Below are positions 1 through 64,000 of a DNA stretch of 64,000 nucleotides, piece after piece. A model generated the notes under the pieces. The model made no database searches, was not told the origin of the DNA, and was given only the letters and a program-made list of their open reading frames with translations. Made by a program: the position numbers and the translations under genes. This DNA comes from Nymphaea colorata. Its lineage: Eukaryota > Streptophyta > Magnoliopsida > Nymphaeales > Nymphaeaceae. The stretch's first letter is position 1. Every line of letters begins with the position of its first letter. The stretch is from NCBI RefSeq assembly GCF_008831285.2, contig NC_045140.1:25066131-25130130 (forward strand), given 5' to 3'.

Positions 1-295
1 TTCAAGTTACCAAATAAGAGCACTCACACTAAGTCAAACGGTTCTAGGTATACTAAAGCTGAGATTGGAAGCAAGCCAATGAAATTAAACACACTACATA
101 TACTGTGTGCGTACATGTGCATGTGTGTGTGCGTGCACATGTGAGAGAGAGAGAGAGACATAGAACTAAATTTAATGTATTATTATGCTCAATTTATTAC
201 ATGATGATACATAGCATCATAAGTAGGATTCGGTTAATGGGCACGAACATGGTTGACATAGTGAGAAGTAGTAATTGGTGGTTTGCTTAGGCAGT

Positions 296-555
296 CTAGA
301 TGAGCTCGACAATGAAAGAGTAGACTCGGTTCATGGACTCATGCTCCAAGACTCCAACCCCATCTACATAGTTGTACATGCATTGGGAGACCCTCGCAAT
401 GTTGAAAGCCACGTTCATGAAAGAACGAGAGAAGGCGGTCTGTTGCTGCTGCTGCTGCTGAGCCGAGAGCAACCTTGTTCAACCTCCTCCATGCATCCCT
501 TAGCAAGTTCCTTATGTGTTGTCGTGCTTGCTCCTCCACTACCTTTGCCTCGTTA
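296..555 (-). pseudogene. Terpene synthase, 3' exon remnant
   Basis: Read on the minus strand, this resembles the C-terminal exon of a plant terpene synthase (the family cyclises prenyl diphosphates). Two pieces are visible in different frames. From about 552 to 470 it reads EEQARQHIRNLLRDAWRRLN, the family's conserved helix. From about 460 to 298 it reads NVAFNIARVSQCMYNYVDGVG and ends in ELI then TAG. The frame slips by one base just after the LNK residues, before a run of CAG codons that gives a glutamine tract absent from typical family members. Everything upstream is missing: the homology stops where a retrotransposon LTR-like repeat begins at 556. The DDxxD-bearing catalytic exons are not in the window. 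Family assignment is fairly firm; the subfamily cannot be told. The frameshift plus the truncation make this a pseudogene fragment. Confidence 0.72.
445..464. repeat. CAG/CTG trinucleotide run
   Basis: A short run of tgctgctgctgctgctg lies inside the terpene synthase remnant. On the coding (minus) strand it gives alanine or glutamine codons depending on frame. It lies beside the point where the terpene synthase frame shifts, so slippage here is a plausible contributor to the break. Confidence 0.7.
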
Positions 556-706
556 TGTTAACGATAAGGTTGAAAGACCATCATTTTAGAAATATTTAAG
601 GAAAGAATCACAACAAGATCAATTTAAATTAATGATAAAGGAAAAAGAAAATCTTTCCACAAAAATCAGATTTAGTTTTTCATGTTTATCATTGCCAAGA
701 TTATAG
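556..706 (+). repeat. Partial LTR copy of the TRIM element
   Basis: This 150-base stretch begins TGTTAACGATAAGG and matches the first half of the LTR that starts at 707, including the words AGGAAAGAATCAC and CTTTCCACAAAAATCAG. It is truncated at exactly the position where the next, longer copy begins. It looks like a nested or recombined LTR fragment, and it marks the end of the terpene synthase homology. Confidence 0.65.
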
Positions 707-1548
707 TGTTAATGATAAGATTAAAAGACAATTTTCTAAAGACATTCAAGGAAAGAATCACGGCAAGATCAATCAAAATTAATGATAAAAGAAAAAGAAA
801 ATCTTTCCACAAAAATCAGATTTAGTTTCTCATGTTTATCATTGCCAAAATTTTAGGAACTTCAACTATTTAAACTCATTTTATGCATTGTGTTACCAAG
901 ACTCATGGTGGTCTTTCATGGTGAAAAACCATGCACGTTTAATGAAAAGAATCTTTTCATTACTGGTTTTTTATTTGTTTTGTTCCTTCTTTGTTTTTTT
1001 AACTTGGTATCAGAGCATGATGCTTAACAAAAAAGAATGAAGCCCATAGGTGGCCTTCAGACAACCAAATACATCGCTGTTTTTTTTTCACCAAAGCGAA
1101 TACTCAATCTTGTGAAGAAAATCTTGAGGAATCAAACTTGGTTTTTTGAATTGCTGCCAAAGCATGATCTACCTTCACAAAAAACTTTATGAAGCACATT
1201 TGGGCTCATCGAATCACTGTCAAAGATATGGCATGATCACCTTTTACAAAGTTCTGCAGCAAACTTGGACTTTTAGATTCGTCGTCCAGTTTGAAGGAAG
1301 ATGTTAATGATAAGGCTGAAAGGCAATAATTCTAGAGAGATTCAAGGAAAGAACCCCAACAAGATCACTCAAAATTAATGATAAAGAAAAAAAATTTTTC
1401 TTTCCGCAAAAATAAGATTTGGTTTCCCATGTTTCTCGTTGCTAAGATTATAGGAACTTCAACCATTTAAGTGTGTTCTATGCATTGTGTAACCAAGGCT
1501 CATGGTGACCTTCCATGGTGAAAAACCATGCACGTTTAATGAAAAGAC
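707..1548 (+). mobile_element. TRIM (miniature LTR retrotransposon)
   Basis: Two direct repeats of about 250-300 bases, 707 to about 1003 and 1302 to about 1548, both begin TGTTAATGATAAG and share AACTTCAAC, GCATTGTGT and GAAAAACCATGCACG in order. Between them, TGGTATCAGAGC at 1005-1016 matches the plant initiator tRNA-Met primer binding site just after the first LTR, and a purine tract GAAGGAAGA at 1293-1301 directly precedes the second LTR. The internal region is only about 300 bases and encodes nothing. LTR, primer site, short interior, polypurine tract and LTR are the defining layout of a TRIM element, which must be mobilised by another retrotransposon. The second LTR diverges after GAAAAG, so its 3' end is truncated or altered. 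Target duplications were not found. Confidence 0.8.
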
Positions 1549-2336
1549 ATTAAACCCACATGTACAACCCACCATTTGAGACCGCTGTTCGGAAATTGCA
1601 TGCATTGAAAGTCACAGACTTGCTATTCACAAGCCATCATTTGTGACCATGCGTCTTACTGATCCATAATCTTGGAAGATGAGTAGATCAATGATTATGA
1701 AATAGTTAAGAAATAAAAACTGTAGTTTGGAAACCTAATGTCTCTTTATACAAAAACATAACAAGTACATTGCTGATTTCCTACAAACCTCAACTATCCA
1801 AAATCATGGAAAACTGTTCTCTAGGAAATAAGAAAGAGAAATAGATAACTACCTTATAAAAGATTAATCCACTGGATTTGTTGATGATAAAGAGACTGTA
1901 AATAGCAGCTATGAGCTTAACCAGAAAACAAATGGAAAGTCTATCAATTTATCAAGTCAACAATGTAAGAATTTTCATGCATGCCAAGAATCAAATAAAG
2001 TAGAAATGTCAAAGCACGTAGTAGAAGCAAGTCTAGCCACTCAAATTTTTCCATATTCACATAGCTGGTTGAGCTGACAGAGTGTAAATGGCACATAATT
2101 AATTCAATTTTTATAGGTGTTACTTTTCTGAACTGCAAACAACAACGATGCTCCCACCCAGGTCCCGTAGCGACCTTGAACCTTGTGGGAAGCTTAGGCT
2201 TTTCCGATATGACAAACCCCATTGAAAGTAGTCGTTTTCCTTAAATATGGCCACACCATGCTTAAGACAAAACATCGACAATCACATGAGACCAAGAATA
2301 GGCAGTTAATTAATAAATTTCAATATTTGTATAGAA
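1549..2336. other. Spacer with repeat-like sequence
   Basis: No gene is recognised here. Open frames up to 92 codons on the minus strand (1944-2222) resemble no family I know. About 85 bases (2058-2140) recur in inverted orientation at 13297-13385, so part of this stretch is a dispersed repeat or the tail of a duplicated gene. Confidence 0.5.
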
Positions 2337-3036
2337 TCAGTCTTGGTAATTGTGGTTTCCTTGATGCCACCGATAGAGTGAGCAACTTCCAAACTCCCTT
2401 GTCCAACTATAGAGTGTAACCTTTGGAACTAATACCAGGGTATTGTTCCCTGGAAACAAACTGAGGTAGCTTTTTGGAAACGCTATAACAGGAAGTGTCT
2501 TCCCAGTCCCTGGAGAGTGTGAGATTATACAATCACCTGCCCTGCCAGATGTATGATCCATCTCTCCTATCTCAACCGATCCAGCAATATTTTTCCATAT
2601 AAACTCAAAAGCTTTCTTTTGATGGACAAGAAGCTTGCTTCTCATGTCTGGTATCAGGGAACAAAAAACTATAGATCTGACTGAATTATTAGTCATGTTT
2701 TTTAAGTTAAACTTCCCGGGCAGATCTTCATCTAATTCAGAAAGCCTGTTCATATTCCATCTTTACCAGTTAAGTCATCGCACAGATTTAAACATGAGTT
2801 CTGCAGCAAAGGACATTAAAGCAGTTTAGTTTAAATCAAATCGAGAACAAGATTAGGAGGAGTTAGTTTCATCAGATTGAGTTACTTACAAAAGGTGGTA
2901 AAGTATAGCCAATCTCCAGGTTTACAAACTTGCAAAGTTCACATATGATCCCAATTTCTTTATCTAGAACATATTTGTCTTTACAAGCTGGTATTGAACC
3001 CTCCCTTACAATATCCAAGAATTCTGTGCCCGACTC
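2337..3036 (-). pseudogene. CLASSY-type SNF2 protein fragment
   Basis: Two minus-strand pieces resemble plant CLASSY (CLSY) chromatin proteins, SNF2-family factors that recruit RNA polymerase IV in RNA-directed DNA methylation. The upstream piece, 3036-2890, is flanked by good splice signals (TTCCAG before, GTAAGT after), is exactly 49 codons, and contains DKEIGIICELCKFVN and ends in LPPF. The downstream piece, about 2760-2337, contains LIPDMRSKLLVHQKKAFEFI, then WKNIAGS, ISHSPGTGKT (Walker A, motif I) and LVPKVTLYSW. After that the helicase homology stops and a TGA follows. The rest of the ATPase core and the whole N-terminal region are missing. The surviving exon is open with intact splice sites, so the degeneration looks recent or the fragment was moved as a block. 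It could be part of a longer gene interrupted by repeats, but no other exons are recognisable nearby. Confidence 0.68.
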
Positions 3037-5432
3037 CTGGAATAGGAAAGCTGTGAAATGAAAGATTCCAAGAAAAAAAGAACAAAAAGAAGACAGTAAG
3101 CTTGGTATCAGAGATGGAGTACGGATTCAAAGAGAGTTTTATCTTGAGCTCAGGATAGCGACCATCTTTCCTTTTAAGAAAATGACACCAGAGATGCCCA
3201 TAAACTTTTCCGTCAGCCTGCTCATATCACTCTGCTGCCGATCACTGAAAACCCAAAGGCCTTAATCAATGTTTAGATACTCATAAAATTTTAACTGTCT
3301 TACTAAGTTAAAAAGATTGCTCTTTTTTTTTTTTTAATGCGATATCACTATCATATTGTTATAACCTGATGCTGAAAGCAACCCGTAAGATCTTCCCGAT
3401 TTTTGGTGAAACATTCTCCCAAAAAAAAAAAAAAAGCATAAAAAGAAAATAATAAGCAAATTAATCCTCGTATTTAGGAGTTATAGTTAAAAAACAGTGG
3501 TTTAAAAGATAGACTAGTCAATTTCAAGTATTAACCCGCAATTCACGTGTAATTTGATAAGTTGAAATAAACATAATCCTCCGGAGTTTAGAACAGTGAA
3601 GGGTAGAATCTTAGGTCATCTTAAGCATTTTTGGAAAAGAAATAGATACTTTTGAAAATTTATATTTTTCAATTTTCAATTTTTTGTCCTCATAGGCCTG
3701 GCTTTTCTATTTGACAGATTAAGGACATTTTGATTATTGCAAAATATAAATATATTTTGCGCAAAAGGTTTTTTTTTTAATATAAATTTTTGAGTTTTTG
3801 ATTTTGTCTTGGTGGGATTTTTTTTTTGTGAAAATTGTAAAAGAAAAACGATAGTAGATCAAAATTTTTGTGGTTTTCTTCGCCATTCCCTTCTCTTCTC
3901 ATAGTCATGGTAATTCATGATGGGCATTGGGTTGGGTATTCGATAAGCATTGAGTACTGGCCCAACCCAAGAGCGGGCTTAAAATTGGGCACCGAGACGG
4001 CTAAATAAGTTATTAGTCGGGCTGGATCAGGTCGGCGACACTCAGTCTAATAACTTATTTTTAAATTTTTTAATTAAATATAAATGTAATTATATGTATT
4101 ATTGTAATTAATTATATTTATATATTATACCATACTACCAAATATATTTTTATTTTAATTGGTCGGGCCAATTCTTAGGTTGGGCTTTGGTTGCGGTTCA
4201 GAGCCTGACTTTTTATCGGGCGAGGTAGGGTTGGGCCTATTCCCAGTCCTACATCGATGTGGGAAAAAAAATATTTATCTAAAAAATAGGATAAAATCTT
4301 GTAATTTTGCCAGCTGAATTAGACCCAGACATGTTGATACCAAATCCAAAATTCTTTGCCAGATCTAACTGGATCCATGCCCAACTTGAGGTAATGGTAG
4401 AAAATCCAGAATTTGGATTCAGATCGTGTTATAAACATGCTTCATATCTGGAGTTGTATTTTCTCTCTTTTGCATCAAAGGTTTGTTTATCTTAATAACA
4501 ATGCGAGTCAGATCTAGTTCTGAAATAAAAAGTTCATAATCATCTGCAGTTCCTTGGTTGGACCTCCCATATAGACGAAATCAAATCCCAATAAAATCTC
4601 AAGAAAATGAAAGAATTTTGGTTCAGTCCAAATCAGATGTTTCGAAATCTGCATGATGGGTCAGTTCAACACTCCCATGGCGCAGATAAAGAATTGCAGT
4701 ACTGTTATAAAATAGAGAAAACAAAAAGGGTTGGCTAATTCAGAAATGTAGTTGGATGAATTGTGAACAAAGTCAGAGTTAGCAGCTTCTTAGATGCAAA
4801 ATATTTCATTTATTTTTACGCAAAAATTAAGGGTGTGTTTGTTACTCCAGGATCTCAAATCCATGGGTCAAAGATCTAGCACCGGGATTTCATATTCATG
4901 AATCAGGGTTTTTTTGTGGTTACCTTTTCAGTTATTGTGGGGATCCACTGTTTGTTTAAACAACTGGTTCTACACACAAGAACTTCATATCCCCTCAAAC
5001 GCACCTTATATAACATGAGGAGCTGAAATCTTTCAGCCAACTTGAGCTTCATCCAATCATAGTAACTCGATACATTACATTGGGCGGGTGAGATTAAATA
5101 CACTATCGATGCAATGCATTAGACAGTATACTGTAAGAGGCTGGAGGATTTTTCCTTCCAAATTTTCGATGGAGAAACCTACAAATCCTATTCAAGATGT
5201 TTGAAAAGTGGGGGAATCTTAGTACTCTCTGTATAATGAATTCAAAAATTTTGGCATGAACTGTATTTGAATCGGGCCGATTGAAACGACACTGGTACAC
5301 AAATGCTGGTCCAGCTTTGAGATATAACAGCAATTAAAGTGCTTATACATATACTTGAATTTACTGAGGTATATATATATATATACCTCAGCTACCAGAT
5401 GTGAAATTTTTTTAATTGTGTGCAGGTTGATA
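3037..5432. other. Non-coding, repeat-rich stretch
   Basis: No coding region is supported. At 3910-4260 an AT-rich core is flanked by GC-richer ends built of words such as TTGGGCTTTGG and GGTTGGGC, like a non-autonomous DNA transposon; a similar organisation in the other orientation lies at about 47190-47530. Homopolymer runs occur near 3321, 3420 and 3770. Confidence 0.5.
5364..5391. repeat. Perfect 28-bp palindrome with TA core
   Basis: CTGAGGTA, then a TATATA core, then TACCTCAG forms a perfect inverted repeat with no spacer. It could extrude as a cruciform and is prone to change in length. No function is implied. Confidence 0.85.
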
Positions 5433-5697
5433 AGAGTAGAAGTGCATATTGCAGTGACCTACAATTACATTATCAGACCAGAAATAGAAAAATATATACT
5501 ACATATGGATAAACTGGATGCGCTGTTTTAGGTTTTTCTCTTCCAAATGGTTGGATTATGTTCAGATTGTTCGCTGTAAGGGGAAACTAGCGCCAACAAA
5601 ATCAATTTGAATCTGCTAATTTGGGTTGAACGAGCAGAAAAATGATGCATTCACGATTGGGTTATATTGTACACTATTTATTAATTGTTCTTTTGAT
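5433..5697 (+). repeat. Dispersed direct repeat, copy 1
   Basis: About 265 bases starting near AGAAGTGCATATTGCAGTGA and running to TATTAATTGTTCTTTT match 24128-24402 in the same orientation with scattered substitutions. It encodes nothing recognisable. It is probably part of a transposable element family; the ends were not defined. Confidence 0.8.
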
Positions 5698-6327
5698 GAA
5701 CTGTGCAACTGTAAGCAAAAACATTGAATGCGTTGGCGTAGCTAGTTCACGGTTTGCCATTGTTCAACCTTTTAAGCTTTCTAAACAAGCTTAGGTTTTC
5801 TGGACCTCTCTGAGGCCTTGATTAAGACTTGTTAATTGAGGAGGACAGATTTAATGCCAAAAGATACAAATTGGAGGTTTTTCCTACTCTTCCTTCTTTG
5901 TTGTCAAAATTGGTTCATTATAATTTGAATCGGCGACTAATCAATTTGGACGGATCTGAAGATCTTCCACCTGAACCAATGAATGCAGTTTCAACTTATT
6001 TCAGTGTCAGATGGTTTCAATCTTGGAAATCTATTTGAGAAGTAAATGGTAAGTCCTGTCAACTTATGCTTCACCATTTTTATTGTGGAGCCAAAGCTGT
6101 TTTGTTGTATGCTATTGCTCCATAAGGTTCAACCAACAATTTGAATTGGCTTATCCTGTTTAATTAAAAGTAGAAAGAAAAGTAGAACCGGATTTTAATG
6201 GAATAATGTTTTTTAGAATCTTTTTTGTCGCATGCAGTCTTATTCAACAAAGAAACCTCTATTGCTCCTCATGGCAAGCCATGAACCATGCTAGCTATCT
6301 TTCTGGAGAGGAACTGGATATTCTTAT

Positions 6328-6466
6328 ACTCTACCAAGAATAGGCTCCAAAGATGAGCAAAGTTTCTGTAAGCTATCCACCTTCAGAGCCTCCACTATCA
6401 CGAAGAATAAGCAACTGCTGAAGAGACCGGCCTAAAAAAAGGAAATTCCCACTACACTTAAATGGG
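6328..6466 (+). pseudogene. Duplicated fragment of CBP60 exon 2 and intron 1
   Basis: This 139-base piece copies the CBP60 gene region at about 42714-42873 in the same orientation. It carries the exon 2 coding stretch (read on the minus strand) plus flanking intron 1 sequence such as AATAAGCAACTGCTGAAGAG and CACTACACTTAAATGGG. A deletion of about 24 bases removes the splice acceptor and exon start. Because intron sequence is included, it was copied at DNA level and not from mRNA. It ends at AAATGGG, exactly where the inverted repeat of the neighbouring foldback element begins. Confidence 0.88.
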
Positions 6467-7683
6467 AAGTTCTTACGCAAGTATCATACTTTAATTAACG
6501 GGCAGAGAAAAGGGGGGAGGGGAGACAGAGAGAGAGACCGACCTCCGGTGTGCCGCGTCCGTGAAGACCTCCCGACGGCAAGCTTTCTGGTGTCGATGAG
6601 CGAGAGACTCCGACACAGAGCGTCCGTGAAGACCTCCCGACGGCAAGCTTTCTGCAATAATAAGTGCCCCATTGTAGATTTTATAATTTGTCCGACTTCT
6701 CTCTCAATTCTTCAACTATGGTTTTTTGTGTTTCGATTTGCTCTCATTTTCATGTTTGAAGCTATTTGGTATTACGATGTGATCCTGATTCAAACATGAA
6801 AATGAGAGCAGATCGAAACACAAAAAACCATAGTTGAAGAATCGGACAAATTATAAAATCTACAATGGGGCACTTACTATTGCAGAAAGCTTGCCGTCGG
6901 GAGGTCTTCATGGACGCAGCACACCGGAGGTCGGTCTCTCTCTCTGTCTCCCCTCCCCCCTTTTCTCTGCTTCCCTCGTTCTTGCGTCCCTTTTTTCTGT
7001 TTCGCTCTTCCCTTCTGTTCCTGATTCCATTGTGGCTGGCATTTGAAGGATCGGGTGGTTTTCACTTCCTTTGTTGGGTACACTGTAATCTTAAGATTGT
7101 CATATACACGAGGGTAGGATTATCTACTTTAGACGCTTTGGTTCTCCCTTTTGCTCTATTTCCCTCTTTTTCTCCATTGTTGGTTCCCCTCATTATAATA
7201 GTGAATGATGTTTTTCTCTTTGTTTATAAATAGAATAAATTAAAGTATGATACTTGCGTAAGAACTTTACAATTTTAATGATAAATGAGCATCTAAGTTG
7301 TGCCCATTAAGTATGATACGTGCGTAAGAACTTCTTACAATTTTAATGATAAATGAGCATCTAAGTTGTGCCCATTAAGTATGATACTTGCGTAAGAACT
7401 TCTTACAATACAATTTTAATGATAAATGAGCATCTAAGTTGTGCCCATTAAGTATGATACTTGCGTAAGAACTTCTTACAATTTTAATGATAAATGAGCA
7501 TCTAAGTTGTGCCCATTAAGTATGATACTTGCGTAAGAACTTCTTACAATTTTAATGATAAATGAGCATCTAAGTTGTGCCCATTAAGTATGATACTCAC
7601 GTAAGAACTTCTTACAATTTTAATGATAAATGAGCAACTAAGTTGTGCCCGTTAATTAAAGTATGATACTTGCGTAAGAACTT
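6467..7683. mobile_element. Foldback-type element with terminal inverted repeats
   Basis: A 35-37 bp near-perfect terminal inverted repeat bounds this 1.2 kb block: the left end starts AAGTTCTTACGCAAGTATCA (6467-6503) and its reverse complement ends at 7683. Inside is a long hairpin: about 6502-6763 pairs with about 6792-6970 around a spacer of some 25 bases. The left arm carries an extra internal 65-base duplication containing GAAGACCTCCCGACGGCAAG twice. The right end is an array of about 66-73 base units. No transposase is visible, so the element is non-autonomous. No clear target duplication is seen; the left flank is a CBP60 copy and the right flank is plastid DNA. Related sequence at 29545-29910 shows that the family is dispersed. 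Confidence 0.75.
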
Positions 7684-7690
7684 TCCAAGA
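7243..7690 (+). repeat. Tandem array, 6-7 units of 66-73 bp
   Basis: The word AAGTATGATAC recurs at 7243, 7309, 7377, 7450, 7518, 7586 and 7659. Each unit also holds TGCGTAAGAACTT, ACAATTTTAATGATAAATGA and AAGTTGTGCCCATTA. Units are nearly identical, so amplification or homogenisation is recent. The unit contains the terminal inverted repeat motif of the surrounding element, so the array is a multiplied subterminal end. Confidence 0.9.
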
Positions 7691-7862
7691 AAGAGACCCA
7701 AGTCCTAGTAACCCTGCTAAGTGGTGGTTCAACATGGATTCTACATCTTGGAACCAAGCCAATTTTGGAGCAGCTGTGTGATAATGGAACCAACCGGCAA
7801 AAAGCATTAACGCTGCAAAGATCAATGCTCCAATTGCAGTACAATAAAGTTGTAATTGTCGA
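7685..7862 (-). pseudogene. psaA: Plastid psaA fragment inserted in nuclear DNA (NUPT)
   Basis: On the minus strand this reads an internal part of PsaA, the photosystem I core subunit encoded in chloroplast [24 protein letters not shown], then [29 protein letters not shown]. It is about 178 bases, with no start or stop of its own, and it begins directly after the inverted repeat of the foldback element. The frame is almost undamaged, with apparently one replacement (HYHT where HYHK is usual). It has no function here; it is a nuclear plastid insertion. Confidence 0.9.
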
Positions 7863-8375
7863 TAAATATTTGAGCACCGACTTGGCCTTTTTTACATTTT
7901 GAGATTAACGTTTTAAAGATGAGCACCTGGAAAAAAATTTGATATTGAAATTTATGGGTCCCGGAATCGGAAAAGGATTCCATAACTGCTCGTGGAGAAA
8001 ACGTACAGCAAAGAGTAGCCCCTTCCGGCAAATAACGGAGAATAAAAATCATCTGAAGCTCTTCTGTCGTCCGTCCATCTATCTGGTTCGCACGAACGTT
8101 CAGGATGCGTGAAAGAACCGGATTTGGATGAGAACCTAAGCTCAACTCCTTTGATATTCGATCGTTCTAAATCCTCGATTACGTCCATTTTGAAGCCCCA
8201 TGAGAGAAGTGGTGATGAGAAGATCCGAATGCAAAAGTGGGCAGTTATAAACGTGTCAAGTTAGAGCCCTCTGAGTATGTCTTAACCCGACCAACCAGTT
8301 TTGTAGCCCCTCTTATTCTTTGGCTCCGATCTCTTAAATCTTGTTGGCTTGCCTTCACCCCTGCTAAACAATGTA
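7863..8375. other. Unassigned stretch between plastid insertion and retroelement
   Basis: No gene is recognised. Minus-strand frames of 78 and 107 codons cover 7822-8188 but match no family I know. The base composition and the lack of runs resemble organellar DNA, so this may be further plastid or mitochondrial sequence (for example intron sequence), which I could not identify. Confidence 0.35.
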
Positions 8376-9434
8376 CTTCGTGAAATAATAGTGTCACAGA
8401 GTGAGGTGGTGAATCGAGCTTTTGGAGACTTATTTGAGGTGTTACGCAGAGAAAAGGCCCAATACATGGGTTCGATACTTGTCTTGGGCTGAGTGGTCCT
8501 ACAACGCCAGCCTACATTCCGGAACCGGCATGACAACATATGAAACACTTTATGGATATCCACCTCCAGCTATTCCCTGCTACGAAGGCAATACCGTTAG
8601 AGATGATGAGGTGGATTGCGCCTTGCACAACCGTGATGAGGTATTAGCAGCACTGAAACACAAAATCAAGAGGGCACAAGAAAGGACGAAGAAAGCACAT
8701 GACAAGGGCAGAAAGAACAAATGATTTGAAGTGGGAAATATGGTATGGTTGAAAAGGTTACCTATGAGACAAAAATCACTACTCGGACAATCATATTCTA
8801 AGCTTTTACACGGTATTACGGGCCTTATCATGTGTTGCAGAAGGTAGGCAGTCTATCACATAGCATTACCACTTACCGCAAGAGTGCACCCTGTTTTCAT
8901 GTTTCATGGCTTAAACCTCACCATGGCCCAGTTCCTGAGCATGAAGAGCCACTACCAGATTTGGCACAACGACCCTCCAAGATCTTGAACCATAGATGGG
9001 TCACGAGAGAGGGCAGATCCTGCCGGGAAGGAGTGGATAGTGGTACTTCGTGGGAGCCTTTTGATCAAATTGTCTTACCTTTTCCAGAGACACGAGCTTG
9101 GGGGCATGCTCGATCCAAGGAGGATAGATCTGATACGGGTCTACCTAGACCTCCTCCTAGAAGCATGTTTGAACACGGCGAGAGCAGTCGAGCCAGGGCT
9201 GAAGGATTGGAACTACAGGATGAGCAAGGCACTATGATAGCAGATGAGACTAAACCAGGACTTAGTGCAGAAGCAGTGGGTGGCGAGGGCGGAGATGCAA
9301 AGGCTCTAGGTCCGGATACATCCAGAGAAGACCAGCACTTGGGAGCAGATTCAACCAAGAACGGCCAAATTGAAAGTCTTAGCTCTGGTTTAGGACTAGT
9401 CCATCCTAGTGTCGGTCTTGATCTAAGACCTTAG
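8376..9434 (+). pseudogene. Ty3/gypsy retrotransposon pol, integrase 3' end (decayed)
   Basis: This plus-strand stretch is the C-terminal part of a Ty3/gypsy polyprotein. It reads SEVVNRAF, then after a frame change ETYLRCYAEKRPNTWVRYLS, WAEWSYNASLHSGTGMTTYE and LYGYPPP, the integrase core end typical of the family. A stop at 8722 interrupts a GNMVWLKRLP segment, and a further shift leads to CFHVSWLKPHHGPVP, the usual end of the integrase C-terminal domain, then ILNHRWVTREGR. Gag, protease, reverse transcriptase and RNase H are absent upstream. At least two frame changes and one stop make it inactive. The 200-codon frame from 8832 extends past the known domain and its tail is not recognised. 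The downstream sequence is LTR-like and fits a 3' LTR. Confidence 0.85.
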
Positions 9435-9446
9435 TGGTGGTCTAGA

Positions 9447-12005
9447 ATGAACCTAGGTAGGGAGTCTCGGCTGAGTATGGTCTTAGCTCAAGTAGGCCGA
9501 GCTGGCTTATTGAGAAAATCTAAAGTCTGGGTGGCAACCCAGACGAGCCCCCCACCTTGCGCCCACCAAGCGCAAGGGTTCATTTCATTAGATAGGGGCA
9601 ATACGCCCAATTCCATATTCATTTGCTTATGCATTTTACTTCAAGTTGTATGGACCGAGTTGGTTTGTATCTCGAGTCATTTGCTTTGAGTTAAAGTGAA
9701 CCGGTTCGATCCATCTATGAATCGAGTCACTTAGGTTAGTATTTAAACTTTGTATAATTTGGATTTCACATGCAATTTGAGAAATAAGATTTCATTTGAG
9801 TTCTAGCACTCTCTCTCCTCAGGTCTCCTCTCTCTCTCGTGCCCCTCTCTCTCTCTTCTCATCCCCTCCAAATTGCCGGCGGTGGCTGGTCCCTTTCCCC
9901 CTCACGCAAGCCTCTCTAAACCCGATGGTTTCTTCCTCCTTCTCCTCCCCTTTCTTGGTCTCTTCCTCAACCCCTCGACCGGCGGCATATTGGCTGAAGA
10001 TCCCCAAGGTGTGCCTCGGCCCTTGCTGCATCCACAGCGTAAGTTTTCCCCATCCAAATTTCAGCGATCAAATGTGCGTTCTCCCTTGGACACGAAGGAA
10101 GAATAGATGCCAGCATTGCTCCCGGGAAGGCTGCATTACCTCACGGTGGGCAGCAAATGACTACAACCACAAACTAAAGATTAGTGCTTTAGATTTTGGG
10201 ATTTGAATTGTGTAACGACATTGGCTTGTTTTGAATTAAGATTCAGCCAAAAGAGTGGCCTGATTCCCTCAAGTCACAGCCGAGAGTTTCAGTCATTTCC
10301 CACGGTGGAAACTTGATTTAAACCAAGTCTTACGAGTCACAAGGATTACCCTTAGTTTCTGGCATGAATTCCTTAAGTTTGGTTATGTTTCACCGGTCAA
10401 ATCTGAGCAAAAGAGTGTAGAATCCATTCTTGGTTTCAGCCTACAATATCACCGGAAAAACAGAAAGAAAATATTGAGAAAACAGTGAAAAAGGGTAGAA
10501 AAAGAAAAGAAAAGAAAAGCCCATGAAAGAAAGAAATCGAGAGAGAATTGAGTTTCATTTTGGCTTGTTTTAGTGCTGGTCGAAAATTTTGAAATTTTTC
10601 GGCCACCGCTGCTATAATTCCGGCATACATTTGGGGCTTCCGGCCATATTCAATCCGAGGACACATTCACCCTTCGTCTGGTTAAGAAGCAGCAACATTT
10701 GGCATGGGCAATCTTGGGAGATCGTGTGGCACATTTGGGAATTGCGTGTAAGGATTCTTCCTCAAGGGAGTCGGTGCACATTTAGTCTTCTTCAGCCTTA
10801 AGCCAACATTTGAGGAGCGGGATCTCTTCCTAGGCCAACCTTCATCCTCTACCCTAACACGTGGCAACTTCCTAGCTGGTGGGCCAAGTCCAAGAAAGAG
10901 AGAGAGTCTCCCACATCTGGTTGGGGTGCATCAGAAAGCGCCACCTCACTACATTTGGGCAAGGAGAGGGCTGCTCGTCCTTATCACCTCCACATTTGGT
11001 GGAGCCGACTTTTGTTCACTCTCTACCACTAACTTTAAGACTCTACATGTGCCCTAATCCCTCCTACATTTGCTCCTAACCCCATTCCATCTAGAAGCCA
11101 CCTAAGTCGCGTGTGAGGAGGTCCACATTTGGACTCCACCTTACCCTAGCGGGTCCCCTTAGCTCCCACATTAGATCAACACTCAATAAGAGTGCAGAAC
11201 AGCCACATTTGATCCTAATCCTTACCCATTTCCACGCCTGAAACATCATTTCCTAGACCTAAACTCTCTGTCCTTACTTTACCCCTAAGCCACATCTCAA
11301 TTTATCTAGCCTACCCATCTTGACCTAAACCTAGTTGACTAAGACTAAACCCCGTACCCTAGTCAAACCTACCAAGCCCACAACTATTTAGACCTACCCT
11401 AGCCAACCACCCATAGGTTCAATCCGAGCTCAACATCTCTACTATAGCTAGGTTCCACCCAAGCTCTAGACCGAGCTTGACTCTTGGTTGGCCCGGCAGA
11501 CGATTCTTACAGTTGCACCATTCAGCCTTCACCAGCATTGGTCTTATCATCTTCTGTAGCTGAAATACCCGAGAATTGGTCTTCTTCCCGTGGTCTCTGT
11601 GCTGGGTCACCAAGCTAGCCTTGGTAGGGTACGTGTTCTTTAAAGCTCTCTAGACACGATCTAAGCGGGGAGATTGTTCATCTTAGTTTAGTGATTGCAT
11701 TTTCATTTGAGTGTTCTTGTAGTTTTTCGGTGGCCATTGGCCTAAGACCCGGCTGCAAGACACTAGTTCCTTTATTAGCTTTGTTCTTAGTGCTTGAATT
11801 ATTGCTTTGTTATTCCAATTGAGTTAGAGTAGATTGTTCCTCTTGTGCTCGTTTAGCCTCACTTCCGTTATTAAACCTTGTTGTAGTAGGTTCGTCTTAG
11901 TCTCCCTCAAGAGATCTTGGGCATAGGATCGGCTGTAGGAAAACGTTCAGCCCTACTCTGGAGCAAGGTTGTATCAGTGTAATCGGCTTTGTCCTTTTCA
12001 CCTTG
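9447..12005 (+). mobile_element. Probable 3' LTR / untranslated region of the Ty3/gypsy element
   Basis: The 2.5 kb after the integrase end has no long coding frame. It contains a possible promoter region near 9740 (TATTTAAACTTTGTATAA), pyrimidine-rich sequence at 9808-9960 and a cluster of ACATTTGG-like words at 10627-11212. It ends about where an unrelated dispersed repeat starts (12010). Position and composition fit a long gypsy LTR, but no second LTR is in the window, so the boundaries are unproven. Short frames such as 9796-10206 look incidental. Confidence 0.5.
10627..11212 (+). repeat. Cluster of about twelve ACATTTGG-like words
   Basis: ACATTTGG or a close variant begins at 10627, 10695, 10731, 10778 (ACATTTAG), 10806 (ACATTTGA), 10913 (ACATCTGG), 10951, 10992, 11066 (ACATTTGC), 11125, 11168 (ACATTAGA) and 11205 (ACATTTGA). 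Spacing is irregular, 28 to 107 bases, and the flanking sequences differ, so this is not a simple tandem array. All copies are on the same strand. Confidence 0.8.
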
Positions 12006-12009
12006 ACTT

Positions 12010-13277
12010 GTGAGCTCTTTGTGGGAATATATGGTAGTTTGTGGATTTTAAGAGCAAGTTTTTTTCCGTTGAATTTATTGAGAACTATTGACGCAGACTT
12101 CGTTCTCTTAAAATTTAAAAAACGAAGCGAGGAAAAAGAACTTGCCGTGCCCTTTTTGGTGGGACCCACCACACGCTGCATGCTCCATGCTGCATGCTGC
12201 TCCGCCCTAAAATAAGGGAAAAAAAAAAAACAAGGAAGGTTTTCTCCTAGTCATTCTTTATGTTTCATTGACGTATTGTTCAACATTTGCTAATTAGTCC
12301 CAATTCTAAATTAACTTCTGAGATTTAGGTTTAGACATGCATGTCATGTCAATGTATCAGATTTGAATGAGATATCTCTTTGAATTGCTTCTAAAAAAAA
12401 ATCTACTTTCTGATTGAAAAATAGAATTAGATTTTAGTTTAACAAATGACATCTAATCTAATTTGGATTCACTTTCAAATAAATATACGATCAAATTTGT
12501 TATTCCTTTTTCAATTAAATATTGTATAGCTCAAGCACGTATATTTGAAAGTCAATTTTTAATGTATCATGCAGTTAGAATGTATTAAAAAGTCGGATTG
12601 GGTTGAAAATCAATTTGGGTATGATATAGAGTTTTCTTCTTACATATTATAATTTGAATGTATATGAACATCCAATAACTGCAAGGAAGCACCCATGAAA
12701 TGGTGTGAGTAGGGCAATGCACGAGTTGAGTTGAGCTCAAGCTCGATCAGCTCAACTCGACTTGACTCATATCTTGCTCGGTCTGAGCTCGAGTCGGGCT
12801 GTTCAAGATTAGCTCGAGCTTACTCAATCGACATAGTTTTGGCTTGAGCTTGAGTCATCTAAACTTGTATACCAACTTTCTATTTGGCTTGATCTTCGTT
12901 GAATTTAAATTTAAAAATTATAAGAAAAACATAGACTTACTTGAGTTTAATCAAATCAAGTTCATGTAACTTGGACTCGACTAGTTTATAAGCTTGAGTT
13001 TTCAGTTAAACCCAATAAAATAGTCAAATTCAAGTCCAGCTAGAAAATTTTGATTTAAAGGCACGTTATAAAATTTAAAAATTTTACTTAGTACTTATAT
13101 TAATGAGAAAAACTGCAATGAAATTTTGGTATTGAAATAAATATTTTTTTTCCCTTGTGTGGGCAACTGTCCGGCCTTTGCCCCTGGTCAGACCCATATA
13201 GGATCTGGGGTATCCCCTCGTTCTAGTTCTAGTTCTAGTTGGACCAGGAACCGTATCCATTGAATTGCTCCACCTCT
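12010..13277 (+). repeat. Left arm of a large inverted repeat
   Basis: Two blocks here, about 12010-12750 and 13020-13277, recur in reverse complement, in mirrored order, at about 19700-20485 and 18878-19135. Shared landmarks are GGAATATATGGTAGTT, TTTAAAAAACGAAGCGAGGAA, GCATGCTGC, CTCAAGCTCGATCAGCTCAA, GGTATCCCCTCGTT and CCAGGAACCGTATCC. The sequence between the two blocks differs between the arms. It is probably a composite transposable element present in two orientations. Confidence 0.8.
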
Positions 13278-15182
13278 ATGAATTGCTTCCCATTGTAGTC
13301 GTTTGCAGTTTAGATGAGTAACACCAATAAAAATTGAATTAATGATGTGCCATTTACACTCTGCCAGCCCAACCAGTTAATACTATGCCCTTTGGAGCAT
13401 CGAGAACTTGATGGGAATGATTCAAATGATTTGGCCCAATGGCCTGAACTGCGAATAGTCACTTGTGAGTTGGGCCTATCTGAATCCAACGAATGCATAT
13501 CAAAGCGTTTCAGGCGGGGACTGCCACCATACCGATGACTATGCTAATCCCTTTCTTGACTTGGTTTGTGGCAAAAGATACAGGGCCGTCCAGTAAAACA
13601 AGTTTTTGTTCTGAACAGCCTGATTCTAATACCGCATTAAATGATCTTGGCCCTTGTTTAGAGTACACATCCTGATCAACATGTTTTCTTTTTTTTTTTT
13701 TGAGAAAAAAAAAATTGCAAAAGGAACTTAACACTGGTGTTTGATCATGCAGGGAAATGCTTACAAATAGTTTTCTGCTTAATGTTTCATGCAAGGTTTC
13801 CAAGTTTTATCACCAAGAGGAACTGCACCCACCCAGTGTGAGGGGTTGGACTCAAGTCATCCAAGTTGATGGAGGTCAAAATTCAGAACCAAAAGGGTGT
13901 GTCAGCCTCTTAGCGCAAGCTGCTGTGTCTAGCTAGTCTAGCTAACTTTAGCTTTACCTATCAAATGAAAAAACAAGGAAAAAATAGAAAAAGAAAAAAC
14001 ACCTGAAGACTCGGCAATGGTAAGGGACATACTTTAATGATATTATTAAACGAAGAACGAAGTTTTGGGTTGTTAGCAAAAAAATAACATTCTGTCAATT
14101 AAACCTTAGGCTACCATTGACCTTAAGCTGGCTTTATGAGATAACATGACTGAAGTACCTTCAATATAAATGAACATCATGTTTATACTTTACATTGGCC
14201 CATTTAATTATACAATCAATATCAGTACATGTTCAAACGTAATCTATCTTCTTTTTTGTCAACATCTAGATTAGCAAGGTGAACTTTTTTCTATTATTCC
14301 TAAATCTCAAAGTATCGCTTTGAAAAAATCCAAAGAAGAAAAGAGAGCTGGTCGGAAAGTCAGACAAATAAAAACAATTTTTATCCTCCAAAGTTTTTTC
14401 AGTGAAGTGCTTAAATTCAAGCCATCCACACTTGAACTCGACTTGATATGCGAGGGATGTTGAATTGTGAGTGGGATGAAGGATTCTACTCTCGCTTTAA
14501 TCCTTGGTTAGCCGTCTCCTTCCGCTAACTCTTTTCTTTTCTTTTCCTTTTTTTTCCTATTTTTCAGATGACGACCTTCATCCTCGACCTTACGAAAATT
14601 AAGCAGTCAAGGGCAGCAAGAAACAACAGTTTCAGGAATTAACCCAAGGAATGGGAAACATCCGTGCACGGATAAACTAGATATGCACAGGCAAGAACTT
14701 GAAATCTTTCAAACAACCACCTCGTGTCTTTGATGTGCATGCCTCTCAGAACACCCCCTGCATGTGAAATACTTCACGGTCCATGTTTAAAAATGATCAA
14801 TGTTTACATGGATAAGCAGGGGAGATATTTGGCGCATGTAGCAGGTATTTACATCACAACTGTAAAAGCCATAAAATTTTCATTCATTTAAAGACATAGA
14901 CCCATCAGGTCTTGCAATTTGGCAAAGTTACAATGGCATCTTCCTGGAATTGAGCTCATTTATAGAAGTTAACTCAAGAAAACATGAAAAAGTCCATTTA
15001 AAATCTCAGGATTAACTAAAAGCTGCTCATTTGTGCAGGGAGCATTTCCTCTTATCCTGAACATCTCCTAAGGCATCATCATATCAATTGTAGAAAGAAC
15101 TCTCTCTGAAAAAATTTCAAGCACAGAACATCTTCAAGGTTCAAAAATGTACCTCAAGAACCCAGAGCAGCTTTGACAAAAA
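13278..15182. other. Non-coding stretch downstream of bL28m
   Basis: No gene is supported. The first 100 bases share an inverted 85-base match with 2058-2140. The last few hundred bases should hold the 3' untranslated region of the bL28m gene. A-rich runs lie at 13690-13720 and 13970-14000. Confidence 0.5.
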
Positions 15183-15904
15183 TCATGAAGCTGACTCTTG
15201 CTGAGCTGGATGAGTTTCACCATCACTAATGGCTCGGTCTTTCTGTCCTTCCTCAATTAAAGTCCCCTTCTTTGTCCCTTGGCTCGCCATCCTCCGAGCT
15301 TCTCTTCTTGCCTCTCTTTTTGCAATTTTTAGCTGTTCAAAGCCTTCTTCCAGTTTCTGTTCCTCTTCAGGCGAGAAAAAACCAACTTCCATTGCTCCCA
15401 ATTCTTCATACATCTTTTCTATCCTAGCCTTCCAGAACAAAGCCATCTCATTGTCAAGCTTTTTGTAAGGTATATTCAGTAAATACTCATCAATGCCACC
15501 AGCCTTGTCAATGCAGCGAAGCGCATGTGTTGTGACCTTGACACGAATATGACGGTCAAGGATGTAACTGAAAAGCCGTTTCTCTTGCACATTTGGTTTC
15601 CAGGTTCGCCTTGTCCTGTAATGAAGCAAAGCAGAGAAGCAATATTCACCATTACAAGAACCTAAATACTAACTACAAATGATAACAAAATTTTTCAATT
15701 TTGAAATAATGACCATGACTAGATTATGTTTGTCTTCAATTAATAAAAACAAGATATTTTAGGGCCACAACTAATGTGAAGGTTAACTTTATATGGACAT
15801 TTCTACCAATATACTGATGAGGGATAAAAAATTGAATAAAATGTTTTCTTTTTTAGGATCTACACAAAACACAAAACATTGTGGCTCACATGACATGCTT
15901 TCAA

Positions 15905-16545
15905 ACTATGTCACATAGGTGCAGGGTGTGGGTGCTTGAGCATCACATTCTCAAAAATTTAGGTACAGCGGCATGGCGAAAATCTTTATTTGTTATTATT
16001 AATTTATTATAATATATATATACACACACATGCACACGCGTAAGAATTAAGAAATTTAAAGTATACACTATAGTCTATACACTCTACACTACACGTTTTA
16101 TGGATAAATTATATATGAATAATATATATTACAAACTTATAAGTTATAAATTTATAATGTATTGTGTATATGAATGTAACATATTAAGCATTAACATGCT
16201 TACAAAGTACAAACATTAAACAACTAAACAAAAAACAATAAAACCAGGACAGACCACAGAAATGGAAAACCAATGCTAAACCATCTTTTTAACATTAAAA
16301 ATTTTTAAAATAAAAAATATCAAAAAAGGACAAAAATAGGCTTGATGTCGTTTGACCGCACCGACTCGAGTTAAACGCGAGTCGGGTGCGCGTCCAAAAT
16401 AGACAAGAAATGATCGGGGTGCGGTCAACTGCCCTCGACTCTTGTTGACTAGAGTGAGGTGTGAATCCAAGCCGCACCCGCACCCGAGTCATGTCGACAC
16501 GGGTGCGGCAGTCACTTTGCAGCGTCCGTGTGACTTAGTTTTCAA
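15905..16545 (+). mobile_element. Non-autonomous DNA transposon-like element in the bL28m intron
   Basis: The left end, starting near CTATGTCACATAGGTGCAGG, and the right end, with GCACCCGCACCCGAGTC and CGTCCGTGTGACTTA, are GC-rich and partly complementary (GTCACA/TGTGAC, repeated GGGTGCGG), around an AT-rich core. A longer relative with the same left end (ATTTAGGTGCAGCGG-like) and a similar right end lies at about 30030-32400. No transposase is present. The superfamily is uncertain, possibly hAT. Confidence 0.45.
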
Positions 16546-16789
16546 ACAAGGAAAGACACTCAGATATATATTCATCGATCTAAATATAATGCCCACCATT
16601 TGAAATTGGACAGAGTTCTTTTGCAGTTGGAATTTTGTTTCAAACTTTCATGTTTTCGACAGAGTTCTTTCACGGTCCAACTCTCTTTGACTCAGGGCTA
16701 ACAAAGATTTGTTGGACTTTTCTGATTGTTTTCATGTTTTTAATATTTTAAAAAAATGAATTCATGTTTTCTAACACTACCTTATGCAA

Positions 16790-17545
16790 TATAATGTAGC
16801 TATGAGTCTGAGCCTTATTGGTTACATGGTTACCTTACGCACTTTACAACATCGATCAACTTTCTGTCTTTTATTCCCCATCTTTTACCATCATCGTCTC
16901 TTCACAGCAAGGCTAACATTCACATTAGTGTGCTAAAAATAGCCATCACACAAAACTCTGGCCATTTCAACTGTACCATTACAACCAACTCTTGCTTTGT
17001 TAAGGGCTCACTGGCCTTTCCCATCAATGGTGGCAAGCCCACCAATTCTCCTCCCAATAGTTTTCAGATATATTTGCTTTTCTGCTCCTCCACCTGAACT
17101 ATGCTTGGAAACTGCGATCAGCTAACAAAACAATTGGCGTAAAACTCCAAAACTTGACTTCATGTTTTGTACATTACTATATGTCATGTTATGTATCTAA
17201 TTATCAGTCTAAGTCATACTGATTTCATGGACAGTTTACGCTTTACAACATTGATCAACCTTCCATCTTTTATTCCCTCCTTCAGCAATCATTGTCTCTT
17301 CACAGCAAGACAAACATTCGCATTAGTGTACCAAAAATAGCCATCACAAGGTACTCTGGCCATTTCAAACGCACCATTACAATCAACTCTTGCTTTGCCA
17401 TTTATCTGACTTCAAGGGCGGGCCTTTCCCAATCAATGCTGGCAACCCCATTATCCTCAGCCCACCAATTCTCATTCCAATAGTTTTCAGATATATTAAC
17501 TTTTTTGCTCCCCCACCTGAGCTCTGCTTGGAAAATGCAATCAGC
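16790..17545 (+). repeat. Tandem duplication of about 350 bp in the bL28m intron
   Basis: Copy A (about 16790-17125) and copy B (about 17170-17545) share CTTTACAACAT, GTCTCTTCACAGCAAG, AAAAATAGCCATCACA, CTCTGGCCATTTCAA, CAACTCTTGCTTTG and ATAGTTTTCAGATATATT in the same order. They have diverged by substitutions and small indels, so the duplication is old. Nothing coding is recognised in it. Confidence 0.85.
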
Positions 17546-18877
17546 TAACTGTATCCGAGACATGTTCATATCCATATATGGAACTATAAGGATTGTAGTT
17601 CTTCGACATTGCAAGAAGAAGAGCCAATTATTAAAATTGTAAGTCATCCAAGTCATGCATATACTAGACTTGACCATCGCAATAGAAGCAAAAACAAAAA
17701 CCTGAAGTCCTCAACTGCAACCAGAAGTCAGTATCAGATATTAACTGAATGCATTATTTGCACTTTCTTGAAATAAAACATATTAACTGTAACTCGACGG
17801 CCATCACCCACAATCCACATAACCAACTTCCCATACTCATCAGCAAATCCGGGAGCCATAAAGATAAAGCTTGGATTGAACATTCTACTATTAAAATGAA
17901 AGGTGAAGAAAACAATCAAGACATACGCAATAGAACATGAACCACAAGCACCACCAAGTTATTTCGTAAGTTACCAACACATCGACGTATTCCCAACACG
18001 CAGAAATGTATGGTTTGTCTTAACACTTAGTATTCTCAAAACCTAGAATACATCCTATAACAACTCTCATTGTTTTTTGTAAACCAACCGCGTAATTACA
18101 CAGTAACTCATATACCGAGTTTGAAACGCCACAATCTTACTCCACATCCCATGCCATCTCAGTTAACGTAAACCCTGAAAATCTCCACCCGAAGACCAAC
18201 CCCTTCCACTCAGTGAGAAAAGAGGGTGAACAAGAAGTAGCAAGAATCAGTTATCAGAGGGGAAACAGAACCAATGCGAACCTAGACTTTCTCTATGTAA
18301 CAGTTACAAAAGGGAAGACAAATACTAAAACGCATAGAACAAAAGAGACAGAAATCGAGATTGCGACCTGTCGTAGACTTCTATCCAGAAGCACTAAACT
18401 CTTACAACATAAGGGGAAAACAAAACAAAACGAGAAGTGGGTATTACTTATTTCCACCATCTTCGCTGACTTGGTTGCCGAATTGGATGTGGCGGCCAGC
18501 CTAGAGGCCCCTCTTGGCTCTACCCATCACGCATTTCTTGTCCGGGAGGCACTTCTTGAGCGACTCCTCGACGCCCGGCGCCAGATTATCCCGACCCACC
18601 TTCTTGATGAGCTTGTTGAACAACTCCCTCGATCTAAACGCCATCTCTCTCTTTCCCCCTCCCCACTTTCTTTTCCTTCGACGAAGATGGAAGTGAACGA
18701 AGAGGCCAAGATCTGTGAATGCCTCCACCTCCAGGCACTCACCCTCAGCTCTGCGTGCAGAAGGTCCCTAGGGCTGTCAGCGGGGAACCGATTCTTGTTC
18801 TGGCTAGTGCTTCCCGGTGGGCGTCTGCGTCAGTAGGAACCGCAGTCCGCAACCAGACGGTTCGGTTCAAAATTCTG

Positions 18878-20485
18878 AGGTGGAGCAATTCATGGATACG
18901 GTTCCTGGACCTACTAGAACTACAACGAGGGGATACCCCCAGATCCTATCAGGATCCATTTTTTGTTTAATGGGTCTGACCAGGGGCGGAGGCCGGACAG
19001 TTACCCACACAAGGGAAAAAAATTATTTATTTTAATATTAAAATTTCATTGCAGTTTTTCTGATTTATATAAGTACCACCTAAAAATTAAATATTTTATA
19101 ACTAGTGTTTTTAAATCAAAATTTTCTAGCTGCACCCTCGAACAAAACAAGGATTTCAGATCCCGTCGGATCAAAACATGCCCAAGGAAACGCTCGAACT
19201 GCATTTAACAAAATCGAGACTTACTTGCCGTCGAAGAACACGGGATTACTAGAACCTCTTCATGCTTCTTTTTTTTAGAGAGTTGAAATTCTTCTTTCAC
19301 ACTCGCATAAACATAGTTAACAATATTCAACAGTGCACTTTCTGCACTCCTTTTTCATATCTTCATGAACCCGTGATTTTGATGGCAAGGAAATAATAAG
19401 CTTTCGTAAAGCGATGTCAATATATCAATGTGAAAAAATACCCTAAAACCTCAAATATAAAAATAAGAAATTTTTTGAGATATGTTTAGCCAATTGTCCA
19501 CGCATCTTAGCCAGAGGCAAAACTCGTCCAAGTCTTGATATGATTATTGAGAAAAAGCTTTTCTCCTTTCATTCTTTCATTCTTAATTTTTAACGTGCCA
19601 AGTGATCCAAAATCAGTGTCTGACTTTTCGTTTCCACTTTCTCAATATAAAAAAAAAAAATACTTTTTTTTCTGAAAGTTAAATTCTTCGTTAAGAGGGA
19701 TGGCCCATAGAAATTGTAAACTGCGACGGTTCAACGACTCGAGCTCGGACCAAGCAAGATATGAGTCAAGTAGAGTTGAGCTGATCGAGCTTGAGCTCAA
19801 CTCAGCTCATGCATTGCCGTACTCACACCATTTCATTGGTGCTTCCTTGCTTTGCAGTTATTGGATGTTCATACATTCATATTTAAATATGCAAGAAGAA
19901 AACTCTATATCATACCCAAATTGATTTTCAACACAGTCCGACTTTTAAATACATTCTAACTGCATGACACGTTAAAAATTGACTTTCAAAATATATGTGC
20001 TTTAGCTATACGATATTTAATTGAAAAATTAATGATAAATTCGATCCTATATTTAATTAAAATTGAATCCAAATTAGATTAGATGTCATTTCTTAAATCA
20101 AAATCTAATTCTATTTTTTTAATGAGAAAGTAGACTTTGTTTTAGAAGCAATTCAAAGCGAATATCTCTTTCGAATTTGATACATTGACACGCATCTCTA
20201 AACCTAAACCTCAGAAGTTAATTTAGAATTGGGACTAATTCACGTCAATGAAACATAAAGAATGACTACGAGAATTTTTATTTTCCCTTATTTTGGGGCA
20301 CAGCAGCATGCAGCATGCAGCATGTGCTGGGGCCCAACCAAAAGGACACGGCAATTTCTTTTTCCTCGCTTCGTTTTTTAAGAGAACGAAAGGGTTCGAA
20401 GTCGCGTCAATCTTCTTAACCAAAAAAAAAAAAAACTTGCTCTTAAAATTTACAACTACCATATATTCCAAAAAAAAGCTCAAAG
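18878..20485 (-). repeat. Right arm of the large inverted repeat
   Basis: Reverse complement of the left arm (12010-13277), with about 565 bases of non-matching sequence (19135-19700) between its two shared blocks. The inner end lies about 235 bases upstream of the bL28m start codon. It includes GCAGCATGCAGCATGCAGCA, which varies in repeat number relative to the left arm. Confidence 0.8.
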
Positions 20486-22570
20486 TTCAAAAGTGAAAAC
20501 ACGCATTTTCTGTCCAAATTTGGGTCCTTCAAGAGGGGTTTATGTCTACTCCATATTTAACATTCATCAATTTCATATTTAAAATTCATCAATATGATGT
20601 GGATCTGATATGGCATGATTTTTTTTCATGTAGATCTTATATGGCATGTCGAAACTGAAATCCGCATTTGAAATTCTTGTTTTGTGTTTTTACATTGAGA
20701 AAATACCGGATTTAAGATCAAAAAAGAGGAGGGCCCTAAGTTTAAAACCAAGGTTTGTCAAATCGTAAGGATTTCTATGTCATGAGCAATCAAACACCCC
20801 CTTAAGTTTTTCAGCTAATATTGGTTGTTCAGGAGATCCAGCAAAAGGTGAAGGCTTAAAATTGAAAGTTCTCAAAAGTGGCGGCGGACAAAGACTGGTA
20901 TTGCTAATTGAGATCAGTGAGGATTTTAGATCCCAGGATAAATTGAGGTCAGACCCCTTCCTCCTCCCATCGGACTTAATATATAAGGTTTTGGCTACAC
21001 ACTGCGGATCTTAAATCTTCATTTTTCGATAAGTTTGAAGTCCAATGTTTGTTTACTAAATGGGGCCCAAAGAGAAAGGTTATAAGATCAGCCTCAGATT
21101 TGAAATCCCAGACAATCAAACACATTCATAAAGAAAATCATTGAAAGAGGCAATCTCATTTAGGGGAAAAAGTTTGCCTTCAATCCAGAAAATTTCTGAA
21201 TAGTCTGAAGTGGGGTATCTACTGCCAAACAAAGTATTTTTATGACCGCGTTCCTAAATTAAGCCTTTTATTCCCCAAGATGGTGGACATTTTCCTCATA
21301 TCTTTATTCGATGGTTCCCATAAAACTTGTGATCATGTAAGAAAGATGAAGAGTATGAGAACCATTCTTAAACATTAACCTAAAAGGACTTCATTACTTT
21401 GACAAAGTTCAGATTCACAATAAATCGTGTAGGCTTTTAGTTGCCAACTGCCCTCACATATATGGCACAGAAAATTAATAATAGTTGACATCACCAATGG
21501 TAATGCATGCGACCGGCTTCAATTAAAAAGGATGGTCGGTTACATAAGCATGGTGGTCATCCTATGCAGGCATTAAATGTGCCGGAAACTTTTTTTATGT
21601 AAATTGATTATAACTTGTACAATCACTTTGATTGATGGTTGTCAAATTGATACATGTAAATTATTTGTTTCAAAAGAAATAAATGATAATATGCATTGGC
21701 TTTTAAGTTTACATGTGCCATTTTGTAAACTTTTAGACATAATGATTATATAGCTAACGATCAGTTCAAATGCTTCTTTATTTTCTTTATATACATATAT
21801 ACTTGGCAACCAGAATTTTTTAAAAAACATGGGAATTGACCTGCAAAATAAGGATGGTATAAGCCATGGTCCAGAGGACCCGCCAGCACTATCTTGAATC
21901 AAATGTAACAAGGAACCTTCTATAGTATAAAAGTTTGTTGGATAACCATTAATTGCTTTAATTTCCCTTTGTTTTAATGTTTTATGAGCTTCAAAGTTTG
22001 TCTAAAGCAGACCAAGATTCATGCCCAACATAATGATGCATGCTCCCCAAGAAAGGGTCTAAGACCCTGATCAGGAACTAAGTTCCCTATATTCTAGAGG
22101 AAAATATGCATCTGCAGTGGGAATTCTGAATCGAAGAGTTTAAAGTCGAACTATAGCATCACCTGGTTGAGAGATTCTCCGAGCAAAACTCGGAAAAGGA
22201 AAGACGATAAATTGGAGAAGTAATTTGATTTGCACCTGAGATGGAATAGAGATTAACTAACCAGGCTTCTCCAAGTGCAGGAGGTGCAAATTCAATAAAT
22301 TAAGATTCACTTGATTGTCAATGGTGTCTTTGGTTCCATTACCCGACAGAAGGTGACCTATCTATTCATCTCAAAGTGTGAATAGAAATTGTCTATGGTA
22401 TCCAAGAAAGCTGCCTGCAGGTTATAAAAAGGATAGCATGCTTATGCCATGGATTATTTTACTTTATCTATATGTCACCGTTTTTATTAATAATATCTTC
22501 ATGGTCGAGATCATTTGCATGCAATCATAGCGCGCGGGATGGTTGAATTCATGAAATTAATGAACAAGTG
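20486..22570. other. Spacer upstream of nicotianamine synthase
   Basis: No gene is supported. The distal part (20500-21200) is AT-rich and repeat-like. The proximal part should contain the promoter of nicotianamine synthase. Two GCATGC sites (about 22436 and 22516) contain CATGC, the core bound by the grass iron-deficiency factor IDEF1; on its own such a short word is weak evidence. Confidence 0.45.
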
Positions 22571-22577
22571 CATATCA

Positions 22578-22585
22578 TATAAATA
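22578..22585 (+). promoter_or_regulatory. TATA box of nicotianamine synthase
   Basis: TATAAATA lies 66 bases upstream of the start codon. Transcription would begin around 22610, giving a short 5' leader of about 40 bases, normal for this gene family. Confidence 0.65.
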
Positions 22586-22650
22586 GATCCGCGCACAACC
22601 ATCTGGTACCACCAGCCGAGCCCTTCTTCATCATATACCAGCAACAAAAA

Positions 22651-23529
22651 ATGGCTGCCTCCCCACAACTAATCAATGACTGTCGCGTCTCTGATGATTA
22701 TTTGATAGCCAACATTGTCCGAATATATAAAAGCCTCTGCGAGCTTGAGTGCCTCAAGCCTTCCATGCATGTCAATGGCCTGTTCACTCAATTGGTGAAG
22801 TTGTGCACCCTTCCATCTTCCATAGACATCAAACTCTTGTCCATTGAGCTGCAGCAAATCCGGCAGGATCTGATAGGCATATGTGCACGCGCAGAAGGCC
22901 TTCTCGAGCTCGAGTTCTCCACACTGCTATCGAAGATCCCCCGGCCGTTGAACTGTCTCCATCTGTTCCCTTACTACTCCAACTACATCGAACTCGCCGG
23001 CCTGGAATACAAGCTCCTGACCGACCATGGCCTGTTGCAGCCCAAGCGCGTCGCCTTCGTAGGCTCTGGTCCCATGCCTCTGACATCCATAGTTCTGGCT
23101 ACCCAACATATGCTGTCAACTTATTTTGCTAACTATGATCTTGATGCATCTGCAAATGATATGGCGCAGCTCCTGGTCTCGACAGACCAAGATCTGGCAA
23201 GGAGGATGGCATTCAGGAGCTGTGATATAAGGAATGCCAGGGAAGAGCTTGCAGAATTCGACTGCATATTTTTAGCTGCATTGGTGGGAATGACCAAGGA
23301 TGAGAAGGTGAAGATTCTGAGGCACATAGGCAAGTACATGAAGGCTGGTGGATTCCTACTCGTGAGGAGTGCAAATGGAGCTAGAGCCTTCCTGTATCCG
23401 GTGGTTGAGGACGCAGACTTGTCCTCCTTTCGAATTCTTCAGGTTTTCCATCCTACCAATGATGTTATTAATTCAATAATTGTTGCCCAAAAGCCCCTTA
23501 GTTCAGATCAATTATGTGATGGCCAGTGA
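22651..23529 (+). CDS. NAS: Nicotianamine synthase
   Basis: An intact intronless gene of 292 residues. Nicotianamine synthase joins three aminobutyl groups from S-adenosylmethionine to make nicotianamine, the plant chelator that moves iron, zinc and copper and, in grasses, the precursor of phytosiderophores. The family is recognised by FPYYSNYIELAGLEYKLL (residues 106-123), the SAM-binding segment VAFVGSGPMPLTSIVLA (134-150), NYDLDASANDMA (161-172), FLAALVGMTKDEKV (207-220), VRSANGARAFLYPV (238-251) and HPTNDVINSIIVAQK (267-281). The conserved Ala-Glu pair before the catalytic domain is at residues 81-82. Plant members are usually 310-330 residues; this one is shorter mainly at the C-terminal tail, with no missing core block. 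Lack of introns is typical of the family. The ATG is preceded by AACAAAA and a TATA box. Regulation by iron status is expected from the family but is not shown here. Confidence 0.95.
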   Translation: MAASPQLINDCRVSDDYLIANIVRIYKSLCELECLKPSMHVNGLFTQLVKLCTLPSSIDIKLLSIELQQIRQDLIGICARAEGLLELEFSTLLSKIPRPLNCLHLFPYYSNYIELAGLEYKLLTDHGLLQPKRVAFVGSGPMPLTSIVLATQHMLSTYFANYDLDASANDMAQLLVSTDQDLARRMAFRSCDIRNAREELAEFDCIFLAALVGMTKDEKVKILRHIGKYMKAGGFLLVRSANGARAFLYPVVEDADLSSFRILQVFHPTNDVINSIIVAQKPLSSDQLCDGQ

Positions 23530-25554
23530 GATTTCCTGTAGTAGTCTAGTAGACCAAGCTCATGAGTAACGAAAGATTTAATAATGTTCTCTGTTTTATA
23601 CACTTGGAGCAGAGTGTACTATATACAATGTAATTTGATGAACTTTCAGATCGATGATCACCATATAGGAATAGAAAGAGCAAAAATAATGCCAGAAAAT
23701 GTGCAAGGGACAATATTACTCCTTTTGTGAATTTAATGCATTGGCTGAAGGACTTTATGTATTATATATTAACCTTCTCTACAGAAATTCAAGTTTCAGA
23801 GTACAGACAAGTGAACAACCTGTGGAATTGGTATTTGTTTAGTGCGAGAAGAATGTTTCACAAGAAAAGTCGCATTCACTACAGTCCAAGTTCCTGGTGC
23901 ATAAGAATATAAAAGAAGTAAGTTGAAATATTGGTTTCAAAAGGTTGTAATCATGACTTCGATCCATTGAGACAGGAAGGAAGGCTCCTGGTTTGAACAA
24001 GTTTTTGAGAAAGAGGGCGCCCCTCCACATGGCCAAAATAGTAATGCTTGGTAAAAAGAGGGGTTGACAGGGTTGCTCTACGATCAAGTTGTTGGGCTTT
24101 AGTTATTTCTCCAGTATGATGATTCCGCATCGAATAAGACTAGAAGTGCATATTGCAGTGACCTATAATTGCATTATCAGACCAGAAATAGAAAAATATA
24201 TATACTACATATGGATAAACTGGATGCGTTTTTTTAGGTTTTTCTGTTCCTACTGGTTGCATTATGTTCCGATTATTCGCTGTAGGGGGAAATTAGTGCC
24301 ATCAAAATCAATTTGGATTTGCTAATTTGGGTTGAATGAACAGAAAAATGATGCATTCACGATTGGGTTATATTGTACACTACTTATTAATTGTTCTTTT
24401 TCCAACAAAATGGCATCTTTATGAATCTTCTCAGATATTTTTATTTTTATTTTTTTATTTTTTGAAAAATCTACTTTTACGGTTCCGATTAGAAAAAATG
24501 TTCTCTTTAAACCGGAAAAGGGGGGAAAAGAAGGAACTGCGTGCAGGTCAATGACAAAGCTTTCGTGCGGATGATATTTCATCAAATTGGGGTGAATGGC
24601 TTTTGAGACGTAGAGCTGCAAACAACTGCCAAGCGAGGAATAGTTATTTCCCCTACAAACTTTCCCTGTTATCTTTTGTTACTTTCCAGTGGGAAAAGAG
24701 GAAACGCACAAGTTCTGCCGGCAGTACACATCGGAAAAGTACAAGTTGAAGTCAGTTTAACAACTTAGTGCTAGGCATTTGTGTCCTTTTTTATCTCCTT
24801 TCGCTCTAAGCATAGTTTTCATATATTTTCATTTCATCCTGCTAAAACGTCGCGACAAACACAAATAGTAATGCGAAATTTATATGACACCATGCTATAC
24901 CAAGGGTTGGTTCAGAAAGCAGTAAACGGATACACTAAGGCCCTGTTAAGAGAGCAGTCTTCACTCTTCAGCGCCGCACCATTCACTAATAGGCATTTAT
25001 GGGTCCTTTTTATCTCCTTTCACTTAGTTTTGATAGAATTCCAGCTTGAACCCTCTTGTAAGCAGTACTAAAACCCCTTCAATGTACCTCTTCAAAGTTC
25101 AAACCGAGTTATGATGCTTTCTGCACCAATCCCAAACTGAAAAACCTAGATGGATGAAGATCAAGCCCTTTTTCCTGAGGTATGCAGACAATGATCATAT
25201 GGGTCTCAAGCAGGATCAGTGATTCTACTTGTCGTCTGAAATTAAGGACCATACACCACTTAATAACCAAGTTTTCCAGTATCGCTGCACATAGTTAATA
25301 CATACCGGTGATTAAAACAGAAATAAACTGATTGAGAGAATTTAGTACGCCGTGAACTAAAGATATTCAGAACGTCAATAAAGCTACAAGCCCCAATACC
25401 ATGTGCAGGTCAAGGCATTAGGTCCACCACAAATTTTCCACTAACAGAAGTGCGAAAGTTTATGGAACAACGAATTGTTGCCACAAGATGCCCGCTATCA
25501 ACCATTTAAGATTCCATTGACAAACACAATATGTTTCACTTGGCCCACTAAACC
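23530..25554. other. Spacer between NAS and YOS1-like genes
   Basis: This holds the 3' region of NAS and, at its far end, the 3' region of the minus-strand YOS1-like gene (the two genes converge). Apart from the dispersed repeat at 24128-24402 no other feature stands out. Short frames up to about 100 codons are not recognised. Confidence 0.5.
24128..24402 (+). repeat. Dispersed direct repeat, copy 2
   Basis: Matches 5433-5697 in the same orientation over about 270 bases, including TGCATTCACGATTGGGTTAT and ATTATCAGACCAGAAATAGA. The shared block stops at TTGTTCTTTT in both copies. Confidence 0.8.
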
Positions 25555-25791
25555 CTAACCGGACACAACCTTTACAATAATGGTAATTGCATTGAGCGCT
25601 ATAAGAGGCACCCTCATGTATTGAACTGCATAGATAAGGCCCACAAGTTGGCCTTTAAGTGACTTTGTCCTCCCTGCTGCCGAAACCTCTGCGAAGCTCC
25701 ATCCTCGAGGTGCAAGGAAACGCTCTTCATTTAGTATAGCAAATGCATTTGCAAGAAGAAGAAAGCCTTCAAATAATGTCCACAAACCCAT
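25555..25791 (-). CDS. YOS1-like protein (IER3IP1 family), ER-Golgi transport
   Basis: A complete 78-residue protein of the Yos1/IER3IP1 family, small membrane proteins of COPII vesicles needed for transport from the endoplasmic reticulum to the Golgi in yeast and animals. It starts MGLWTLFEGFLLLANAFAIL, a hydrophobic segment, then NEERFLAPRGW (the family signature), a short loop TKSLKGQLVGLIYAVQYMR, and a second hydrophobic segment ending IIVKVVSG. Length and order match the family exactly. The ATG at 25791 is preferred because homologues start MGLW; the codon before it is GTG. Directly upstream, CAATGCAG followed by TGATGGG looks like a splice acceptor, so a 5' untranslated intron is likely; its first exon was not located. 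The coding part is a single exon. Confidence 0.93.
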   Translation of the reverse strand: MGLWTLFEGFLLLANAFAILNEERFLAPRGWSFAEVSAAGRTKSLKGQLVGLIYAVQYMRVPLIALNAITIIVKVVSG

Positions 25792-25794
25792 CAC

Positions 25795-28700
25795 TGCATT
25801 GGAGCAAGGACACGTTTTTTTCTTAACTTTTATCGTTCTTAAATTCCAAATAAAAGGTATCTAACTTGTTTTCCCTATAACTTGTTTTCCTAGCATATCA
25901 TTCAAATGCACAAGTTATTAGTTCAAGCATAACACAGTAGCTACATGCCACATGCTGGAAAAAGAGTCCTACGAAGGTCACGATAGTAAGTAATAATAAT
26001 GAAGCACTTCCACTAGCATATTTTTACACGTGAGACGAGCCAAAAATGATACTGACAAATATGAATAGAAGAGCAACAAGAACCTGACAGAAATCCAGAA
26101 GATTGGATAAATGAAAAGAAAACAAACTGGAAAACCACATGCTCCGGTCAACTCTGCATTCATCTCAAAACGCCTCCGAATGAACAGACATGCCACTCTT
26201 TTCTTTTAAAGCATCCAACTGCTTACCATCACTAAATTAGATATTTGGTTTTATACTTCTATACAATTTTTTTCCTTTATGAAGAGGATGAGGATGAGTC
26301 CAAGCATTACAATGACAAGGCCACGGTCAAGCCTGGGGAACGGAATGGCAAGAATGGAGCCATAAAGGGTGAATCAAGTACGTCAAAGTTTGAACAATAA
26401 AAAATAGAAGATCTAATTAACAGCTGCACAGGAAAGCTACAAGCAAAAACTTGAGACTACCGTACTGACATGAAACAAGTCTCTTATCAAAGTCACATAC
26501 TTGGCATACTTTCCCGGATGGGAAGTGCATCAATGGCTTCCGTCTTGCAGGGACTAAGATAAGCAAAGGATTGGGAACCCTGAAAGGGCAAGATGGAAAC
26601 CATTCTGCCGAGGTTTGAGGCAATTACTGATTCTAGCTTCCATAACAATTAGTAATAGATGCCACATACAATATTCCCCTCTGGTACAACTTTTCTGCAT
26701 GTCCACAAAATATGACAAATTTGTTGCTCTTACATGCAAAACTGCAAAGTGCAAACGTATACAAAATCAACATGGGGAGGCAATCTATGAAGGGTCAAGC
26801 AGCTTCATGGATCAGCATCAGTTCTATTTCAAGTGGACAAGCAAGTGAAGACACCCCCTTGCACAAGCCATAGTCCTTGAGATGCCTTAGTGAATGTCTA
26901 TTCACTCTGTTGATTAACTTATACTTACCACTTCTCTTTTCAAAATTTGCTTCTCAGATTTTAATTTAATTCTGGCTTCATCCCATTTTCCCATATCCAT
27001 CTATACTGATAAAGTAACTCTAAAAAACTGTTTGTGCTTCATGCATTGCTTCCTTTATCATCAGAATGTGCTCACGTTGTGGTTTATTTTAGTAATCGGG
27101 AATCTTGTCCAGAATCATCGCAATGCCTTCCAGTGTTCACATAGGTAGAATAATGCCCAACAACAACAATTAACCACCATTTAGGAGCCATAAGTGAGAG
27201 AAAAGAAGGGAAAACCAAATATCATCCACTTATATTTCAGTGAAAAGGAAAAGAAAATAAGCAATCTTAACACAAAAGGAAAGACCATTGGAACTTGGGC
27301 ATAACCGGAGTGAAGAAAAGTGTCCATACCAGATCACTACTAACCTCTCTTACATTGGATAAAGAAAAAGAGAAACAACAAAAAATGGATAAGAAGATGG
27401 CGGAAGGAAATCAATGCAGGTAAGAGAACAAAGACAGATTGAAGGGAAACAAAGGTGAAAGGCCTGAGGTGGTGAACCATTTTCCAAAAGCCAAATCTCT
27501 TGTCACTCTATGTGTGTGTGTGTGTGTGAAAGTGAGAGAGAGAGAGTGTTACTGGTTGGGGAGGAAGAGAAAGTGCAGACACACATGGAAAAAGAAGGAG
27601 TGAAAGAGGAGAAAACAACAGTACATGCTAGTTGTGAAGAATCCAAAGTACCAATCTGTATATAGTTCAGCGAAGAAGCAAGAGGCTTAACAAGGTTTGG
27701 ACCTCAGGTTTTTTCAGCAGTTTGAATCCAAACTGCAATCACCCATATCAATATTGGGCATGGGCAATCCCTATCTTACAGGAATGATAATGAGAAGTTT
27801 TAGGTTAACCTTATCTTAGAGATGAAGATTGCATTCATCATGTTTTCTTTGCTTTCTTGCTGTAAGGTCAGTACCACATGGAGAAGTCCTGGGATCTCTA
27901 TCGATCTCCAGCAGCTTGATGTCAACTCAATCAGGTGGTGGCATTGGAGCAAGGGCAACAGGAAAAACACAAATTTATTAAAGGTGATGAAGTGAAGTGG
28001 GCCATTGAGCCTATCATGAGGTAAGGCATTGATGTGTAAGCTTCAGAATCAGAATAGCAAAGTATATAATATTAATAAAAATAATGACAAAATTGAAAAA
28101 CAGTACAATTAGACAACAATGCAAAATAGTTACTTCTTATTGTAATGAACTTGTGTTAATCATCTTCCTTACTTACATGTGCACATGAAAACCACAATCA
28201 AATTATATTCAAAATGCAAGACAAAACAATTACACCCACAATCAAAAAATCATCTTGAAAGCAAATCAAACAGATGTGGGGGCATCCCCAAATCCCCCAC
28301 ATCGACATGTTCCAGCAAAACCTTCTAAAAGTAGTATCAAACAAACATGATATCATCCTCAAAATCGTCCTATCCTAACAACACCTTCTACATGGCCCCA
28401 AAAAAAAAAAGATTATCCTAACAGAATTCAGTTAACCATAGTAAAAAGCGTTCTATGTTTTGAAAAAAATATTATTCAAAAGTGGAGATAAGCTTATCAC
28501 AAATGAGAAGGAAAATAACAAATAAAACAGAGATGACAATCTTCAAGACAAGCCCAAAATAATGTGCATAGACAGGAAAAAAGCTGGATAATTCTTCAAG
28601 CTTCAACCCTCAGACATGGAGAACACAAAAGCCAAAATTGTACGCACCCTAAGGTCACCATAGAGATTTGATACATGAATGCCAACTTAGCCAACAAAAC

Positions 28701-29540
28701 AAGAGGCTAAAGAGCCAATTGTTGAGTGTTCTTCCTTAAACAAAAGAAAAGTCATTTACACATGGAAAAAAAAAAAGAGTTGTTTAAACATTTTATAAAA
28801 TTTTCAAGCAGATAGGTTCTTCAAAGCTCACAATGACTCAAAGATTATAAACCACTTTATAAGAGTCATTTTAATTTTTAAGCAATCCTTTCATAAGTGC
28901 CCAATGAAGTTGCTAGCCATAAATAGTTGTTTTCTCTTGCAAACTCATGTAGGACAACTAAAGAATTATGACACGCACAACAAGCAACAAAAAGGTAGAA
29001 GATTGGGCACCAAAACAACCTGTAGAATAAGGCCGTTAACTTTTCTAAAGATCTTAGTGAAGGATGTCAAAAATCAAGCATGAATGCCTTTTTTGTTTTC
29101 CAAATCTGTAGCAAGAGCCACACACACTGGAAACAGTACAGAAAAATTGTAGGCAACAAATCCTCATAGAACATGTAAAGAAATCCAACTTCACTAATTC
29201 TCTCCCGAAGCCTTATTTGTCAATATCTATTCTGGACGCACTAACATAAGATTTATTAAATGCTTCCAAAGAAGTTGATGTACATCAGCTCCTAATTACG
29301 TCTATAGAGAAATATACACGCAAACTGCGCCAAGGAAAACAACAAAATAAAACCAGAAGAATGTAATTGATATAATTTATAAGTAAAGTGTGCATAACCA
29401 ATGTGCAGCAAACTCCATCTGATGGCTCTTACTCATCTCATTTCTCAGTCATCTGCTAACATAGAACCACAAAACGTTCAAGAGAAACTATTACAACCAT
29501 TTATAACCTTTGAACTAAGGTATTGCTTTCTCATTCAGGG
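25795..29540. other. Spacer upstream of the YOS1-like gene
   Basis: No coding region is supported. It should include the 5' untranslated part and promoter of the minus-strand YOS1-like gene. A GT/GA microsatellite lies at about 27505-27547; on the minus strand it is CT/CA-rich, common in plant 5' leaders. A-rich runs occur at 28398 and 28769. Confidence 0.45.
27505..27547. repeat. GT/GA compound microsatellite
   Basis: TGTGTGTGTGTGTGTG followed after a short break by GAGAGAGAGAGAG. Confidence 0.9.
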
Positions 29541-29544
29541 TAAT

Positions 29545-29910
29545 TCACTGCTATAATGAAGGGAACCAACGATGGAGAAAAAGAGGGAAATAGAGCAAAG
29601 GGGAGAACGAAAGCGCCTAAGCTAGATATTCCTACCCTCGTGTATATGATAACCTTAAGAGTACAGTGTACCCAACAAAGAAAATGCCCAAAGAAAACCA
29701 CCCGATCCTTCAAATGCTAGCCATAATGGCATCAGGAAGAGAAAAGAAGAGGGGAACAGAAAAAAGGGACGCAAAAACGAGGGAAGCATAGAAAAGGGGG
29801 GAGGGGAGACAGAGAGAGAGAACCTAACCTTCGGGGTGCCGGCATCGGTGAAGACCTCCCGACGGCAAGCTTTCTGGTGTCGATGAGCGAGAGATTCCGA
29901 GAGAGAGAGA
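29545..29910 (-). repeat. Second copy of the foldback element family
   Basis: This region matches the reverse complement of about 7215-6970 joined to the start of the left hairpin arm (6502-6615). Shared words include AAGACCTCCCGACGGCAAGC, GTGTCGATGAGCGAGAGA, AAAAGGGGGGAGGGGAGACA and CATATACACGAGGGTAG on the opposite strand. Here the sequence is linear with no hairpin, so the inversion at 6.5 kb arose later or elsewhere. The polypyrimidine tract and intron-like sequence suggest that the family contains a captured gene 5' region, but no protein is recognised. Confidence 0.75.
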
Positions 29911-30030
29911 GAAGAGTCTACCGCTTAGCCCACCGGCTCCAGTTTAGTTTTCTTGGAAAGCAAAAATAAATTTTAAAAAATGTATGTTTCACGTCCGGGC
30001 ATGGGGCACCTCAGACCGAAGTGTGCTCCC

Positions 30031-30110
30031 TATGTCACCTGAGTGCGGGGTGCAGATGCCAGCGCGGCACATCTCAAAAAATTTAGGTGCAGCGGTGCGG
30101 CGAGAATATT

Positions 30111-30142
<32 letters not shown>

Positions 30143-32400
30143 TCATAATAATAATAATAATATGTATATAGTATATATGACAAAAAATTGTCTATAAACC
30201 ACAAAATTATTAAATAACAAGATCAAAATTACAATTTGCTAGTCATGATATCATTATCAATCATCAGTTCTTCAGATGCAAATGCTTCACCAGGTAGTGT
30301 AAAAGACTTTAAAATATCACCTTCATCTACATTCACACTAGATGAAGAACCTATTGCATCTACATTCACACTAGATGAAGAACCTATTGCATGAGAAGCT
30401 GAAACAACTTCTTTTCCTTTCATTCTGTTTGCCATCTTTTATGGTTTTACCTTCAAAGTACAAAATAAAAAAGTTCAAATATAATAAATTTAAGAATAGA
30501 TAGTATGCAATCTGCATAGTTCACTGAATCACTTTCAGTCAGATTTCAGACGTGAAATGGAAGTTCACATCTAGCAATGAACGTCCATAAATAAATGTAT
30601 CAAGTTCAATCCAAGAAATGGGGAGAGATATAAAATTAATATATGATCACATGATCTTTCAAACATAAATTCCGAATTAGTGCCAGCCCACTTATTTGCA
30701 CAAAACATCCCCCCTTAGATCCCTTTCAACAAGATTATCCCCAATAAACACAAATAATAGTGATGCATCGACATAATGAAGCACAAATATCACAGAAACA
30801 CTTAACACAGATGGAAGCCTTCTACCACTATTAGACCCATCTCTGGACCCTTGGCTAGATGCCTATTTTGAGGATTGTACTTGCTGCTATGACAGTTTTT
30901 GAAGAGGATGATATGGTCTACCCTAATATTTCAATTCAATTAATCATCCATTGAACTCCGAGATCTAGCTCCATAGAGATGCCCCTACTTCTACAAGTAG
31001 GAAAAAGAAATGCAAGTATTCTCTTTGCTTTTTGCATTATAAGAGAAACACACCATAACCATTCAAACCACCCAAGAACCCTATAATTGAACTTGGACAA
31101 GTGCTTATGGCAAATCTTTTAGTTCTTAGTCTCCATCCATAAACTTCTCAAAGTTGTCGTCACATACCACAACCACACTTGATAGGCAAAATAGGTATTA
31201 TTTAGAGCGGCCCGGTTGCACCATTTTTACAAATCAGGGGTATTCCAGTCACCTTGCACCACAATAGCACCGTTTTTAAAGCCTACAGGATTTTTAATTT
31301 GATAATTGTTTCAAGAACTTCATTATATAAAAGGTCAAGTCTTCTAACAACCCATTTCCAAGACTTTCATGTGAAAGGCTGTTCACAGCTATCTATAAAT
31401 GAAGGCTTCTTCAGCACTGCTCAACACAAGTAAGCAGTGAGATTTTGTAGATGAGACAGAGTGCCCTTTTTGCAGCCATTTTACTTTGCCTGCTTAGCTT
31501 TCATTTTACCATTTCAATGAACTTGAACATGCAAAATAGCAAAACCGAGGTCCTATAATCTCCCATAGATAATCTAAAACACACAGAAATTACTAGATTA
31601 CTAGTCTATCCTACACAAACATGCATACGATGGAGCCATTAGAGATCATCTGTTAGGTTAACAGAACATACTTGAGCTGTCTTCAAGTTCGGCTACATGA
31701 GAAGAAAAAAAATCTAAATAGCGCATATTTGCAGTGTTCCTAGGCCATCAGCAAATGGGACAACTGAGCTTGATGCCTAAAGAGGTATCCACTAAGATTT
31801 GAAATTCAGATGATACACCAGAATCATTCATCAAAATGTCGTTACCCGTTAATGCTAACACAAGAAATCGAATCAATTAACCCAAATAAGAAAAACGGCA
31901 GGAACAACGGCAGAGCATGCAGGGAAAGGGGGTTTTATGAATAATGCAGGAAAACAGAAGAGAAGCAGTTGAGTCGAGGTAGGGTTTTATGAAGAATGAA
32001 GGAAAACAGAAGAGAAGCATTCGAGACAACGACCATCGCCGGACGGTAGGAAAACACAGGGAAAGAAGGAAACCTGATGCCGCCGGCCGGAGATGAAGCC
32101 ACGGACGCCGTTCGCTGGATGGAGACTGGAGAGGAAGCCCGAAGCTGCCGGTGGAAGAGAAAATCGCAGGCGAGAAAAACAGCGGCAAAGGGAAAGGGGT
32201 AAAGCAGCAGGCTGCAGCAAACGGGCAAAGGGGAGAGGAGACGCGGGATCGACTTTGTTTCTGTTAAAATTATTAAAAAAAAAAAAAAACCTAAAAATTG
32301 GACAATATGAGTCACCTTGTTTGACTAACTTGGGTGCGCGCATCTGGAGCCCGCCCGCACCCGCATCACCATCACGTCGTCGCGGGTGGTGCTCCTCCTA
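30031..32400. mobile_element. Longer relative of the 15.9 kb DNA element
   Basis: The left end (TATGTCACCTGAGTGCGGGG, then AAAAAATTTAGGTGCAGCGG) matches the left end of the element at 15905. The right end, near 32330-32400, has similar GC-rich words (GCCCGCACCCGCATCACC). Between them are an ATT microsatellite (about 30107-30142), a minus-strand frame of 68 codons (30435-30229) with an internal 30-base tandem repeat encoding AIGSSSSVNVD twice, and a GC-richer block at 31877-32260. No transposase domain is recognised. The assignment as one 2.4 kb element is inferred from its ends. Confidence 0.4.
30107..30142. repeat. ATT microsatellite
   Basis: About eleven TTA/ATT units; a shorter ATA run follows at 30146-30160. 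Confidence 0.9.
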
Positions 32401-34086
32401 AATATGTAAAAAATTTGGGGCAGTTAAATGCAATAACAAAACACTGAGGGGTATAATGGAGTGATAGACTTTCAACTGGATCCAAAATAAATCAGACTCC
32501 TGTTTCTTCAGCGCGTACCATATTGGATTCATTTGCTTGGACCAAGTCTTGATCATTAGAGTCTAAACATCGTGCTTATTTTTTCTATAATGTTTACTTT
32601 AAAAAAGACCATCCTCAAGGTCATATAATTTATGTCTCTAAGGTTTACATAACCGCTCCATCCTCAAGGATTTTTGCTCTAACTGGAGTGAGGTAGACTC
32701 AAATAAGTGATGGTCTCGTCGTGTCACTGCCCTAAACTCCACGAATGACGAAAATATGAACCACTGACAATGCAAAGGTGGAGAAAAGAGCCTCTCCACC
32801 AAAATGGAAAAGGAAGACTCTGGAATTCAAAGCAAATTATTTTCCCAAATAATTTTAACCATTCAAGTGTAATTAGTGCTTGTTTTTGCTTTCACTAATT
32901 GGGGTTCCCCTGACATCATGAATAACCACGTCCGCTTTTGACGAGGTGAAGCGGAACCACACACAGACCGCCTGGAGGCGTCAACAGGAGCCCGGTCAGC
33001 CCTCAGGTGGACTCTCTCTCTCTCTGAGGCTGCCAGTTTGATGGCTGGCTAGGCGAGCCACCAGGCAGGCGAAAATAGCATTCCGATGCAACTCTGCTGG
33101 GGAACTGCACCTAATATTATTAACAAAGTCGAGGAACCTGTACAGGAAGAACAGAACAAGGACTGACAGCCGACAAAATCGGCATAGCAAGAAGAGCACC
33201 GTCAAGTGCAGCTAAAGCTGAGCATTCAATCGCTACATATAACCAAGCCCCCCATCTAAATTCTCTAATTCTGTCCCTGGGTGCAAGACCCCGTTCACAA
33301 GTATTTTTCAAAAGTCTTTCACAGATTGTAAGAGAAAACTGCAAATAGCGCAAGTCTTAACTCTATCCTTCTGCTGCCTGAGCTTCTTCTTGTCCCTGGA
33401 AAGGTTGGAAATCAAGGATCACTGACAAGGTTGTCCTTCTTGAAGGTCTCCTCGTCAGCTAAACAAACATATGTCAAAATAAGTAAATTGTAAATTATCT
33501 GTCGTAGATCTGTTGCTGGAGCTTACCAGGAAATGTCAGAATGCTCACCAACACTTGTCAAAATCCACACCGACCGGCAAGGGTGACCCCCTGACAGCAC
33601 TCAAAAATCTCCCCAACCTCATGAAGCAAATTATTAGAATCTTCTAAAATTCTATGAGAATTGGCAGGCAAACCAAGACGAACATCAGAACAGGAAAAGA
33701 CAATGAAAGGACGTGCAAAAAAATTAGGCAAAATGCTAAAGGGGTGCAAAGAACACAGATGCATGCACACGCTCACAGACACATATCCCACATATAAGAG
33801 AGAGAAGATCAGGAAGTGGATCAATCGCTGATTGATACATGGCATTTTAGTGAAATCCAGTCTAAATTAGGCAAAAAAATAGTAACAAATACTTAAATTT
33901 ACAGATGCATTTACATATAGGATTGCATAGGCAACCAGAAAGTAGTCAACACTAGCTCGCCTGAACTTGCAGAAGCAACCAAACCATGGCTACCGCCCCA
34001 AGTCACTTCCATGTTACGGCAATTGCAGTCGTTACTGAATTGCAGTTGATACTGAATGCCACATGCTGGAGAAGCCTCGCGATTCA
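32401..34086. other. Region 3' of CBP60
   Basis: The stretch just below 34087 should contain the 3' untranslated region of the CBP60 gene on the minus strand. No coding region is supported. Frames such as 33558-33845 are not recognised. Confidence 0.45.
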
Positions 34087-35375
34087 TCAGGAATCATCCA
34101 ATTCAACAATTTTTGCTCGCTTCTCGGCTGCAATCTTTCTAATAAAGATACCCCAACGCAAAGCTGCTCTGAGCTTCAGCCACCCTACTACAGCTTTGCC
34201 TGATGACCGGGTGTGGTTCTGACTGAAGCCATAGTTCTGTGCTGGTGTTTGAATGTATGTAGAATAAGGGTCATCCGACATATTCATGCCACCTCCTCCC
34301 ATGCTGAAGAGCCGGAGCAGTTGTTGCATGTCTTCACTCTCAAGCATTTCTGAGCTTCTCACTCGGATCTCCTCTTCAGGAAAGAAATCCTGGTCCCTTT
34401 GGCGAGGCCACTCATCAAGTGAGCTCATAGTTCCTGCTTGTAAGGGTGTCCCGATAGATTCAAAACCCATAGCAGACTGCGGAGGTCCCAAGGCCAATCC
34501 AACTAAGGAACCAGTTTGGACGCCTTCAGCCTGGTGGGAAGAACTCATAAGTTGGTTTGCAGCAGAATATGCAGCAGTGTCAATCTGGAAGTTATTAGCA
34601 ATTAGCGGCTGGGACATGGTTGAGTAGTGAGCTGATGGATTGCCACTGTACCCAGATGTACTTGCATCTCCTACAAAAAGACAAGTGAATTCGATAATCA
34701 TCAAAATTTTTGACATGGAAATCATCCCCTAGAAAAGTACAGTGAGTCTTTCTTTTTCTGAGAGCAAAAGGCAGCATGCAAGAGAGAGAAGGGTAGGGAT
34801 GTTTGGTCATATGTATATGCAAAGCATCCAACTGAATCACAAAATAGAAGAGAGATGCACCGGAGTCAGTCAAACACTACTACGCAATGGTATAAAAATG
34901 AATTTAAATCTAAAAGCCATCTCTAAAGTGAGCAAACACTTGAAGCCACTCTAAAGGCGTTAAATGCAAAGCCAATGCATGAAAAATGAAAGAATCAGTT
35001 CCTCAATGACTTTCACATGTCAAAAGATCACGACCATTTGACAAGGAACCACCAAATGAAGTTAAAGAAAAACGCATGACTCAATGAAACAACACACTTT
35101 ACATTGAGCACATGCACAACGGATTTTAATCTAAAATTCATCCTTCAGCAACTACCAGGATGAGCAACACGATCAGCAAGTTAAGCTGTTCTGAAGCATT
35201 GTATGCAGAGGCCAGTTAAAGAACAAGGAACCTCCAAAAAGGATTTCCCTTCAAAAATCAAAGGTCATTGAGCATTTTATGAAAGGAAAATCAAGTAACA
35301 GCATGTCCAACTAATACTCCAAAGTTCACTAACAACGTCAAATAAAAAAAATCCAAGTTTGCATGTGCTTTTGGG

Positions 35376-35418
<43 letters not shown>

Positions 35419-38400
35419 CTAACACAGGTTCCAGGATGCATGACATTCTGTCCAGAATTAGCTGTAATGGGCATTTGCTGCATAGACGTTTGCTGATCAA
35501 GCACCAGGTATTCAGAATTAGCAGTTCGACTATCTGACCGAGTAGTAATCATCTTTTTGTTCTGTCTAAAGTTCAGCAGTGCTTTCCCATCATATTCTAT
35601 TACACGTGTCCAATTATCATACGCTTTTGTCACCAATGTATCCACATATACCTGCCATCCAGGAATCAAACTACTCAGTATATGATTAAAAGTTCAAGCC
35701 AATTAATACATTTAGGGCTTATTTGCATAACACTCCAAACAAGGTTTTGACAGCAAAACCAGGTTTCGTCTCCAGAACCAACTTTTTGGAGTGTCTTGGG
35801 TGCCATCAAAATTAGGTTGACTCAGTTTTGACAAAACTTGGCTTTGTAAAAGGGAATGAAAAACCTGACCCAACCCTCTTGAGGTTACTCACCAAAATCC
35901 AAGTTTTGGGTGTGTCACACAAATAAATAAACCAAGTTTTTAGAACTCATTAAGAAACTTTCATAAAACCAAATTTTCACAAAACAAAACGAGTTTAAAT
36001 GAGGGTGACATCCAAACCCTCCCTTAGATTTCTCTTCATGAGCATAAATCTTTTTCATATCACACAACATAAGCTTTGAGAGCATCTACATATTTGTCTT
36101 GCTCCATGCAAAATATGTACATTGTTTATGACCTCAAGTGCAGGTGGAGGGTGCGGAACAAAAAATTGACCTAAGACATTGAATTAAGATTTGTTGACAG
36201 ATTTGCTCAGCCGTTTTGGTTCATTAGCAAACAAATTCAGAAAATGATGGAGATTGAGAGTGGGAGCCTTTTTGGCATTTCAAATATCTATAACTATTTT
36301 ACCTCAAAAAGGGACTCATCTGGAAAAAATGCATTAAGCTTTGACAACATATCTTTGGTTTTCTTTTTTTCTTTTTTTGGTGCATGGGTATTTAGCATGA
36401 TATCGTGACAAAAAGCATGTGTTCCTTTTTGCTGTTGAGCAATCTAAAAATTCTGACGAATTGCTTCATGACATCTAACAGTTACATTTCAGGTGCTGAC
36501 CTTCTGTTCATCAGAGAGGGACTCTGCTGAATAGTATTGTTCACCAGAAATAAGACCATACAATTCATAAATGTTGTTGAAAACCACTCCAATGCTCTGT
36601 GAATCATCAGTATAGTACACATAAAGCTTTCCACTAAGCAGACAAGTTTTTGCATGCTCCACTGTAATTTCCCACATCTTATTGGACATACCACTTCCAA
36701 GGATCTATAAGGGCAAAAGAAGAAAATGGATCAGCATAAGAAAATTATATTCTCATGTAAGATCAAATAACCTTCACACCATACATTCCGCAGTCTTTGT
36801 GGATCCCTTGCAACAAGCCGCAGGAAGTCCTCAACTGTAAAAATTCCCGCTTTAGTCAATTTCTTATGAAATGAACCATCCTTTCCTATTTTCTCCAGTC
36901 TCCAAACCTCATCGTTAAATGCTGGTGGATAATGCTTCTTGTACACTGTCACAAATAAAAGTGCAACTTTAGTATAACACTAAGGAAATTATTAAATCTT
37001 CTACCTAGGCAACAGGACAAACCAATCAAATTGCCTGAGCCACATCCAGATAATGAAACAAATATATATAATCTAAAATTAAAAGTCTAATACATACATT
37101 CCCCTCTATGGTCCTTAACCGTAAATGCCTCTGTTTTGGCTTCACGGATACGAATTCCCTCACAGTAGCCAGAAGCAACCTTGAGACCAAGCCTGAATTT
37201 CCTACTACGTATCCAGCTTGAGTTATCTGTAAATGTAAGCTCTCCAAGCGTGCCAACTCCTTCTTTCAAAGTCACCTGCAAATCTCCAGTCAGAAGTGGC
37301 CTCTTACCTTCACGTTCCTTTACAACATGGCTTTCAAACTCTTCTTCGGTCCAGTCATCATCATTTTCATTGTTGAAGTCCCCTTCAAGCACAACAATAT
37401 CTAGCTTGATAGATGATTCTGGGCCTGATGTTACAACTTGACCTGTTACTGCATCCATTAACACCACATGGACTGCTGAGCCTTGCTCCCCTTCGACCTT
37501 TCCCCCAGTGAAAAGCGGTAGAGATAGCGTTGAGCGAAAGTGTAACTGCAGGTTTTGTCCACTTGGTCCTTCTATCTGCTTTGGTGTGGGCCTGCATTTT
37601 CCCAGTATTATTCATAAGTGTGGTGTGTGATACACATACCCAGAGAGCAGTATAAAGAAAAGGAATTATTTTTTTCCTAATATTGAGTGTCATCATTTTT
37701 TCCCTGCCTTTTTCAATAGATAGAAAGAAGAGTGCAACGGTAAAAGCATGAAACATGCATAACAGATACTGGTTTTTGCTATAATAACATAATACCCCCG
37801 CCTAAGCTGAGTACAACAGCCAATTCAGGCCATAGTTTGGAATATTGATCCAAGGATTATAGGTTTATTCTTGAATCAAAATTCCGGAATTGTAATTTTA
37901 CCCTAAGAGGTGAAATTATGATTTCAGCATTTTAGAATTTTTTCATCTCTTTAGGACACATATCATCAATTATTTCAGAATTTTAATTATTGTTTTATCA
38001 AACATGTCAAATTCAGTTCTGGAATCAAAATTCCAAACTATCAAACACAAAGAGAAACTAGAACCGGAATTTTTCATTCCAATTCCAATTTGAGGTGGAA
38101 TTTTATTTATAGAATTTTAATTCTAGAATCAAAATTCAAGGCTGTCAAACACGCCCATACAGTATATACTTTCCCATATACGAATATGTATCACACTAAT
38201 AACTTGTCTAAGACCCCAATAGCATTCTATTCAAATATATCAGAACAGAAAAAACATTGACTTGAAGAAGCATCTGTACAAGCACATACAATCCATCTTC
38301 AGTTTACAAAATGGTCATGATCCATCCATGTTAGATCATTTCCTCTGGTAGACTTCGAAGAGTCCAAAGAACAAATCATGTTCTGAACTACCAGAATTAG

Positions 38401-38499
38401 AACAACACAATGCAAATGGCAATCTCACATGGATGCAGTATGCGACATTTTTCCAAAAAACTTGTTTGCAGGTGCAACAAGCAGACGTGTGCATGCATA

Positions 38500-38546
<47 letters not shown>

Positions 38547-41500
38547 GTGAGTAATGCATGCATTTTGTGAGAGTGAGAGAGAGAAAGTTAAAACTAAAAA
38601 CATATATATTTGTGCAAATTGTAAAATAAGTCTCTTATGTAAATTGTCATGTTAAAAGAATGCAAAAAGTTGGAAGGCAACTTTTCATAAACTGTAAATA
38701 AGTCTCTCCTTCAAATCATAATAAAAGAAAAGTTTAAAACAAAAAACTTTAAGTCCCCAATACATAAAAGCCTAGCATCTTTTCTTCTTTTTCCTCCTTC
38801 CACCCATGACCAGCCACTGCCTCTCCTCCTGCAGCAGCCATGTAAGTTCCTTCTCTTTCCTACTCTTCACCTCCTCCTTTGATCGTTTACTCCCCCTTTC
38901 TTCTCCTCCTCCTCCTCTTCCTCTTTTGCTTAGTCTTAGGGCTGCATACAGGCTGGGTTCAGGCTGGTCCGGCCTGTCAGAACCTACCAACCCTGAGACT
39001 GCCAGACTGAACCCGATCCAAGCTCGACCCAGTCCTAAAACTAAGTGGGCTGACAGCAACTCGGTCAGGAGTATGTCAGTTTCCTGACTCAGCCCAGCTT
39101 GGCCCAGTTGATAATTGTTATTTGTTAACATCGTATTATCATTACATTATTTTTTTAATAAAAATTTTATACTAATCAGGCTTAATCGGGAAACCCAGGC
39201 TGAAGTCAAAGAATGTATCTCAAAGAATGAATCTGCAACCGATTAGTCCAGGTTGGTTCTTGCATCGATAAGTGAATTCTGTTTTTTGGTGTTACAAAGC
39301 AAGCTTGGGTCAGGCCATAGCACGTTGATCCCAAAACAAGCCGTATACGGGTAATTTACTACCTTAATGCTGCTGCCTTTTCATCCATGTGACATAGCCA
39401 AATGGTAGTTATCCCTGATGCTGGAAAATCAGAAATCGAGTCAAGTCAGCTAGGCTGCCGATTGAATGAATTGGCCAATACAGTAATTCAATTTAATCCA
39501 GCATTATCAATAATGCTGTCAATTGGAGTGTATCAGATGACATATATAGTGTCAGCCCCCTGCTGAAACAGGTTTTATTTTTTTATTTTTTCATTTTCTC
39601 ATTCAATTTAAATTATTTTTAATTATTTTTAAAAACTATAAAATAAAAATAGGCTGATACAGACCAATACATAGTGATATGTATTGGCAGACATGCCATA
39701 TCAGTGACCAAACCAATACAAGGCCGATGCCACTTTCTACAGCATTGGTTGAAGCCTTCAATCAGTTATAAAACTGGAAATTTTATTATTAGATATTGTA
39801 AATATAAAATAAATGGAAATTTTATTATTATATACTATAAAAACAAAAGAAAACATAAATATATAATCATTAAAAAAGAAAGGACTTTAAAAATATTTTT
39901 TCATAATAAAAAATGAATAATATATGACAAGTGACACCCTTGCATTGGGCAATGAATCAAATTGATTTGCCACCAATTCGACTCAGATTGGCTGATCAGT
40001 GTGGTTCAGAGTCTTCAGACTGACTTTGCAACACTGATTATTTCTATTTTATAAGAAACAGACACTTCAACAAAACAGAAGAAGTGAAGAACATACAAGC
40101 TGCACAAGATCAATGACACGAAATAAGAAAAAGGTGCACATTTTTTTAACTTGATGTTTACTAAACAAAACAGGCGTATACCTTCCACCGATCCTGGCAG
40201 GGCCCAGTTTTGCTAAAGCACGTTCCACTTCTTCACTAACCTGCTTCCACAGAGAGAGAAAATAATCACACAAACATGATCATGTCGATCAGATGCTAAA
40301 GGATAGTCTATACTGTCATCTATTAAGACCAAGTCATTTGACCAATAAAAGAGTGTTTGACAGGAAAAAAAAGGTAAAAACTAAAAGAAGAAAAATGCAC
40401 ACAATAAAACATCATCAATCACTTTCAAGAATTAAGATTGCACAAGAAAAAGGGTTTGTCAGAAAATATATGTGATAAAAAATTCAACCCCACCAAAGGG
40501 CCTTGATTAGAGCTGTCAGACAACTCAATGCAAGGAGTTGATATCTAAAAATGATGAATGTTGCATCCCGTTGCTTTTACAACGAATTAGCAATGCAGAA
40601 GCGACGAGTCAACCTAACCTAGCAAAGACTTTCAAGGGAAGCTGCTAGGACTTCCATTGGTTACAGAACCATTAGTTCTTACAAGTGCAAGTTCAGGCCC
40701 TGAGAAAAAGACCAGGAGAAGAAAACCAGAGGCTCTAAATCTGCTCAAGAAGATAGTATGTGACTCAAAACATTTTTAAACTGTGGTCATTCATTTCATT
40801 ACACAGTTTCCACAAAGATTATTTTTAAAAATATATCCACAATAGATATTCTTGTTGTTTTCAGCCACTCCAGTTAACTTTTTGACCAAAAGCCACCATC
40901 TGCCAGTTTATATTATTCTTCTTTTATTTTAAAGTTGTTACTGTAAAGCTATTTTTCTGCAATTTTTTCATATGTCCCACAAGCAAGACAACTATCAGTT
41001 TAAAATCCAGCTTTACAACTTTTCTTCATCATATCTTCTGGCTATAATGGCATCATGGCAAACTCATACACCATAATCCTGCAGACATTTAACTGACAAA
41101 ATCTGACAGCTACTGCAAGTTGCAACATTTAATAAGCAGACAAAAGAATTGAGTAATTCATTATAAGCCATCCTCATTTTCCTAATGAACCTTAATAGCT
41201 TGTCCCAGTACAATAAGTGAGCAACAAGCATACTGTGTACCCTTCCAAAGCTGAATAACCAGAATGGGTTATTGAACCTTTTATAGCAAAATGTAAACAA
41301 TGTATTCCAGCTTTATCTCCTCTTTGGATGACACGCACAAAAAACCAGGTATAGAACTCACTTTAGTGTGACACCATGTTTAAGAGAAAAATGTCCCTGT
41401 GTCTAACCAGATTTTCCTTCTAACTTGGTAACCAAATCAAGATGGGTTCAGATACCTCTCTTTGAAGCCCCCATTACCTGCCACCATTGGTGGGGACACA

Positions 41501-43972
41501 ATGGGGATTCCACACAATTGGCTGTAGCATGGTTAGACTGGCACAGACTAGGACAGACAGCCAATCCTGCCATTTTCTTGCAAACTGCTGACCAGAAACG
41601 GCTTTGAGGAAATATGCAAAAAAGTGTTCCCTTTACAATTTGCCATCCCTTTCAAGCCATTTACCTGCAAAGAAATGAGCAGTCCAGGGTACCCTAGGCG
41701 GCTCGACCAAGCCCAACCCCCCACTCCCATACCGACCAGCATCCACGAAATTGGCCTTTTATGGAAAAAAAAAAAAAACAGTTCTTAAGGTTTTGTGCTC
41801 CATTCAACTTCTCTGCTGCACAGCAGCCACGAGTGGGCTCATTGGACCTTCTACTTTTCCTTTTTTGGTTTATGCATTCCTGCAGTTTTCAAAACTACCT
41901 ACCAGAGCAGCACCACATTTCTCAGCCAGATTTTTGGCATACCTCCTTTACCAAAAACCTTGTTTCTGTGCAAAAGTTGGCAACAAAGCAAGGTTTCAGC
42001 CTCGTATCATCCAAACCAGCCCAAATATGACAAAATGTGCAATCAAAAAAATTTAGAAATAGATAGTAATCAAGCTATGAAGCAAAAGGCCATAAAGCAT
42101 TAACTTTCTGCCAGGCAAATGGCAAGAAATACTGAAATGCTTCTCTTTAATGGCATTATCTACATTTCAGTGTAGTCCTATGTTTGTTATAGATATATAA
42201 ATTATTCACATGTCATCCACAACCACATTTTAGGTTGGGTTAGTGGGGTAGGGGGGAAACTACGTTATCATAAACAATGTGACACCAAACATATCAAATA
42301 GACAAAGACTACAAAATCTTTGCACCGATACACCTTCAAAACAATGGAAAAATGCAAAGAACTAGGCTTTTGACAAAGACGTATTCACAGAATAAACAGT
42401 CCTCATTTTATAGCCAGGTAGAACCATTCAGTCAGCAAAAACAAATATTGTGATGCAGCTACTGTGACATAACAAGATTGAATTTTGTATGCTAGGATTT
42501 GCAGAAGAAGCTAAAAATTGCTTATCTGCTACAGCCGGTAACTGTGTAGGGATTAGATTACATATGGTAAAATCTCCTCATGCCACACTCACAATTAACA
42601 CAAGAAATAGTTGAAGACCTGTCCATCAAATTTAGCAATATATCAAAGTTCAAACAGGTACATGCTTCCTATCTTGGCATGGATGATCAAATTAAAACAC
42701 AAAGTTTAACTTACAACTCTACGAAGAATAGGCTCCAAAGATGAGCAAAGTTTCTGTAAGCTGTCCACCTTCAGAGCTTCCACTATAACGCTGCAAATAG
42801 CAATGTATGAACAATAAGCAACTGCTGAAGAGAGCGGCCTAAGAAAAGGAAATTCCCACTACACTTAAATGGGCAAGAAATCCTTGTGATGCAAAGCATT
42901 ACATAGCCAAACAAGGAATGAGAGATGTGATACTGGTTTCCAAACAGGTTCACCAAACAAGGAATGTGTGATGTGATACTTGTTCTCCAAACTGGTCACC
43001 TTTGTTATGAAGTATGAATTAAAACTGGACGAAAATAGCGACAAATTAAGGATTCCAAAAAAAAAAAAGACACTTACAACAGAATGCAGTAGAAAGATTA
43101 TGCAAACAACAAAGGAAACAATGGATGCATAATCAAAAGAACTGAGAAAATGAAATCAAACAAGACTTAGAGAAAGAGGTCCTATATGTGGAAGAGAAGA
43201 ACACAATACAAACGAAAAATATGCACCATAAGATCTCATTTCTTGACAAAATAATAAATAAATGCTAGAAGGAGAAGCATCAAAACTAGCAACACAAGGA
43301 ACCAAAATTTGTAAATGGGAACAAAGATTAAAGATGGAACATTAAGATATAATGGATTATTTTCTTAACCATCTTCCTGATTTCCAGCTCAGCATATCGA
43401 CCACATACGCAGAAACAATAAATAATTTACAAAAAAAAAAAAAAAACCGCTCCATCAATAGAAACCACCTATTCCTCACTTCAATAAAAAGAAGGAGAAA
43501 AACACCATAAGGTCGAAACACAACTAGAACCCCAAAGCATCTTTCCCATATCCAGAAAACGTAGCTCAAAGAGTATTTGCCACCCAAATTCTCGTCGACC
43601 GAACAAGCTCTCAAGTCACTCTAAGCTCTCAATTCACTAAAGACTCTTTAACAAAACAACTCCAAACAGGAGGGGAAGAACCCTAACCACAATAGAGAGA
43701 AATCATCTTCAACACAAAGAAATTCCAGAAGCAAGAACAAAAAGGAAGCGAAAAAGAAGACGACGACAACAACGATGATGACCATGATCCGGACTAAAAT
43801 GATGACAAGCGATTAGAGCAGACCTGGCGAGAGCGGGGACTTTTTGCCGCTTCTCCTCTGGCGGCCGCGCCTCGCCCTCCGCCACCGTCCCCGCCGCGGG
43901 CTCCAACGCCCTCTTTTCCCTCCTCATTGAGCTCGATCTCTCCATCACACGTGTTGGCAGCTGTCTCTGCAT
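34087..43972 (-). CDS. CBP60: Calmodulin-binding protein 60 (CBP60, B-type like)
   Basis: A complete eight-exon gene of 653 residues. CBP60 proteins are plant-specific transcription regulators of immunity and development, bound by calmodulin. Coding exons on the minus strand: 43972-43824, 42790-42715, 40240-40182, 37591-37098, 36945-36785, 36704-36501, 35651-35417, 34670-34087. All phases join and the total is exactly 1,962 bases. Exon 1 has a basic, nuclear-signal-like KRALE...EEKRQKVP segment. Exons 2-3 give [18 protein letters not shown] and [20 protein letters not shown]. Exon 4 carries the conserved DNA-binding core ([20 protein letters not shown] to [20 protein letters not shown]). Exons 5-7 hold [31 protein letters not shown] and YVYYTDD. 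Exon 8 ends with the amphipathic helix [16 protein letters not shown] near residue 624, the calmodulin-binding site of the CBP60B/A-E type. All donors are GT and acceptors AG, but intron 7 has the unusual donor GTCTCT. Introns 1-3 are long (1.0, 2.5, 2.6 kb) and hold repeats. Confidence 0.95.
35379..35415. repeat. GA microsatellite at the CBP60 intron 7 donor
   Basis: An uninterrupted GA run (CT on the gene's strand) begins two bases into intron 7 of CBP60, so the repeat forms the splice donor's downstream sequence. Confidence 0.95.
35715..36023. mobile_element. Tourist-like MITE in CBP60 intron 6
   Basis: A 309-base element flanked by TTA on both sides (35712-35714 and 36024-36026). Its left end is GGGCTTATTTGCATAAC and its right end, reverse complemented, is GGGAGGGTTTGGATGTCA. 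TTA target duplications and GGG-GTTTGG ends are typical of PIF/Harbinger-derived Tourist MITEs. The inside is full of AAACCAAGTTTT-like words shared with the element at 58345. Confidence 0.75.
37830..38165. repeat. MITE-like AT-rich element in CBP60 intron 3
   Basis: A stretch rich in AATTCCGGAATT, GGAATTTT and TTCTAGAATC-type words, ending GTCAAACACGCCC. A related sequence is at 48427-48632 (starts GGGGGTGTTTGATA, ends CATCAAATGCGTC). The left boundary here is unclear. Confidence 0.45.
38505..38545. repeat. AT microsatellite in CBP60 intron 3
   Basis: About twenty uninterrupted AT units. Confidence 0.95.
38930..39930. repeat. Repeat-derived insertion in CBP60 intron 3
   Basis: A GC-rich head (GGCTGGGTTCAGGCTGGTCC) followed by AT-rich sequence and further repeat-like words (GGCCAATACAGTAATTCAAT, CCAATACATAGTGATATGTA). 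It resembles decayed non-autonomous DNA transposons. No ends were defined. Confidence 0.4.
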
Positions 43973-44480
43973 TTTCCTCCCCCACCTTTTCCTCAGTCAA
44001 TCAACAGACAGCCAATCCCCAACCCCTGAGATCCAGATCCCAACCTCAGCAGACTCAAAAGGAATCCCCCCAAAACCGGAAAAGGGGAAAATCGGGATCC
44101 CAGAAACTTCAAGTCTACAGCCGGCCGAGTAAGATCCAAACGGTGAACTTTCTCCCAGAGCAGGAGAAAAAACCTCAACCAGAACTCCAGGTTCGAACTT
44201 CGGTGAGGAAAGAAGATGTAATCAGATTCTGCTCCCGGAATAACCGGAAATTATTTCGGAAAGCGAGAAAGAACAGTCAGACAGAGAGAGAGAAGCTATG
44301 AGATAAGAAAGGAAGAAGGGCGTTTTCTGCCCAGCTGCAGCCGGCAGGGTGGCGGCTACCGCTTCCTCTCCCCTCTCATCCACCGTCCATCGCGCTCTCT
44401 CTCCTCCCCCCTTCGAACCATCCTGGCCATCCGCTCCTGGGAGGACGACGAGTCAACTAAAAGACCGAAATAGACTGTTC
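43973..44480 (-). promoter_or_regulatory. CBP60 5' leader and proximal promoter
   Basis: The 500 bases upstream of the start codon are GC- and CT-rich on the gene's strand, as in plant 5' untranslated regions, with a CTCTCTCTCT tract near 44285 and 44395. A weak TATA-like GTTATATG lies near 44487-44494 on the minus strand. The transcription start is not resolved. Confidence 0.4.
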
Positions 44481-44494
44481 CCGTCCGCATATAA

Positions 44495-47400
44495 CTAAAT
44501 TGTCCTCACAATTCTCCCTCATCCAAAACGTGGCTACGTCATCGCCTCACAAAAGAGTTACACATCCCCCAACGTAATTGACTATTTCACCCCCTAAATG
44601 TTTCGGAAATACCAAAGAAATCATACGCTATGCGAACCGCAGCTTGAGACTACTTTCGTCATTTACGAATAAAGCAGATTAATTATTAAATCAACAAGCG
44701 CGCTGCTATTTGACATCCCGCGCCACTTTGTGCGGCCGCCGCTTTTGTTTGAACTCGTTCTCGAGTCAAACCTGTGTCACTCGGTTCGTATCAAGCTCGG
44801 CTCCACCTAATTCCATCACCACATGTACTTATAAATGAGCCAAACTTAATCCAATTAAGTTTGACTGAGATATGTGTGCAACATGATCCTTAGTGCTGAA
44901 AAAAAATATATATTTCAAGCTCAACAGTTACTTGTTTAGTCTTTCCAGTATTATTAGCTCTCAACTGACTTGAATTATGGGGTATTGAAGCATGATAATT
45001 TTGAGCTTGAACTTAGGCTGTTATGACTTAAGCAGCTCAACTCAAACTCGACTCATGAACAACGCTAGCAAAAACAGACAGCATCTTCCCGACTCTCAAA
45101 AAAAAAAAAAAAAACACGCCATGCACCCTATTGGCCCACGTTATCGGGCCATGCGGCGTTAAAAGAGAGGAGGAGAGTTGGGGGTGGGGGAAATACGTTG
45201 CCTCTCGTTTTCCCTAACATCTCCAAACACGATTGGCTGTGTATGTTCATTATATTTTTATATTTTATGATTAAAGTGAAAGCGTTATGGTATTAAGGGT
45301 GTCTTAGGCTGTAAGAATAGGCACATAAGTTAGAATACACGTGATATTAGGATAATTGGTTGTTTGTTTTATTTTACTTATTTTCCCTTTTGTTTATCTT
45401 CTGGTTTGTTTCTTTATTGTTGCATGAATTAAGAAGAGCATAGTGTAAGCTTCTTCTTTTTTTTTTAATCTAAAGCACCGCGAGGGCATAAAGTAGCTGA
45501 TCGAGCAAGTGGAGCTTCGGCTTTTTTTTTTTTTTGAGACGATGGGTTGAAATACTTTTTCTCGACTCAGTCAAACTCAAGGAGAAAAAATTTATTCAAA
45601 TAAAAACCAGTGTTACATAAAGCAGTTCTTCAATCAACCTTTTTGTCAAATTACCAAACGGTGCTCGCATTTTTTAAGTTGGGGGTTAATCAAATATCGC
45701 CAGCTTATCTACAAGAGTTATGCCCATTAGCTATCAACTTGCATTTAACCTTCAATCTTTTAGCCCAAGGAAGTCAAGATTTTAATAATGCAAAGATCTT
45801 TTTGATAGGTGTAATCTGATGGGGGCAGGACGGATTCCCAGCTTAACTGTTCAATCAATTGGAAACTTTTTTGAAAATGGACTTGAAGGAATAGTAATGA
45901 TAAAAAGTGCACGCCACCTTTTGATATTGTCAAAAAAAGACAGCCAAGCTTTACAAAATCAAACAAGACACTGATAAGCTTATCGACCCTATGTTTTTCT
46001 TGGGCTCATAAGCTAAAAAGTTCAAAATATCTTTTAATAAAGACAACTTATTAGTTTGTATTAACTTTCTCAATTAAATGCAATAGTATTGATACATGAT
46101 TAATATATCTAAATAACTTATTTTTTTATTAGTATTGAAAATTATCATGCAACGTTAATTTTCTTATTAACATTAGAACGTTTTCCAGAAAAAATATACA
46201 ATTGCATTGGTAATGTTTTGTATGTTATTTTTACAAGGTATGTTATGTCATCGATGTATTTACCACCATGGGTTATAGTCCTAGCATATTTAATAGGAGT
46301 GTCAAAAATAACTGGTAATAACGCTTATAACTGTAGTGAGATGAGTAACCATAAATATTCATGTGCATGATGTGCTGTTTTTCCCGTGGTTGGGTGAATG
46401 AAACATTAAATGCAAATTTCTGGTTGTCCGAAAAAGCAATTCATCATATCCACGTCTCTTTAGTTCGGGAGAAAGGTAAGTCCATTCGGTTGGTGGTGTA
46501 ATAAATGTCCACTTATCAGTTCACTCTCACTAACTTAACTTTACCGGATCCTAGAGATACAGATTTAGATTCAGATCCAAATTCATACTTCATATCCATG
46601 GCAATTACCAAATGCGCCTGGGACATGGCCCAGGTGAGCGCAGGAAAAAAAGTTTTTTTATATTGAAAAAACAATTTTTTTATATTGAAAAAAACAATTT
46701 TTTTGGTTTGGCCCAACCGTCGCTCCTTTTGGCCGGCCCCTAAAAAAAATCATGGCTCCGCCCCTCACTATATGGTCTATAATAAATTGGCTGGGAAATT
46801 GGATGCTTTTTTATCTTTTGACCACCTTAGAATGGATTTTCTATTTTTTTGGATTAAATACCTATAGACTATTGACAAACAGAGAACTCAGATCTGGATC
46901 TTTAAGCAAACCCGTAAACAATTCTGAACCCACTCACATTTCTCTTTCTATCTCTATTTCCCGTTCATTCTGTACATCTCCTTTTCCTCCTTATTCTTTC
47001 TGCTGCAGCTCTGGATGCCTTCTCTTGTTTGGTGAAAAACTCTAAGAGGGAATGACTATAAATCCAATCTACACCAACAAAAGACATGACTTACGGCTTA
47101 TCGCATCAACATTTTTTTTCCCCTTCTTGTTCTGGAAAACAATCTTGGAAAATTTCACCCTTGTTTGTTATTATGTTGAAAATTGGCCTGTTCTAATCGT
47201 TATGCCCGAAACCTGACCCCGATACCTAATACTTGAGCTAGGGTTTGGTCTGGCCCTGCCCAATTAAAATAAAAAATATTTTTTAATGCAAAATAAAATT
47301 TTAAATATAAATTACATTTTTAATAATAAAATACATTATTATTAAATAATAATAATAATAAATTTTTTTTTAAAAAAAAACTAACCAGGTTGAATCGGGC

Positions 47401-50400
47401 TTCGTCGAGGCGACCCAGACCAGCCCGATGTATTATCGGGTGGGCTTTTTCCGGGTCAAGCGTGATGGGGCCGTACCCATTGGGTAACCGTACCCATTGC
47501 CCAGGCTTAATTGTGACTAGGGAAAGAAAAAAACTTTTATCCAGATAAAATTTCACCCAACTTTTGAAGAGCTCATATTCGGATAAATCTTTTATGAATG
47601 AACCTGTCTCCTGAAAACAGAGATAACATGTCTAGGGGAAGTTATCTTAAATAAGCTTCACCAGCAACAAAATCCTCCCTTAGTATTACTTACCAAATAC
47701 CATGGGCCCTTTCGTGATTTTCCTTAAAAAGGGAGCGACTTCACAAAGGGGACCAATATTTTTTGGTCATGGTGGTTAGGTTGGAGACTTATCTTTTTGT
47801 ACCAATTAGACATGTGCACAGGAGATTTGAGAGAAAAATATAATGTTCTTTGGCATGTCCAGATTAAAGCCCGATCCAGATCCAGGAAAGGTCCATCAGA
47901 TCTCACATACTGGATCCAATTTGGTCGACAACTAGTTTTCATGAATAGAGACAGAATCATGATATCATCAATACTCCGATTCTCATGTCTGGGAAAATAA
48001 ATATTGGATGGTAGCAAGTGGAATTAAGGCCACCAGGTATTTCATATTTTTGTATGGTTCTCCCAGGAAAATTTTTGAAAATTCTTACATAGAAAGTTTC
48101 TGAAGTACATAAACATTAATAGCAAAAGCCATTAATTTTCGTCTGATGCTATGTCAAAATAATCGTTGAAAGTATTATTATTATTATCATTTCCTTTAAG
48201 AAAGGTCTAAAATTCAATTCGTGCCAGCTTGAGGTTCGCAGTATTGAACTCCAAATTTCCTTCCTGTAAGTTTTAAAGCTGACCCGGCTAGTCGGGTGAT
48301 GGAACCATCATGAACAGTCTACTTTGGTTGGATTATATTTTTCAGTAACGTTCGTCGATCGGTTTGAAGAGCAAATCAATGGTGCCATCATTCAAGTTTT
48401 TTGAGTTAATGACGTGATCACAGCTAGGGGGTGTTTGATATACCTAAAATCATGAAATTTTAGAATCACAATGCCCAATTTGTAAGAAATTGGGATTATT
48501 AAACAAACGAGGTATTTTGTTTACGGAATTAGTAAACTGAAACTTGGAATTTTGATTTCATTCCAATTTAAAGAGGAATTATGATCATAGAATTTTTATT
48601 ATTCAATCAAAATTTCAAACCATCAAATGCGTCTTTAGAAGCCCGTCCATGCAATTAGCAGAACTGCCACATTGACAAGAGAGAGCATTCTATCATGTCA
48701 ATTCTCCAATTTGGCGGAAAAGTTTTGAATTCTTATAGTTTTTTTTTTTTTAATGTTTACTTAGGAGAAACTACCTTCGATGTAGAACTCCTAAAGCAAC
48801 CATTGTGCCTCTAAGTTTCTTGCTTCCTTCGAGGTTAGGGTGAACTTATGGTACATTCTTCAACTTAACTGTCATGTTTTCCACTGTTTGTAGCCGAGAT
48901 GAGTAAGATACTTGAAGGTGATGTAATTCAAACCTCAGACCTCTTGAATGCGAGCCGCATTAGCAAACAAAACTGTAATGTTGTGGTAAAACTTATGAAT
49001 GATAAATGCATTCCAAAACTCCACAATTTCATTATTATAATTTAAACTTTCCAGCATATACAGCTTTTGGATAGGTTGTAAAGGAGGCCTCAAATCAAGA
49101 TGTGGTTCTTGTTTTTTGTGTGATTCCGACCGACCTTCAATGCATTTGGCCGCAGACGCAACCATTTGCATAATCCTGGCTTAGAAAGAAACATGCTTTT
49201 CCAACAATGACAAAGAGCAAGGTGGACCAGCCAATAAAGGCACTTCTTTATATTATTATAATGTGACAACATTATTGTTCCGTTCGGGGAAATGTGTGCA
49301 GCAATTTTGTATCCAAAGACATAAATTTTTTCCAATAGCAAAACAATTTTTGTTGTACGCCATAAAAACCCTGCCTTGGTTCATCTTAACTATGTATAAG
49401 AATTGAAAGTTAACCAGTAGCAAACCAATTCATTTCAAGAGCGTTATGTGTCGTTTTTAATTATTTTTAAAAATATTGTAAGAATTTCCTGTTTTTAATT
49501 GATTATATATTTTTCGTTGTCTTTTTAGCTATATATATTTTTTTACTGATTCACAACGGATTCGATTGAATTGGCCAACTCACTGAAGCACCAGTTTTGT
49601 CTTTTTGATCCCCAAACCAATATTTACGTTAAGACTCGCTTAGACATCCAAAAGGTTCAAAAAACCTGTTAATCATCTTCAGAAATAGGGTCTTTAAAAG
49701 AAAAAAAAAAAAAAACTCTCACGTAAATATCAGTGCATAAAAAATGAATATACCATACATATGTATATGAGAAATAACATGCCAAGTTACACGAAAAGTA
49801 AGAAATAAAAAGTGCAACATTTTTTCCATATTACAAGGGGTAACAACTAACTTGAACGCCATGTGGTAGAGGAAGAACTCCAGTTCAATTAATTAATTAA
49901 TTCGACAGAATTGGCAGGTGCAAGCAGAAGATATATGCGAGGCGGAAGTGACGTCACCCACATGGCCACAGCATGACATCACTCGTATAAGTTTTCGTAT
50001 CTAATCAGTCATCAACTTCCACCTGGAAATAATACAAAACTATTTTCATTTTTTTAAAATTAACGTTGAGAATTAAATAAAAATTAATATTGGCTCACCT
50101 TTTGAAAACTTTTTTTCTATATTTACTAAAACAATATTAGTATTACTGACAGGAAGGTAACATCAGTAGAAGTGAAAAACCGTCAGTATTGTATAACTAT
50201 TACTTACGGCAGATGCAGTCCAGTCCACATGGTGTCGCGGAAACACTACCAAATTCAAGGTACATGTACTTAGGATGCATATTTTGAGAGCAATAAGCTC
50301 TTGTTTCGATAAAGATGGTACCGTTGCATGTTACTTCCAATTTGCTGGATTTGGAAAATATGATCCATAATCACATAATGCATGTTTTGTTGAAACAAGA

Positions 50401-50540
50401 ACAACAAATTCAAAGACCATGAATTTTAAGAAGATTTGTCCTTTCAAATTCAAAACTTTGCTATTTCAAGGACGTGATTTTCCAAATTAAGGCCATGGGT
50501 GCCGTCAAACTCAATACGTAAAAAAGTTTTACTGGAAAAG
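44495..50540. other. Gene-poor repeat region
   Basis: No coding region is supported. Contents: homopolymer-rich low-complexity DNA (45097-45114, 45521-45535), a short double repeat of TTTTTTATATTGAAAAAA at about 46658-46700, an AT-core element at about 47190-47530 with an AAT microsatellite (47335-47362), and an AT-rich MITE at 48427-48632. A repeated TTAATTAATTAATT run is at 49888-49902. Confidence 0.5.
48427..48632. mobile_element. MITE-like element
   Basis: About 205 bases with imperfect inverted ends, GGGGGTGTTTGATA on the left and, reverse complemented, GACGCATTTGATGG on the right, flanked by CTA and TTT. The interior shares GGAATTTTGATT and AATTATGAT words with the element at 37830-38165. 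Confidence 0.55.
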
Positions 50541-51113
50541 ATGTTATCTTCTTCCTCCCTTCCTTTCACCTAAGCGGGTTTATGACAACTCTAAAGAAGA
50601 TTTCATCGTGTCATGAACTGGTGAAGAAAGTCGAAGTTCTCTCTCACCAATTTCTATTGATTTCAATAAGGAAGATCAGCGTGAGGTGACTTTAACTGGG
50701 TCTAGGTCAAGCTCATCGTGGCCTGTTTTTTTAATGTTCATCGGACTTGTGTAAGGATCATCAATTCGAGGAAAAGACTGAAGACTTGACCGAGTCCCAC
50801 AAATAAACTGGGTCATGGTTGACCAGGTTGGGTGCACATGGAAGTGGGTCAGGGGGAAGAGGCAAATGGCTGGATTCTCAACAAATTCATAGACACACTG
50901 GTTTCAAATTTCCTAAAAGAACATTGATACATCTATTGAAACAATTAAATGTTCTAGACACAAATTCAAAATTTCCATATTTCAATCGACAAAACCTCTT
51001 TATATCGATCGTACTCGATCCATTTATGACTCGTATTCATGATCTTGCTCTCAATATATAGATGGTTTGGTTAAAGTATGTTCTGCTATGCTTTCATCCT
51101 TTTTTTCACCATA

Positions 51114-51832
51114 TTAAGGCAAACTTTGTTTGGAGGGCTTCAAGATGCATAGCATAACTGGTCGAGTTTGAAGCACATAAATAAGTGCATCTAATTTGAT
51201 TCTTATAGGCACCGCACCATGCTTTTGCATGTGAAGTAGTAGGAAGAGGTACTTAAGTAAAGGTGCATTATTTTCATCACTGACACTGATACAACCCAGA
51301 ACCTTAGAGGTGCGAGCTTCGGCTCTTTTCGAGACAGGCGACCGGTCATAATCCTCTGGCTCATCTCTAAATGTTGTTTGGAGGCTGTAGATCATGTTAA
51401 AAAAAAAAAAAAAGTTGCATAATTTTCGCTGTAGTTTGTTAAGTTTCGTGTATTTAACACCACTAACATCCAAATCCACCAAATAAGAATCGCCCAAAAA
51501 GGCGAAAACGAATGGTTCTCCAATTCGATTGTCCCCATCCAACTGCCTTTGTGAAATTTCACTGGCTTCCACAATCATTAATTAGCCTTTGTATGCACCC
51601 TTAGTTGAAGATGACAGGCATTTAAAGAACAATAGACTAGAAAAGAAAAATCAACCTGTAGATCGAAAGAATACGTGTTCGATGCGTTCCTTTCAGATTG
51701 ACGTTTCCTTTTCGATTCGATTCCATGGTGCAGATTCATTGCCTGAAAATTAAACGACAACATTCTCCTTTCTTTTCTTTCTGGCCCATTAAGCTTGACT
51801 TTGAGCACATGATGATCCCTTAAACATGACAT
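51114..51832 (-). other. Two minus-strand open frames of unknown nature
   Basis: A frame of 84 codons (51832-51578, starting MSCLRDHHVLKVKLNGPERK) is followed by one of 154 codons (51578-51114). The first contains a possible donor (CTACAG then GTTGAT). Neither resembles a family I know, and an F-rich run encoded by a poly-T tract interrupts the second. They may be exons of an unrecognised or dead gene, or chance frames. Confidence 0.2.
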
Positions 51833-53859
51833 GCCACTTCCATGTCAAATTCACAAGAATTTTAGGACAGGAAATAACCAGTTTTAAGAAATATCAGGCT
51901 AGGAACCATATATAAGTAGACCTGCCTGAGATAAATCAGCATCAGCAATGGCAACCTTTTCTTATTTTATTTACATATTTATTTTGCATTAGTTTCTCCT
52001 TCCTTGATCTCTTTCTCTTTCCTGCCCGCCTCCTCTTTCACTCCGTCCATTTGAATGATACGGTCAGCATGATTTTTTAAGGTCAAGTGTATACTTATGG
52101 GCTTTTGATTAGAACGATCATTGCAAGATATTTATTTCAGAATTCACTTCAAATTCATTTGAATACCTGCTCAAAAGTTTTTGCCTTGCATTACTGATAA
52201 TGGTTACCATTTTGACCACATGATTGCTCCCTGTTCTTTCCTTGCTTTGATCATCATAATCTCGGCCGGTGATAATCTTGTTGCCTGACTGATTCCGTTC
52301 TATTTTCATCTTCTGTCAAACAGGATGTCGGTTCGGAAACTCCAAGTTTGTCATAGAAGTTTTTTTGAAAGTGGATCAAACCGTCACTCTGTTGGAGAAG
52401 GCAGCGATCTCCTGATCATCTGCAGGTCTTAATTATATTGAACTCGAAATCATCTTCGGCACATGTTTTCATTCTCCATTCAGCAAAACGTTTACAACCT
52501 CAGCATCACTTTATTATTTTTTTTATACTTGCTATATTTTGGCTTGGGATGTAACGATTTTTCCACTTTGATTCCATGTTGAAAAATGAAAACAAGGAAA
52601 AAAAATTAAGATGTTTTTAAATTTAAATCCTCAGAAGGCCACCATCGACCTTAAGTTCAATAGTTCTTTTCAATATAATCAATATTTTGATTCTTTTGTT
52701 GCTTTACAGACGTAGAAAACTTTGGCTTCTCAATCCCTTTATATCTCCGCGATTTAATTGTATATTCTTGAATTTATTTGATGTAGTTCAGTTTTGTCAC
52801 CTTTATATGGATTAATTTTGTAGGTCAATTCAAATGAATGTTACTTGGATACCTCCGTAGCTGCTGCCGGGAGAACAAAGATTTTACATTTCGTATCTAA
52901 ACCATCTTTCACCTTTTTCCTTTTGTTTATAACGAATTCCCTTATAAGTTATTCAATATCTCGTTAGCCTGTGCACTTTCTTTGTTTGAACCACTACTTA
53001 AAATTACAATATTGAACTGCTATATATACGAGCAGCACAACAGCTATAGTTGATTATTACATAAATAGTTGAACATTCCTTAGTGTGTGTATGCCATGCA
53101 TCCATTGGTGGCTTCCGTTTTTAGCTTTATGGAGCTTCTATGTCATGTCTATAGAAATCTTCATCTGCAATTTAGTTGTAAGAAAATCACTTCTTTTGCC
53201 AGTTTCATTATTATTGAGTCATTGTAGCCTTCATACTTACCTAAAGGGTACTGGTTTCACAAACTTTTATGCACATGTGGATTCATTTTAGTGTCTTAAT
53301 CATTTGGTTGGCTTAGCGCATAATCTTCGAAAGGTATTGTTCTTGATCGAAAGTTTATTTATTGGATGTTGAATTTGGAACGATGGAGGTTTTAGCATCA
53401 GTCAGGCCAAAAAAAAAATTCTACTAAACCTTATCTGAGCTAGTGGTGGAGCCAGGAATTTTTTGGTTGACGGGCACTTAATTGACCTGAACAAGACTTG
53501 GCGTGTTCGCCGCATGTGGTTGGGCCAGGTCCAGCTTCATCTTAAATATAATTTTTGTTGGGTTGGCGGTCCACACTAGCCCACATGTAGCTCTGCTAAT
53601 GATGTGAGCTCCACTTGTTTATGCCATTCACTGGAACCTCATCATAATTTTTTCCACCAGCATACTCCAAGATGTCCATCTTTCATACATATCATCAGAG
53701 ATTATTTCACCATCACCTTTTAATTTGTTCTACTGATTACTATTATAGTTTGCTTATTCAGATCTCAATAACTGACAACCGATAAAGGTTCTACATCCAT
53801 GTGAAAGCCGCATTGTTAAGTACCATAAAAGCATAGACTTATAAAAAATAAGCCTAGTG

Positions 53860-54370
53860 TGGACCAGATCGTGATGGTATTAGAGCCGGTTTAACAATCA
53901 GATCTGGGATTACATACTCATACTCATGGATGTGTGCCTTAAAGAAGAGTGGGTACGAGAGTTTAGTCATGTAGCAATGATCATGAGAAATCTTCACCAG
54001 CATATGAGGAGGTTAACTTCATAGCCTTTTGGGAGAGGAACCAAAGCTGTTAGGGGGCAGGGGAATCTGCGAAGCCAAAAAGGCTAGAGCAGGAGTGGGC
54101 TGCGCTGTGACAATTTGAACAACCGTATAGTGACTTACTGCCGCGATCCTAACCACAACTTATAGAGTTTCTGGCCGGTGTCCAGTACAAGTAGTGCCAC
54201 ATAGAGCTCTATCTCCAAAGAAGTGAGTAGACTCTTAGAAGTAGGGCAAGGCGCCCCCCGGCCCACTTGTCCGCGTGGAGCCCATTTTGGGGCGTCGGCG
54301 CCAATCCCTTGCAGAGGAACCATTCATGAGTATGGAGTGGGACCTACACGGTGGAATGTCACTAGTATAT
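53860..54370 (+). repeat. LTR-retroelement-like remnant with primer-site-like sequence
   Basis: TGGTATTAGAGCCGG at about 53876 differs by one base from the initiator tRNA-Met primer site TGGTATCAGAGCCGG. The following 500 bases are non-coding and have a base composition unlike their surroundings. No flanking LTR pair was found. Confidence 0.35.
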
Positions 54371-56060
54371 ATCTCAATTTTATTTCAGAGTCATTTGAAT
54401 AATTGGTCCATTATTTTTTCCTTGCACTGCTGATAATGGCTACCATTCTGATCATGTAACTGCATGCTTCATATTCTTTGCTTGCTTTCGGTCATTATAA
54501 ACTCTTCTGACGATAATTTTATTGCATAACAAATTTAATATCTACAAAAAAATGTTGAGTTACACATGGGTTGCAGCATGTATACAAAGTGCTGCCAAAA
54601 TTTGACAAATTCACGATGATATTGTCTTGAGATGTAAGTTTCTTTTGCTACAATTGCGTTTGTCCCACTCCGCTTCCACAAGATGGCTGAAATCTATAAA
54701 CTCATATGTTCACATACATAATTAGGCGGGCAAACTAATTTTGCCAAACAAGTGTGTTAACCTTGATCTCGAGCCTACCCATCTTATTTTTGAACCAGAT
54801 CTCAAAAAAGCCTCAAAAGACATCTAATGTCAAATAGGTTAACTCATTAATTAATAATGACAATCTGACTCATATATGTTAGTTTACTCTTAGCATGAGT
54901 CCAAATTATTTAGGGGACAACTTATCTCAGATAAGTTATCCTATGAAACTTGGACAAATTCCACCAGCATCCAGGTGAGGCTATACATGGGTTAAGTGTT
55001 AACCAGTGAGCTTTTCATTTAGACCGGCTTTCTAATAGACCCAAACCCGACCCAAATTCAACTAGTTCCACTATCAATCTGTTATGGGTCCATGTCACTT
55101 CCATAATTGCTGCCATTAAATTAACTTTATACGACGATAGTACAAATTCAATTCAACTTTACAGCATAAATTCCAAATTGAAGACGTTAATGTCTTAAAC
55201 AATATATATAAAGGCAGAAAAGAAAAAAAAAAAAACCATGGCAAGTGGCTAAGCATAAAGCTGGTTCAGCCCTGGTCCCACAAACCTAGCCAGCTTAGTG
55301 CCCTCATAACATGCCCGGGCCCAGTCCTTTATGTTATCGCGTTGAGCACACCGGAGGGTCTTATAGATGCCCAAGCCAAGCCCAACATATATTCGAGCTT
55401 GGCAGGGTCAGGCCCGGCATGCTATGTTGGCACTAAACCTACTATTGTACTTGTTGATCATATTAGCTCAGCCCAATGCCCAACCTTAATCTTAAGCAAG
55501 AAAGCGCTTAACTCTATCGCCAGAAGTTAAGCAGTTGGACCGTTCTACTTGTTGCTGCAGGTGCTTTAATATGGAATTGGTCGTCAATGTTGATCAAAAA
55601 AAAAAGAGAGAGAGAGAGAGAGGTGGGTCTGACAAGGGGTGAGGTATAGATGGGTTCGGTACATATCAAATCGGGTATAAGTTGGTCCCGATATGTATGG
55701 TACTTTAAGTTTAGGTTCGAGTCGGTATACATATGCAAAAGTAAATGCCGACTTCGATAAAATATCAATGCAGTTCGGTTCTAATCGAGGCATTGGTATT
55801 ATCTCTTTCATTTTCCGGTTTGGTGGAACGCCGCCTTCACTTCGTTTTCGCGTCTTTGCAATCTTATAGTTGAGACCCGCTGTTCAACGGCGACTGAAAA
55901 TGGGTTTCTGTTTATGAAACTTTAGAACAAATCAATGCGGAATGTAACATTCGAAAACGATAAGGAAGAAGATGCGGAAAATATTTGTCATCTCCTTCCT
56001 TTGGCACTGCCTTCATGCGGAAGTAAAGTAACAGCAAGCCATTTCTGAAAATGTTCTAAA
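54371..56060. other. Spacer upstream of the F-box gene
   Basis: No coding region is supported. Short AT-rich and repeat-like sequence, a GA run at 55604-55622, and the promoter region of the F-box/kelch gene at its right end. No clear TATA box was chosen. Confidence 0.45.
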
Positions 56061-56238
56061 GTTGAGCGTATTTTTTAAATACGCAGAAATACGCAATTGT
56101 TTTCCCTTTTAAACCGCTGGGATTTCTAACGACCGTCGTCGATCCCGTTCGTCGCTGGTTCTCGGATAAATAAGAAGTCGAGCGAGGAGATCGAAGCTCA
56201 GTAGGAGAGGGGTAGGATCGGAGCCACGAAACTCCCAG

Positions 56239-57324
56239 ATGACGCTGCCCAAGTCGCCGGAGGACCGATCCGAACTCCTCAAGGAGGCGCCGCCCCTCAT
56301 CCCGGGACTCCCTGACGATGTGGCGGAGCTCTGCCTCCTCCGCCTGCCCTTCCCCCACCATGCCACCGCCCGCTCCGTCTCATCCTCCTGGAACAAGGCC
56401 ATCTCCGACCCATCCTTTTCCCTCTCCAAGAAGGCCCTCGATCTTTCCCTTCCTTACCTGTTCGTTCTCGCCTTCGACCCTTCATCTTGCCCCTCCCCCT
56501 CCTCCTCTGTCGCTACCCTCCATTGCCACGCCTTCAACCCTCGGACCTCTCTGTGGTTCTCCATACCCCCGCCGCCTTCCGCCAATCTATCCCCTCCTTC
56601 CTCCGCCTCCGCCTCGCTTCCCCATCACGGTACCCTATTCCTCTTAGGCGGCCTCCTTACCGGCACCGATTCCCCCGTCCCCGCCTTGTTTAAATACACC
56701 GCTGCCACCAATTCATGGTCGCCCTCCGCCCCCATGCCCACCGCTCGCTCCTTCTTCTCCGCCACCACTGTCGCCGGAAAGATCGTCGCGGTGGGAGACG
56801 GCTGCGTGGATACGTACGACCCCTCGGCCGACGGCTGGACCACAGCGGCTGGGCCGCGGCTCTCGCCGTACGACGTGGCGGTGATCGGGAGGAAGATGTA
56901 TGTGACGGAAGGGTGGGCGTGGCCGTTCGACAGCCTCCCGAGAGGGGCCGTGTATGACGCGGAGAAGGGGAAGTGGGGGGAGATGAAAGCGGGTATGAGG
57001 GAAGGGTGGACGGGGGCGAGCGCGGTGGTGGAGGGACAGCTCCTGGTGGTCTCGGAGCACAGGGGCACGAGAGTGAAGGCGTACGTGGAGGAGAGGGACG
57101 AGTGGGAGTACGTGGGCGGCGGCGGGGTGCCATGGGAGGTGAAGCGGCCGCTCGCCGTGACAGCGGCGGAGGGAAAGGTCTACGTGGTGGGCAGCGGGCT
57201 GAGCGTGGCGGTGGGCACCCTAAGGAGGGAGAAGGCCGGGCTGCGGCTCGAGTGGGTTGTGGTGGAAAGTCCGCCCCTGCTCAAGTGCTTGGTCCCTACC
57301 GCTGCTCATCTTCTCTACGCCTGA
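56239..57324 (+). CDS. F-box/kelch-repeat protein
   Basis: An intact single-exon gene of 361 residues. F-box/kelch proteins are substrate adaptors of SCF (Skp1-Cullin-F-box) ubiquitin ligases: the F-box binds Skp1 and the kelch propeller binds the target. The F-box is at residues 19-60 (LIPGLPDDVAELCLLRLPFP, then RSVSSSWNKAI). Kelch units follow: GTLFLLGGL at 131-139 with YTAATNSW, GKIVAVGDGCVDTYDPSADG at 180-199, YDVAVIGRKMYVTEGW at 211-226 with YDAEKGKW, ASAVVEGQLLVVSEHRG at 260-276, and a last blade near VTAAEGKVYVVGSGLSVAVG. The LIPGLPDDVA start and overall size resemble the AFR/SKIP type, but the exact orthologue cannot be named. GC content is much higher than in the surroundings, and the reverse strand has long shadow frames for that reason. 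The chosen ATG gives the complete F-box. Confidence 0.93.
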   Translation: MTLPKSPEDRSELLKEAPPLIPGLPDDVAELCLLRLPFPHHATARSVSSSWNKAISDPSFSLSKKALDLSLPYLFVLAFDPSSCPSPSSSVATLHCHAFNPRTSLWFSIPPPPSANLSPPSSASASLPHHGTLFLLGGLLTGTDSPVPALFKYTAATNSWSPSAPMPTARSFFSATTVAGKIVAVGDGCVDTYDPSADGWTTAAGPRLSPYDVAVIGRKMYVTEGWAWPFDSLPRGAVYDAEKGKWGEMKAGMREGWTGASAVVEGQLLVVSEHRGTRVKAYVEERDEWEYVGGGGVPWEVKRPLAVTAAEGKVYVVGSGLSVAVGTLRREKAGLRLEWVVVESPPLLKCLVPTAAHLLYA

Positions 57325-58344
57325 ATTGGCCTTTCCTTTCTTCCGCATCCCTCCCCAGTTTCTGTTTCAATCGGCCCTTTGCAGCCGAGCGGCGAAGACG
57401 AGAAGGAAAAGGGGGGAAGAAAGAAAAAGGGGTTCTTATTTTTCTTTCCGACGGAACTATGAAACACTTTGCAATGACGGGAGAATTTCCGGTGGTTAGT
57501 TTGAATTGCTTGTAACGATAGTTTGGTAGATCATTGAATCTTTTTCCCAGTATCATACAATTTCTTTGCGTCTTTGGAGCACCATCTTTCTGAGAATCTC
57601 GGTGCTCTGCTCACTGAATAGAGAGAGAGAGAGAGAGAGAGAATTTGACTTCCTTACCATCAAAACATCTTGTAGTAAAAGTGGATGTATATAGTGAAGA
57701 TTGAGGGACTGGTTTTGCAATTGAATATGGAATTGAATACATACCATGTGAATTTTTAGCGAAATTGGACATCTGGCTTTGGTTTCTGCAGCTAAAGAGT
57801 TGCTGTTACATGGTTCTTTTCGTCTAAAACTCATCTGTCCTCCGTCCATCCATTATAGAAGCTGCCACGTGAACACCGACTGAACATCCATGTGCATACC
57901 CAATTATTTGTTGAAGCCGTCCAAGACACAACGAGTTACATGTCCTTCGTCTTAACGAATCAAAAGAAAGAAGAAGGCTGTTGCTCGTGCATCTTGGTTA
58001 AAAATAAAGCTTACTTTGGCGCAGCCGTCATGGCGGATCAGGAATTACAGCCTGCGGCAATTGGACGTCTCACTCACCTGCCTCGGAAAGGAAGCTACCA
58101 ACAAACGCACGATCTGCGCAAAGCACCTGCCAGTCAGCTCGTGACATGGGCAGTGGGGTTGCCCTTCCACTCACCGCCTCTGGCTTGCATCTGAATCTCA
58201 CACAAGAGCCAAATCAAGAACCAAAGAAATTGTACCAACCATTGCAATCTCTAAAGATACTCCCGTTCCGTAGCTGAATTCTCCAAACACTTCACGTGAA
58301 TCATTTCTCAAAACGCTTATACGGACGGATTTTCTCACGATTTA
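57325..58344. other. 3' region of the F-box gene and spacer
   Basis: The first 250 bases likely hold the 3' untranslated region. A GA run lies at 57621-57643. A 100-codon frame at 57892-58194 has no recognised similarity. Confidence 0.45.
57621..57643. repeat. GA microsatellite
   Basis: Eleven uninterrupted GA units downstream of the F-box gene. Confidence 0.9.
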
Positions 58345-58683
58345 GGGGTGTTTGGATGACAACCTACAACTATGTTTTGTGAGCAAAACACCATTTTAAG
58401 AATGTTTGGATTTGTGAGCAAAACACCATTTTAAGAATGTTTGGACGACACAAGAACTTGGTTTTGTCAAAACCCAATTTTGGCAAAACCTGGTTTTCAT
58501 AAACAGCCTAAAAAGCCTGCCACCTCTCAGGTTTTTTTTTCAAGGAAAGCTTATTTTTACCTCTAAACCAAGTTCTTCACTTGTCATAAACCAAGTTTAC
58601 AAAACTGGCTTTTTAATGAGGTTTACATAAAAAATTGGTTTTCACAAAACCAAGTTTTTGAAAGGTCTCATCCAAACGCTCCC
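58345..58683. mobile_element. Tourist-like MITE
   Basis: A 339-base element with inverted ends GGGGTGTTTGGATGA and TCATCCAAACGCTCCC, flanked on both sides by TTA (58342-58344, 58684-58686), the target duplication of PIF/Harbinger transposons. It contains a 34-base tandem duplication (TGTGAGCAAAACACCATTTT, then AAGAATGTTTGGA) at about 58378-58445 and many AAACCAAGTTTT words shared with 35715-36023. No coding sequence. Confidence 0.85.
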
Positions 58684-61240
58684 TTAGCAGTGACAAAAAA
58701 ATGAATCTTACAAAAAGTAGGTCAAATATACCTAACGCTTAGATCCCAGGAAGAAATTTGTGATGGAGAAAGCTCTAAGATCTACCATAATTCTTTTCTC
58801 CCGATATTTCAATGTGTTTTCATGTTGTTCACCAAGGTGGGGCGAAGGGGTAGAGGTTGAGAGTAAAGCAGAAGGGCACATGGAGCTTCGAGTGTACGAC
58901 TAGGGCTTTCACGTGATGGCATGTCTAAGCCCACGGGTTTTGACGCTTCTGCTGAACTGGACCCATCTGCCGTGGGAAATCATTGAAGAGCGGGGGCCAA
59001 AAGTTTAGTCCTACCCAATTGGATTCGTTGGCAAGTTTTCCAGTTTTTCTCTCCCACCAAAGTACTTTTATCTCTCGCGCTTGGATTTCACAATTAACAA
59101 TAAGACATAAGCGGGACTCTTGAATCGGCCACCCACCCAATTGATAAGACATAAGCGGGACTCTTGAATCGGCCACCCAATTGAACCCTTTTGCTAGTAA
59201 TTCTCTGCTTCAATCGATTCCGGGCCGGCTGTCAACTTTATACCCATCGTGCACCCAATTAAATGTCCACTCATATTTGAAACTTTTAATATTTTGTATT
59301 TTTAATATCTCAAAAATATTTATTGACGATGCCATGAATTTTCAAGGGTGCTATCAGCGTAGGATGAAGAGTTTTTAGGGGATCCATCAGTGAAACATCA
59401 AAAAGTTTTTAAGTGAGCCGATTAAAAGCGTATATATAGATATATATAGAGGCCGAGTTGGGCCCCCAATCCCCGACTCGATGATTTGTTTGAATTGGGT
59501 CGGCTCAAGGGTCTAAGAACTAGCTCAAACTCAGCCCATCACTGGCCGGATACTCAACTACCCATCATGTATCTGACCCATTGCCCGTTCTTATCTTGGA
59601 AGGTGGGGCTCGGATTCCTCTTCCATTCTTTTCAAGCCCCCAACTTGCCAAGCGACACCCACTCCCATTTTTCATGTCCAACTCAACTTTGTGACAAAAG
59701 GGAAACAAAGAAAATGGAAAAGGCAAAAAAAAAAAAGAAAAAGAGTGTCAAAGAGCAGTTTTGCTTTATTCTTTCTTCATGATAATCATCATGAGTTGCT
59801 TTTCTTTGAAATTTTTTAGCAACTAAAATTGGTTCTCTTTTACTACCTTAAGGGGCATAATGTAGCTGGTTGGATGGAAACGAAGAAGACAGACAGTGCA
59901 TATCCTATTTGATTCTCAATTTTGTTTCCTGTGGGCGCTATTATTATTCTTGGGGTTTGAGCTTGAGTGCTGGTTTATCTCCTTCTTTATCTCTCCCCTC
60001 AACTCTCTCTCTCTCTCTCTCTCCCCCTAGGTGTTAAACTCATGCTAACTATCGCATTATCACACTTTGAAAAATTGGTTTTTCTGAAAACCTGGTTTTG
60101 TGAAAACCGATCTTTTAATGAATTTTGAAAACCTGCTTTATGTGTTGGAAGATATGTAGAAAACCAAGTTTTCACTTCTTGAAATCTGGTTTTTGTTTAG
60201 ATAACAAAAAATGAGTTTTACATCGTGCTTTTTGAAAACTATCGAGGCTTCCATTATCGTTATTAGTATTTAAAAAGAAAAGAGATGAAAATGAGCTGAA
60301 AAGTGCCATGGTGATGTCCAGCACTTTTAAAGCAACTATAGGCTAAGTCTACATCTGCACCTTACTCATCGATCAAATAAATATTTGCAGGTTGCATGAA
60401 ACATGATTCATTCGTTGCAGCAACGACATGCCAAACAGTATTTCCATGGAGGAATAAACAAAGATGGTAAACCAGCAAAGCACCCACCCTTTGAAATGGT
60501 TGGGTTGCTCCGCCCAGCCTTTGCTGGCCAGATTTTGACCAGCCAGTGGCCCGTCCAACTTATGGGTTTTCATCCATGAATAATTTATTTGCCTACACTA
60601 TACTTTAATTTCAATACAAGTTGAAGATATGAGGCGCATAAAAATATATATATATACGATGAACACTTAAATTTCAGTAGAAGTTGATGATGATGTGAGG
60701 CACATGTAAAAACCATCTGAAGTATTCAATGGTTAAAAAAAGAATCACACGTATGTAAATTAATTTGATAATTAATCATGACACGATGGGAATGCTTCTA
60801 GCATGATTCTCAGTAAAAAAAAAAGTTGTCATTAAAAAAAAGGGGTTTTGAGAAACCCAGTTTGAAGGTGCCCCTAACACCTTCAAAACGATGATGTTTG
60901 AGAAGCAAAGCATTATTTTGCCTGCCCATCCCAACATAAAAACAATGTTTTTCAAAACTCATTAAGAAACTCATCTTTTACAAAACCAGGTTTTCTAAAA
61001 AATCATTTTGTCCAATGTGTCATCCAAACCCCACCTTAAAAGTTTTTGAGATGATCAATATAATAACCATCTTAAGCAGTCTTAGAAACATGTATCTCAA
61101 CATTCAACCTCTCTCAAGCACAAACGTATTTGCAAAATGTCGGACCTTAAATTAAAGTGTTCAACTCTAATATTTATTGTAGTGACTTGGTCCCAAACAA
61201 ATTCCAGCTGACCCCATAGCCTGCCCACCTAGTTGTACTT
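58684..61240. other. Spacer with MITE relatives
   Basis: No gene is supported. Contents: a 41-43 bp tandem duplication at about 59099-59183 (GACATAAGCGGGACTCTTGA twice), a CT run at 60004-60025, and Tourist-like words at 60060-60240 and about 60842-61033 (ends CATCCAAACCCCACC then TTA). Confidence 0.5.
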
Positions 61241-61254
61241 ACAACAAGAAGTAT

Positions 61255-61495
61255 GGGCTTGGCTCAGTAGGGAATAGGCGACGTTTTGAGTTCAAAACTC
61301 ACTTTACATAAGTGTATAGTGAGCCACGAATGGCATTGTCGCGGGAATATGTATCTCTTATCAAGCATGTAGTTCCAGATGGGAGGGTTTCCACTGGTCA
61401 GTAGAAGGCCGAAGGCCCTACCTAACTTTTCATTCCCTGAGGTATAGGGTATAGGGGGTTGCTGAACTAGGCACCACCCCCATCATGCTTCAATT
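61255..61495 (+). mobile_element. tRNA-derived SINE-like element
   Basis: GGGCTTGGCTCAGTAGGG at 61255-61272 fits an RNA polymerase III A box (TGGCTCAGTAGGG), and GAGTTCAAAAC at 61288-61298 fits a degenerate B box (GGTTCGANNCC). The A-B spacing is shorter than in a tRNA, but the start GGGCTTGGCTCAGT is common in plant SINEs. No poly-A or T tail or target duplication was found, so the 3' end is a guess. This is not a functional tRNA gene. Confidence 0.55.
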
Positions 61496-62986
61496 TACGT
61501 GTTAGCGATCCTCTTTCTTTTGCAGCACACTGAGTTGATGCCATGAAAATTCGAAACAAAGACTTTCCTTTTATGAACCGCTGTCCTATCCCTTGCACCA
61601 ACCTTCTCAAGAATAAACATGCTGTTGTATTCTGATACAAGATATGAGAGAATTAAAAACATTTTCACATTGATGATGCTAAAAGCTCTTAAACTGTTTC
61701 CTAATCTCAGCAATATTTATTTGTCTTTGATTCTTGGGTCATTAGCTTGTGCAAGCATAGGCCATAGGTCAAAAAATGCTAGCTTCAATGTTTAAAATGC
61801 TGGTGACAAAGTCTCTCAACTAGAGTGCAGAGTGCAGGTTCTCTCAACACAAACAGAAGCATGCTACTAGGCAAATACTCATACCAGTTGAACATTGACA
61901 TGAGAAAGTTGAATAGATAAGGGAGGAGTGTTTTGACGTGGGGCCGGGATTAACGCATGAAAGTGATGTGCGTGAAAATGAGACCAATTTAATGGTTTTA
62001 TATATGCGTATAGTGTATGTATGAAGAAGCTGCGCATAATCTGTGCAATTATGTGGAGTGACGACGATGGCGGTGTTCTAGTTGGTGGCGACATTAGTTT
62101 ATTGAAAGTGAGTGAGACGGGCACCCAAAGTCTCACCGTACGTTGTGACGTCGTGTAGGCAGCTTCAATGTGCACCAAAGGGCGGACGCCAACGCCTTCA
62201 CTCAACTCTAATTATTTGAGAGATTTTGCCTTCCACTCTAAATCTTTTTTAAAACACTATTTTTAGTTGATCGTGAGGCGGCCTCATTCTACCGCGCGAG
62301 TGAAAACCAAAGCCTCTTCCCTTGATTTTTCCTTGTCCAACCCCGGCGAAAATTAAAGTTTTTCTCCTCAATTTTTCTTTGTCTACGGCTCAAATGAAAA
62401 ATAAAGCTTTTCTCTCCAATTTTCCCTTGTTCTTAGGGTCTAAACTTGGTGTAGGGTCTGAATCCACATCAGCTAGTATAGCAAACGTCCTTAAGACATT
62501 CTTATAACTCGATCGAACCAACATATATACTGCCTTTCTTTTATAACATATTTTTATATATAATTACTACAATTTAAAATTTCTTTTACTATTTAATATT
62601 TATAAATTTTAAGGTAGAAAAGATAGTTGAAATAAAGGTAAAAATGTGAGGGAAAAAAAAAGGTTGTTTGTGAGAGAGAGAGAGAGAGAGAGCGTGTGTT
62701 TGTTAACATATTTTGACGATCTCCCGATTTAATTATATATATGCACGAGTTCAGATAAGATTTTGTTACTTCTAAATTTGAATTTGAACAGTAATTCCAA
62801 TCAAGTGAGGCAAATAATATACTGTTAGTCAGATATGGCAACGATGGTCGATTTAAGTTAGAGCCACTGACGTTTCGCGTGTCCACAGACAAAGAGGGAG
62901 AAAAAGGCAGAGGGAGCCGATAAAATGGAAATCCAAATAGCTGACAAGATGTCACCATAACACAAAAAACAAGCAAATCATACAAA

Positions 62987-62989
<3 letters not shown>

Positions 62990-63029
<40 letters not shown>

Positions 63030-63033
63030 CTCT

Positions 63034-63061
<28 letters not shown>
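62990..63061. repeat. Compound AT then GA microsatellite
   Basis: About nineteen AT units, a short break (ATCTCTA), then about thirteen GA units. On the minus strand an open frame reads SLSLSL then YIYIYI, which is only the repeat translated. Confidence 0.95.
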
Positions 63062-63064
<3 letters not shown>

Positions 63065-63759
63065 ATACTGGTAGTTGTAGAACAAGCTGATGAAGGATTA
63101 AATTAAACTTATTAAACTTTAAAGATAAACGTTTACAATAGTTTCTTAATTTGTAAATAATGGTTTCCGTAGTAATCTCTCTCTCTCTCAAAAAATGTAT
63201 TGTTCCTTAATTTGTTTGTTGTTTTTAACTCAACGTGCCTAAGTTTATAACCTAGTGTAGATTCAATAACAAAAGCTAAAAAAATTTTGTTGAAACTTTT
63301 ACGGTAAACGCGCTCGCTAGCTATATCAATGCATGGTATAAAGATACAAACAAATTGTTACATCTGTATGAAGATTTTGGAAACAGTTTTCAACCAGCAA
63401 TCGACGCACCTCGACTTTACCTCACTAGCTGCATCATTGTTCTAGGCGCGTAAACATCAGTATGAAGATCTTGAAATAATGAAATACTAAAGCAGAATCT
63501 AAAACATGTCCCAATCGATATAGTGGAAAACTAACCAAGACCATAACCCCAGCGAGTCTGTCCAGAACGAGAATCTCAATTGGCTGCATTAGCGAGCCAA
63601 CTAAGCTCAATATTCTAGCACCAGCTATAGCTCGAGTCGAGCTCGATCTGCTACTATATATCAACACCAACTGTGGACTCTAACAGGCCAAGCTCCATAC
63701 ATGGCCCCTATGCATAGGGGTGGACAACGATAAGTACATTGGCTGGCTACTAAGTTTAC

Positions 63760-63823
63760 AATAAAACGAGCTAACAAGCTCAAGCTCGAGCAATAAAACG
63801 AGCTAACAAGCTCAAGCTCGAGC
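63760..63823. repeat. 32-bp exact tandem duplication
   Basis: Two copies of AATAAAACGAGCTAAC followed by AAGCTCAAGCTCGAGC lie side by side, inside a GAGCTC-rich transposon-like element. Confidence 0.9.
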
Positions 63824-64000
63824 TCTGACATGCTTGATCGAACCGAGCTCGAGTTAACATTACATACTTGAGCGTAGCTCGAGCTGTGCAAATAAAAGCT
63901 GAGTTGAGTTCGAACTGACCAAGTTTAGGCTCCGCTCCACTTTGTTCAACCCTTCTTATGCCGCCCCAGGCACTCTTCACGTTTAAAGGTAGAAAGCTTG

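Follow-up and report, generated by a model that had tools for sequence, protein, structure and literature searches.

bL28m in plants and the copy in the window

The closest described relatives of the gene examined here are the plant mitochondrial bL28m proteins of solved mitoribosomes, represented by Arabidopsis AT4G31460 (PDB 6xyw chain Ax; 9gyt chain 1Z). A table in PMC6953067 lists one bL28m gene for Arabidopsis. No bL28m mutant was encountered in the literature consulted on the plant mitochondrial ribosome or AT4G31460, in a search not aimed at mutants. In Nymphaea colorata, a bL28m copy, designated W, lies on the minus strand of the window, the whole 64-kb stretch of DNA that was analysed (C3:25066131-25130130). 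Its parts, in window positions, are as follows.

18448-18644, minus strand: coding part of exon 1, 197 nt, with the ATG at 18644-18642 and the donor after 18448; residues 1-67 in the own-genome search
15616-18447, minus strand: intron, 2832 nt, GT...AG
15183-15615, minus strand: exon 2, 433 nt, running to the TGA at 15183, with the frame open throughout
18501-18503, minus strand: TAG at codon 48 (CTA on the plus strand)

The end of exon 1 reads AATAA/GTAATACCC, with the slash marking the splice boundary and GT as the donor, and the acceptor side of exon 2 reads TTCATTACAG/GA. Once spliced, the two exons give 630 nt and a frame of 209 residues without frameshifts, as in the first-pass annotation, which had described two exons joined in phase by good splice sites and a lone TAG at codon 48. 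This TAG is the sole internal stop, so that the disabling change in W is a nonsense mutation at codon 48 of 209. It sits in the context CTC TAG GCT, 53 nt upstream of the exon junction, and is followed by 161 open codons. A processed copy is ruled out by the retained intron. A tblastn search of the protein against the 64-kb window returned the two exons of W, and three further weak hits, at E 0.49, 1.9 and 3.1, were taken as chance; neither a second exon 1 nor a tandem bL28m copy was found there.

When searched with X at codon 48, the W protein matched 6xyw_Ax (named AT4g31460) collinearly over residues 1-198 (E 2.7e-85) and 9gyt_1Z over residues 1-201 (E 1.5e-83), similarities that are far above chance. 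The N-terminus MAFR, the L28 core and the C-terminal extension are shared with these plant proteins. PF00830 matched residues 46-104 with 82 bits, above its curated cut-off of 27, and all of the conserved blocks noted in the first-pass annotation are present. TIGR00009, the NCBIfam equivalog model for bacterial L28, gave 42.8 bits, under its cut-off of 48.3; the mitochondrial form is not defined by a match to this model. W differs from the plant bL28m proteins in carrying a stop at codon 48, and its genome in having a second locus with an open frame (see below). The first-pass annotation had expected Tyr or Phe at this position. Tyr was found in all five alignments displayed, among 31 distinct sequences matched, and none of those displayed had Phe. 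The stop falls on the third residue of the PF00830 match, the frame of the L28 core is thereby interrupted, and W is for that reason a broken member of the bL28m family.

Related copies in the genome

The own-genome searches covered an assembly of 407.8 Mb in 783 contigs. PF00830 gave seven matches from nine candidates, comprising two long-frame bL28m exon 2 sequences (W and a sister locus), one short exon 2 fragment and four matches of the bacterial/chloroplast type. With the 209-residue W protein as query, nine matches were obtained from 11 candidates, all of them on C3. This search scores the best candidates only and would not see a copy that fell into an assembly gap, but a full bL28m present in the assembly should score as these do. 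Eight of the matches were strong bL28m pieces: exons 1 and 2 of W, exon 2 of the sister locus together with three copies of its exon 1 (E1a, E1b and E1c), and two exon 2 fragments. The ninth, L020, was weak (E 0.0037 at 27% identity), overlapped with the exon 2 fragment L016 and was left out of account. One of the two fragments is a 5' portion of exon 2 at 24.971 Mb on C3, 94 kb left of the window, and the other, fragment T, lies closer.

C3:25064618-25064901 (L021 8487-8770), in the orientation of W: fragment T, a truncated 3' fragment of exon 2, 1.3 kb left of the window

The four L28 cores of the bacterial/chloroplast type (L001, L002, L004 and L006) are on contigs C8, C3, C3 and C12, respectively. 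The first three occur in open stretches and L006 has an internal TAA. TIGR00009 was run on three of these four copies (L001, L002 and L004), and all three scored above its cut-off. All four were set aside and not counted as bL28m copies.

A search for a second bL28m locus had been proposed in the first-pass annotation, and both the PF00830 and the protein search recovered the same one. It is on the contig of W, 24.4 Mb away, at about 0.671 Mb.

C3:671115-672198: E1c and exon 2 of the sister locus, separated by an intron of 457 nt with GT/AG ends; codon 48 is Tyr (TAC)
C3:666423-671315 (L008 2423-2620, 5009-5209 and 7115-7312): the three exon 1 copies upstream of the single exon 2

Read together, E1c and exon 2 encode 205 residues, against 209 in W, and are open through the whole conserved region; the 457-nt intron corresponds in place and phase to the 2832-nt intron of W. 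The exon 1 copies differ in condition. The first, E1a, is broken, with a stop at codon 27 and His48 (CAC); E1b has Tyr48 (TAC) but is changed at several other residues, among them the Arg of AGRHIQ, which is Leu; and the last, E1c, is intact. On a simple reading, exon 1 would have been copied into the sister intron, with the nearest copy, E1c, taking over and E1a decaying. Alternatively, exon copies of the E1b/E1c type may have been lost from W.

Other differences lie within the coding frame and in front of it. Codon 85 specifies His in the sister, Leu in W and in the L010 fragment, and Phe in the two plant proteins, and the sister frame closes at codon 206, which makes it four residues shorter than that of W. 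Just 140 or so bases 5' of the ATG of E1c are shared sequence, so its promoter differs from that of W, which has more in common with E1b. The presence of E1a, E1b and the exon 2 fragments in the same genome shows that the bL28m family leaves broken copies readily.

The duplicated block and its surroundings

The homology between the two loci extends beyond the gene itself.

14373-18915 in the window, minus strand (L008 2142-9008 = C3:666142-673008): block common to W and the sister locus

It falls into two matched pieces, window 16571-18915 and 14373-15967. The interval between them is occupied in L008 by an extra stretch carrying E1b and E1c, and in W by some 600 bases of intron (15968-16570) without a match. 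No W/sister homology was found beyond window position 14373. Fragment T, by comparison, matches the sister 3' flank past this boundary, to position 11063 of L008 and L009 joined. Since T shares sister sequence beyond the W boundary, a larger block was probably once copied to 25.06 Mb and then rearranged at that site.

The upstream region of W occurs a second time in the window.

18871-20499, minus strand: W upstream region, with an interrupted inverted copy at 11995-13284
11995-13284, plus strand: inverted copy of the W upstream region, without an adjacent exon 1 (tblastn)

W is flanked in this way by a long, interrupted inverted repeat made of its own upstream region. The analysis covered the repeat arms, and a transposon with terminal inverted repeats that carries W is not claimed.

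Divergence and constraint

Between the coding sequences of W and the sister there are 11 differences in 630 positions and no indels, and the changes fall in codons 14, 21, 33, 48, 56, 85, 121, 160, 175, 194 and 206. Six of them are nonsynonymous, including one nonsense change per copy (codon 48 in W and codon 206 in the sister), and the other five are synonymous (pN/pS = 0.32). In paired noncoding DNA, 73 differences were counted over 1401 positions. A pairwise test found coding divergence to be lower than noncoding divergence (Fisher p 0.002). Changes were assigned to branches with fragment T as the third sequence. Among 720 downstream noncoding positions, 11 changes fell to W, 24 to the sister and 37 to T, with three positions different in all three, and in the part of exon 2 covered by T (263 positions) the counts were 2, 2 and 14. 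The sister branch thus shows 2/263 changes in exon 2 against 24/720 in noncoding DNA (Fisher p 0.024), and the W branch 2/263 against 11/720 (p 0.53). Over the whole frame, the sister side carries no more than 6/630 changes (p 0.003) and the W side no more than 5/630 (p 0.31 by Fisher and 0.08 by Poisson), an approximate assignment because E1a and E1b, the sole third sequences for exon 1, are themselves part of the sister locus, and exon 2 is only partly covered by T. The sister coding sequence has thus changed significantly less than its own flank, and this slow change is the strongest available indication that the sister would be the copy in use.

The history of W is less sharply marked. Had W been unconstrained from the split onward while the sister stayed under full constraint, 17 to 20 differences would be expected, and 11 are seen (P 0.07, 0.03 and 0.035 with three noncoding references). 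In the best fit, W was free during about 30% of the time, and the data are still compatible with constraint throughout (P 0.10). Between W and E1c, 5/191 positions differ in exon 1 and 20/244 in its flanks (p 0.013). Comparisons of E1a or E1b with E1c gave no difference between exon 1 and flanks (p 0.86 and 0.55). The pairwise tests contain a hint that W may have been constrained for part of its history. Taken together, the results fit a gene that was retained for some time and lost only recently, and the same pairwise results also fit a W that still works. An unconstrained W would be expected to have gathered 0.39 stops (from the W branch) or 0.58 (from half the pairwise divergence), so that a lone stop in an otherwise intact W needs no special explanation.

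Status of W

We consider it very probable that W arose by duplication of the nuclear bL28m gene, as an unprocessed copy, and was recently pseudogenized by a Tyr-to-stop change at codon 48. A related open copy exists in the genome, the intron has been kept, and a disabling change is present. Ordinary unprocessed pseudogenes of plant nuclear genomes offer the nearest parallel. Like them, W retains its intron and both splice sites, has one disabling change, and is accompanied by a related copy, as well as by fragments, at other places in the genome. No difference from them appeared in the features tested, and the death of W was apparently so recent that a single disabling change has accrued.

The proposed course of events begins with two steps that are recorded in the loci themselves, the duplication of bL28m and the appearance of a nonsense codon in W, with the sister frame open. 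The TAG would then stop translation once 47 residues have been made, with nearly the whole L28 core still to come, and W, if transcribed, would yield a 47-residue peptide without the L28 domain. Its mRNA may also be exposed to nonsense-mediated decay. Junction-dependent decay follows a distance rule with a limit, and since the TAG lies near that limit, the W mRNA may or may not be degraded. In the last step, the sister locus would supply bL28m, and the loss of W would on that account be tolerated; the intact appearance of W would be a consequence of its youth.

The loss of a conserved ribosomal protein had been expected to be costly unless another copy existed. With a related open copy now located, the paradox of a fatal stop in a conserved organellar ribosomal protein gene is removed. 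W is then at most a tidy illustration of a duplicate seen shortly after it was lost, and its family is one in which exon 1 has also been multiplied at the sister locus. Against this reading, the sister is not pristine itself, given its His85, its shorter tail and the altered promoter of E1c, and if W really had Tyr48, W would look the better preserved gene.

Among the four explanations put forward in the first-pass annotation, namely a very recent pseudogene, a segregating allele, an assembly error and readthrough, the recent pseudogene is best supported because a second bL28m copy exists, and readthrough draws no specific support from sequence context or fold. A segregating null allele overlaps with the preferred reading. 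The TAG would be heterozygous or polymorphic and W functional in other plants, which is in keeping with the low divergence of W and its single disabling change; we regard it as rather unlikely. An error of sequencing or assembly, with Tyr as the true residue at codon 48 and W as a second working copy, would explain why W retains all of the conserved blocks, Leu85 instead of His, and the full C-terminus, as well as the constraint hinted at by the pairwise tests. The W branch itself, however, shows no significant constraint. The usual error of long reads is an indel and not a single-base substitution, and the change in W is a single-base substitution in an otherwise clean stretch. The assembly description in PMC7015852 reports polishing of the N. 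colorata sequence with Arrow, and with Pilon and Illumina data, which also counts against an error, although polishing can be misled by close paralogs. On balance, a miscalled base is improbable.

Programmed readthrough at codon 48 would give full-length bL28m from W, and the 161 open codons after the stop, together with coding differences between W and the sister that are fewer than the noncoding ones, could be read in its favor. An open frame is nevertheless expected anyway after a recent nonsense change. UAG-CAR-YYA is a type of readthrough signal, from which CTC TAG GCT differs, and the predicted fold after the stop is about as stable in W (-17.7 kcal/mol) as in the sister (-18.6 kcal/mol), which has no stop there. 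As the sister has Tyr48, readthrough is also not needed, and we judge it highly improbable. A stronger version, equally hard to credit, is that W would still be the main source of bL28m through readthrough, in view of the His85, the shortened tail and the altered upstream sequence of the exon copies at the sister locus; the plant would in that case rely on a core ribosomal protein gene with an internal stop codon. Finally, splicing might skip the stop, either by using CTCTAG/G as a 3' splice site or through another first exon. By eye, TAG followed by G suits an acceptor AG, but the donor-like GGTAGAG just 5' of it would leave an intron of only about 20 bases, use of an exon farther upstream would cost the protein residues 1-47 and with them the beginning of the L28 core, and the tblastn search of the window described above gave no other exon 1. 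This last possibility is scarcely credible.

Other features of the window

Several further features were recognized in the window. A nicotianamine synthase frame lies at 22564-23526 on the plus strand (PF03059, E 6.3e-102), pieces of a calmodulin-binding protein at 35280-37611 on the minus strand (PF07887 and PF20452), and an F-box/Kelch frame at 56170-57321 on the plus strand (PF00646). Near the right end, a match to the U4 spliceosomal RNA is found at 63323-63455 on the minus strand, with 53.7 bits against a gathering score of 46.
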